Of a DNA stretch of 35,726 nt, positions 1-35,726 are shown piece by piece. Numbering within the stretch: position 1 is the stretch's first letter; each line of letters starts with the position of its first letter. The stretch covers positions 1-35,726 of the forward strand of contig JAJTXU010000020.1 in NCBI GenBank assembly GCA_021462845.1, in the 5' to 3' direction. Origin of the DNA: Anaerolineales bacterium (GTDB lineage: Bacteria > Chloroflexota > Anaerolineae > Anaerolineales > Villigracilaceae). A model generated the notes under the pieces. That model saw nothing but the letters and a program-made list of their open reading frames with translations. It had not been told where the DNA came from and ran no database searches. Position numbers and translations under genes: made by a program.

Positions 1-182
1 GACGTGGTCAGCCACAGCGAGATGACCGCGTCGCCGATGAGGGTGAGGGTGAAGAGCAAGCCGATCTGCGTTTCGGTGAATCCGCTTTCGGCGAGATACA
101 GCGCGAGGATGACGGAGAGAAATCCGTAACAAAATAGTCGGATGATGCGTGTGGAGAAGAGGAGGGGGATAGTAGGATTCAT
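1..182 (-). CDS. MFS transporter, N-terminal part (cut by window edge)
   Basis: The first 60 codons of a membrane transporter are visible from an ATG at 182, and the rest lies outside the window. The residues form two hydrophobic helices (RLFCYGFLSVILALYLAESGF, then TQIGLLFTLTLIGDAVISLW) joined by a short polar loop, as in the first two helices of a major facilitator superfamily protein. The ATG is two bases after the stop of the chromate transporter gene, so the two are almost certainly co-transcribed and it is the last visible gene of the chromate/arsenate cluster. Substrate cannot be told from this fragment. An efflux role is only suggested by context. Confidence 0.7.
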   Translation of the reverse strand, partial: MNPTIPLLFSTRIIRLFCYGFLSVILALYLAESGFTETQIGLLFTLTLIGDAVISLWLTT

Positions 183-184
183 GT

Positions 185-1366
185 TCATTGGTAGAGAGAG
201 CGCAGAGCCGCGTAGCCGATCCCTGCGATGATCGTTCCAATTGCGACTCGCGCCACGTCCGCTTTGAGAAATGTGATCAAAACAAAGGCGAGCAAAGCGA
301 TGAGGACACTTGGCAAACCAATCAATGCCGAAGGCGCCAGTTCAAGGGAAACCACGAAGATCACGCCGACCACCGCCGCGCTGACACCGTAGAGGAAGGC
401 TTTGAGGAAGCGGTTATTCAGCGCCTGATCAATATACCGTGCGCCTCCGATCACAAATACGAAGGACGGAAGGAAAACGAAGAACGTCGCAATTAATGCG
501 CCGGGAATTCCGCCAGCCAAATAGCCGACGAAAGTTGTAAATAGCATGAACGGGCCGGGCGTTGCGACGCTCAGGGCTACACCATCCAGCAGTTGCGAGG
601 CGGTCAGCCAGTGATATTGATCCACTGCCCCTCGCTGTAAAAATGCGAGAGAAGCATACGCGCCGCCAAAACTGAAAAGCCCCGTCTTTAGAAATAGCCA
701 AGCCATTTGGAGCCATCGTTCATCTGCCAATGCAAGAGAACCAGATAAACTGCCGATCCAAACTGAAGTCATGCCCCGCGAACCCCTCCAGCGCGGTAAG
801 CCTTCAGCCATGAGCAGATTCACAATCCCTGCGAGCAAAAGGACGAGGAGAAAGTCAACTTTCAAGAAAAGCATCGCGAAGATAGAGGCGATCAAAATAA
901 CCGCAAGCCGGGTATTCGTGATCGCTGCCCGGCCCAATTTGATTATCCCTGCGGCAATGATTCCTAGCACTGCGGGCTTCAAGATAAATAGCACATCATT
1001 GACCGCTGGCAAATTGCCATAGGTGACATACAAATAACTCAGCGCGATCATGATAAAAGCGCCGGGGATGATAAAAGTCAGCCCGGCGAGAATCCCGCCG
1101 AGGATGCCTTTCTTGAGATACCCCACATAGATGGCAAGCTGAAGCGCTTCGGGTCCCGGCAGCATGTGGGAAAAACCCATGATCCTGACAAAGCGGTCGT
1201 TCGACAGCCAATGACCGCGCTCGACCATTTTGTTGTACATCATGGTGATCTGCGCGACGGGTCCGCCAACGTTGATGAAGCCTAGCAGGAGGAAATAGAG
1301 AAATACCTCGCGCGCGGGAGGCATCCGCTCGTCTGGGTTGGCGTGAGATGTTTTCTCCTCGTTCAC
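185..1366 (-). CDS. chrA: Chromate transporter, two-domain CHR family (ChrA)
   Basis: This 393-residue polytopic membrane protein should export chromate from the cytoplasm. It has the internal duplication of long-chain CHR proteins. The N-terminal half has FLYFLLLGFINVGGPVAQI, then an FSHMLPGPEALQLAIYVGY segment. The C-terminal half repeats the pattern with FLKTGLFSFGGAYASLAFLQ and GVALSVATPGPFMLFTTFVGY. The paired FGG/GGP and PGP motifs are the family hallmarks. Length is normal for the bidomain form. The start ATG overlaps the end of the ChrB-like gene by four bases (ATGA), which indicates translational coupling, and the MFS gene follows two bases after the stop. Family assignment is firm. 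Chromate as the physiological substrate follows from the family and the ChrB neighbour. Confidence 0.93.
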   Translation of the reverse strand: MNEEKTSHANPDERMPPAREVFLYFLLLGFINVGGPVAQITMMYNKMVERGHWLSNDRFVRIMGFSHMLPGPEALQLAIYVGYLKKGILGGILAGLTFIIPGAFIMIALSYLYVTYGNLPAVNDVLFILKPAVLGIIAAGIIKLGRAAITNTRLAVILIASIFAMLFLKVDFLLVLLLAGIVNLLMAEGLPRWRGSRGMTSVWIGSLSGSLALADERWLQMAWLFLKTGLFSFGGAYASLAFLQRGAVDQYHWLTASQLLDGVALSVATPGPFMLFTTFVGYLAGGIPGALIATFFVFLPSFVFVIGGARYIDQALNNRFLKAFLYGVSAAVVGVIFVVSLELAPSALIGLPSVLIALLAFVLITFLKADVARVAIGTIIAGIGYAALRSLYQ

Positions 1367-1803
1367 GTATTACCCCTCGCAACGTCCATGCGGCACCAAG
1401 CGTAGAGGGCGTCGTAGACTTCAAATTGATGTTCGAGATTCTCCATATCTTCGGGGAAGCGCAAACTGTAGCCTGATGCTATCGCTTCGAGTCCTCTTGC
1501 GATTGGATCTGTGTCAATATCCTCTGCCACATCCGCCGCGTGGACGATCTTTGCCAAACGCAACAGCCCCGGCTCCTTCAATCCATATTTCAGGATGATA
1601 GATTCAAACGAACAGCGTCCCTCGTGGTGACCGAGTTCTACACCCGTCGCGTCAAAGGGAATCGCGTTTTGTTCTTTCGCAACTTTTTCGATCTGGCTGG
1701 CAGGGACGAACAGGAACTCCGCTTCGTTGTCAATGAAGCGGGTGATGAGCCACGGGCACGCGACGCGGTCCACGTGGACGTGAGAGCGGGTGATCCATTT
1801 CAT
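1363..1803 (-). CDS. ChrB C-terminal-domain protein (chromate resistance)
   Basis: This 146-residue soluble protein corresponds to the C-terminal domain of ChrB. It begins with the typical MKWITRSHVHVDRVACPWLI segment, followed by FIDNEAEFLFVP, a GVELGHHEGRCSFES stretch and KIVHAADV. Full-length ChrB has an additional N-terminal domain and acts as a chromate-responsive regulator in the systems where it was studied. Here only the C-terminal domain is present, so a sensing or accessory role is more likely than DNA binding. The His and Cys residues (H8, H10, C16, H59, H60, C64) are plausible metal or oxyanion contacts, but that is inference. AAGGAG lies 7 bases before the ATG, and the stop overlaps the chrA start. 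Confidence 0.88.
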   Translation of the reverse strand: MKWITRSHVHVDRVACPWLITRFIDNEAEFLFVPASQIEKVAKEQNAIPFDATGVELGHHEGRCSFESIILKYGLKEPGLLRLAKIVHAADVAEDIDTDPIARGLEAIASGYSLRFPEDMENLEHQFEVYDALYAWCRMDVARGNT

Positions 1804-1826
1804 GACAGTCTCCTTTTGTTGCGCGG

Positions 1827-1846
1827 GGGCGGACAGCCATCCGCCC
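1827..1846 (-). other. Intercistronic hairpin between the phosphatase-like and ChrB-like genes
   Basis: GGGCGGA and TCCGCCC form a 7-bp perfect GC stem around a 6-base loop, starting at the base after the phosphatase-like stop codon. There is no T-run after it on the minus strand, so it looks like an mRNA-stabilising or partial-attenuation stem inside the operon rather than a full terminator. Confidence 0.55.
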
Positions 1847-2239
1847 TTACAATGAATTGATCAAGTGACTTACTCTTTCCACAATCGCATCCCGCGCCTT
1901 GTCGTAATCTTCACTCACAGGCGGGACTCCGTCCCACCGGTTGATAACGGCTTTAGTTTGATATTCATTTGGTAATTCGCAGAAAGCAACGACTCGTTTA
2001 GCAGACTCGATATCTGTCAAAGATAATTTCTGTGGAACCGATTCGGTTGGGGTTAAACCGTCCGCTTGTAAGCCTGCGATGGTTTTCGGCGACAACTCCG
2101 CGTCGGGACTTGTCCCGCGCGCGATGGCGCGAAGTTCGAGATTGGCTTCGCTTGCCAGTTTGTTGAAATACGCCGCGGCAATGATGCTTTTCGCCGCGCC
2201 GTGTTCGCAGACGAAGATTATTTTATGTTGTTGCTCCAT
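1847..2239 (-). CDS. Low-Mr phosphatase / arsenate-reductase-like protein with a Lys-variant P-loop
   Basis: This 130-residue cytoplasmic protein has the fold signature of low-molecular-weight tyrosine phosphatases and thioredoxin-coupled arsenate reductases. An N-terminal strand ends in the P-loop IIFVCEHGAAKS, and a C-terminal region contains WDGVPPVSEDYDKARD, placed like the acidic DP loop. In the canonical loop C-x5-R the last residue is Arg, whereas here it is Lys (C-EHGAA-K-S). This could reduce or alter oxyanion chemistry. The ATG at 2239 was chosen because ACGAGG precedes it at good spacing. An upstream ATG at 2290 would overlap the RelE-like gene. It lies between a TA pair and chromate-resistance genes. 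Whether it reduces arsenate is not established. Confidence 0.75.
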   Translation of the reverse strand: MEQQHKIIFVCEHGAAKSIIAAAYFNKLASEANLELRAIARGTSPDAELSPKTIAGLQADGLTPTESVPQKLSLTDIESAKRVVAFCELPNEYQTKAVINRWDGVPPVSEDYDKARDAIVERVSHLINSL

Positions 2240-2250
2240 GATGCCTCGTT

Positions 2251-2517
2251 TTATGGGAAGTAGCGATAGATATCTTTGCGATGCAAGCAACGAAGGAATA
2301 CCAGCGTTTTTTCCTGCGCTCGGAAACCCATTCGATAATCCCCGATGCGGATGCGATAATAATTTTCACTCCCCTCCATTTTCTTCACATTCCGAATGTC
2401 CGATAATGAAGAAGCCGCCTTGACTTCGGCAATCACGGCGGCGATTTTCTTCTTCGTGCCTTTTTCGCGAATATGCTTTATATCTTTGAGAAAACTTTCG
2501 CGGAATTCAAGTTCCAC
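2251..2517 (-). CDS. RelE/ParE-family toxin
   Basis: This 88-residue basic protein fits the RelE/ParE superfamily, whose members are ribosome-dependent mRNA endonucleases or gyrase poisons. Visible features are the N-terminal SFLKDIKHIREKGTKKKI helix, the central NYYRIRIGDYRMGFRAQ strand pair and the terminal FLRCLHRKDIYRYFP, where RxRxGxYR and HRKDIYR are the family patterns. The start codon is GTG at 2517, separated by one base from the stop of the upstream antitoxin gene, so the pair is translationally coupled. It is the second gene of the transcript driven from the extended -10 at 2740-2748. Which RelE subgroup it belongs to is undecided. Confidence 0.85.
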   Translation of the reverse strand: MELEFRESFLKDIKHIREKGTKKKIAAVIAEVKAASSLSDIRNVKKMEGSENYYRIRIGDYRMGFRAQEKTLVFLRCLHRKDIYRYFP

Positions 2518-2518
2518 G

Positions 2519-2722
2519 TTATGCCCCTAAAGCCTTGATCACTTCCTTTTCGTCCACGATCTTGCTGTCTTCGCCTTCGCGCATGGCGTTGGCTAAGCCC
2601 ACGTCTTCGAGCAATTCCTCGAACAGGTCGTGGAACAACTCGCGGCGTTCCTGAAATAATTCCAAGAGCGCCTGTTTGATCAGGTCTTTGGTGTGCCTAT
2701 CTTCAAGAGATAAAGTGGTCAT
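2519..2722 (-). CDS. Antitoxin of the RelE-like pair
   Basis: This 67-residue acidic, largely helical protein lies immediately upstream of the RelE-like toxin gene with one intervening base. The N-terminal DRHTKDLIKQALLELFQERRELFHDLFEELLED helix is amphipathic, and the tail (GEDSKIVDEKEVIKALGA) is short and charged, as expected for a segment that wraps the toxin. I do not see a clear ribbon-helix-helix or HTH motif, so autoregulation by this protein alone is uncertain. AGAGG lies 6 bases before the ATG. Identification rests mainly on size, charge and position. Confidence 0.75.
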   Translation of the reverse strand: MTTLSLEDRHTKDLIKQALLELFQERRELFHDLFEELLEDVGLANAMREGEDSKIVDEKEVIKALGA

Positions 2723-2739
2723 GTCGTACCTCTTTCGGA

Positions 2740-2748
2740 ATTATAGCA
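2740..2748 (-). promoter_or_regulatory. Extended -10 promoter (TGCTATAAT) of the TA/chromate cluster
   Basis: On the minus strand TGCTATAAT, an extended -10 with a perfect TATAAT, sits 17 bases before the antitoxin ATG and overlaps the stop codon of the upstream carotenoid gene. I see no good -35 hexamer, as is common for extended -10 promoters. It would give a leader of about 10 bases. Confidence 0.5.
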
Positions 2749-3586
2749 TTTTCCTGAGCGTCGGGCGGTGCAGATAAAATGCGATGCCCGTCATCGCAAG
2801 GCCGACAAACAACAAGAACGGCGGATCGAGGATGAGACCGGAGATCAAACCAGCGACCAAAACATAAACGTGTGTAATGGCTGGAACCCAAAACGTCAAT
2901 GCGGGGACGGGTTGCAGGTAATAGCGCGGACGAAGCACGATGACCGATATGAGTGCGATAATGAGCAGGCTGAAAACAACGGCAGGGCGAAGCGCATCTG
3001 AGACGATGAAGGCGATGAGCGCGTTCGTCCCCAGTACGCCGAGCAGACCGACGATCAAAGCGGCGAACGGAGCCGCCCACGTGCGAGTCAGCTCGCCCCG
3101 TCGCGCGAAGAGCCGGTATCCCATCGAGAAGAAAAAGATGACCCAGAACCATGCCCAGAAATTCGCGTATGGCACGCCGAAGTATTGAGAGGTCAAACCC
3201 TGACCCCAATCCCAAAACCCAAAGCGGATGGCGACCGCGTCGAGCGAGAGGTCAATGTTGAGGGCGAGCAAGCCGTCCAACACGGGACGCAGAAAATAGG
3301 GCAGGCTGGCCGCGTCGGAAAATTCCATCACGCTGTAAAGGATGCAACCCCACGCGACGCCGATACATAAAGGCGCATCGAGAACCATGAGGAGGAAGCG
3401 TCCGTATTCGTATGCGTTGAGTTGACGGATGGTGGCAAGTTCGAGGATGACGCCGAAGACGATGCCCGCGAACAACCGCAGAAGATTCGCTTTGCCGTGT
3501 TTCCATGCGTGCAAGAGACAGATGGCGAATTGCAAATAGATCGCGAGTTCAAAGAAGATGAAATAGGGGTTGGGGAGGTTGTCCAT
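2741..3586 (-). CDS. Carotenoid biosynthesis membrane protein, DUF422/CruF-like
   Basis: This 281-residue protein with about seven to eight membrane helices resembles the DUF422 family, which includes the carotenoid 1',2'-hydratase CruF. Matching features are GIVFGVILELATIRQLNAYEYG, the APLCIGVAWGCILY helix, DLSLDAVAIRFGFWDWG and YFGVPYANFWAWFWV. These correspond to the Glu-bearing helix and the D-x-x-A-x-R-x-G-x-W and GVP-x-x-N-x-x-W motifs of the family. A TTG at 3619 would extend the N-terminus by 11 residues, but I prefer the ATG at 3586. A TATAAT is placed 10-15 bases upstream of it, and the longer form would overlap the divergent promoter. No other carotenoid gene is in the window, so the exact reaction is unknown. 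Confidence 0.8.
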   Translation of the reverse strand: MDNLPNPYFIFFELAIYLQFAICLLHAWKHGKANLLRLFAGIVFGVILELATIRQLNAYEYGRFLLMVLDAPLCIGVAWGCILYSVMEFSDAASLPYFLRPVLDGLLALNIDLSLDAVAIRFGFWDWGQGLTSQYFGVPYANFWAWFWVIFFFSMGYRLFARRGELTRTWAAPFAALIVGLLGVLGTNALIAFIVSDALRPAVVFSLLIIALISVIVLRPRYYLQPVPALTFWVPAITHVYVLVAGLISGLILDPPFLLFVGLAMTGIAFYLHRPTLRKML

Positions 3587-3595
3587 GTTTGCCCA

Positions 3596-3601
3596 ATTAT
3601 A
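3596..3601 (-). promoter_or_regulatory. -10 element TATAAT immediately before the CruF-like gene
   Basis: A perfect TATAAT on the minus strand ends 9 bases before the ATG at 3586. Initiation about 7 bases downstream would leave a leader of only two or three bases, meaning an essentially leaderless mRNA. No Shine-Dalgarno sequence is visible, which agrees with this. No convincing -35 hexamer is present at 16-18 bases. Confidence 0.5.
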
Positions 3602-3613
3602 CAGTAAGCCGAA

Positions 3614-3642
3614 TTGCAAGTTTTTGTTTTACACGATATGAT
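3614..3642 (+). promoter_or_regulatory. Sigma-70-type promoter TTGCAA-N17-TATGAT of the YkgJ-like gene
   Basis: TTGCAA (3614-3619) and TATGAT (3637-3642) are separated by exactly 17 bases. The predicted start point, about 3649-3650, coincides with the ATG at 3650, so the transcript would be leaderless. Candidate starts further upstream (TTG at 3614, ATG at 3638) would lie inside the promoter hexamers and are therefore rejected. Confidence 0.6.
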
Positions 3643-3649
3643 TTCTCTC

Positions 3650-4186
3650 ATGACCGACGTTAATCCAGCGAACGAATCGCCAGCCAGCCTGTTATGTAAA
3701 TCGTGCGGACTGTGTTGCACGGGTCATTTGTTCATCTGGGCAAAACTGCGACCCTCCGAGCTAGACCCCGCCGAGTCGCTGGGACTGAACGTCTTTCGGT
3801 CTGACCCCACCGAGCGCGGATTTAGCCAGCCCTGCCCGCTCTGGCGGGGACAGTGTACAGTCTACGACTCACCGCATTACCCTCACGTGTGCCGCAGTTA
3901 CAAGTGTAAGTTGCTCAAGGAAATGATGGCGGAGAACACATCCCTGCCCAATGCGCTGACGGTCATTCAGCAGGCGAAGGAAATGATCCGTGAAGTGGAG
4001 TCGCTTTTGCCTGAATCGGCGGAGACTAATTTCCGTCAACGCTTGGTGACGGAATTGGAAGAAGCGAACGGACTTGCTTACACGGACGCTAAGTTTCGGT
4101 CAAAGGCGGAGGCGTTGCTTGGGTTTTATGAAAAGGTATTTGGGGTGGATGATTTGGTGGAAAGGGCTGATGATGTGTTGGAATGA
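3650..4186 (+). CDS. YkgJ-family cysteine-cluster protein
   Basis: This 178-residue cytoplasmic protein carries the CxxCxxCC signature CKSCGLCC near residue 17. Further down it has CPLWRGQCTVYDS and HVCRSYKCKLL. These eight or more cysteines in the spacing of the YkgJ/UPF0153 family are thought to bind zinc or an Fe-S cluster. The C-terminal half is helical and lacks recognisable motifs. The family's biochemical function is not established, so none is assigned. It is the only plus-strand gene in the first 11 kb and converges on the DUF5615 gene across a long bidirectional hairpin. The start was chosen from the promoter position (see 3614-3642). Confidence 0.82.
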   Translation: MTDVNPANESPASLLCKSCGLCCTGHLFIWAKLRPSELDPAESLGLNVFRSDPTERGFSQPCPLWRGQCTVYDSPHYPHVCRSYKCKLLKEMMAENTSLPNALTVIQQAKEMIREVESLLPESAETNFRQRLVTELEEANGLAYTDAKFRSKAEALLGFYEKVFGVDDLVERADDVLE

Positions 4187-4224
4187 TAACGTGACAGTCA
4201 ACTTTAAGTTGACTGTCACGTTAT
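4186..4224. terminator. Bidirectional terminator hairpin, 19-bp perfect arms
   Basis: The left arm starts ATAACGTGACAG at 4186 and the right arm is its exact complement ending at 4224, with one central base (effectively a 3-5 base loop). It begins on the last base of the YkgJ-like stop codon and ends 5 bases before the stop of the opposing DUF5615 gene. A short T-run follows on the plus strand. It can serve both converging genes. Confidence 0.8.
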
Positions 4225-4228
4225 GTTT

Positions 4229-4579
4229 TTACAAAGGCAGATAGACAATGTGATTTTCCAATTCACTCTTATCGCTGAATTCTGCCATAAGAAAAATATC
4301 TTCGATTGCGATTCCAATCGGCAAATCATCGGGAACCTCAATCACCCCTGGCATCGGCAACCCTGCGCGAATGCGCTTGTAAGCAAAGTGTGTCATGGTC
4401 GCGGCATCGTGTGTGAGTAAAATTCGTTCTTCATTTGCCGCCCATTCCAAGATGGCAGGATCTTCTTCGCCTCGCAACCCAACATCCTGTACGCGGACGA
4501 TTTCCAGCCTAGGGTTTCGACGAAGCAATCCACGCACAATGTCGTTGTTGAAATTTTCATCGGAGACGAAGCGGAGCAC
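4229..4579 (-). CDS. DUF5615 PIN-like toxin
   Basis: This 116-residue protein of the DUF5615 family has a PIN-like nuclease fold and is probably the toxin of a two-gene module. The N-terminus MLRFVSDENFNNDIVRGL carries the family's first acidic pair (D-E-N-F). GLRGEEDPAILEWAANEERILLTHDAATM supplies the second acidic cluster and the T-H-D active-site motif, and GVIEVPDDLPIG follows. These Asp/Glu residues are expected to bind a divalent metal for RNA cleavage. It starts two bases after the stop of the DUF433 gene, and DUF433-DUF5615 is a known antitoxin-toxin arrangement. The target is unknown. Confidence 0.87.
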   Translation of the reverse strand: MLRFVSDENFNNDIVRGLLRRNPRLEIVRVQDVGLRGEEDPAILEWAANEERILLTHDAATMTHFAYKRIRAGLPMPGVIEVPDDLPIGIAIEDIFLMAEFSDKSELENHIVYLPL

Positions 4580-4581
4580 GG

Positions 4582-4914
4582 CTATTTGTTCTTACGCGCC
4601 AACAGTCGCTCGCGGATACCTGTTTGGTCAAACCGCTTAAGATTTTCAAGCCTTACTGTTTCCGCATATTTTGCGCGCTTTGCCAGATACGTTTCCACTT
4701 CATCGCGGTTTTGTAAATAATAACTGATGGTCGCGTAGACATCCGAAAGCGCAAGCGATGGATATTGTTGCGCAATCTCCTCTGCTGTTGCGCCTCTTGC
4801 AAAGGCTTGCACTACCGTATCCAGGGTAACTCGCGTCCCGCCGACCCGCGCTACGCCATCCTTGTTGAGGGTAAGAGGGAGGGGAAGGGGCTGGATTGTT
4901 AAAGTTGTTGCCAT
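4582..4914 (-). CDS. DUF433 antitoxin
   Basis: This 110-residue protein contains the DUF433 winged-helix-like domain. The markers are LNKDGVARVGGTRVTLDTVVQAFARGATAEEIAQQYPSL and LSDVYATISYYLQNRDEVETYL, including the G-G-T-R-V-x-L-D motif and the D-V-Y-A-x-I-x-Y-Y-L helix. DUF433 proteins bind DNA and pair with DUF5615 toxins. A C-terminal extension of about 25 basic residues probably contacts the toxin. It starts 19 bases after the dinG stop and is followed after two bases by the toxin gene, so the pair probably rides on the dinG transcript. A second, unpaired DUF433 gene lies at 24853-25074. Confidence 0.87.
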   Translation of the reverse strand: MATTLTIQPLPLPLTLNKDGVARVGGTRVTLDTVVQAFARGATAEEIAQQYPSLALSDVYATISYYLQNRDEVETYLAKRAKYAETVRLENLKRFDQTGIRERLLARKNK

Positions 4915-4933
4915 GACTTTATTTTACTCCATT

Positions 4934-7726
4934 CTACATCCCCAACCAACTCCCCGCCTCCCTCGGCAAATTGGACGCAGGTCCCTGCCGCGCGGTGCAA
5001 GCGGGGAGTGACTCCAAGAACAATCGCCCATATTGCTTCGTCAACACGCGGCGATCTAAAATGGCGACGATGCCTCTATCGGATGCGGTGCGAATCAAAC
5101 GACCAAAGCCTTGCCTGAATTTCAGGATCGCTTCGGGGAGATAATATTGGTTGAACGAGTCGTCATACATTTCGGAGCGCGCCGCGATGAGCGGATCGGT
5201 GGGAACATCGAAGGGGAGTTTGGTGATAACGACGATGGAGAGTTGCTCACCCGGCACATCCACGCCTTCCCAAAAGGATTTGGTTCCCAGCAACACCGCG
5301 CGTTCGGTCGCTTTGAACGATTCGAGCAAGGCATTCGGTGACGCGCCGTCGCCTTGTTCGTAGACGTAAATATCCTCACGCGCCAGCGGAGCGGTGATCT
5401 CTCGCGCGGTCTTTTTCAGCGCGGTGTAAGATGTGAACAGCACGAGCATTCGTCCGCCTGTGGCTTTGGCGGTGGCAATGAGGGTCTTGTTGAGAGTCTG
5501 TTCATAGCCGTTTTGATTCGGTTCGGGAATATCGTTTGCGATGTATAGCAACGCCGCGCTTTCGTAATCGTACGGCGAACCGAGTTGCATCTCGTCGGCT
5601 TCGTCCGCGCCGAGGGTGTTGCGCAGATATTGAAACTCGCCGTGCGCGGTCAAGGTCGCCGATGTGAGGATCACAGAGCGCTTCTCGTGCCACAGATTTT
5701 TTTCCACTAGCGATGCCACACTCAACGGCGCGGCGTTCAACGACAGACGGTTTTGATTCGGTTGCACTTCGATCCAATACACCATGCCTTGGATCGGTTT
5801 GCTGATCATGCCTGAAATATTCGCTTCGGCTTCGGTGAGTCGGCGAACCACGTTGCTGATGTCGCCCATCACGTCTTCGAGATTGTCGTGACCTTCCGCG
5901 TATAGATCTGCGGCGGCTTTGTAAATCTTCGCCAACTCGGTCAGCAGATTTCGCAACGTCTCGCCTGTTGCGTCCCATGCCATTTCCACTTCGTCCCAGA
6001 AGGGAAGTGTCCGCGTGGCGGGTAACACACGCGCTTGCCATGCGTAATTCGATGGCGGCTGTCCTTCGCGTTGCAAGCGCGCGAACTCGCTCAGCACGTT
6101 GAAGAACTCGCGGTTCATCTGCTCGATGCGGAACGCCATGTCGGTGGCGTGACTCACATTTTTCTGAAGCAGTCCGAAGTCCGCGGGGCGAAGCGTGCCG
6201 CTCGTTTCGCCGAGAAGTTTGCCGAGCGCGCCCGAGTTCGATCCGCCAACCTCTTTCATCATGCGATCCATGTCGAATTGATTCAAACGGAACGACATCG
6301 CGTTCGTCGTCGCCGATTCCAAATGATGACCTTCGTCAATGATGAGATGCGAATATTCGGGCAGGACTTTGCTTCCCGTGGCGACATCCGACAACAACAG
6401 CGCGTGATTGACGACCAGCACATGCGCGGTTTGCGAGGCGGACTTCGCGCGATGGAACGGACACGCGCCGCCCATGCGAGTGATGCACGTTTCGGTCGTG
6501 CAAGCGTCATCCTCCGCCGACAATCGATTCCACGCCTCGCGCTCGGTCGGTCCCGTGAGATTTAATTCGCTTCGATCTCCGCTCGAATTGTTTAATTGCC
6601 ACACCAAAATTTTTGACAGCACGCGCAACTCGTCCGCGTTGCGCGGATACGAGCTGCGCATGTTCTCCACTTTGCGCGGGCAAAGATAATTCGAGCGTCC
6701 CTTCAGCACCGAAAATCGAAAATCGAGATTCAACGCCTGACTCAAATTCGGCAGGTCGCGTTGAATGAGTTGGTCTTGCAAGTTGATCGTGTTCGTTGAA
6801 ACAACAACGCGCGTGTTATTTTGCAATGAGAACAACGCGGCAGGCACGAGGTATGCAAAACTTTTGCCAACGCCCGTTCCCGCCTCCACCATCAAATGAT
6901 TTCCGTACGAAAGCGCGTTCGCAACCGAGCGCATCATTTCAACTTGCTCGGGTCTTTGCTCAAACGAATCGAAATACTGCGCGAATGGTCCGCCATACTC
7001 GAGCGCGGATGCGACTTCGTCTGCGTTGAGCGGAGTCGGCTCGTCGGGGTTGTCCAACGGTGGAAACTTCGAGTCATTCGCCCATTCAGCCTGACTCTTT
7101 TTCTTCGATATTTTCTTCGCCTTGATCCCCTCTTTCGCTTGCGATCCCAAGGCTTGTTGAAACACCCAACGCGCATCCCACTCGATGGGTTCGCTGAGAC
7201 GGACGATCTCGTCCACCAACTCGCGCGGCAACTCACGCGCCATCTCGAACAATTTGTTGAACGCCGCCATCGTCACTTTGGCATCGTCCAATGCGCGGTG
7301 GGTGGCGGGTAATAAAATTCCTAATTGTTTTCCTAATGCGCCGAGATTGTATCTGCTCGCGGTCGGCATGACCACCGCCGCGATCTCGTACGTGTCAATC
7401 ACTTCGTTGTTGTGAAGTATCCCTGCCTGCTTTTGGATGAATCCCAGATCGAAACGGATGTTGTGTCCCACCACAGGCGCGTCGCCGACGAACGCCTCCA
7501 ACTCGTGGATGATATCTCTCAACTTCGGCGCGTTGCGCGTCTCGGCATCGCCGATGCCCGTCAACGCCGTGATAAATTCAGGGATGTGCCTGCCCGGGTT
7601 GATGACCGATGTCCACTCATCTTCGACGCGATGCCCCTTGAACTTCACCGCCCCGATCTCGATGATCGCGTCGCGCTCGTCGTTTAGTCCCGTTGTTTCG
7701 ATGTCTATGGCTACGATTGAATTCAT
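4934..7726 (-). CDS. dinG: DinG-type DNA helicase with N-terminal DnaQ-like exonuclease
   Basis: This 930-residue fusion has a 3'-5' exonuclease domain followed by a superfamily 2 XPD/DinG helicase. Exonuclease motifs are AIDIETTGL (Exo I, D-x-E), GHNIRFDLGFI (Exo II) and HRALDDAKVT (Exo III), all intact. After a Lys-rich linker near residues 190-215 come Walker A GTGVGKSFAYLVP, the DEAH-box variant IIDEGHHLE and the motif VI region QGFGRLIRTASDRG. Cysteines in YLCPRK, DDACTTETC and GGACPFHRAK have the order of a [4Fe-4S] domain. This architecture is known from Firmicutes-type DinG. It probably acts in DNA repair and removal of R-loops or D-loops. It lies between a membrane-protein gene and a TA pair. 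Confidence 0.92.
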   Translation of the reverse strand: MNSIVAIDIETTGLNDERDAIIEIGAVKFKGHRVEDEWTSVINPGRHIPEFITALTGIGDAETRNAPKLRDIIHELEAFVGDAPVVGHNIRFDLGFIQKQAGILHNNEVIDTYEIAAVVMPTASRYNLGALGKQLGILLPATHRALDDAKVTMAAFNKLFEMARELPRELVDEIVRLSEPIEWDARWVFQQALGSQAKEGIKAKKISKKKSQAEWANDSKFPPLDNPDEPTPLNADEVASALEYGGPFAQYFDSFEQRPEQVEMMRSVANALSYGNHLMVEAGTGVGKSFAYLVPAALFSLQNNTRVVVSTNTINLQDQLIQRDLPNLSQALNLDFRFSVLKGRSNYLCPRKVENMRSSYPRNADELRVLSKILVWQLNNSSGDRSELNLTGPTEREAWNRLSAEDDACTTETCITRMGGACPFHRAKSASQTAHVLVVNHALLLSDVATGSKVLPEYSHLIIDEGHHLESATTNAMSFRLNQFDMDRMMKEVGGSNSGALGKLLGETSGTLRPADFGLLQKNVSHATDMAFRIEQMNREFFNVLSEFARLQREGQPPSNYAWQARVLPATRTLPFWDEVEMAWDATGETLRNLLTELAKIYKAAADLYAEGHDNLEDVMGDISNVVRRLTEAEANISGMISKPIQGMVYWIEVQPNQNRLSLNAAPLSVASLVEKNLWHEKRSVILTSATLTAHGEFQYLRNTLGADEADEMQLGSPYDYESAALLYIANDIPEPNQNGYEQTLNKTLIATAKATGGRMLVLFTSYTALKKTAREITAPLAREDIYVYEQGDGASPNALLESFKATERAVLLGTKSFWEGVDVPGEQLSIVVITKLPFDVPTDPLIAARSEMYDDSFNQYYLPEAILKFRQGFGRLIRTASDRGIVAILDRRVLTKQYGRLFLESLPACTARQGPASNLPREAGSWLGM

Positions 7727-7735
7727 AGGTTTGTT

Positions 7736-9130
7736 TTATTCTTTCGATTGAATGGAAATAGATTCGGGACCACGAACCAGCGAATCCATGCTGGCTAACA
7801 ATCCGATCCACAATAATAAGCGGAATATCTCTACATAAGGAAAAATGTGGCGATGAATTCCAATGTTATCTCCAAAGAAACTTAACAGCACAGATACGCT
7901 CCCAAAGAAAAACATCCAGGCAGTGATCCATGTCCATGCCCACAGCCTGTCTGTTGGGTATTTTAGGCTGGCGATAAGTATGGACGCCGCGAGAATGAGG
8001 TCAACAAGAAATACGGCATTTGTTTCTGGGTGGACAATTCTACCCACATCCAACAGAGTTTTTCGAGAACGGATTTCTGCGGTAGTGAAATATGGCTGAA
8101 TAAAATCTTCCGATAAATACCCTGAGCGTTCCATCAACGCAGAAAGCACATAGCGCGGATGGGTTGCAAGAAAGATTCCGTACGATCGAAATCCACGCGT
8201 GTTGAACCATTCCGTATACTCAGGGCTGGACGGGTCCTGTGGCATGTTGAAGCGCGCCGCGAAATAATTGATCATCCCTTGGTCGGTAAAGACGCGGCCG
8301 TCCATCACATGGAACAAGGGAAGTTCCCATCTCGGGCTTTTTTGGGTGGTGTACATTCCAAGGATGAAAACACCGCTGAGTACATACGCGACAATCGGGA
8401 TGCTTGAAGAAATCCGTAGTCTTTTCACCACTAGAAATGGAAGTAACAGTACAGCCGTTATCAGGCAGGCATATACATGGACATCCCGCAGAAATACCCA
8501 TAGTAGGAATATAACCAACCAGATTGCGATCAACGATCTTGTTGTCGCTGGCGATTGTTGCTTTCGCTCTTTGGCGATCCGCTGTGAAATTTCCAGCATC
8601 AATCCCGTTACGATGGCAAACATGGAAAGCGAGATGGACTCTGAGCTGAGAACACTGTCCCATTCGGCGATCTGGGGAGCGAACCCGAAGGCTAACACAA
8701 GGAAAACCGCCATGATCTTGTACAACGGATGAGATAGCCAGCGCGCGAGTATAAGCGCAAGGAAGGACCATCCAATAATTGAAAGGGTGTTTTGCAAGAC
8801 AGCGATCTTGTCAAAGCAGGCTTGTAATGCGCGCGGTACTTCGACGCCTACTGACGGATTACCGATAACCGTTAATGGGCAGCGGTTGGGATCGTTGGCA
8901 AACTTATACAAAAGATTGGTGGTGAATAACCGCTCGCCGCTAAACATCTGCGACGAAAAGATGTCGGCTCGCGAAGAATTAATGTAACTTGGCGTGTCGC
9001 TCATCCCTGCTGAAAGTCGCAAATCTCCGTATGCTGTTGCGCGGAACCAAATCCCCATCGCTAGAACAATGAGAATAATGATCGTTACCCAATGATCTGC
9101 AAGAAATTTTTTCGCCGTCGATAATTTCAT
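7736..9130 (-). CDS. Polytopic membrane protein, possibly GT-C-like
   Basis: This 464-residue integral membrane protein has about nine to ten helices, starting with WVTIIILIVLAMGIWFRATAYG. A large first external loop (residues about 35-110) contains SDTPSYINSSR, and a second one (about 265-345) contains FHVMDGRVFTDQGMINYFA and FNTRGFRSYGIF. An acidic first loop in a multi-helix protein is reminiscent of GT-C glycosyltransferases such as ArnT/PMT, but no decisive motif is seen, so I do not assign a reaction. It precedes dinG by nine bases. No Shine-Dalgarno is visible. A TATGAT lies 14 bases before the ATG, so the leader would be very short. Confidence 0.6.
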   Translation of the reverse strand: MKLSTAKKFLADHWVTIIILIVLAMGIWFRATAYGDLRLSAGMSDTPSYINSSRADIFSSQMFSGERLFTTNLLYKFANDPNRCPLTVIGNPSVGVEVPRALQACFDKIAVLQNTLSIIGWSFLALILARWLSHPLYKIMAVFLVLAFGFAPQIAEWDSVLSSESISLSMFAIVTGLMLEISQRIAKERKQQSPATTRSLIAIWLVIFLLWVFLRDVHVYACLITAVLLLPFLVVKRLRISSSIPIVAYVLSGVFILGMYTTQKSPRWELPLFHVMDGRVFTDQGMINYFAARFNMPQDPSSPEYTEWFNTRGFRSYGIFLATHPRYVLSALMERSGYLSEDFIQPYFTTAEIRSRKTLLDVGRIVHPETNAVFLVDLILAASILIASLKYPTDRLWAWTWITAWMFFFGSVSVLLSFFGDNIGIHRHIFPYVEIFRLLLWIGLLASMDSLVRGPESISIQSKE

Positions 9131-9161
9131 ATTAGAACAAGTGTATCATATTTGGAAGTGA

Positions 9162-9217
9162 AGTCTCCAGTCTCTGGTCTCCTAAAAAAGAGACCCAGAG
9201 ACTGGAGACTAGAGACT
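9162..9217. repeat. Inverted period-7 repeat element (class A, AGTCTCY heptads)
   Basis: The left arm has three heptads AGTCTCC-AGTCTCT-GGTCTCC (9162-9182). A spacer TAAAAAA is followed by four complementary heptads GAGACCC-AGAGACT-GGAGACT-AGAGACT (9190-9217). The two arms can form a stem of about 20 bp. It fills the gap between the NERD-like gene stop and the next gene start on the minus strand, so it may also act as a terminator. The 18 bases from 9198 recur exactly at 31898. Confidence 0.85.
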
Positions 9218-9233
9218 GTCGCGCGTCGAATGT

Positions 9234-9941
9234 TTAGTTGGGAAGCGCCGCTTTTAGCGCCGCAAGTTGGGTTGGTGAAATCGGTTTCTCTTTTGCTTTT
9301 TGCCGCATGAAACTTTTGAGTTGATCCACTTTCAACGCGGGCAAGGGCGCGCCCTCGGCTTGAATTTCGATTTCTTCGTTCGTGAAAATCAACGCCGCGT
9401 TTACTTCGATGGCATCGCTTGCCTCGATGTGTTTTGCCAACATGTTTGTAACTTTGCGAATCTCGTGTTCCGCCTCGATATCCGGTCGACCGATTCCTTC
9501 CTGCCCGAAGATGCTCATGTACGCTTGCAAGAATCCGCCGCCGCGAACGCGCCAGCGGTTTTTTCTGAACTCGATGGCGCCGCGCAGGCGATAAGGGAGC
9601 AGCGCCCACACTCCCGCAGGTCCCACCAGCAAATGCGAGGCTGGCGTTGTGAAATGATAGATCGTAAAGTCGCCGGGCAGACCTTTGAGAGCGGCATCCA
9701 GCCGTTCATCCATGCGTGGCTTGCCTCCGTAGCGATTCACGAAATATAACCCAACCTGAACCAGAATGAACCCGACAACGAACGAAGCCAGGGTGATATA
9801 GAACGAGCGCATATCTTCGCCAGACAGGTTATTGACATTGACGAAAAAGCCCCCAACTAAAATGATGATGGAAAGCAGGATCGCAGTCCCGCCGATCTTT
9901 CCGTTGCGTTGAATTAGTTTTTCATTTGAGATGATTTTCAT
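9234..9941 (-). CDS. Two-TM membrane protein with a NERD-like cytoplasmic domain
   Basis: This 235-residue protein has two N-terminal helices (about 18-36, TAILLSIIILVGGFFVNV, and 47-68, FYITLASFVVGFILVQVGLYF) and a soluble C-terminal domain of about 160 residues. The segments LPGDFTIYHFTTPASHLLVGPAGVWALLPY and the following Lys/Arg-rich strand (RGAIEFRKNRWR) resemble the N-terminal half of the NERD (nuclease-related) domain. However, the usual catalytic D...E-x-K arrangement is not obvious, so nuclease activity should not be assumed. Near the end DQLKSFMRQKAKEKP is strongly basic. The gene follows plsX after 37 bases holding a palindrome. It could be a membrane-anchored nucleic-acid binding protein, and this is a low-confidence family call. 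Confidence 0.55.
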   Translation of the reverse strand: MKIISNEKLIQRNGKIGGTAILLSIIILVGGFFVNVNNLSGEDMRSFYITLASFVVGFILVQVGLYFVNRYGGKPRMDERLDAALKGLPGDFTIYHFTTPASHLLVGPAGVWALLPYRLRGAIEFRKNRWRVRGGGFLQAYMSIFGQEGIGRPDIEAEHEIRKVTNMLAKHIEASDAIEVNAALIFTNEEIEIQAEGAPLPALKVDQLKSFMRQKAKEKPISPTQLAALKAALPN

Positions 9942-9956
9942 AATGATCCCGGTAAT

Positions 9957-9972
9957 GCCGACTTAAGTCGGC
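9957..9972. other. 16-base perfect palindrome between plsX and the NERD-like gene
   Basis: GCCGACTTAAGTCGGC is fully self-complementary (8-bp half-sites) and sits 7 bases after the plsX stop on the minus strand. No T-run follows, so it is more likely an intercistronic stem or a protein-binding site than a strong terminator. Confidence 0.6.
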
Positions 9973-9978
9973 GCTACA

Positions 9979-10995
9979 CTATTTCTTCAAACTCTCTTCG
10001 ATCGCAGATTTTATCGCGTCCAGCACCTTCGACTCTGCCGCCTCTTTCGCCACGCGGATGGAATTCTTGATGGCGAACGCGTCCGATCTCCCGTGTCCGA
10101 TGAAAGCCAGCCCGTTCACGCCGAGCAGGGGAGCCGCGCCTTCTTCCGCGGGGTCGAGCAACCTGCGCACCTTGCCCATTGCAGGGCGGATCAACGCGCC
10201 GCCCAACAACGTCAGCGGACCTCCGCCTTTGATCGACTCGCGGATCTTGTCCACCAGCAATTTGGCAACCGCCTCGGAAGATTTGAGCAACACGTTGCCA
10301 GTGAATCCGTCCGCCACCGCCACATCCGCATGACCGCCGAAGAGTTCTTTCCCCTCGATGTTCCCGACAAAATTCAATTTTGAATCCGCCAGCAATGGAT
10401 ACGCCGCCTTGATGAGTTCGCTTCCCTTGCCCGCCTCTTCTCCGTTCGAAACCAAACCCACGCGCGGATTTTTCACGCCGCGCACTCGCTCTGAGTAGAC
10501 GCTTCCCATGATCCCGAATTGCGCGAGGTTCTCCGGCTTGCAATCGGGATTTGCGCCGAGATCGAGAAGGATCACGATTCCCTTCGCGGTGGGAATTGGT
10601 CCCGCCAGCGCGGGCCGGTCCACGCCTCTGATTCTGCCGAGCCTGAACAGCGCCGTGACCATCGCCGCGCCGGTGTTGCCTGCCGTCACGAACGCGTCGG
10701 CTTCGCCCTTTTTCACGAGATCGTAACCGATTGCCATCGAGTTCTGCGCTTCTTTGTGACGCGCTTTCATCACCAGGTCTTCGCCTTTATCCTTCATCGT
10801 CAACGTTTCGGGCGCGTGGACGACGCGGATGGGCAGAGTCGCCGCATGGTTAGAATCAAGCAGAGGCTGAATCCGCGAAGCGTCTCCCGTCAAGATGATC
10901 TCCACGCCGTATTCGCGCGCCGCGTCTATCGCGCCCAGCACATCCGGTGTGGGGTTGTTGTCGCTTCCCATTGCATCTACTACGATTCGAGTCAT
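9979..10995 (-). CDS. plsX: Phosphate acyltransferase PlsX
   Basis: This 338-residue enzyme converts acyl-ACP to acyl-phosphate for phosphatidic-acid synthesis at the inner face of the membrane. The N-terminal IVVDAMGSDNNPTPDVLGAIDAA, the DAFVTAGNTGAAM loop, the RPALAGPIPT strand and VADGFTGNVLLKSSE are the characteristic PlsX segments, and length is normal. The ATG at 10995 is preceded by GGAG at six bases. A TTG at 11007 would add four residues and overlap the ribosome-binding site, so it is rejected. Unusually there is no fab or acpP gene downstream, only a NERD-like membrane gene. The promoter faces the tRNA-Leu promoter and shares a palindrome with it. Confidence 0.95.
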   Translation of the reverse strand: MTRIVVDAMGSDNNPTPDVLGAIDAAREYGVEIILTGDASRIQPLLDSNHAATLPIRVVHAPETLTMKDKGEDLVMKARHKEAQNSMAIGYDLVKKGEADAFVTAGNTGAAMVTALFRLGRIRGVDRPALAGPIPTAKGIVILLDLGANPDCKPENLAQFGIMGSVYSERVRGVKNPRVGLVSNGEEAGKGSELIKAAYPLLADSKLNFVGNIEGKELFGGHADVAVADGFTGNVLLKSSEAVAKLLVDKIRESIKGGGPLTLLGGALIRPAMGKVRRLLDPAEEGAAPLLGVNGLAFIGHGRSDAFAIKNSIRVAKEAAESKVLDAIKSAIEESLKK

Positions 10996-11014
10996 GAAAT
11001 TCTCCAAAAAAGGT

Positions 11015-11031
11015 TTTGCTTGACAAGCAAA
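11015..11031. promoter_or_regulatory. Candidate operator palindrome TTTGCTTGACAAGCAAA
   Basis: This is a perfect 17-base inverted repeat (8-bp half-site TTTGCTTG, one central base). It contains the -35 hexamer of the tRNA-Leu promoter and lies in the leader of plsX, just downstream of the predicted plsX start point. That position suits a repressor affecting both directions. It does not match the FapR operator as I remember it. Confidence 0.5.
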
Positions 11032-11047
11032 GTAAGCCGATTATAAT
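11020..11047 (+). promoter_or_regulatory. Consensus promoter TTGACA-N16-TATAAT of tRNA-Leu, with overlapping minus-strand -10
   Basis: TTGACA (11020-11025) and TATAAT (11042-11047) are both perfect sigma-70 hexamers with a 16-base spacer. The start point would be near 11054, seven bases before the mature tRNA end. The same A/T block read on the minus strand gives TATAAT at 11045-11040, suitably placed to start plsX mRNA with a leader of about 38 bases. Confidence 0.75.
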
Positions 11048-11060
11048 ACGCCGTGCTTGG

Positions 11061-11142
11061 GCGCTGGTGCTGGAATTGGCAGACAGGCATGGTTGAGGGC
11101 CATGTGTCGCAAGACGTGGAGGTTCAAGTCCTCTCCAGCGCA
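11061..11142 (+). tRNA. tRNA-Leu (anticodon GAG)
   Basis: The acceptor arms GCGCTGG (11061-11067) and CCAGCGC (11135-11141) pair perfectly, and A at 11142 is the discriminator base. The anticodon stem CATGG/CCATG encloses the loop TTGAGGG, so the anticodon is GAG, reading CUC and CUU leucine codons. A long variable arm (TGTCGCAAGACG) is present, as expected for a class II leucine tRNA. The T arm is GGAGG-TTCAAGT-CCTCT. The 3' CCA is not encoded (the next bases are CTC), so it must be added enzymatically. Confidence 0.96.
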
Positions 11143-11155
11143 CTCGTAGAAAAAG

Positions 11156-11178
11156 TCCCCGTTGATCGGGGATTTTTT
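11156..11178 (+). terminator. Rho-independent terminator of tRNA-Leu
   Basis: TCCCCG (11156-11161) pairs with CGGGGA (11167-11172) around a five-base loop and is followed by a run of six Ts. The first A-run (11150-11154) also lets it work as a terminator for the histidine kinase mRNA arriving from the opposite side, whose stop codon is at 11177. Confidence 0.85.
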
Positions 11179-13624
11179 ATTTCATGCCGGGGAGCGTGAA
11201 GAAAAATGTTGCGCCCTGCCCCAGTTGCGATTCGATCCAGATCCTGCCGCCGTGCACTTCGATAATGCGCTTGACCAGCGCGAGGCCGATACCCGTCCCT
11301 TCGATACGAGGATTCAGCTTATCGAAGAGTTCGAATATTTTCTTATGAAATTTTGGATCGATGCCGATGCCGTTATCACGCACGAAAAAGATGACCTCAT
11401 CCTCCTTTGTTTCGGCGCCGATCTCGATGACTGGGTTGGGTTGGTCCCCCATAAATTTGGCGGCGTTATCCAGAAGATTTTGCATCACTTCGATCAGCCG
11501 GTTCCGGTCTCCGTTGATCGACGGCAGATCGGTCATTACCATTACGTCGATCTTTCTCTGATTTAAGCGGCTTTCTGCGCGGATAAATGCCTCTGAAATG
11601 ATCTGCCCGAAGGGAACCATTTCCGGCGGGTTCATTTTTCTGCCGATGCGGGATAGTTCGAGCAGGTCGTTCAACAAAGTTTCCATTTTGCGGTTGGCTT
11701 CCGATATGCGTTGAATGTCGAGCCTCAGTTTTTCAACATTCCCGCTTAACGCGTCTTTTTCCAGGTAGCCGAGAAACCCGCCCATGGTGATGAGCGGCGC
11801 TTTCAAGTCATGCGAAACCGTGTAGGTGAAGCGTTCCAATTCGGAGTTTTTTTCCTCCAGTTCCTTGATGAGCGTTTCGCGTTGTGCCTCGCTCTCCTTT
11901 TGTTTTGTCACATCTGTGAGCACGCCCTGAATATACAAAAGGTTGCCCTCGTCGTTTTTAATGACAACGGGCTCGTCTCCCAGCCAAACCCATTCCCCGT
12001 TTTTTGCTTTCATTCGATACTCCGATGCAATACCCCTGCCGCTTGCAAGCATTTGCTTGATGTCTTCGAGAACCCTGTGATGATCGTCGGGATGAAGGAG
12101 CGATTGCCAGAACTCCGGTTCCGCCGAAAAATCCTCCGGGGAGTATCCGATCATGTTCTCGATCTGCGGGCTGATATATATCGAAGGGGCGCCCTCTTGA
12201 GCCGCATCGCGATAAATGGCGACAGAAGTCTGCTCGACCAGAGTGCGATACAGCAATTCCGTTTCGCGTAAAGCCTCCTGCGCTTGCTTTTGTTCGGTCA
12301 TGTCAATGGTCATGCCGATCATGCCGCGAACTTTGTCGTTGTCTCGAATCGGCGCCCCAATCATTAACAGGTGATGTAGTTTCCCGTTTTGTTCGTGTGT
12401 TTCTTCTTCCCGAATGGATTCTCCGCCGAGAATGCGCAGGTGTTGGTTTTGGTAAGCATTGACCACTGCTGAGGGCAAATCCAAATCGCTGACGGTTTTG
12501 CCGATCACATCGCCAACCAGGCGTTTTGAGATGGGGTTTTGCAAAATATAGCGGTCATTCTCGTCGCATACCCAAAAATCAAAAGGGATATTTTCGATGA
12601 TCGTCGTCAGCAGGATTTCATTAGCGCGGAGTCTTTCCTCCGCCAATTTGTTTTCAGTGATGTCCAGCATGTACCCCTGCATAATCGTTTGCCCGTTTGA
12701 TTTATCGTCGGCTACATAAAAGCTTTCGTCGAGCACCCAGATCATTGAGTCGTCTTTCCTCCGAAAGCGATATTCCATCGAGAATCGCCTGCCCTCCTCC
12801 AGGGCTTGTTTTTCTCCATTCAAAAACCGTTCGCGGTCTTCGGGGTCAAGGCGCGAATACCAGAGTTGCGAGTCTGCCATCCACTCCTCTGGGGTATAAC
12901 CGCTCAACTGAAAAATACCCGGACTGACGTAAAGCCAGGGTCCGTTTGGTCCTATCTCCGCGCTGTAGATCACCGCCGGCACGTGCTCGACCAGTTCGCG
13001 GTATTGTTTTTCCGCCGCCAGCAATTGCTCCTCGGCTTTGCGTCGCTGATCGATCTCATGCTGCGCGCGCTGTAACGCGCCCGAGATTCGCTCGGTGCCC
13101 ATTTGGAGCAGGCTGGCGGCCATGAAGAAAAAAACTCCTTGGGCGATCCACATAGCCATAGGGTTTGCAACTTCGTTTATCGCTTGCAGAATGCCCTGCC
13201 TTTCAAGATAAACAAAGGCGCCGCCGCCGATCACGCTGATCAACGCAACTCGATTTGCCCACTCGCGCCCGATAAAAATTCCAGCGGCGAGGATGGTGAT
13301 GAGCAACCCGCTATACCCGGGCGCCAGCACGCCGCCGTTGAATGCCGCGGCGAAAAATAACACAATCCAAACGCCCGCCACCAACACGCTCCCCGCAAGT
13401 TTGACCTTGCCTTTGCGGATCAGAAATAACAGCCAGAGGCATAACGGGTAAATCGGCAGCGTATAAACGCTGCGAAACACAGCCTGAGGCACGAAGAACG
13501 ACCACATCACAATAAAGAGGGTGGTGATCGCGAACATGGCAAGCGTGACAGTCCGTAACTGGATTGCGGAGCGCGTCAACTCTTCATCTTCGAATTTGGG
13601 CAGGGGAAAGATTTGGGTCAACAT
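11177..13624 (-). CDS. Membrane histidine kinase with three PAS domains
   Basis: This 815-residue sensor kinase has an N-terminal region of about six helices (residues 25-180), then a coiled segment (about 180-210) and three PAS/PAC units (about 212-335, 340-455, 460-580). Each PAS unit ends in a typical D-I-T/D-M-T/D-V-T boundary. The HisKA region has the phospho-acceptor His in YTVSHDLKAPLI (about residue 604). The HATPase domain has the N-box NLLDNAAKF, G1 DNGIGID and G2 GTGIGLALVKRI. All catalytic motifs are intact. No response regulator is adjacent, so it is an orphan kinase here. AGGAAG lies 3 bases before the ATG, and a TATACT at 13662-13667 is a weak -10 candidate. The signal sensed is unknown. 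Confidence 0.93.
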   Translation of the reverse strand: MLTQIFPLPKFEDEELTRSAIQLRTVTLAMFAITTLFIVMWSFFVPQAVFRSVYTLPIYPLCLWLLFLIRKGKVKLAGSVLVAGVWIVLFFAAAFNGGVLAPGYSGLLITILAAGIFIGREWANRVALISVIGGGAFVYLERQGILQAINEVANPMAMWIAQGVFFFMAASLLQMGTERISGALQRAQHEIDQRRKAEEQLLAAEKQYRELVEHVPAVIYSAEIGPNGPWLYVSPGIFQLSGYTPEEWMADSQLWYSRLDPEDRERFLNGEKQALEEGRRFSMEYRFRRKDDSMIWVLDESFYVADDKSNGQTIMQGYMLDITENKLAEERLRANEILLTTIIENIPFDFWVCDENDRYILQNPISKRLVGDVIGKTVSDLDLPSAVVNAYQNQHLRILGGESIREEETHEQNGKLHHLLMIGAPIRDNDKVRGMIGMTIDMTEQKQAQEALRETELLYRTLVEQTSVAIYRDAAQEGAPSIYISPQIENMIGYSPEDFSAEPEFWQSLLHPDDHHRVLEDIKQMLASGRGIASEYRMKAKNGEWVWLGDEPVVIKNDEGNLLYIQGVLTDVTKQKESEAQRETLIKELEEKNSELERFTYTVSHDLKAPLITMGGFLGYLEKDALSGNVEKLRLDIQRISEANRKMETLLNDLLELSRIGRKMNPPEMVPFGQIISEAFIRAESRLNQRKIDVMVMTDLPSINGDRNRLIEVMQNLLDNAAKFMGDQPNPVIEIGAETKEDEVIFFVRDNGIGIDPKFHKKIFELFDKLNPRIEGTGIGLALVKRIIEVHGGRIWIESQLGQGATFFFTLPGMK

Positions 13625-13765
13625 GACTTCCTCGCGTGATAGGTCGAGCGGGTTGACGTCAAGTATAAGTCCTGCAAGCAGATTTGGATAACGAGCCCCG
13701 CTTCATTCGCAGGGTGAGGCTGGTCGCAATTAGGAATCCTCTCCCGCGCCGACGGCGCTTCGCTC

Positions 13766-14530
13766 TCAAGACACGATCAAACTGCAACAGGTCACCGCGC
13801 CTTCAGCTTTTGTCAACTCATCCATAACCACAGGCTTGACTTGATAGCCTCTCGCTTCAAGTTTTGTCGTGGTCTTGGGGAAGGCTGTCGGAAAAATGAT
13901 CGAGCCGTTGATCGGCAAACAATTTGCGGCGAACGGCTCGGATGAGTCAATCTCAATCAACTCGTAGCCGTCGAAGGTTTCAACATCCACCCAGTTGCGA
14001 TTGATGAGCAGCGTGTTGTTATCGTCCACGCGCGTGACGGCGCTTTTGAGGTGCAGGCAATCGCGCAGTTCCACGCCTTGTGTTTTGTATCCGTATTTTC
14101 CAAGCAGTTGATTCATTTGGATTAGCGCGGAAGTATTACTGCGTGTGGACATGCCCACGAATATATTTTTCCCCAGCACAAGCACATCGCCTCCGTCCAC
14201 GGTGGCGGGGGGCTGGATGCGGACGATCTCGCGGTAGGGGGCAAGGGCTCGGGCGATGGATTCGGTCTCAGGTTTCCGCGAATCAGCCCCGGGTCGGGTG
14301 AGAATCGCAACTTCCCGCAGGATGACCGCCGTATCTTCGACGAAGACCGAATCGGGCAAATCCGTTTCGGCGGGTAATTCCAGAACCGCGCATCCGAGTT
14401 CTTTCAGGGCTTGAATGTATTCGTGGTGTTGTGTTCGGGCGGTTCCCACGTGGATGGGGGCGCGCTCGATGTGGGTGATCTCGCACTCGTTGAAACGCGG
14501 ACTGACATCGCGCGTGACGGCGAGGAGCAA
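13766..14530 (-). CDS. Dimethylarginine dimethylaminohydrolase (DDAH)
   Basis: This 254-residue member of the guanidino-modifying (pentein) family hydrolyses N-omega-methylated arginines to citrulline plus methylamines. Conserved segments are PDSVFVEDTAVI with substrate-binding acidic residues (about 60-66), the ITRPGA-like motif LTRPGADSR, VDGGDVLVLG, the catalytic His in CLHLKSAVT (about residue 160) and the catalytic Cys in VTCCS (Cys248). These agree with mammalian and actinobacterial DDAH rather than with arginine deiminase, which is longer. The start is TTG at 14530, one base after the ATPase stop, with GGGGGA upstream. It is the last gene of an amino-acid ABC transporter operon. An arginine- or other guanidine-specific relative cannot be excluded. 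Confidence 0.88.
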   Translation of the reverse strand: MLLAVTRDVSPRFNECEITHIERAPIHVGTARTQHHEYIQALKELGCAVLELPAETDLPDSVFVEDTAVILREVAILTRPGADSRKPETESIARALAPYREIVRIQPPATVDGGDVLVLGKNIFVGMSTRSNTSALIQMNQLLGKYGYKTQGVELRDCLHLKSAVTRVDDNNTLLINRNWVDVETFDGYELIEIDSSEPFAANCLPINGSIIFPTAFPKTTTKLEARGYQVKPVVMDELTKAEGAVTCCSLIVS

Positions 14531-14531
14531 A

Positions 14532-15293
14532 TTATCGTCCCCCGGTGCGATAGCGGTCGATCAAGGCTTTGGTGCGCGGGTCCTTCGGCTTGCTGAACAA
14601 TGTGGATGGTTTTGCGTCTTCGATGATTTCGCCCTCTCCCAACACGAGCACCCGGTCTGCTACTTCGCGCGCGAATCCCATTTCGTGCGTGACCACGAGC
14701 ATGGTCATGCCGTCTTTGGCGACCTTTTTCATCACGTTCAACACTTCGCCGATGAGTTCGGGGTCGAGCGCGGAGGTGGGTTCATCGAACAACATGACGC
14801 GAGGCTGCATAGTGAGCGCGCGGGCGATTGCCACGCGTTGTTTTTGCCCGCCGGAGAGACGCATCGGGTATTCGTCTTTTTTGAATAACATGCCCACGCT
14901 GTCGAGATTTTCCTCGCCGAGCGCAATCGCTTCGGCGCGGTTCATGCCTTTGACGGTGACGGGTCCCTCGATGACATTTTCTAATACGGTCATGTGCGGG
15001 AAGAGGTTGAACTCTTGAAATACCATGCCCGTTTTAAGCCGCACATCGTGGATCAGTTGGCGATGTTCTTTTCCGCGCCCGTGACTTTCGACGATAACCC
15101 CATCGACTTGTATGCTTCCATTGGAGGGCTCTTCAAGGAAGTTGACACATCGAAGCAAGGTGCTTTTTCCAGAGCCGCTTCGCCCAATGAGGCAGACCAC
15201 CTCGCGCGGTTGCACGTCGAGCGAGATATTCTTTAGCACATGCAAACGCCCGAAATATTTATCGAGATTGGAGATTTGCACAATGGGCGCCAT
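14532..15293 (-). CDS. Polar amino acid ABC transporter, ATP-binding protein
   Basis: This 253-residue ATPase belongs to the GlnQ/HisP group, which powers uptake of polar amino acids. Walker A is [12 protein letters not shown], the signature [15 protein letters not shown], Walker [15 protein letters not shown] and the H-loop VVTHEMGFA, all intact. The insertion after the second strand ([13 protein letters not shown]) is typical of this subfamily. The ATG at 15293 directly follows the permease stop, with no spacer, which indicates coupled translation. It supplies the energy for the adjacent permease and binding protein, and the DDAH gene follows after one base. Confidence 0.95.
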
Positions 15294-16139
15294 TTAGCGA
15301 TCCCCTTTGGCAAGACGCGCTTCCAGCCGTGTTTGGAAGAATGTCAGGATCAAGGTCATCATCCAGTAAAAAATAGCCGCCATCAGCAAGGCTTCCAGAT
15401 TATTGAATTGCGCCCGCCCTACCTTGACTGCGCGCCACATCACCTCGTGGACGAAGCCAGTCGCGGCGACGAGCGCCGAGTCTTTCGTCATCGAGATAAA
15501 ATCGTTGCCCATTGGCGGGATGGCAAACCGCAAGGCTTGCGGCAAGACGACGCGGCGCATGGTCTGCCCGGGCGTCATGCCGATCGCGGCGGCGGCTTCG
15601 CGTTGCCCTTTGCTTACAGATGCCAGCCCGGCGCGGAAGGTTTCGCTCATGTATGCGCCGTAGTTCAATCCGAGCGCGAATACGCCAGCCGTAAAGCCGC
15701 TTAAGTTAACGCCTAATTGCGGGAGCGCCAGGAAAAAGAAAAAGATCTGTAGGTATAACGGCGTGCCGCGAATCAATGAAACGTAAAATGTGCTCAGGGC
15801 GTAGATAGGCGGAAATGTGGAAAGTCTTCCAAGCGCCGCCAGTAATGCCAGGAAGATTGCTAATAGAATGGATGATGAAGAAATGAGAAGGGTTTCCCCG
15901 AGACCGGAGCCGATAAACCCAAGGTTTTTCCTCATAAACTCGCCATCGAGTTTAATGGTTTGAAAACCCAGAATGTTCTGGCCGCTGAACAAAAAGATCA
16001 AGACCAGCAACAACATTCCCCATGTCGCGCCGACGCCCATGCGAAAGCCCCGTTTTTTCCTTTGCTGGGCTTGAATAAGTAGTTCGGCTTGCGTAGTAGG
16101 GTGCGTGTGAGAATGGGCGATGGTGGAGTCGGTTTTCAT
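15294..16139 (-). CDS. Polar amino acid ABC transporter, permease
   Basis: This 281-residue protein of the HisM/GlnP type has five to six membrane helices. The inner-membrane EAA loop is QREAAAAIGMTPGQTMRRVVLPQALRFAIPPMGNDFISMTKDSAL, and the family motif YVSLIRGTPLYLQIFF precedes it. A Gln/Arg-rich cytoplasmic N-terminus of about 45 residues leads into the first helix. The ATG at 16139 is chosen, with GAAAGAG upstream, over an in-frame TTG at 16154. With only one permease gene, a homodimeric transmembrane unit is expected. It lies 124 bases downstream of the binding-protein gene, a gap that holds a long hairpin. Confidence 0.94.
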   Translation of the reverse strand: MKTDSTIAHSHTHPTTQAELLIQAQQRKKRGFRMGVGATWGMLLLVLIFLFSGQNILGFQTIKLDGEFMRKNLGFIGSGLGETLLISSSSILLAIFLALLAALGRLSTFPPIYALSTFYVSLIRGTPLYLQIFFFFLALPQLGVNLSGFTAGVFALGLNYGAYMSETFRAGLASVSKGQREAAAAIGMTPGQTMRRVVLPQALRFAIPPMGNDFISMTKDSALVAATGFVHEVMWRAVKVGRAQFNNLEALLMAAIFYWMMTLILTFFQTRLEARLAKGDR

Positions 16140-16220
16140 GACAATCTCTTTCAATAATACCTGCGCCGACTAGCTGTGATCAAATTTGCCGTGATTTTGT
16201 TACGCGTATGCAATACTAAG

Positions 16221-16254
16221 CGAACGGGAAGCGGTGAATTCCGCTTCCCGTTCG
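16221..16254 (-). other. Intercistronic hairpin between binding protein and permease genes
   Basis: CGAACGGGAAGCGG and its exact complement form a 14-bp perfect stem with a six-base loop TGAATT. No T-run follows on the minus strand. Such a stem after a periplasmic-type binding-protein gene usually protects the upstream mRNA from 3' exonucleases and so raises binding-protein dosage relative to the permease. Confidence 0.7.
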
Positions 16255-16263
16255 AGCAAGGAA

Positions 16264-17169
16264 CTAATTGGGAGCCTGAGTCAGATCAATATCGAACCAT
16301 TTGAGCGAGAGTTCTGAGAGTTTGCCGTCTCCGTGCATCTGTGTGAAGACTTTATTTACTTCGGCGAGAAGAGTGGCGGCAGGCAGGCTGGAGGTTTTGT
16401 CGAACGCTGCGGCGAGATCCTCCGAGAACACTGGGGAGCCGAGCTTGACGACCGGGAATCCTTCAGCGATATTCGCATCCACAACGGTTTCAGACGTAAC
16501 GTAGCCAATGAAATCCTCACGACCGGCGGCAATGGCTTGGGCGCATTCCTGGTCGGTCTCGAGCGGAACAACCGTTACGTTCGGCGCTTCGGCGTAAATG
16601 GAGGCTTCAGGTAAACCCAAACCAGCCATATCGTGATTGAGCCACGATTCGTAGGTGGTGGCGGTGCCAACGCAGAGAGCCTGCCCCTCGAGATCGGCGA
16701 GGGACGAGATGCCCGCATCGGCGCGTACTGCGACAACTGCCGGGGTGTAATAGTACGGCACGCTGAAGTCGAGGACTTCCTGGCGGGCGGTGGTGACGGT
16801 CATCGAGCCAACGCTCACATCCCACTTGTCAGCCCAGGAACCAGCGGTGATCGTGTCCCATGACGGGGTGGCGAAGCAGGTTTCCACGCCGAGCGCGTCG
16901 CCGATGGCGATGGCGGCATCCACATCAAAGCCTTGCATTTCGGCAGTGGTCAACGCGTCGGATGGGCATTTCGAATCGGCGGGTCGTTTGCCTTCGGTGT
17001 TCAAAAACGATTGTGGTTCGTAGTTCGGGTCGGTCGAAACGAGGATGTAGCCGCGCTGTTTGATCGCGCCCAGCAAATCATCCGCTTGAGCGCCGCCTCC
17101 GCCTCCGCACGCTGTCAGCGCGAATGCGGCAACGATGCCAACGACTAACACTTTGTAAAGATTCTTCAT
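16264..17169 (-). CDS. Amino acid ABC transporter substrate-binding lipoprotein
   Basis: This 301-residue family 3 solute-binding protein captures a polar amino acid outside the membrane. A lipoprotein signal peptide (MKNLYKVLVVGIVAAFALTAC) ends in the lipobox LTAC, so Cys is acylated. A short Gly-rich tether follows. Then come GYILVSTDPNYEPQSF, GFDVDAAIAIGDAL, WDVSVGSMTVTTARQEVLDFSVPYYYTP and the second-lobe GQALCVGTATTYESWL segments, in normal order. The ATG at 17169 has GGAGGAG just upstream, and a TTG at 17181 falls on that site and is rejected. The ligand cannot be read from sequence. The downstream DDAH gene makes arginine or methylarginine plausible. Confidence 0.93.
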   Translation of the reverse strand: MKNLYKVLVVGIVAAFALTACGGGGGAQADDLLGAIKQRGYILVSTDPNYEPQSFLNTEGKRPADSKCPSDALTTAEMQGFDVDAAIAIGDALGVETCFATPSWDTITAGSWADKWDVSVGSMTVTTARQEVLDFSVPYYYTPAVVAVRADAGISSLADLEGQALCVGTATTYESWLNHDMAGLGLPEASIYAEAPNVTVVPLETDQECAQAIAAGREDFIGYVTSETVVDANIAEGFPVVKLGSPVFSEDLAAAFDKTSSLPAATLLAEVNKVFTQMHGDGKLSELSLKWFDIDLTQAPN

Positions 17170-17199
17170 GTTCTCCTCCAAGAGAATTAAGAATGGATT

Positions 17200-17220
17200 T
17201 GAGATGAACCGTTCATCTCA
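17200..17220. promoter_or_regulatory. Candidate operator: inverted repeat TGAGATGAAC-g-GTTCATCTCA
   Basis: Two perfect 10-base half-sites flank one central base. The repeat begins one or two bases downstream of the start point predicted from the promoter at 17229-17257 and about 31 bases before the ATG. That is the classic place for a repressor of an uptake operon. It might also fold as a short hairpin in the leader. Confidence 0.6.
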
Positions 17221-17228
17221 GTTTCGCA

Positions 17229-17257
17229 AGGATAGACTATTTTCTGCAATTCGACAA
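17229..17257 (-). promoter_or_regulatory. Promoter TTGTCG-N17-TATCCT of the amino-acid uptake operon
   Basis: On the minus strand the -35 TTGTCG is at 17257-17252 and the -10 TATCCT at 17234-17229, separated by exactly 17 bases. Predicted initiation is near 17222, giving a leader of about 53 bases that contains the inverted repeat at 17200-17220. Confidence 0.55.
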
Positions 17258-17301
17258 GTGTCATCGCTCATGAATGTATGGGAATGTGGACGCGCTGATC
17301 T

Positions 17302-18480
17302 CTATGCGTGTTTTTCAGACGTCCTGTTCAGGCTGTCTGATAGTTTCCTGCCCAGATTGATCCCTTGTTGATCGGCGATTTTGTAAAAGATATCGGCGGC
17401 AAATATGCAAATCACGATCGTGGCGGCGGAAGTTGTTATTGCTGAGACTGGATAGCCTATATGACTTTCGATATTTCTGTAAATGAATCCTGTGGCGCTG
17501 CACAAGATAGGGACATGGATCAGATAAAGCGAGAACGAAATTTTTCCCAGATAAACGGGCAATCTGGCTGAGAAAACACCAGCAACCCCCTTCGTGGATA
17601 GTGCAAGAAAAATTAATACGACTGCTATGATAAGGTGAAAAACGCCGCCATAATTTGGGGCGCCGATCAGCACCATGATGCCAAGTCCGAATAGCGCTTG
17701 AAGCCAGCCCGCTTTGAGGGCGCTTCCCGCTTTTGTGAAAACATCCGTGTTTTCATAAAGATCGCACAGTACGATGCCTAGCAAGAAAGCATTCAGCCAG
17801 TGCAGTTCTTTGAAGTAAAGTATTAGAACGATGATCGGATAAACAAACCAACGAATCGTTTTGTTGCCTACAAGGCTGAGGAAACCAAATAGAAAGAGCG
17901 AGCCGAAAAACTCAGGTTGCATTGTCCATAGGACGGTATTGTACGTTGTGTCGCGGTTGAAATCGAAGAATGTATCCCATACGGCTGACTTGATTGCCTG
18001 CGTCAGCGAAGGCTCAAACTCGTAGAAGGTAAATAGCCACCCTTGGCTTGTGTGAGTCCCCAGTCGTTCACCTAGGTCGTTGTTCGTCATCCAGCCTGCG
18101 GAGAGGATAATGAAAGCAAACAAAACCGAAGCAAAAATTGGGACGAACAATCTCGGATATCTTTTGATCACGCTCCTCGTCAGATATTCAGCGCTATCGA
18201 GATCGCGATTCGCCTTTGTGAGTTGAAAATATTTCCTACTGAGCACGAATGCCGACATGACCCAAAAGACCCAGACAGCGAAGTTTCCATCGTGCAACCC
18301 GGTGACAAAGTATTGTCCCGCCTTCGAGATTAGGAATGGAAAGTGAGTATTTAGATAGGACGCAATAGTCTGATCTGTTTCCACAAAAAACGCGAGATGC
18401 AGGTGGTCGAAAATTACCACCAGTGCGGCGATGCCTCGGATTCCCTCCAATGCCAGCATTTTTTGCGTGTTTTCGCTCAT
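17302..18480 (-). CDS. Acyltransferase family 3 membrane protein (OafA/YrhL type)
   Basis: This 392-residue integral membrane protein has about ten helices and transfers an acyl group to a surface glycan or similar acceptor. The first segment LALEGIRGIAALVVIFDHLHLAFF carries the family's R-G-x-A-A-x-x-V-x-x-x-H motif with the catalytic His. The LHDGNFAVWVFWVMSAFVLSRKYF segment corresponds to the G-x-x-A-V-x-x-F-F-x-L-S-G-F-V-L motif, with M-S-A-F-V-L replacing the usual L-S-G-F-V-L. C-terminal helices include FSARLPVYLGKISFSLYLIHVPIL. No glycan gene cluster is nearby, so the acceptor is unknown. An extended -10 (18511-18519) precedes it. Confidence 0.88.
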   Translation of the reverse strand: MSENTQKMLALEGIRGIAALVVIFDHLHLAFFVETDQTIASYLNTHFPFLISKAGQYFVTGLHDGNFAVWVFWVMSAFVLSRKYFQLTKANRDLDSAEYLTRSVIKRYPRLFVPIFASVLFAFIILSAGWMTNNDLGERLGTHTSQGWLFTFYEFEPSLTQAIKSAVWDTFFDFNRDTTYNTVLWTMQPEFFGSLFLFGFLSLVGNKTIRWFVYPIIVLILYFKELHWLNAFLLGIVLCDLYENTDVFTKAGSALKAGWLQALFGLGIMVLIGAPNYGGVFHLIIAVVLIFLALSTKGVAGVFSARLPVYLGKISFSLYLIHVPILCSATGFIYRNIESHIGYPVSAITTSAATIVICIFAADIFYKIADQQGINLGRKLSDSLNRTSEKHA

Positions 18481-18510
18481 GGTCGTTTCGCCATCGTGTA
18501 GGATTCCAAA

Positions 18511-18519
18511 AGTATAGCA
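18511..18519 (-). promoter_or_regulatory. Extended -10 TGCTATACT of the acyltransferase gene
   Basis: TGCTATACT on the minus strand lies 30 bases before the ATG at 18480 and lacks an evident -35 hexamer. It shares the intergenic region with the divergent NAD(P)H-hydrate gene promoter. Confidence 0.4.
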
Positions 18520-18567
18520 TAGGGGATTGATCGGACTTGACTTTTGTTAGAGCGTCATACGCCAACT

Positions 18568-18596
18568 TTGTTTGCGCCTTGGCTTTGCAGTACAAT
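18568..18596 (+). promoter_or_regulatory. Promoter TTGTTT-N17-TACAAT of the NAD(P)H-hydrate repair gene
   Basis: TTGTTT (18568-18573) and TACAAT (18591-18596) are spaced by 17 bases. Initiation near 18603 gives a 16-base leader containing the GGAG ribosome-binding site at 18610. Confidence 0.55.
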
Positions 18597-18618
18597 CTGC
18601 CTGTCACTTGGAGCAACC

Positions 18619-20235
18619 ATGAAACTTGTCACTGTCTCGCAAATGCAAGCCATCGAAAAAGAAGCCGATTCGAAAGGCTTGACCTATGATCAAATGATGC
18701 AAAACGCCGGTCAAGGACTGGCGGATGTTGTCGCCGATCTTTTCATTGACGATGACCAACTTGAAATTGTCGGTTTGGTTGGTCCCGGTAACAACGGCGG
18801 AGATGCCCTCGTTGCGCTAACCGCCCTTGCCGAAGAAGGCTGTAAGGCGAGCGCGTACCTCGTCAAACGCAAGAAAGATGATCTTGTTAAACAATTTGTT
18901 GATGTGGGTGGGAATATTTTTTCAGGCGATGATGCGTTCGAGCAACTTGCCGAATCTCTCGAAACCGCCGACGCACTCCTCGATGGCGTTCTTGGCACGG
19001 GAATTAAATTGCCATTGAAAAAAGAAGTTGCCGAAACGCTTTCCGAAGTCAATGACTTGCTGGATAGCCTCGACGAATCGCCGCTTGTTATCGCCGTAGA
19101 TTGTCCATCCGGTGTGGATTGCGATTCGGGCGAAGTCGCGGATGAAACGATTCATGCTGATCTGACCGTCACGATGGCGGCGGTCAAGCAGGGATTGTTG
19201 AAACTACCCGCGTTCGAGTATGTTGGCGAGTTGAAAGTCGTGGACATCGGCTTGCCCGTTGATCTGTCCTCGCTCAAAAATTTGCAAACCGAAGTAGCGG
19301 ATGAAGATTCTGTCTCCGCTCTTCTGCCGGAGCGCGCGCTCGATTCACACAAAGGGACGTTTGGCACGGCTCTCGTCGCGGCGGGATCCGTCAACTACAC
19401 CGGGGCAGTCGTCCTTGCCGGAGAGGCGGCGTATCGCGCGGGAACGGGACTCGTTCAACTGGCGATACCCGCGTCCATTCACGCGGCAGTCGCGGGTCAG
19501 CTTCCCGAAGCGACGTGGGTTTTGCTCCCGCACTCCACCGGCGTGATCTCATCCAGCGCATCCGAAGTGTTGTTGAAAAATATCGAACGTGCAACGGCAT
19601 TGTTGATCGGTCCCGGCTTGGGAACGGAAAGCGCGACGAAAGAGTTCATCGAAAATCTGTTGGCTGGGAAATCAACGCCCGCGAAGCGAAAACCTGCGAT
19701 CGGCTTTGTGCACGAAGAAAGAGATTCAAAAGAAGCGGAGAAAAATTCTTTGCCTCCGATGGTCGTTGATGCGGATGGCTTGCGCCTGCTCGCGCAGATC
19801 AAGGACTGGCAAACGAAATTACCCGCGCTGTCAATTTTGACTCCGCACCCCGGCGAAATGTCCGCGTTGACCGGGTTATCGAAAGAAGAAATTCAAGAGG
19901 ACAGGCAAGCAATCGCAAATAAATTTGCAAATGAATGGGGGCATGTTGTCGTCTTGAAAGGCGCGTTCACTGTGATTGCGTCACCCGATGGACGAACGAC
20001 GATCATCCCGGTTGCGTCACCCGCGTTAGCCCGCGCAGGGACAGGCGATGTGCTCGCCGGTCTCATCGTTGGCTTGCGCGCACAGGGACTGGATGCCTAC
20101 GACGCGGCAGTCGCCGGCGCATGGATCCACGCGCAAGCGGGTCTCTACGCCGCAGACGATCTCGGCACAACCGCATCGGTGATGGCAAGCGACGTGCTAA
20201 ATTCGATCTCAGACGTGTTGAGCGATTTGGAGTAA
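18619..20235 (+). CDS. nnr: Bifunctional NAD(P)H-hydrate epimerase / ADP-dependent dehydratase
   Basis: This 538-residue fusion repairs hydrated NADH and NADPH. The N-terminal domain (about 1-225) is the epimerase, with MQNAGQGLADVV, GPGNNGGDALVAL and DCPSGVDCDSGEV. The C-terminal domain (about 235-535) is the ribokinase-like dehydratase, with SHKGTFGTALVAAGS, GAVVLAGEAAYRAGTG, TPHPGEMSALTG, VVLKGAFTVI and the anion-hole motif ARAGTGDVLAGLI. Both halves are complete. A Lys/Glu-rich insertion (KRKPAIGFVHEERDSKEAEKN) interrupts the dehydratase before VVDADGLRLL and is probably a surface loop. The ATG at 18619 has GGAG 5 bases upstream. The longer reading frame from 18544 would start upstream of the promoter. 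Transcription ends at the hairpin at 20295-20324. Confidence 0.95.
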   Translation: MKLVTVSQMQAIEKEADSKGLTYDQMMQNAGQGLADVVADLFIDDDQLEIVGLVGPGNNGGDALVALTALAEEGCKASAYLVKRKKDDLVKQFVDVGGNIFSGDDAFEQLAESLETADALLDGVLGTGIKLPLKKEVAETLSEVNDLLDSLDESPLVIAVDCPSGVDCDSGEVADETIHADLTVTMAAVKQGLLKLPAFEYVGELKVVDIGLPVDLSSLKNLQTEVADEDSVSALLPERALDSHKGTFGTALVAAGSVNYTGAVVLAGEAAYRAGTGLVQLAIPASIHAAVAGQLPEATWVLLPHSTGVISSSASEVLLKNIERATALLIGPGLGTESATKEFIENLLAGKSTPAKRKPAIGFVHEERDSKEAEKNSLPPMVVDADGLRLLAQIKDWQTKLPALSILTPHPGEMSALTGLSKEEIQEDRQAIANKFANEWGHVVVLKGAFTVIASPDGRTTIIPVASPALARAGTGDVLAGLIVGLRAQGLDAYDAAVAGAWIHAQAGLYAADDLGTTASVMASDVLNSISDVLSDLE

Positions 20236-20248
20236 AACCGCATCGTAC

Positions 20249-20266
20249 CGCAACATTTATGTTGCG
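20249..20266 (+). other. Small hairpin after the NAD(P)H-hydrate gene
   Basis: CGCAACAT and ATGTTGCG pair perfectly around TT, 13 bases after the stop codon. There is no T-run. It may protect the mRNA 3' end ahead of the true terminator at 20295. Confidence 0.45.
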
Positions 20267-20294
20267 ATTCTTGAACAACAACAAATGGCAAAAC

Positions 20295-20324
20295 AAAAAG
20301 ACTCCCCACGCGGAGAGTCTTTTT
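20295..20324. terminator. Bidirectional rho-independent terminator
   Basis: AAAAAGACTC (20295-20304) pairs with GAGTCTTTTT (20315-20324). The T-rich ends on both strands allow termination of the plus-strand nnr mRNA and of the minus-strand SPFH mRNA, whose stop is at 20362. Confidence 0.85.
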
Positions 20325-20331
20325 GTTCATC

Positions 20332-20359
20332 ACGAATTACGAAGTACGCAATACGCAGT
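20332..20359. repeat. Direct period-7 repeat (class C, ACGNANT heptads)
   Basis: Four consecutive heptads ACGAATT-ACGAAGT-ACGCAAT-ACGCAGT occupy the space between the terminator and the SPFH stop codon. No inverted arm is present here, unlike the other heptad elements in the window. Confidence 0.75.
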
Positions 20360-20361
20360 AA

Positions 20362-21405
20362 CTAACTATTCATAAACGCTTCGAGCGCTTCTTTGCTGAT
20401 GCGGAACGCCTTGCCGACCTTCTTGGCTTTCAGGCTCTTATCGTTGATCGCCTCGAGGATATCCGCTTCGGTCACTTTCATGAACTGTGCGGCTTCTGCG
20501 GGGGTCATAATGTCCGGCATCTTTGCGCCGCCAGTGGCTCCGCCGCCGGGCGCGGCATTTTGGAATCCGCCTTGCAGAGCCTGTCCCATAATGTTGCCGA
20601 TGCCCATGCCTGCGCCGATCCCAGCGGTGAGACCTGCGCCGCCGCCTTCGTTTTGCGCGGCGTCGCGCATCGCGTCCGCGGCTTGCAGTTGGGTGTAGGT
20701 TGCCATATCGAGCATGCCCATATCGCGCAACTCCTGCGCCGACTTGCTCGAAGGTTTCAAGTTGCCGATGTAGAAACTCTTGAGCGCAATGCCGAGCGCA
20801 TCGAAATCATCCTGCGCCTTCGCGCGGACCGCCGCGCCGATCTCTTCGGTCAACCCGATCAAGTCCACGACGCTTTTCGCGGCTGTCGTCTCGCCAAGCG
20901 CATCCTGCAATTTCGAGAGCAACATGGTCTTCAAACGTTCTTCGATATCCGCAGTGCGATACGAACCTTGCGCGCCGACAACTTGTGTCACGAACTGTTG
21001 CGGGTCTTTCACTTGGAATGAATATGTTCCAAATCCCTGCAACAACGCGACGCCGAGTCCCATGCCGGGATTGCGGACGATGATCGGTTGCGGCGTGCCC
21101 CATTTTTCATTCGCAAATTCTTTGAGCGATACAAAATACACTTCCGCGGGGAACGGCGTGCGGTCGTTGAACGCCTTGCCGATCCAGTCAATCAACTTGG
21201 GGATGTTCGCAGTGGCGATGGTGTGCCTGCCTGCGCCGAACACATCCAGCGCGTTGCCGTCGCGGAAGAACACCGCCGCCTGCGACTCGCGCACGATCAC
21301 TTGCGAGCCGATGCGATAGTCGCCGATGCCCGTCTCGGGGAAGCGATGGACGATCTCGTCTCGCATTTCATTTGGGTATTCGATAACGTCAAAAATTCTA
21401 GCCAT
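20362..21405 (-). CDS. SPFH-domain protein fused to a C-terminal excisionase-type helix-turn-helix
   Basis: This 347-residue cytoplasmic protein has an SPFH (band 7-like) domain over about residues 30-235, recognisable from the SQVIVRESQAAVFFRDGNALDVFGAGRHTI strand block and the DPQQFVTQVVG segment. It is closest to the YdjI/'virion core'-type SPFH proteins, which lack a membrane anchor. After a helical region (AKAQDDFDALGIALKSFYI) comes a Gly/Ala/Met-rich flexible linker (about 250-297). The C-terminal domain of about 47 residues (MTPAEAAQFMKVTEADILEAI then KAKKVGKAFRISKEALEAFM) has the form of a MerR/Xis-type DNA-binding domain. YdjI relatives more often end in zinc ribbons. AAAGGAG lies 7 bases before the ATG. 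Confidence 0.85.
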   Translation of the reverse strand: MARIFDVIEYPNEMRDEIVHRFPETGIGDYRIGSQVIVRESQAAVFFRDGNALDVFGAGRHTIATANIPKLIDWIGKAFNDRTPFPAEVYFVSLKEFANEKWGTPQPIIVRNPGMGLGVALLQGFGTYSFQVKDPQQFVTQVVGAQGSYRTADIEERLKTMLLSKLQDALGETTAAKSVVDLIGLTEEIGAAVRAKAQDDFDALGIALKSFYIGNLKPSSKSAQELRDMGMLDMATYTQLQAADAMRDAAQNEGGGAGLTAGIGAGMGIGNIMGQALQGGFQNAAPGGGATGGAKMPDIMTPAEAAQFMKVTEADILEAINDKSLKAKKVGKAFRISKEALEAFMNS

Positions 21406-21436
21406 GATTTTCTCCTTTTGAAGAGCGTTGTTTTTG

Positions 21437-21442
21437 ATTATA
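21437..21442 (-). promoter_or_regulatory. -10 element TATAAT of the SPFH gene
   Basis: A perfect TATAAT on the minus strand sits 31 bases before the ATG and just after the xdhC terminator. The region upstream is A/T-rich but has no good -35 hexamer. Confidence 0.45.
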
Positions 21443-21460
21443 TTCTATTCTACGAGAAAA

Positions 21461-21491
21461 GACCTGACAGGTTTCAAAAACCTGTCAGGTC
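21461..21491 (-). terminator. Rho-independent terminator after xdhC
   Basis: GACCTGACAGGTTT and its exact complement form a 14-bp stem with a 3-base loop. On the minus strand it is followed by TTTTC. It begins five bases after the xdhC stop codon and separates that operon from the SPFH gene. Confidence 0.85.
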
Positions 21492-21495
21492 TATA

Positions 21496-22287
21496 TCAAT
21501 CTTTCATCTGTTTTCCCGTCCCCTTATCGCGCAGCATCAAAATCTCCGCCATGATGCTCACCGCGATCTCCTCCGGCGTTTCGGCGTTCAACTCCAAGCC
21601 CATCGGCGAATGGACTCGCGCGATCAATTCATCGGACACGCCTTTTCCTTTCAACGCCTTGACCGTCGTCAGCCATCTTCGTTTCGAGCCGATCACACCG
21701 ACGTATGCCGCCTTCGATTCGAGAAGCGGAGGCAGACCCGCCGCGTCCACTCCGGACCCTCGGCTGGTTACCACTAGGAAAGTTTGGCGCGTCATCTTCA
21801 GCTGACTCGGCAACTCCGCCATTGGAACTGGGTAATACGCGTCAGCCCCCGGCACAGATTCGGGGTTGCAAAACTCCGCGCGATCATCGCTGACCGCCAC
21901 TCGAAATCCCAGCCACTTCGCCAAATGGACGACTGCCTTGCCCACATGCCCGCCGCCGATGACGACGATCATCGCGGGAGGAAGAATCGGTTCCACAAAC
22001 ACCTCCACAGTTCCGCCGCACACACCCGGGTCGCCGCGCTTGGGATTAACAAGGTTGTATGTAATTGTGCGCGGCTTGCCGTCGCTGATCGCCATCCACG
22101 CCTCGTCGAGGACGCGGTGTTCCAAATCCCCGCCGCCGACCGTGCCGATGAATTTGCCATCCGGGTACACCAGCATTTTGCTCCCCACATGGCGCGGCGT
22201 CGAGCCTTCGCTTTTAGTCACCGTGCATAGCGCGGCGGATTCGTTATTTTTTTCGAGTTCTGAAAGGGCTTGGAAGATTGAGGTCAC
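21496..22287 (-). CDS. xdhC: XdhC-family molybdenum cofactor insertion protein
   Basis: This 263-residue protein of the XdhC/CoxF family binds, protects and sulfurates molybdenum cofactor and delivers it to xanthine-dehydrogenase-type enzymes. The N-terminal domain has AALCTVTKSEGSTPRHVGSKMLV and TVGGGDLEHRVLDEA. The C-terminal Rossmann domain has VVIGGGHVGKAVVHLAKWLGFRVAVSDDR, and it ends in MGLELNAETPEEIAVSIMAEIL. Both halves are complete. Its ATG overlaps the HEPN gene by four bases (ATGA), so in this genome it is translated behind a TA-type pair. Its probable client is the fused molybdenum protein at 25448-28450. Confidence 0.93.
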   Translation of the reverse strand: MTSIFQALSELEKNNESAALCTVTKSEGSTPRHVGSKMLVYPDGKFIGTVGGGDLEHRVLDEAWMAISDGKPRTITYNLVNPKRGDPGVCGGTVEVFVEPILPPAMIVVIGGGHVGKAVVHLAKWLGFRVAVSDDRAEFCNPESVPGADAYYPVPMAELPSQLKMTRQTFLVVTSRGSGVDAAGLPPLLESKAAYVGVIGSKRRWLTTVKALKGKGVSDELIARVHSPMGLELNAETPEEIAVSIMAEILMLRDKGTGKQMKD

Positions 22288-22673
22288 TTTTTCAGCCCAA
22301 GAAATGAACGAGCAAATCGTCGAACGTTCCCCGCAATTTGTATTGCTTCCTTCGCCTCACTGCGAGTTGGCTGATTGCCCGGGTATCTCCGTCGCACCGC
22401 ATATTCGGTTAGATCGATCATTTGTTGCAAGTCGAGCCCGGTGATGATTCCCGCCTTGTTACACATGGTATTCAGAGCGGGAAGGTCGTGTGTTTTGGGA
22501 AAATCTTTATCCTTGAAGATCAACAATGCTTTGAGGTATTTCTCCGCGCTTTGTTGCGCGTGAAAGCATGTTCCTGATAGCAACGGTTTTTTGAGTCTAA
22601 AAAGCGCTTTCGATGCCGTGAAGTCTTCCTCCGCTTGCGCGATCCAGGATTTCAGTTCATTTATGTCTGTCAT
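22284..22673 (-). CDS. HEPN-domain protein
   Basis: This 129-residue all-helical protein of the HEPN superfamily is the probable RNase-type or structural partner of the adjacent nucleotidyltransferase. Typical parts are WIAQAEEDFTASKALFRLKKPLLSGTCFHAQQSAEKYLKALL and THDLPALNTM, then the YAVRRRYPGN motif. I cannot find the R-x4-6-H motif of catalytic HEPN RNases, so enzymatic toxicity is doubtful. The motif set agrees with the PF05168-type HEPN found next to MNT proteins. It overlaps the MNT gene by 17 bases and the xdhC start by four. Confidence 0.88.
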   Translation of the reverse strand: MTDINELKSWIAQAEEDFTASKALFRLKKPLLSGTCFHAQQSAEKYLKALLIFKDKDFPKTHDLPALNTMCNKAGIITGLDLQQMIDLTEYAVRRRYPGNQPTRSEAKEAIQIAGNVRRFARSFLGLKK

Positions 22674-23019
22674 AAAGAACTTTGCCTTTTTTGATGATTT
22701 CTCGAATGAAGAAGCTATTGTCTTTGCCGCCTCTAAGCGCCTCTTCCACTTCTTTGGGCGTCTTCACGATGATATCCACAGGGAATTGACGCGGATAGAG
22801 TAGCATCGAGATTTCCCGATATTTTTCTTTGGGATTGCCATCTGTGATGACAAGCAGGTCAATATCGCTATCTGGGGTGGGGTTGCCCTCCGCGTAAGAA
22901 CCAAACAGTATGATTTTCTCCGGCTGGAGAGCAGACGCAATGCGATCAACAGCCTGCGGTAACGTTTGCGCTACAGACGGGAAACCGGTTGGTTTCACTT
23001 TTGTGGCAAGTTCAAACAT
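22657..23019 (-). CDS. MNT-type nucleotidyltransferase (HEPN partner)
   Basis: This 120-residue minimal nucleotidyltransferase has the motif GSYAEGNPTPDSDIDLLVI (G-S followed by D-x-D) that binds nucleotide and metal. VDIIVKTPKEVEEAL supplies the third acidic position. In characterised HEPN/MNT pairs this protein is the antitoxin and AMPylates the HEPN partner. AAGGA lies 8 bases before the ATG. TACAAT at 23045-23040, with a possible TTGGGA 18 bases further, is a candidate promoter that falls inside the pyrophosphatase relic at 23052-23135. Confidence 0.88.
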   Translation of the reverse strand: MFELATKVKPTGFPSVAQTLPQAVDRIASALQPEKIILFGSYAEGNPTPDSDIDLLVITDGNPKEKYREISMLLYPRQFPVDIIVKTPKEVEEALRGGKDNSFFIREIIKKGKVLYDRHK

Positions 23020-23051
23020 TGCATCTTCCTTTGTTGATTATTGTACTTCAT

Positions 23052-23135
23052 CTATTCCAGCAATCCCAACACTACAGGCAGTAACTGCTTCTTCCTCGAA
23101 ACTACGCCTTGCGCGTCGCGCGATGCGTCTGCCAG
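23052..23135 (-). pseudogene. Relic 3' end of a second CBS-pyrophosphatase gene
   Basis: Read on the minus strand, these bases encode LADASRDAQGVVSRKKQ and continue to a stop in register with the C-terminus of the intact pyrophosphatase at 23430-24767. From the Arg codon at 23120 to the last Glu codon, 22 of 22 amino acids are identical, yet 10 codons differ synonymously. The relic therefore comes from a diverged functional copy and not from a fresh duplication. Upstream of the Leu codon the similarity ends at once, and the DUF2283 stop codon lies nine bases away. No start codon or remaining domain exists. Confidence 0.88.
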
Positions 23136-23143
23136 CGTTTCCC

Positions 23144-23383
23144 TTACTTTGTCGCGATCTTCTTGCTGGCGTTCATGATGGTCATCCCGACCATCTCTTC
23201 GTTTTCATAGCGCACAACTACATCGTTGTCTAGTAGTTCAGAATCGTCCGCATGACTGGGTTTCTTGAAGTTGACGTACAGCACATCCGCATCTTCATCG
23301 TAGGATAACCAGATATTTTTTTGATTCAATTGCAGCACTTGCGGCACAAATGTAAGAACGTGATTTAAATCTACCGTTGCCAT
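23144..23383 (-). CDS. DUF2283 protein
   Basis: This 79-residue acidic protein has the DUF2283 core: IWLSYDEDADVLYVNFKKPSHADDSELLDNDVVVRYENEEMVGMTIMNASK. In it YD-x-x-A-D-x-L-Y-x-x-F and D-x-x-V-x-x-x-Y-x-x-x-x-x-V-G-x-x-x-x-x-A form the two halves of a small beta fold. DUF2283 proteins are commonly found as the antitoxin-like partner of DUF4258 proteins, but no such partner is present. AAGGAG lies 8 bases before the ATG. The gene is inserted between an intact and a relic pyrophosphatase 3' end, suggesting acquisition or rearrangement at that site. Confidence 0.85.
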   Translation of the reverse strand: MATVDLNHVLTFVPQVLQLNQKNIWLSYDEDADVLYVNFKKPSHADDSELLDNDVVVRYENEEMVGMTIMNASKKIATK

Positions 23384-23429
23384 ATTTTCTTTCTCCTTTT
23401 ACAGATTTGGCTTTATACATGCTGATCTG

Positions 23430-24767
23430 TCACTCCAACAATCCCAACACCACTGGCAACAATTGCTTTTTCCTCGAAACTACTCCCTGCGCGTCGCGCG
23501 TGCCATCGGCGAGCGGAGGGTAGGGCAGGTCGCGGAGGATGGGCGGGGCGTTGGGAGTGACGATGAGTCGGCTCGAGCCGCGCACAACGTCGGTGATGAG
23601 GAGCATGGCAAAGTCGAGCCCGTGCTTGTCTTTCAGTTCATCCAATGCCTTTGTGAGAGGAGCAAGATGTTCGGCAAGTTGCAGAAGATCGGTCACTTCG
23701 GCTTGCGCGATGGCGAGTTTGAATCCGCCCGCTTCGTATTGTTTGACGTCGGTGCTGACGATCTCGCTCGGATCGCGGTTCGAGAGACCGGCGCCCGCGG
23801 AGAGCAAGGCTTTGCCGAACGATTCGATCGTCTCGCCTTTGAGCGGACTCCCGCCGACGAACGCCCAGCGCGAGAGTCTTTCGGCGGCGTCTTTGTCGCG
23901 CTGTGTGGTGGTGGGAGAGGTCAAGATGAGCGTGTCAGATAGAAGTCCCGCGAGAAGCGCGCCGGCGAGGCTGGGCGGCATCGAGAGTCCCGCTTCCGCC
24001 GTCTGTTCGGAGACGAGAGTCGAGGTCGAGCCGACGATATCCACTTTGAAACGAATCGGAGTGTGGGTGTGCGGGTTGCCGAGGCGGTGGTGATCCAGAA
24101 TTTCGAGCAGTTCGGCTTCCTCCAGCGCGGCGATCGCCTGACGCGGCTCGTTGTGATCCACTAAAATTATTTTCAAGCGGGGCGGGTTGAGAATTTCGCG
24201 TTGACGGGCAATGCCGAGATATAAACCGCCTTCATCCACCACCCAATACTCGTCGGTTTCGTCGCGCAGGATGCGGTTGAGAAAATCGCGGATGTGACCG
24301 CTGGCGGGGAACTTCGGCACGTTTGGATCTGCCGCGTCTTTGCACGGCGCCGACATCATCTCTCGCACGGTCGTATCGCCGGGGCGCGGACCGAGTATTT
24401 GTGTGAAATATTTGAACAGGCTAAACCCGTTGATCAAACCGAAGGGTTTGCCGTCTTCATCTACAACCGGCGCGACGCCGCCGGTCTTGCTGGCGAGGGT
24501 CCATGCGAGACCGAGTTGCGCATCGGGGCGCAGGCTGTCGAGTCTTTGCATGACCGATTCGAAGCGCGGCGACGCGTCGGTGAGCAGGACGGGCGGGTCG
24601 AGTTTCAATTGTTTGAGTAGCCACGCCGATTGCGGATTCAACGCGCCCGCGCGCGCCGCAACCGCTTCCGCGCCATCGCGTTCGCGCAGAAGCCATGCGT
24701 AGCCCATGGCGGAGGCAATGGAGTCGGTGTCGGGGTTGACGTGCCCGATGACGAAGGTTTTACTCAT
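23430..24767 (-). CDS. ppaC: Family II (DHH) inorganic pyrophosphatase with CBS domains
   Basis: This 445-residue manganese-dependent pyrophosphatase hydrolyses PPi to two phosphates. The DHH part begins with VIGHVNPDTDSIASAMGYAWL (metal-binding H-x-x-P-D-x-D). It is interrupted at about 70-205 by a pair of CBS-like regulatory domains (VMQRLDSLRPDAQLGLAW, GVAPVVDEDGKPFGLINGF, DEYWVVDEGGLYLGIARQ). It resumes with ILVDHNEPRQA and EILDHHRLGN. The DHHA2 domain ends in VVSRKKQLLP, whose Ser-Arg-Lys-Lys binds phosphate. CBS pairs in this family bind adenine nucleotides and regulate activity, and no DRTGG domain lies between them. A diverged relic of the same 3' end is found 380 bases downstream. 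Confidence 0.93.
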   Translation of the reverse strand: MSKTFVIGHVNPDTDSIASAMGYAWLLRERDGAEAVAARAGALNPQSAWLLKQLKLDPPVLLTDASPRFESVMQRLDSLRPDAQLGLAWTLASKTGGVAPVVDEDGKPFGLINGFSLFKYFTQILGPRPGDTTVREMMSAPCKDAADPNVPKFPASGHIRDFLNRILRDETDEYWVVDEGGLYLGIARQREILNPPRLKIILVDHNEPRQAIAALEEAELLEILDHHRLGNPHTHTPIRFKVDIVGSTSTLVSEQTAEAGLSMPPSLAGALLAGLLSDTLILTSPTTTQRDKDAAERLSRWAFVGGSPLKGETIESFGKALLSAGAGLSNRDPSEIVSTDVKQYEAGGFKLAIAQAEVTDLLQLAEHLAPLTKALDELKDKHGLDFAMLLITDVVRGSSRLIVTPNAPPILRDLPYPPLADGTRDAQGVVSRKKQLLPVVLGLLE

Positions 24768-24790
24768 GGTTTTTTAGTGGAGAGGAGACT

Positions 24791-24813
24791 CCCTTCTCCC
24801 TTTGGGAGAAGGG
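24791..24813. other. Perfect hairpin between the DUF433 and pyrophosphatase genes
   Basis: CCCTTCTCCC and GGGAGAAGGG pair around TTT. The sequence around it (a purine-rich GGGTTGGGGATGAGGGG tail) looks like a widespread intergenic repeat type. No T-run suitable for termination follows directly. Confidence 0.6.
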
Positions 24814-24852
24814 TTGGGGATGAGGGGAAGTAACCGCGTAAGGCGGGCTCCT

Positions 24853-25074
24853 TTAGGCAAATTCGATGACTTCTTCTTCCGCCAGCGACGCCGCGTACAT
24901 CAGGGCTTCATCAATGTCTTCCGATTCAAGATAGGGGTAAGCCTTGAGGACGGAATCGCGAGTTTCGCCCGATGCAAGCAGACCGAGCAAGCGAGAGACG
25001 GGGAATCTCAAGTTGCGGATGCAGGGTTTGCCGTTAAACACGTCAGGATTGGTGGTGATTCTTTTGAAGGTCAT
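24853..25074 (-). CDS. DUF433 protein without a DUF5615 partner
   Basis: This 73-residue protein is a minimal DUF433 domain: ITTNPDVFNGKPCIRNLRFPVSRLLGLLASGETRDSVLKAYPYLESEDIDEALMYAA. The G-K-P-x-I-R-x-x-R-x-x-V segment, the Y-P-x-L-x-x-x-D-I-x-x-A-L-x-Y-A helix and the length match small antitoxin-type members. Its ATG overlaps the end of the MazG-like gene (ATGA). The usual toxin gene is missing, since only 85 bases separate it from the pyrophosphatase start. It is either an orphaned antitoxin or works with the MazG-like protein. The other DUF433 gene in the window (4582-4914) does have a toxin partner. Confidence 0.87.
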   Translation of the reverse strand: MTFKRITTNPDVFNGKPCIRNLRFPVSRLLGLLASGETRDSVLKAYPYLESEDIDEALMYAASLAEEEVIEFA

Positions 25075-25448
25075 TTTGAATACCTCGCAATTGTTTGTGG
25101 CTTAATTATACCCTCGCCTTCATCGCCAGTTAGCAACTTGTTGATATGCTCGTCGAGATCGTCCATAGTTTTCATGAATGCTGATTCGAGGTCAACGTGA
25201 TGCGCCTTTGCCAGAATGATAACAGACCAAAGGCAATCTGCGAGTTCGTGCGCGAGTTTGTCGTGCGCTTCTGATATTTTGCGCTTGCCTTGTAACGCTA
25301 CGATCAATTTGGTCAAGTCGCCAACGTCGCCGACGAAGCCTAGCGCAAGTTCCTCGGTTGACCATTCTGCGCCGTATTGCTTCTGTTCAAGCAGGGCATA
25401 CTTGGCGCGGACTTCAGCCGCTCGTTGAATGATCTCTTGAAATTCCAT
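25071..25448 (-). CDS. MazG-like nucleotide pyrophosphohydrolase
   Basis: This 125-residue helical protein of the all-alpha NTP pyrophosphohydrolase group probably converts a nucleoside triphosphate to the monophosphate. The sequence EELALGFVGDVGDLTKLIVALQG corresponds to the E-x-x-E helix pair, with the usual E-x-x-E reduced to G-x-x-G-D. The second helix HDKLAHELADCLWSVIILAKAHHVDL carries the E-L-A-D-x-L metal motif (E-x-x-D). The first acidic motif is therefore partly degenerate. The ATG at 25448 overlaps the stop of the molybdenum protein (TAATG). A longer form from 25469 would run into that gene and is rejected. The substrate is unknown. Confidence 0.8.
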   Translation of the reverse strand: MEFQEIIQRAAEVRAKYALLEQKQYGAEWSTEELALGFVGDVGDLTKLIVALQGKRKISEAHDKLAHELADCLWSVIILAKAHHVDLESAFMKTMDDLDEHINKLLTGDEGEGIIKPQTIARYSK

Positions 25449-28400
25449 TACTTCTTCATCGCCCGCCACACGCGTTCAGGCGTGGTTGGGATCGCATCCA
25501 CGTTCACGCCGATGGCGTCGAGGATGGCGTTGCCTACCGCGGGCGCAACCCCGTCCATGGGGATCTCGGCGACGGCTTTGACTCCGAACGGGTGACTCGG
25601 CTCGAAGGTCTCGACGAAGATCGTTTCGAGTTCGGGCATTTCATCGGCGCGGAAGATATGATAACGGTCAAGGTCGCGTTCGATGGCGTCGCCTTTGTCG
25701 TCGTAGCGCATCTCTTCGCAGACTGCGTAACCGAGGGCTTGGGTCATGCCACCTTCAATTTGTCCCGACGCGGTGAGCGGATTCACGATCACGCCCGAGT
25801 CAACCGCCATCACGAGTTTGTCTACGGTGACCGCGCCTGTTTCCGTATCCACCGTCACTTCGGCGAACTGAGCGGCAAATGGAGGGGGAGAGACTGGCGA
25901 AACATACGACGCGACTCCCATGATCTGCTCTTGTTGATCCTTGTGGAGGGAGTGCAAAGCGATCTCAGCGAATGAAATTGTTTTTCCATCGGGGGCAATC
26001 GCCATTCTGTTTTCGAGACGAATTTCCTCCTCTTTGTATACGTGTGTACTTGTTTCCTTGTCTACCTGTTTACCTGCATTCAACATCATCGCCGCGCGGA
26101 CTTTGATTCGTTCCGCAACAACGTTCGCCGCTTTCACCGCCGCCGCGCCAGAGATGTAAGTCGTTGACGAAGCATACGCGCCTTTATCAAACGGCGTGAA
26201 GTCTGTGTCTGATGAATAGCAGATCATATCTTCAAGCGGAACTCCGAGTACCTCCGCCGCCATTTGCGCGAGGACGGTATCTGAGCCTGTGCCGAGATCT
26301 GTCGCGCCGACGAGCATGTTGAATGATCCATCGTCGTTCATCTTGATGGATGCGCCGCCCATATCGAGGTAGGGAATCGCTGTGCCTTGCATCACCATCG
26401 CGATGCCGATGCCTTTACGTTTGTGGGACAAATTGGCAATTTGTCCTACGCGCCACGATTCATTTCCATATTTATCATCCCATGCAATCGCGGCTCTGCC
26501 TTGCGCGACACATTGTTCCAACCCAACGGTCTGGACGATCTCAGGTCGCGGCTCGCGTCCTTCGTTCCATGCGGTGGAGAACGGATGATACTCGCCGGGG
26601 CGAATCGTATTTTTCAAACGGAAGTCAATCGGGTCGAGGTTCAACGCGCGGGCGATCTTTTCCATGTGACGTTCGACGGGCCAATATCCCTGCGGCACGC
26701 CGTAGCCGCGGAACGCGCCTGCGGGCGGCGTGTTGGTGTACACCACGTCCGCATAAAATTGGATGTTCGGACTCTTTCGATAGTCGCCGTCGCCGACGTA
26801 CAACGCCATCGCTTTGTGACCCGTGTTGCCTGTGACGGTGAGCGCGTGACAGCCATACGCGCCCGTGTCGGATAACGCGTACATCGCGTTGGCTGTGATC
26901 GTACCGTCTCGCTTCACTCCCGTCTTCATCTTGACTCGCATTGGATGCCTTGATCGCGCCGCGATAAATTCCTCCTCGCGTGTGTACTCGTAGATGACGG
27001 GTTGCTTCGTTGCAATCGTGAGATGCGCGGGGACATCTTCCATCAGCACTTCCTGCTTGCCACCGAATCCGCCGCCGATGCGCGGCTTGACCACGCGGAT
27101 TCGCTTGACGGGCAAATTCAGCACAGGCGCGAGCATCCTCCGCACATGGAACGGAACTTGCGTGGACGTGCGAATCACCAAACGATCATCTTCATCCCAA
27201 TACGTGACGCACACATGCGGCTCGATGGAAACTTGCTGGACTTTTGGCACTTCGTATTCCGCTTCGAAGATTTCATCCGCTTCTTTGAATCCTTTTTCCA
27301 CGTCGCCGATGTCAATGCGGATGTGCGCGGCGAGATTCTTTTCGGGGTTCGAGTCGGCAAAATTGACGTACTCAGGCTCGTCGTGGATTCGAATCGCGTC
27401 GGGTTTCATCGCCTCGCGCGAGTCGAGGATGGAATCCAGAACTTCGTATTCCACTTCGATCAGCGTCAATGCCTTCTCTGCAATTTCAGGAGTCTCTGCC
27501 GCAACCAACGCGACGCGGTCGCCGACGAAGCGGACTTTGTGATCGAGTGAAAACGTATCGAGCGGACCGGGGATCGGATCGGATTGTCCCGCCGTTGAAT
27601 ACACCACGCGCGGAATATCTTGAAACGTAAGCACAGCCGCGACGCCCTTCAATTCTCTGGCTTTGCTCGCGTCAATTTTTTTGATGAGCGCGTGCGCGTG
27701 CGGCGAATGCAACACTTTCGCATACAACATGCCGCGCGCGTCCATGTCCGCAGTGAAAGCGGGCTTGCCCTGCACGAGTTTGACCGCGTCCACTTTTTTC
27801 TCGGGCTTGCCAACGGTTTGCCAAGTTTGCGATTCAGGCGTCACCACAACCTTCGGGCGCGTCATCACGCCAGCGAGTTGCGGCGAATCAAATCCAGACG
27901 GCGATGATGAATCGGTTCGCGGCGCGCCGAAATCCCAGTTGATCGTGTCCACTCGAATCGGTTCGTCGCCGCGCATCACCGCCGCCGCTTTCAACACGGC
28001 TTGCACAGGTTTGAGATAACCCGTGCATCGGCACAACACGCCGCTGATCGCCTCGCGCACTTCCTCTTCACTCGGATTCGGATTCGTTTCCAGCAGTGCC
28101 TTCGCCGCAAGGATTTGCGCGGGCGTGCAAAATCCGCATTGGATGGCGCCCGATTCAACGAACGCCTGTTGAAGCGGATTCAAGCCATCGGTCTTTTTCC
28201 ACCCTTGATCGGGATGTTCGCCCAACGCTTCGATCGTGACGACGAGATGTCCCTCCGCTTGCGCCGCGAGCATAGACCCCGCGTTGACGGGTTTGCCGTC
28301 CAGCAGAACCGTGTCCGCGCCGCTCAGCCCGCCCTCATCGCCGAACTTGACGCCGTAGTAGCCGAGTCTGCGTACGGCGGAGAGTAATGTTTCTGAGGGC

Positions 28401-28450
28401 GCGCAATCAATTTCGTGTTTGTTTGAGTTGATGGTGAGGGTGACGTTCAT
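25448..28450 (-). CDS. Xanthine-dehydrogenase-like protein: degenerate ferredoxin domain + [2Fe-2S] domain + molybdenum-binding domain
   Basis: This 1000-residue fusion combines the small Fe-S subunit (about 1-165) and the large molybdopterin subunit (about 225-1000). In the ferredoxin-like domain the ligand pattern C-x4-C-x2-C is replaced by D38-x4-S43-x2-D46 (FGDEGGLSGADTV), and the fourth Cys is Gly58. The second Fe-S domain is intact: IQCGFCTPAQ (C105, C108) and VLCRCTGY (C140, C142). The large domain has the HSPHAHALI, RIGGGFGGKQ and GAFRGYG-type segments and a C-terminal GVKAVAEIP with the catalytic Glu. The domain fusion resembles the XdhD/selenium-dependent group. The ATG at 28450 has AGGAG upstream. 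A form starting at 28498 would begin inside a heptad repeat. Confidence 0.92.
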   Translation of the reverse strand: MNVTLTINSNKHEIDCAPSETLLSAVRRLGYYGVKFGDEGGLSGADTVLLDGKPVNAGSMLAAQAEGHLVVTIEALGEHPDQGWKKTDGLNPLQQAFVESGAIQCGFCTPAQILAAKALLETNPNPSEEEVREAISGVLCRCTGYLKPVQAVLKAAAVMRGDEPIRVDTINWDFGAPRTDSSSPSGFDSPQLAGVMTRPKVVVTPESQTWQTVGKPEKKVDAVKLVQGKPAFTADMDARGMLYAKVLHSPHAHALIKKIDASKARELKGVAAVLTFQDIPRVVYSTAGQSDPIPGPLDTFSLDHKVRFVGDRVALVAAETPEIAEKALTLIEVEYEVLDSILDSREAMKPDAIRIHDEPEYVNFADSNPEKNLAAHIRIDIGDVEKGFKEADEIFEAEYEVPKVQQVSIEPHVCVTYWDEDDRLVIRTSTQVPFHVRRMLAPVLNLPVKRIRVVKPRIGGGFGGKQEVLMEDVPAHLTIATKQPVIYEYTREEEFIAARSRHPMRVKMKTGVKRDGTITANAMYALSDTGAYGCHALTVTGNTGHKAMALYVGDGDYRKSPNIQFYADVVYTNTPPAGAFRGYGVPQGYWPVERHMEKIARALNLDPIDFRLKNTIRPGEYHPFSTAWNEGREPRPEIVQTVGLEQCVAQGRAAIAWDDKYGNESWRVGQIANLSHKRKGIGIAMVMQGTAIPYLDMGGASIKMNDDGSFNMLVGATDLGTGSDTVLAQMAAEVLGVPLEDMICYSSDTDFTPFDKGAYASSTTYISGAAAVKAANVVAERIKVRAAMMLNAGKQVDKETSTHVYKEEEIRLENRMAIAPDGKTISFAEIALHSLHKDQQEQIMGVASYVSPVSPPPFAAQFAEVTVDTETGAVTVDKLVMAVDSGVIVNPLTASGQIEGGMTQALGYAVCEEMRYDDKGDAIERDLDRYHIFRADEMPELETIFVETFEPSHPFGVKAVAEIPMDGVAPAVGNAILDAIGVNVDAIPTTPERVWRAMKK

Positions 28451-28465
28451 GTTTGCTCCTCGCGA

Positions 28466-28553
28466 GTTGAAGGTTGAAAGTGGAAAGTCGAAAGTCAAAG
28501 GTCGAAGGTCGTTGGTTGAAATTATGACCTTTGACTTTCAACCTTTGACCTGA
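28466..28553. repeat. Inverted period-7 repeat element (class B, GTYGAAR heptads)
   Basis: Eight consecutive heptads in perfect register (GTTGAAG, GTTGAAA, GTGGAAA, GTCGAAA, GTCAAAG, GTCGAAG, GTCGTTG, GTTGAAA) occupy 28466-28521. After a short spacer, four complementary heptads (GACCTTT, GACTTTC, AACCTTT, GACCTGA) fill 28526-28553. The arms can pair as a long hairpin. The left arm fills the gap between the methyltransferase stop and the molybdenum-protein start. The right arm lies inside the methyltransferase gene and encodes its last residues (RSKVESQRS) and stop. Confidence 0.88.
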
Positions 28554-29613
28554 TACTTTTTCTTAATTCATCAATCACAATTTTATTCCCGTTTTCATCT
28601 TTGTAGAACCACACATCCCAGCCGTTGACGGGGGCGCCGTTCATCAGGGATTTTGCCACAAAGTGAATCGAGCCAGTGACCTCGCCGCACTTGATGTGTC
28701 CGTTGGCGAGGACTTTTGCCTTCTTGCCGTTCTTTGCAAAATACAGCGTTTGCCCGGGGTTCAACAATCCGTTTTCGAGCAATGTCCCAAATGGGATGCG
28801 CGTTTGCTTGCGTTTCTCGGAAAGGATCAACACCTCCGCCGGAGAGGAGAGGACCGCGTCAATGCGTTGTTGCGCGACCTTGATGTACTTCTTGTCGCGT
28901 TCGATGCCGATCCAGTTACGACCGAGTTTCTTCGCGACCGCGCCGGTGGTGCCAGAGCCGAAGAAGGGATCAAGGATCAAGTCGCCCCGTTGAGAAGAAG
29001 CGAGGATGACCCGGTAGAGTAATGCCTCGGGCTTCTGAGTCGAGTGTGCTTTCGTCCCGTTATGTTTGACGCGCTGTTTGCCCCTGACCAGCGGAAGTTC
29101 CCAATGCCGCCAGTCGGAGCGCATTTGCAAATCCTCGTTGAGGGCTTTCATGGCGTGATGGTTGAACGTGTACTTTGCGCCTTTTTTCTTCTGCGCCCAG
29201 ATCATTGTCTCGTGCGCGTTGGTAAAACGAACGCCGCGGAAATTTGGCATAGGGTTGTCTTTGATCCACAACAGGTCGTTGAGAATCCAAAAACCCAAAT
29301 CTTGCATGATCGCGCCGATGCGGTAGATGTTGTGATACGTGCCGATAACCCAGAGCGTGCCGGTGTCTTTCAACACGCGTTGACTCGCGCTCAGCCAATC
29401 GCGCGTGAACTTGTCGTACGCTTTGAAATCCTCGAACTTGTCCCAGCCATCGTTCACCGCATCCACTTTGCTCAGGTTGGGACGATACAGGTCATTGCGG
29501 AGTTGCAGGTTATACGGCGGGTCGGCGAAGATGACATCCACCGAGTTCGCGGAGAGTGTTTTGAGAATCTCGACGCAGTCGCCGTGGAGGATCTGGTTGA
29601 GAGGGATGGTCAT
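28522..29613 (-). CDS. CcrM-like adenine-N6 DNA methyltransferase (probable GANTC specificity)
   Basis: This 363-residue beta-class N6-adenine methyltransferase has motif IV DPPYNLQL near the N-terminus, then the target-recognition region. The SAM motif I is DPFFGSGTTGAVAKKLGRNWIGIE. A C-terminal domain of about 85 residues (RIPFGTLLENGLLNPGQTLYF, ending NGWDVWFYKDENG) is the CcrM-type extension, also called RAMA-like. Length and domain order match Caulobacter CcrM (about 358 residues), so GANTC is the likely target. No cognate restriction gene is seen. The ATG at 29613 overlaps the AbiEii-type gene by four bases (ATGA). The final nine residues come from a heptad repeat and are probably not part of the native family fold. 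Confidence 0.92.
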   Translation of the reverse strand: MTIPLNQILHGDCVEILKTLSANSVDVIFADPPYNLQLRNDLYRPNLSKVDAVNDGWDKFEDFKAYDKFTRDWLSASQRVLKDTGTLWVIGTYHNIYRIGAIMQDLGFWILNDLLWIKDNPMPNFRGVRFTNAHETMIWAQKKKGAKYTFNHHAMKALNEDLQMRSDWRHWELPLVRGKQRVKHNGTKAHSTQKPEALLYRVILASSQRGDLILDPFFGSGTTGAVAKKLGRNWIGIERDKKYIKVAQQRIDAVLSSPAEVLILSEKRKQTRIPFGTLLENGLLNPGQTLYFAKNGKKAKVLANGHIKCGEVTGSIHFVAKSLMNGAPVNGWDVWFYKDENGNKIVIDELRKSIRSKVESQRS

Positions 29614-30254
29614 TTCAGCCAACTCTGCTCGATGGATTTGGCTTCTTCGGTAAAGTAATTCTTCACGGTATCCCAAGATACGGATTGTAAGAGCATCGGG
29701 TCGGGATCATGGTCAGCGCTCTCGAAATAAACGAGACGTTTTGTAACTTGAACCTCAAAGTCGCGCACGGACGGATATTTTTTGGGAGCAAGCTCAAGCA
29801 GGCTTTGTAAGGAAACTTTCTGCGAAATAAAATACAGATCATAAAAATCTTTGCGATTTGCCCTTGAAAGCAAGGCGTCCATTTTCATCAGGGCAATATC
29901 TTCGATGGATGCCATACGGAGATTTTCGTCCTCCACCAGCGGCTTTAACAGTGCATATCCGTATCCGAAGAATCCAATTCGAACATTTTTTGCAGTAAAA
30001 ACCAGATTGCCCCAAGACGCATCCGATAATTCGGGCTTCAGCGCGGAGAGCGACTCTTCAAGGCGGACACGTATGGAAGGGATATCTTCGGTCGGCGAGA
30101 AGAGATCGAGGTCAACAGACCGGCGGCGCCCCAGTTGAAGCGAAAGCGCGGTGCCGCCCGCGAGATAAAACTTGCCTCCTATTGTGCTGTTGAAGAACTC
30201 GCGCAGGACGTCTCGCATGTCTTCTGTAACAGTATTCCAAAATAGCGCCGTCAT
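29610..30254 (-). CDS. AbiEii-type nucleotidyltransferase toxin
   Basis: This 214-residue protein of the AbiEii (PF08843) nucleotidyltransferase family has GGKFYLAGGTALSLQLGRRRSVDLDLFSP. Here G-G-T-A-L-S-L and S-x-D-L-D-L-F are the nucleotide and metal site. MASIEDIALMKMDALLSRANRKDFYDLYFI is the conserved C-terminal helix pair with K-x-D-A and R-x-x-K-D-x-x-D-L. AbiE systems block phage growth and plasmid loss by modifying a host RNA or protein target. The TAATG overlap with the upstream small gene and the ATGA overlap with the downstream methyltransferase put three genes in one coupled unit. Confidence 0.9.
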   Translation of the reverse strand: MTALFWNTVTEDMRDVLREFFNSTIGGKFYLAGGTALSLQLGRRRSVDLDLFSPTEDIPSIRVRLEESLSALKPELSDASWGNLVFTAKNVRIGFFGYGYALLKPLVEDENLRMASIEDIALMKMDALLSRANRKDFYDLYFISQKVSLQSLLELAPKKYPSVRDFEVQVTKRLVYFESADHDPDPMLLQSVSWDTVKNYFTEEAKSIEQSWLK

Positions 30255-30499
30255 TATTCGAAGCCCAGGACGAGTTTCCAGAAGTTGAGATGAGGCTGGG
30301 GGAGCCTTTCATTTCCAAAACGGTTGATCCATAAAATAATTTGTTCCCGCGAATAGACCGTGAACAGCCATTTGATCTCGGCGCGGTTGCCGAATTGCAA
30401 CACGCGTTCGATGATGGTGTGCGAATCTCTTTCAGGGACGAGTGTGGCGATGTCGTATTCCTGAAAGAACGGGGCGAGGGAGTGAGGGATGGCGGTCAT
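30254..30499 (-). CDS. Small partner protein of the AbiEii-type gene (DUF6922-like)
   Basis: This 81-residue protein has a pattern I associate with small antitoxin-like proteins preceding AbiEii-type genes. It opens with SLAPFFQEYDIATLVPERDSHTIIERVLQFG, continues with EIKWLFTVYSREQIILWINR and closes with PQPHLNFWKLVLGFE. The motifs R-D-x-x-x-I-I-E-R-V-L-x-x-G and F-W-x-L-V-L-G are distinctive. No DNA-binding motif is evident, unlike AbiEi. Its stop overlaps the AbiEii-type start (TAATG). It probably neutralises the nucleotidyltransferase, but this rests on context. Confidence 0.75.
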   Translation of the reverse strand: MTAIPHSLAPFFQEYDIATLVPERDSHTIIERVLQFGNRAEIKWLFTVYSREQIILWINRFGNERLPQPHLNFWKLVLGFE

Positions 30500-30516
30500 A
30501 GGGCGTGGATACGATT

Positions 30517-31038
30517 TTATATCAATCGTTTCTTCAACTCTTGCAGATGAGCCAGAATATCGGGATTGAAATCGAATTTGCCCGCCTGAGGCAGGGCGTC
30601 GGCGAGTATGCGTTCCAATTCAACTGCGCTGATCTGGTTGTGTTGTATCAGGAAAACGATATCATCCAAATCACGGTCGCTGCCTCGATCCAACTTGCTG
30701 AGCGCGATGCTGTACGGATCGAAAATGAAGACATCAACGTTTCCAAATTGACCGATATGAATACCGCGTTGCTCGTTGCCTTCCGGCAGAGGCACGAATC
30801 GCTCGATGGGAACTGGTTCTGTATCCAGTCCCATCTCGTTTGCAACTTCTTCGATGACAAGTTGAAAGTTGTCTTTTTGCAGGTCGTCGCCTACATAATC
30901 AATGTCGAGCGTTTCTCGCGAACTTCCGAGAAGGATTAATGCGCTGCCGCCAAGCAGATGAAGAGTCGCTGGTTTGGGGTAACGCGCTCCCAATTGTTGG
31001 AGAAAATCCTGGATAGCCTGCTTAGACACTTGCCTCAT
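30517..31038 (-). CDS. DUF6036-type nucleotidyltransferase
   Basis: This 173-residue protein has the core LLGGSALILLGSSRETLDIDYVGDD, a nucleotidyltransferase active-site signature (G-G-S-A-x-x-L-x-G, then R-x-T-x-D-I-D). VDVFIFDPYSIALSKLDRGSDRDLDDIVFLI supplies the conserved K-L-x-R-x-x-x-R-D-x-x-D helix. Such proteins are common in TA-like gene pairs in Chloroflexota and Cyanobacteria. Its ATG overlaps the upstream unknown gene by four bases (ATGA). It is not homologous in detail to the AbiEii gene that follows 17 bases after the next small gene, so two different nucleotidyltransferase modules lie back to back. Confidence 0.85.
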   Translation of the reverse strand: MRQVSKQAIQDFLQQLGARYPKPATLHLLGGSALILLGSSRETLDIDYVGDDLQKDNFQLVIEEVANEMGLDTEPVPIERFVPLPEGNEQRGIHIGQFGNVDVFIFDPYSIALSKLDRGSDRDLDDIVFLIQHNQISAVELERILADALPQAGKFDFNPDILAHLQELKKRLI

Positions 31039-31550
31039 TTAAATTTTTCCATGTACTTAACCAGGCGTTCTGCGCCATGTTCGTAAGTTTCAAGCCAGTT
31101 AATATACTGGTCGCTTAAGACTTGATGTTGTTGCGCCAATCTAGCGAGCGCGTGATTTGGATTTGATTCCAGCGCTATGCCTATTTTTTTTGAGAACAGA
31201 TCGGGTAACTGCATCTGTTCTCCATAGATTTTGTTCAATCGCTCTCGAAATTTGCGTTGCAAGAGCAATGCCGCTGTATAGTAAAAGCGAAGGTACAGTT
31301 GACCCGGTTGCGATGAGAGCCCCTTATCCGCTTTCTTTGCGTCGCTGAAAAAATGAGGATGGCGCAGGAACAAGGGTATCAATGCCATGCGTACCCGAGC
31401 ATCTCTGCTCTCTGCCAGGGATTGTATAAGGGTCGCGGAGTCGAGCTGGGGAGTTGGGCTGACTTGTTCTCCCATCAAAAAAGGCACATCCCGCGCCCAG
31501 AGTTCGGACACCAATTGATCGTCGCTAACGGTAACTGGATGAGCGTTCAT
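31035..31550 (-). CDS. Unknown protein coupled to the DUF6036 gene
   Basis: This 171-residue, mostly helical soluble protein is not a family I recognise. It contains LAESRDARVRMALIPLFLRHPHFFSDAKKAD, then LRFYYTAALLLQRKFRERL and a terminal YEHGAERLVKYMEKFK. The ATG at 31550 has GAAAGAG upstream. A longer frame from 31586 would overlap the FAD-subunit gene. The four-base overlap with the DUF6036 gene indicates that the two act together, probably as toxin and antitoxin in a pair where the nucleotidyltransferase domain is the only identified part. The direction of neutralisation is unknown. Confidence 0.65.
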   Translation of the reverse strand: MNAHPVTVSDDQLVSELWARDVPFLMGEQVSPTPQLDSATLIQSLAESRDARVRMALIPLFLRHPHFFSDAKKADKGLSSQPGQLYLRFYYTAALLLQRKFRERLNKIYGEQMQLPDLFSKKIGIALESNPNHALARLAQQHQVLSDQYINWLETYEHGAERLVKYMEKFK

Positions 31551-31567
31551 CGAAGTCTCTTTCTTCG

Positions 31568-32308
31568 TTATTGTACTTCCACGCACCTCTTCGCCAACGT
31601 TGCAGCGACATCCATGCGATATTCGGCGGAGCCGTAATCATCCGTCGCTTCGTGGAAGGCGTTGCGCGCGGCAGTGGAGACATCGTCGGAGGCTGTGCCG
31701 TCCATGGCGAGCATTGGACTTTTGCCATAGCCGCCGACGGCGAGTCTTGTTCTGCCTGAATTCCATTGCGCGAGCGCGACGCAGACGATGGGTTTGTCGG
31801 CTGGCGTGCGCGAGACGTATTCAAATGCGAGTTTTACGTTTAGAGGAACGGTGATGGATGTGATGAGTCCGCGCGGGCGGAGGGGGAGGAATTCGCCGAG
31901 ACTGGAGACTAGAGATTTTTTATCGGAGTCTCTAGTCTCTAGTCTCGAATCAAGCGCAAGTAATGCGGTCGCAAACGTTGATCTTCCGTCGCATGAAACC
32001 AACGCGCCCGCAACTGTGGCGGAGTTGCGAATATTCAACGGCGCTTCAAGTTTCAGCGCGGACTTCAATGCCTCGGGGCAGTGTTCCGATTCGAGGAGCG
32101 ATTGCAGTGTAAGAGTCGCGCCGAGTTCGAGGCTGTTACCGTTGACGCGGAGCGAATCCAAGCCGAGGAGTTGGAGGTCAACCGCATGGATTGAATCAGC
32201 CGTCCCGCGAGAAAGAAGCGTGCCGCCTCCGAGGGGGACGGTGTTCGGTTGGGCGAGAAGCGCGAGGGCTTCATCCAAAGTTTTGGGGCGATGGTAGGCA
32301 GTGATCAT
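31568..32308 (-). CDS. FAD-binding subunit, xanthine-dehydrogenase type (short, with a repeat-derived patch)
   Basis: This 246-residue protein is homologous to the FAD (medium) subunit of xanthine and CO dehydrogenases. The N-terminal TLDEALALLAQPNTVPLGGGTLLSRG and LELGATLTLQSLLES, and IRNSATVAGALVS, correspond to the two FAD-binding loops (usual G-G-G-T-D-L and A-T-I-G-G-N). Here the second reads A-T-V-A-G-A, a departure at a contact position. RPRGLITSITVPL follows. Residues about 122-138 (SRLETRDSDKKSLVSSL) are encoded by a period-7 inverted repeat. At 246 residues it is shorter than the usual 280-300. It is the only FAD subunit in the window and the probable partner of the molybdenum protein. 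Confidence 0.88.
   Translation of the reverse strand: MITAYHRPKTLDEALALLAQPNTVPLGGGTLLSRGTADSIHAVDLQLLGLDSLRVNGNSLELGATLTLQSLLESEHCPEALKSALKLEAPLNIRNSATVAGALVSCDGRSTFATALLALDSRLETRDSDKKSLVSSLGEFLPLRPRGLITSITVPLNVKLAFEYVSRTPADKPIVCVALAQWNSGRTRLAVGGYGKSPMLAMDGTASDDVSTAARNAFHEATDDYGSAEYRMDVAATLAKRCVEVQ
31898..31946. repeat. Inverted period-7 repeat (class A) inside the FAD-subunit gene
   Basis: GAGACTG-GAGACTA-GAGA (31898-31915), a 10-base spacer and GAGTCTC-TAGTCTC-TAGTCTC (31926-31946) form a near-perfect inverted repeat. The first 18 bases match 9198-9215 exactly. The element is translated in frame within the FAD-subunit gene without a stop or frameshift. Confidence 0.85.
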
Positions 32309-32329
32309 GAAAATTCCTTTCGCGCGTCC

Positions 32330-32335
32330 ATTATA
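32330..32335 (-). promoter_or_regulatory. -10 element TATAAT of the FAD-subunit gene
   Basis: A perfect TATAAT on the minus strand lies 21 bases before the ATG at 32308, and AAAGGAA is in the predicted 15-base leader. No good -35 hexamer is present. The hairpin at 32342-32373 separates it from the upstream sigma-factor operon. Confidence 0.45.
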
Positions 32336-32341
32336 CAATCA

Positions 32342-32373
32342 AACACGCCATCACCTTTCGATGACGGCGTGTT
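32342..32373 (-). terminator. Probable terminator of the sigma-factor operon
   Basis: AACACGCC pairs with GGCGTGTT, and the stem extends past one mismatch by TCA/TGA, with an eight-base loop. On the minus strand it is followed by TTGATTGTATAA, which is only moderately T-rich. It lies 20 bases after the LysM-protein stop. Confidence 0.6.
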
Positions 32374-32393
32374 GATCTGCCTGCCTGCGCCCG

Positions 32394-34919
32394 TTACCCG
32401 GGCGGAGTGAATGGCGCAAGTTCAGGCAACAGGTATTCTTCTTTGAGCGCCTGGACGATCACTTCGAATTCGTCGCCGTTTTCGTAATGACCATAGAACC
32501 GCCACACCGGCTGGATGTATGGCTGACTGCCGCTGAGTTCGCCTGCCTGCCAGTGCGGGTTGGTGATGTAATACATCAACTCGACTTTTTCGATGATGAG
32601 CGCGGGCGGCGTGTATGTGTCGGGCGACTCCGCTGGTTCATCGTACGTGTTGATCTGGTCGGCGGTGATGACGAGATTGCTGGGCTGTCCGTTTTTCGGG
32701 TTGGTCGCCATCGAACCGCTGAAGACTCGCAGAGTGGGGTAGCCGCCAAGCGTCTCGTCGGGGATCGCAAGTGTTTCCAGTAATATCGGGTCGCCTTCGT
32801 TGCCGAGGATGTTGATATTCATGTTACCGTCCGGCGCCAACTGAACATAACTTGTTCCATCTTCCGCTTTGAACAAGATCGCGCTTTGACCTTCGAGTGT
32901 GATGCGCTGTTGCGTGCCTTGTAAGATTTTGAATTGCAGATTCGGGAATGGAATCTCGAACCGTTCGACGCGCGCGATTAATGCGCCGCTATCGTTTACG
33001 CCTTCAATGGTCGCCCAAATATTTACAGGACGATTTTGCGCTTGCATCAGTCCGTCCAGATTATCGCCGGTCAGTTGCAGGTAATAGGTTTGCCCCTTCA
33101 CGAAGGTTGCGAATGTATATTCGGTCCTCGAACTGCCGTCCGCTTTGCGGATGATGTTGATCGAGATGGTGCCGCGCTGGTTATCGAATTGCTTTCCGAT
33201 ATCGGGACCTTGAATCTGATCTGTACCGCCGGGGATGACGAGTTGCTGTCCGAGCATGATGAGCGTGTCGGACATCCCGTTCGCCTGCATCAATTCTTCG
33301 ACGGTGACGCCGTGCGCATCCGCAATAGACGTGAGAGTATCGCCGGCTTGGACGGTGTAGTCTCCTCCGCCGCCTCCACCTCCGCCTCCGCCTTGCGGTT
33401 GTGGTGTAGACGCGGGGAACGGAACCGGCGTGCCGCTGAGTTTGAGTTGGTAGAAACCGAGTCCGCCGCCTCCACCGCCGCCTCTCATGGCTGCGGACAT
33501 GCGATTGTCAATCAGAGTCCACTCGTATACGTCGCCATGCCGCACGCCGACCACGAAGGCGTTTTCAAATGGGAGCGGAACATCGGCTGGCAATGCGGGT
33601 TCGAGGACGATTCGTTCGCCTTCCTGAGTCTGTAAAATGTTTTGTCCGTTTTCGGAAGTGAGCGTGCCGACCATGCCGTCTTGCGCGAAAGGCGATTCGC
33701 GCCACGATTCGATATTGAACTTCTTGATGTCGTTCACGGTGACGAACTGACCCGTCGCTTCGACGAATGTGTTGCGATCCAGCGCTTCCATGCCGGCGGT
33801 GTTGCCGCTCACGGTGAACCCGTCAATTTGAATGAAGGCGGGTTGCGCGGGGTCAAGGGCTGGGATGGAGGAAGGGTAGCCGTAGATCGTGATCGTTTCG
33901 TTTTCGGGATACTCGCGCATCCATTGTTTTGACTCTAACGGAGACGAGCTTGTGCTTTCGATCTTCCCGGCGGGGATGGAATCGTCCATGAATTTTTGAA
34001 ACGCTTCCTCTGCGGAGATAATGTTGTACGTCTGCGCCGAGACAGGCTCGTAGCCCATCAGGTTGGCTTCCACTTGAATCACATTTCCGTTTTCATCGAG
34101 CAGTACGCGCATCGGGCGCGATGTGTAATATTCATAGCCCATCGAATAGCCGTCGGGCGAGAGCGGTTCCACTGAGTAGCCGCCATGCAAGCCGTCTTTT
34201 GTTACTTTGTGTGGGAAGTCCAATCCATGCGAGAGCAGGAAATCGTTGATGGACGTTTCCGCGTTGGGAGGGTAACTGCCTCCGAACACGTTGAAGACTT
34301 TCGATGTATCGGCGGTGTAGGTGAAGAAGCGGTCTGTGGTCATCGCCAATGATTGTTTGCCGTCTGTGACGAGAAGATAGTCCGTTTCGCCGGTGACGGG
34401 ATGTTTTGCAACATACACTTGACCTTGAATCCCGAATTGTTCTGCCAGCGCTTGAGCCTGCTCGGCCGTCGCGGGCTGTTCGTCTTTCAGCGAATAGATG
34501 CTTGCTTGCGATGGCGCATCAGGCAGCGGCGCGTTCAAATATAGCTTTGTGCCGCGCCAATCGTATCCGCCGTTTGGCGCAGGCGTGACTTGTGTCTCGT
34601 TGTTGATGACCGGCTCTTCTGTTGGCTGAGGCGCGACTGTTTGATTCGACGCGGGTACTTCCGTTGGCGTCGGCGCGACCAGTCGAATCGTCCAACTCAT
34701 GAACAGCGCAAAGACGATGAGCGAGACCGTCCATGCGAGCGCGGCGGTCGCTTGTTTGCGCGTGAAGTGAAACCAACTCGGCGACGATTTTTGGCGATGC
34801 GCCTGCCGCAAGGTTTGCTCTAACTCGGCTGTGAACTGGGAACTGGGGTTCGCTCCTTCCGCAGTTTGTGACAGCCATTCATCCATTTTGTTTGTGTCGT
34901 TTGTGAATTTATCGTTCAT
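32394..34919 (-). CDS. Single-pass membrane protein with LysM domain, probable anti-sigma partner
   Basis: This 841-residue protein has a short cytoplasmic N-terminus (about 1-57) and one membrane helix (about 58-81, AALAWTVSLIVFALFMSW). A Thr/Pro-rich stalk leads into a large extracytoplasmic part of about 740 residues. A LysM peptidoglycan-binding motif is at about 521-565 (YTVQAGDTLTSIADAHGVTVEELMQANG, then LGQQLVIPG). Two Gly-rich runs (about 478-486 and 510-519) flank the region before it. The N-terminus overlaps the sigma-factor gene by four bases (ATGA), the standard position for an anti-sigma factor, although no zinc (ZAS) motif is present. The rest of the ectodomain has no family I recognise. 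Confidence 0.75.
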   Translation of the reverse strand: MNDKFTNDTNKMDEWLSQTAEGANPSSQFTAELEQTLRQAHRQKSSPSWFHFTRKQATAALAWTVSLIVFALFMSWTIRLVAPTPTEVPASNQTVAPQPTEEPVINNETQVTPAPNGGYDWRGTKLYLNAPLPDAPSQASIYSLKDEQPATAEQAQALAEQFGIQGQVYVAKHPVTGETDYLLVTDGKQSLAMTTDRFFTYTADTSKVFNVFGGSYPPNAETSINDFLLSHGLDFPHKVTKDGLHGGYSVEPLSPDGYSMGYEYYTSRPMRVLLDENGNVIQVEANLMGYEPVSAQTYNIISAEEAFQKFMDDSIPAGKIESTSSSPLESKQWMREYPENETITIYGYPSSIPALDPAQPAFIQIDGFTVSGNTAGMEALDRNTFVEATGQFVTVNDIKKFNIESWRESPFAQDGMVGTLTSENGQNILQTQEGERIVLEPALPADVPLPFENAFVVGVRHGDVYEWTLIDNRMSAAMRGGGGGGGLGFYQLKLSGTPVPFPASTPQPQGGGGGGGGGGDYTVQAGDTLTSIADAHGVTVEELMQANGMSDTLIMLGQQLVIPGGTDQIQGPDIGKQFDNQRGTISINIIRKADGSSRTEYTFATFVKGQTYYLQLTGDNLDGLMQAQNRPVNIWATIEGVNDSGALIARVERFEIPFPNLQFKILQGTQQRITLEGQSAILFKAEDGTSYVQLAPDGNMNINILGNEGDPILLETLAIPDETLGGYPTLRVFSGSMATNPKNGQPSNLVITADQINTYDEPAESPDTYTPPALIIEKVELMYYITNPHWQAGELSGSQPYIQPVWRFYGHYENGDEFEVIVQALKEEYLLPELAPFTPPG

Positions 34920-35494
34920 AGTTCCACCTCCATTCGTAGGGAGGTTCGCTCGCGCAGGTCTTGCAATCCGCGTGAGACGAGCATTTTGACGGCGGCTTCG
35001 CTCTTGCGAAGCGTTGCGGCGATCTCTTGATTCGACAGCCCGCCGAAATAGGATAGGACAACCGCCTCCGCCCGCTCTGGGGAGATTGTTTTCAGCGCGC
35101 GCGCAAGTGCCTCAAGCCTCAGGCGTTGATGCGCCGCCCGATCGGTGGGCAGGCTGGGGCTGGGAAGATGAAGCGCGTCGTCCAGCGGGACCTCAGGCTT
35201 GCGCCCGCGAAAGAACATCAGCCGCTTCTTCGAGGCGATCCCCAATATCCACGCCGCGAACGACCCGTCGCCGCGATAGGATCTGAGTCCCTCCAAAGCG
35301 GCAATGAAAGTCTGCGAGGTGAGATCCTCCGCATCGTTGACGTTGCCCGTGTGCGCCATGTGATAACGATAGACGCGCGGCACATAGCGCCGATAGAGTT
35401 CGGCAAACGCATCTTCATCGGCGAGCGCATTACGCGCCAGAGCAAGGTCGCTTGCGGCGGGTGTTTCCGTTTGTTCAACCATATGTGTGATCAA
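34916..35494 (-). CDS. ECF-type RNA polymerase sigma factor
   Basis: This 192-residue sigma-70 family protein has region 2 (DEDAFAELYRRYVPRVYRYHMAHTGNVNDAEDLTSQTFIAALEGLRSYRGDGSFAAWILGIASKKRL) and region 4 (LKTISPERAEAVVLSYFGGLSNQEIAATLRKSEAAVKMLVSRGLQDL) with an intact helix-turn-helix. Regions 1 and 3 are absent, as in ECF factors. Start choice is ambiguous. TTG at 35494 has AGGAGG four bases upstream, whereas the in-frame ATG at 35482 is too far (16 bases) from it, so TTG is preferred. The next gene overlaps by four bases and encodes a membrane LysM protein, which suggests release by an envelope signal. Confidence 0.92.
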   Translation of the reverse strand: MITHMVEQTETPAASDLALARNALADEDAFAELYRRYVPRVYRYHMAHTGNVNDAEDLTSQTFIAALEGLRSYRGDGSFAAWILGIASKKRLMFFRGRKPEVPLDDALHLPSPSLPTDRAAHQRLRLEALARALKTISPERAEAVVLSYFGGLSNQEIAATLRKSEAAVKMLVSRGLQDLRERTSLRMEVEL

Positions 35495-35630
35495 GTAGCC
35501 TCCTGTGTTAGTGTGCGCGCAATAGTATGTTGCAGGAGGGCTGAAAAAGTAACAGGGAAATTTGATTACCTTACGCTTTCAAGATCGGGACTCTGACGCG
35601 AAGCGCGCTGAAAACGCGGAATTTCTTTTT
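35495..35630. promoter_or_regulatory. Upstream region of the sigma-factor gene
   Basis: This stretch holds no gene. On the minus strand GTTACTTTTTCAG (35553-35541), followed about 14 bases later by CATACTATT, is a possible promoter, perhaps an autoregulated ECF one. The hexamers do not fit sigma-70 well, and I cannot assign start points. Confidence 0.3.
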
Positions 35631-35726
35631 TAGGACTTACGCAAAACCCCAATACCAAGCCGCGAATTACGCGAATTTCCGCTAATTTTTTAAAAATTCG
35701 CGTGAATTAGTGAAATTCGCGGCAAA
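35631..35726. repeat. Interspersed-repeat-like end with inverted repeat (cut by window edge)
   Basis: TAGGACTTACGCAAAACCCC (35631-35650) is reminiscent of termini of insertion sequences or MITEs. It is followed by an imperfect inverted repeat (35659-35723), with outer arms GCCGCGAAT/ATTCGCGGC and inner GCGAATT-type units. No coding sequence is visible before the window ends, so it may be the start of a mobile element or just a complex hairpin. Confidence 0.4.

Follow-up and report, generated by a model that had tools for sequence, protein, structure and literature searches.

We have found that the XdhD-like fused Fe-S/molybdenum subunit (XDH) encoded in a stretch of 35,726 nucleotides from an Anaerolineales bacterium (the window; family Villigracilaceae, contig JAJTXU010000020.1) has lost all four cysteine ligands of the ferredoxin-domain cluster and keeps the four of the helical one, and that a conserved set of Asp and Ser/Thr residues has taken the place of the first three. 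According to our preferred explanation, to which we give a probability of about 0.45, this protein would be a molybdenum reductase working with a separate FAD subunit and a single helical cluster, its ferredoxin pocket being plugged and the missing step covered by a long electron hop or by an altered docking.

Results

The features of the window that bear on this are collected in Table 1. The preliminary description of this DNA had proposed the replacement of the ferredoxin-domain cysteines and the integrity of the helical ones, and both were verified in residues and codons; the interval given for it (28309-28450) includes three of the four lost ligands and leaves G58 and the four helical cysteines outside. 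Direct inspection of the sequence showed a GAGGAG a little 5' of the ATG at 28450; TTG at 28498, farther upstream, is a less likely start. A Pfam search matched the helical [2Fe-2S] family PF01799 as well as MoCoBD_1, MoCoBD_2 and Ald_Xan_dh_C, the last three all above their gathering scores, and gave no match for the N-terminal ferredoxin domain at E <= 0.01. None of the NCBIfam curated cut-offs was reached by the XDH, its best match being TIGR03313 (Se_sel_red_Mo; 691.7 bits, cut-off 1101.9), while TIGR03311 (selenium-dependent xanthine dehydrogenase) gave 435.4 bits, below its cut-off of 830.45. The best PDB match by sequence was 1rm6_A. Structure prediction was uninformative: from 31 sequences the mean pLDDT of the N-terminal module was 65.0, falling below 50 in residues 33-87, and from 25 sequences that of the whole XDH was 48.8.

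Table 1. Coordinates of the features discussed in the text (window positions; the 89 relatives are defined below).
Feature	Position	Strand	Basis or detail
XdhD-like fused Fe-S/molybdenum subunit (XDH), 1000 aa	25448..28450	-	ORF, Pfam/NCBIfam profiles, PDB sequence match
Ferredoxin-like domain, residues 1-78, cluster ligands absent (D38, S43, D46, G58)	28217..28450	-	
Helical [2Fe-2S] domain, residues 79-160, C105/C108/C140/C142 intact	27971..28216	-	PF01799, codon check
Molybdenum-cofactor domains, residues 210-999	25454..27823	-	Profile and PDB matches
D38, site of first ferredoxin-domain cysteine	28337..28339	-	GAT; Asp in 88/89 relatives
S43, site of second cysteine	28322..28324	-	AGC; Ser 64, Thr 25 of 89
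D46, site of third cysteine	28313..28315	-	GAC; Asp in 89/89
G58, site of fourth cysteine	28277..28279	-	GGG; Gly 81, Ala 4, Ser 3, Asp 1 of 89
C105	28136..28138	-	TGC
C108	28127..28129	-	TGC
C140	28031..28033	-	TGC
C142	28025..28027	-	TGC
E630, aligned with E. coli XdhD E606	26561..26563	-	Alignment, codon check
E962, presumed catalytic glutamate of the molybdenum hydroxylase family	25565..25567	-	Alignment, codon check
FAD-binding subunit, YgfM-like, 246 aa	31568..32308	-	Profile matches
XdhC-family molybdenum-enzyme maturation protein	21496..22287	-	Profile matches

We compared the XDH with the 89 relatives whose identity over residues 210-990 is 70% or more and whose ferredoxin set is devoid of cysteine; all 89 have an intact helical set. 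Because the replacement residues are constant or nearly so (D38 in 88/89, D46 in 89/89 and Ser/Thr43 in 89/89), the ligand replacement is confirmed to go beyond chance and beyond one gene. K35, E39 and N56 are, like D46, invariant among the 89, and no substitute cysteine is conserved within residues 1-78 (Cys16 in 20/89, Cys12 in 1/89). Seven positions differ in a near-fixed manner between these proteins and the 38 nearest ones with all eight cysteines: 36, 38, 46 and 57 within residues 1-78, position 112 in the helical domain, and two in residues 161-1000. By this measure the sequence change that goes with the loss of the ferredoxin set is local. The same comparison on the 88 proteins with Asp at both 38 and 46 adds position 42.

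The Asp/Ser letters have also arisen again independently, as judged from 11 proteins with less than 70% identity in which the ferredoxin set alone is lost (D38 in 11/11, D46 in 11/11, Ser43 in 10/11) and from the AU test, which rejects the joining of the window group with other bearers of the D-x-D pattern (L279/L321/L283; p 8e-50). This recurrence and the invariant residues would fit a site at D38/S43/D46 that holds another metal or cofactor as a redox relay instead of [2Fe-2S]. However, the lineages that have lost both sets mostly carry other letters at the ferredoxin sites (S-T-A-D, S-D-S-V) and share no common ligand set, and the neighbouring position 36, mostly His in the nearest eight-cysteine proteins, is now Phe in the window group, so that we consider such a relay quite improbable.

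Among 250 distinct fused proteins, both cysteine sets are kept in 96, the ferredoxin set alone is lost in 100, the helical set alone in 8, and 46 are without a full set at both sites; one scan of genome contigs covered the best 80 of 509 relatives, and the comparison comprises Chloroflexota and E. coli. Mapped on a tree of 46 rows, which was built without E. coli XdhD because of its long branch, these states require seven changes for the ferredoxin set and five for the helical one, and a single loss clade was rejected for each set by AU tests whose groups were defined after the tree had been inspected. All these data indicate, at the level of sequence, that the loss of one cluster or of both has occurred several times among XdhD-like proteins, and thus the usual picture of the electron route cannot hold for all relatives. 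Within this tree the window group appears as an unresolved fork, and a single clade uniting its loss with that of L202/L036, both counted within the 89 relatives, was not rejected (p 0.256). Outside this group, L258, which has lost the ferredoxin set, has as its sister L262, where the helical set is broken as well (SH-aLRT 100), and L218/L222 (helical set lost) cluster with a both-lost clade (SH-aLRT 92), suggesting a stepwise loss of the clusters. The preliminary description was right that E. coli XdhD has losses in both domains, but its idea of the window protein as an intermediate stage toward XdhD finds no support as a line of descent, since the losses took place in different branches and the group of the window protein is stable.

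The molybdenum-site glutamates have been kept despite cluster loss. The residue aligned with E630 is Glu in 100/100 ferredoxin-lost, 8/8 helical-lost, 46/46 both-lost and 78/96 intact proteins, and the molybdenum-site residues are near 100% conserved in the window group. This conservation, together with the open frames of most close relatives (73-92% identity over almost the full length) and the fact that the replacement residues are conserved in turn, makes it hardly credible that the enzyme is decaying and its function lost, although cofactor ligands have indeed gone and the frame is broken in a few genomes (L078, L110; fragments in G003).

The FAD subunit is encoded about 3 kb away from the XDH and not adjacent to it; it retains the glycine motif of the FAD domain and matches TIGR03312 with 67.1 bits, below the cut-off of 241.5. 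A TTG at 32338 is also open as a start. Its gene was found in 35/37 genomes of the window's family (G035, which has the XDH, yielded no close FAD subunit) and in 47/61 relatives, and it lies upstream of the XDH on the same strand in 46/80 loci; a loss of the FAD subunit as the result of cluster loss is thereby ruled out for this family. Cys77 of the FAD subunit is present in 30/36 members of the clade vs 0/34 partners of eight-cysteine proteins and 0/13 of the nearest, and positions 176 and 242, which initially looked clade-specific, are Cys in 5/13 and 7/13 of the nearest. A new cluster in this subunit can be ruled out, as a single cysteine is insufficient to hold one.

The preliminary description had also reasoned that the wire from molybdenum to FAD is broken in its second half, so that another acceptor, partner or chemistry must be used. 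The standard wire does lack its stepping stone on the FAD side, but the frequency of the FAD gene speaks against the view that the FAD route must have been given up. Although the helical cluster of molybdenum hydroxylases is normally buried, another donor (a ferredoxin, an F420H2-dependent partner or another protein) could feed it directly, docking where the ferredoxin cluster formerly led and leaving the FAD subunit a secondary role, which we regard as rather unlikely. In favour of such a donor, many ferredoxin-lost proteins are without a neighbouring FAD gene: it is beside the XDH in 17/99 of them, compared with 50/96 intact, 0/8 helical-lost and 23/46 both-lost proteins (window excluded; flanks too short to inform in 6, 5, 0 and 4, respectively), and none was seen next to the XDH in 46/99, many of which have short flanks. 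Furthermore, the physiological donor of the clostridial XdhAC is called undiscovered (PMC12990295, in excerpt). Against it stand the 35/37 genomes with a close FAD-subunit homolog and, in a set of 26 genomes (25 chosen for unusual states plus G035), FAD-profile matches in all 26, some of them surely paralogues, with a best match of at least 192 bits in 18/26, a threshold set after the scores were known.

The surroundings of the gene suggest a reductase of uric acid catabolism. SsnA is above its curated cut-off in 45/61 relatives, and its co-occurrence with the fused XDH (42/7/3/9, Fisher p 1e-4) comes from hand-assigned counts not corrected for kinship. Contig C304 of the window's own genome carries SsnA, F420-NADPH reductase, CofE, CofD and CofC above cut-off together with a luciferase-like, possibly F420-dependent oxidoreductase; genes belonging to these sequence clusters also occur in L202 and L203, where they run on into the FAD subunit and the XDH, a linkage that also counts in favour of a direct donor. 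SsnA and YgeY are above cut-off in the own genome and the YgeX family is below it, so that completeness of the published downstream pathway is not supported there. Taken with E630, this context points to a urate reductase that is XdhD-like and has a link to coenzyme F420 genes.

Discussion

As the context suggests a reductase, the direction from molybdenum to FAD assumed in the preliminary description is doubtful. With electrons moving toward molybdenum, the reverse of that picture, the question becomes one of the donor and not of an alternative acceptor. The window enzyme probably removes oxygen from urate, most likely giving 2,8-dioxopurine or carrying out a closely related oxopurine dehydroxylation, and electrons probably flow from FAD to the helical cluster next to molybdenum and then to the molybdenum itself. 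The ferredoxin domain would have been retained as a fold and docking surface, its cluster pocket occupied by the conserved carboxylate/hydroxyl set D38, S/T43 and D46, a putative plug that may stand in for the cluster in hydrogen bonding and charge. The absent stepping stone would leave one long slow hop, acceptable in a slow catabolic reductase, or else it could be bypassed by an altered docking of the FAD subunit. A hop of 20-24 angstrom corresponds, by the Moser-Dutton rule, to about 10 to 0.01 per second. Such a hop would be useless to proteins without either cluster, so that one explanation does not span the whole series and does not account for the electron route of the no-cluster form, to which E. 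coli XdhD belongs by its sequence.

It is conceivable, though unlikely, that the XdhD-like lineage works without a wire during turnover, as a purine transhydroxylase or with an Fe-S-independent donor, with relaxed selection on the clusters and carboxylates as plugs. The retained FAD subunit would then be a primer or structural partner, and this would be a new mode of molybdenum hydroxylase, which could be tested on natural proteins with two, one or no clusters. Its redox-neutral form, in which a hydroxyl is moved between purines and FAD merely primes or repairs the metal, we consider improbable. It would account for repeated cluster loss in this lineage when 81/82 complete rows of Fe-S modules from elsewhere in the wider family have retained all eight cysteines, and for a molybdenum site still conserved in cluster-less proteins, and the conversion of xanthine to yanthine is redox-neutral overall. 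However, E. coli XdhD, which lacks both sets, reportedly copurifies with what is putatively YgfM and forms yanthine from urate with NADH, and an xdhA deletion strain does not consume xanthine, which argues against xanthine as the direct partner in E. coli (PMC12507026, in excerpt; no NADH-free control for XdhD is mentioned there). This activity and the copurification also go against the view that the FAD route must have been given up.

Nature thus supplies, within a single enzyme lineage, proteins that have both cysteine sets, just one of the two or none. The molybdenum site is conserved among them and the FAD gene is retained in the window's family and E. coli, so that the electron route to molybdenum in uric acid reduction is directly testable through these variants. 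An annotation of two [2Fe-2S] clusters may be wrong for such proteins. The excerpts of PMC12507026, PMC12990295, PMC2276186, PMC2997495 and PMC8305194, a sample of the open-access literature and not a full survey of it, say nothing about an absence of Fe-S ligands in XdhD.

Molybdenum hydroxylases have eight cysteines and two [2Fe-2S] clusters, whereas the window protein has four of the eight. The textbook wire of the xanthine dehydrogenase family is Mo - FeS - FeS - FAD, and 4-hydroxybenzoyl-CoA reductase (1rm6) and xanthine dehydrogenase, which share with the window protein the domain order and the cofactor domains, as does Kdh (7dqx), have both clusters in line between molybdenum and FAD. 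The same holds for Kdh, with distances of 13.5 (Mo-FeS), 13.8 (FeS-FeS) and 10.8 angstrom (FeS-FAD; PMC8305194, in excerpt). Closer to the window are the XdhD-like proteins of other Anaerolineae such as L112 and L117 (at most 81% identity over residues 210-990), with the gene order FAD subunit - XDH - XdhC, which unlike the window protein have all eight cysteines. Finally, XdhD (YgfN)-YgfM of E. coli has been described as the urate reductase of the reductive uric acid pathway, with E606, the equivalent of E630, proposed to orient the substrate (PMC12507026, in excerpt). It resembles the window system in its single-chain Fe-S and molybdenum subunit with a small FAD subunit encoded nearby, in having SsnA in the pathway, and in carrying Asp in place of the first and third cysteines of the ferredoxin domain. 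Nevertheless, it is 42% identical to the window protein over residues 210-990, the K-12 protein has lost both sets (D-A-D-S in the ferredoxin and S-N-S-D in the helical domain), and E. coli employs YgfK and NADH (PMC12507026, in excerpt) where the window lineage has F420-related genes.

Results

By its sequence, the window enzyme is an XdhD-like variant, a single chain that starts with a ferredoxin-like domain and continues with the helical [2Fe-2S] domain and the domains for the molybdenum cofactor. At family spacing, the ferredoxin-domain cysteine sites are occupied by D38, S43, D46 and G58, whereas the helical-domain ligands C105, C108, C140 and C142 are all present. This confirms the loss of one set and retention of the other claimed in the preliminary description, whose interval, 28309-28450, spans D38, S43 and D46 and so only three of the lost ligands.

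Relatives were found at E <= 1e-100 in 51 of 61 related genomes (some of the matches being paralogues of ~36% identity) and, with the protein of a related locus (L158) as query, at E <= 1e-220 in 232 of the 396 genomes of the class. From 327 loci we took 250 distinct fused proteins, excluding broken proteins, those truncated at contig ends and those missing either match end. The window's protein is one of them, as are XdhD of E. coli and four fused paralogues that are distant. Both cysteine sets were present in 96, only the ferredoxin set was missing in 100, only the helical set in 8, and in 46 neither site had a full set. The ferredoxin set consisted of four cysteines (104) or none (146), with no partial sets; the helical set was complete in 196, absent in 46 and reduced to one cysteine in 8. 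Loss of the ferredoxin set is thus more than one gene's accident.

At least one acid is present in 144 of the 146 lost ferredoxin sets and in all 54 broken helical sets, where position 105 is Ser in 52 and Cys in 2, and position 142 Glu in 50 and Asp in 4. In the genome record of E. coli K-12, XdhD reads D-A-D-S at the ferredoxin and S-N-S-D at the helical positions, bearing out the losses in both domains given for it in the preliminary description. Eleven proteins under 70% identity lacking only the ferredoxin set all have D38 and D46, with Ser (10) or Ala (1) at position 43; D-x-D has thus recurred on separate branches.

At 70% identity or more to the window protein over residues 210-990 there are 127 proteins, 38 with the full ferredoxin set and 89 with none. 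In these 89, position 38 is Asp (88) or Ala (1), position 43 Ser (64) or Thr (25), and position 58 Gly (81), Ala (4), Ser (3) or Asp (1); K35, E39, D46 and N56 are invariant and the helical set is always complete. The replacement therefore looks to be under constraint rather than decaying. Seven positions differ in a near-fixed manner between the 89 and the 38 nearest eight-cysteine proteins, and four of these (36, 38, 46 and 57) fall in the ferredoxin domain.

Trees were built from the molybdenum part only (residues 205-999), so that the cluster traits are absent from the tree data. FastTree gave 12 changes among the four states on 105 thinned rows, and IQ-TREE (mixture model, quick search; 46 chosen rows, E. 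coli left out) gave seven changes for the ferredoxin set and five for the helical one. AU tests rejected a single clade for either ferredoxin loss (p 1.5e-4) or helical loss (p 4e-5). Joining the window rows with those of loci L279/L321/L283 (p 8e-50) or L258/L262 (p 4e-6) was also rejected; one clade with L202/L036 was not (p 0.26). In the 46-row tree L258 is sister to L262 (SH-aLRT 100) and L218/L222 cluster with a clade devoid of both sets (SH-aLRT 92), placements which suggest that the sets were lost in either order.

The tree itself cannot distinguish gain from loss. Eight cysteines are present across the wider molybdenum hydroxylase family, and this, together with a control, argues that they are the ancestral state. 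The control comprised 86 distinct rows from Fe-S modules of other family members, from the collected loci and 40 further stretches (only part of the listed paralogues, a few being fused paralogues also counted in the 250), and 81 had eight cysteines. Of the remaining five, the L382 row had seven and the others were partial, namely both halves of one L006 protein and two rows from broken XdhD-like genes (L078 and L110). Cluster-ligand loss is thus largely particular to the XdhD-like lineage. In the L078 and L110 genomes the XDH frame is in two pieces, by sequencing error or a real break.

The molybdenum site is retained. E962, which we take to be the family's catalytic glutamate, is Glu in 100% of all three lost classes and 94% of the intact class. 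Window E630 aligns with E. coli XdhD E606, proposed as a possible substrate-orienting residue (PMC12507026), and is Glu in 154/154 proteins with a lost set (100 + 8 + 46) and in 78/96 intact ones, the other 18 all having <=46% identity to the window protein. The FAD subunit, with its glycine-rich motif, is also retained: 35 of the 37 genomes from the family of the window have it, as do 47 of the 61 related genomes, its gene lying 5' of XDH on the same strand in 46/80 loci. Its residue 77 is Cys in 30/36 window-group proteins and in 0/13 nearest partners of eight-cysteine enzymes.

Features of the XDH region and of the own-genome SsnA locus (L201)
Feature	Coordinates	Strand	Observations
XDH (XdhD-like)	ATG 28450 to 25448	minus	1000 residues; GAGGAG a little upstream of ATG
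FAD subunit	31568-32308	minus	
183-aa protein, then DUF6036 nucleotidyltransferase	30517-31586	minus	Matched in 23/80 and 18/80 XDH loci, respectively
CcrM-like adenine DNA methyltransferase with RAMA domain	28522-29676	minus	Between FAD subunit and XDH; near XDH in 42/80 loci
MazG-like protein	25071-25469	minus	Start overlaps XDH gene end; matched in 5/80 XDH loci
DHH/DHHA2 protein with CBS match	23430-24767	minus	Presumably an inorganic pyrophosphatase; in 63/80 XDH loci, the commonest window gene among neighbours tested
NACHT and HEAT-repeat protein	L201:8434-10986		Immediately upstream of SsnA

The 183-aa protein, which has no Pfam match at E <= 0.01 and no NCBIfam match, may form a toxin-antitoxin-like pair with the nucleotidyltransferase.

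SsnA scored above its curated cut-off in 45 of the 61 related genomes, including the window's own, where it adjoins F420-NADPH reductase, CofE, CofD, CofC, a luciferase-like oxidoreductase and a member of the nitroreductase family that is similar to the C-terminal domain of FbiB (under cut-off). YgeY was above cut-off in this genome and YgeX had no match over it. At L202 and L203, which belong to other families within the order, genes assigned to the same sequence clusters as this SsnA neighbourhood continue via the FAD subunit to the fused XDH, and L204 and L210 have parts of the run, these four being identified by sequence-cluster membership only.

Discussion

E. coli XdhD, copurified with putative YgfM, is reported to convert urate to yanthine with NADH (PMC12507026); if the window enzyme is alike, its electrons would flow from FAD to molybdenum. 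The preliminary description, which saw the wire from molybdenum to FAD as broken, was right in part in its interpretation. In Kdh, a homologue, the cofactors stand in line, with spacings of 13.5, 13.8 and 10.8 angstrom (PMC8305194). On Kdh geometry, skipping the FAD-side cluster would leave a gap of up to ~25 angstrom. The Moser-Dutton rule for electron-transfer rates gives, at zero driving force, 2-10 per second for a hop of 20 angstrom, falling to 0.01-0.04 per second for one of 24 angstrom, so that a one-cluster hop would be slow yet conceivable. In the zero-cluster proteins the gap would be well over 30 angstrom and the estimate falls to <= ~1e-5 per second; one therefore has to consider another electron path, a differently arranged complex or redox-neutral catalysis.

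Finally, Chloroflexota SsnA loci with a putative F420-dependent enzyme are already described in PMC12507026, and the pathway variant is therefore not new. The novelty lies in that either cluster site has been replaced, repeatedly and conservedly, within one lineage that retains the molybdenum site.
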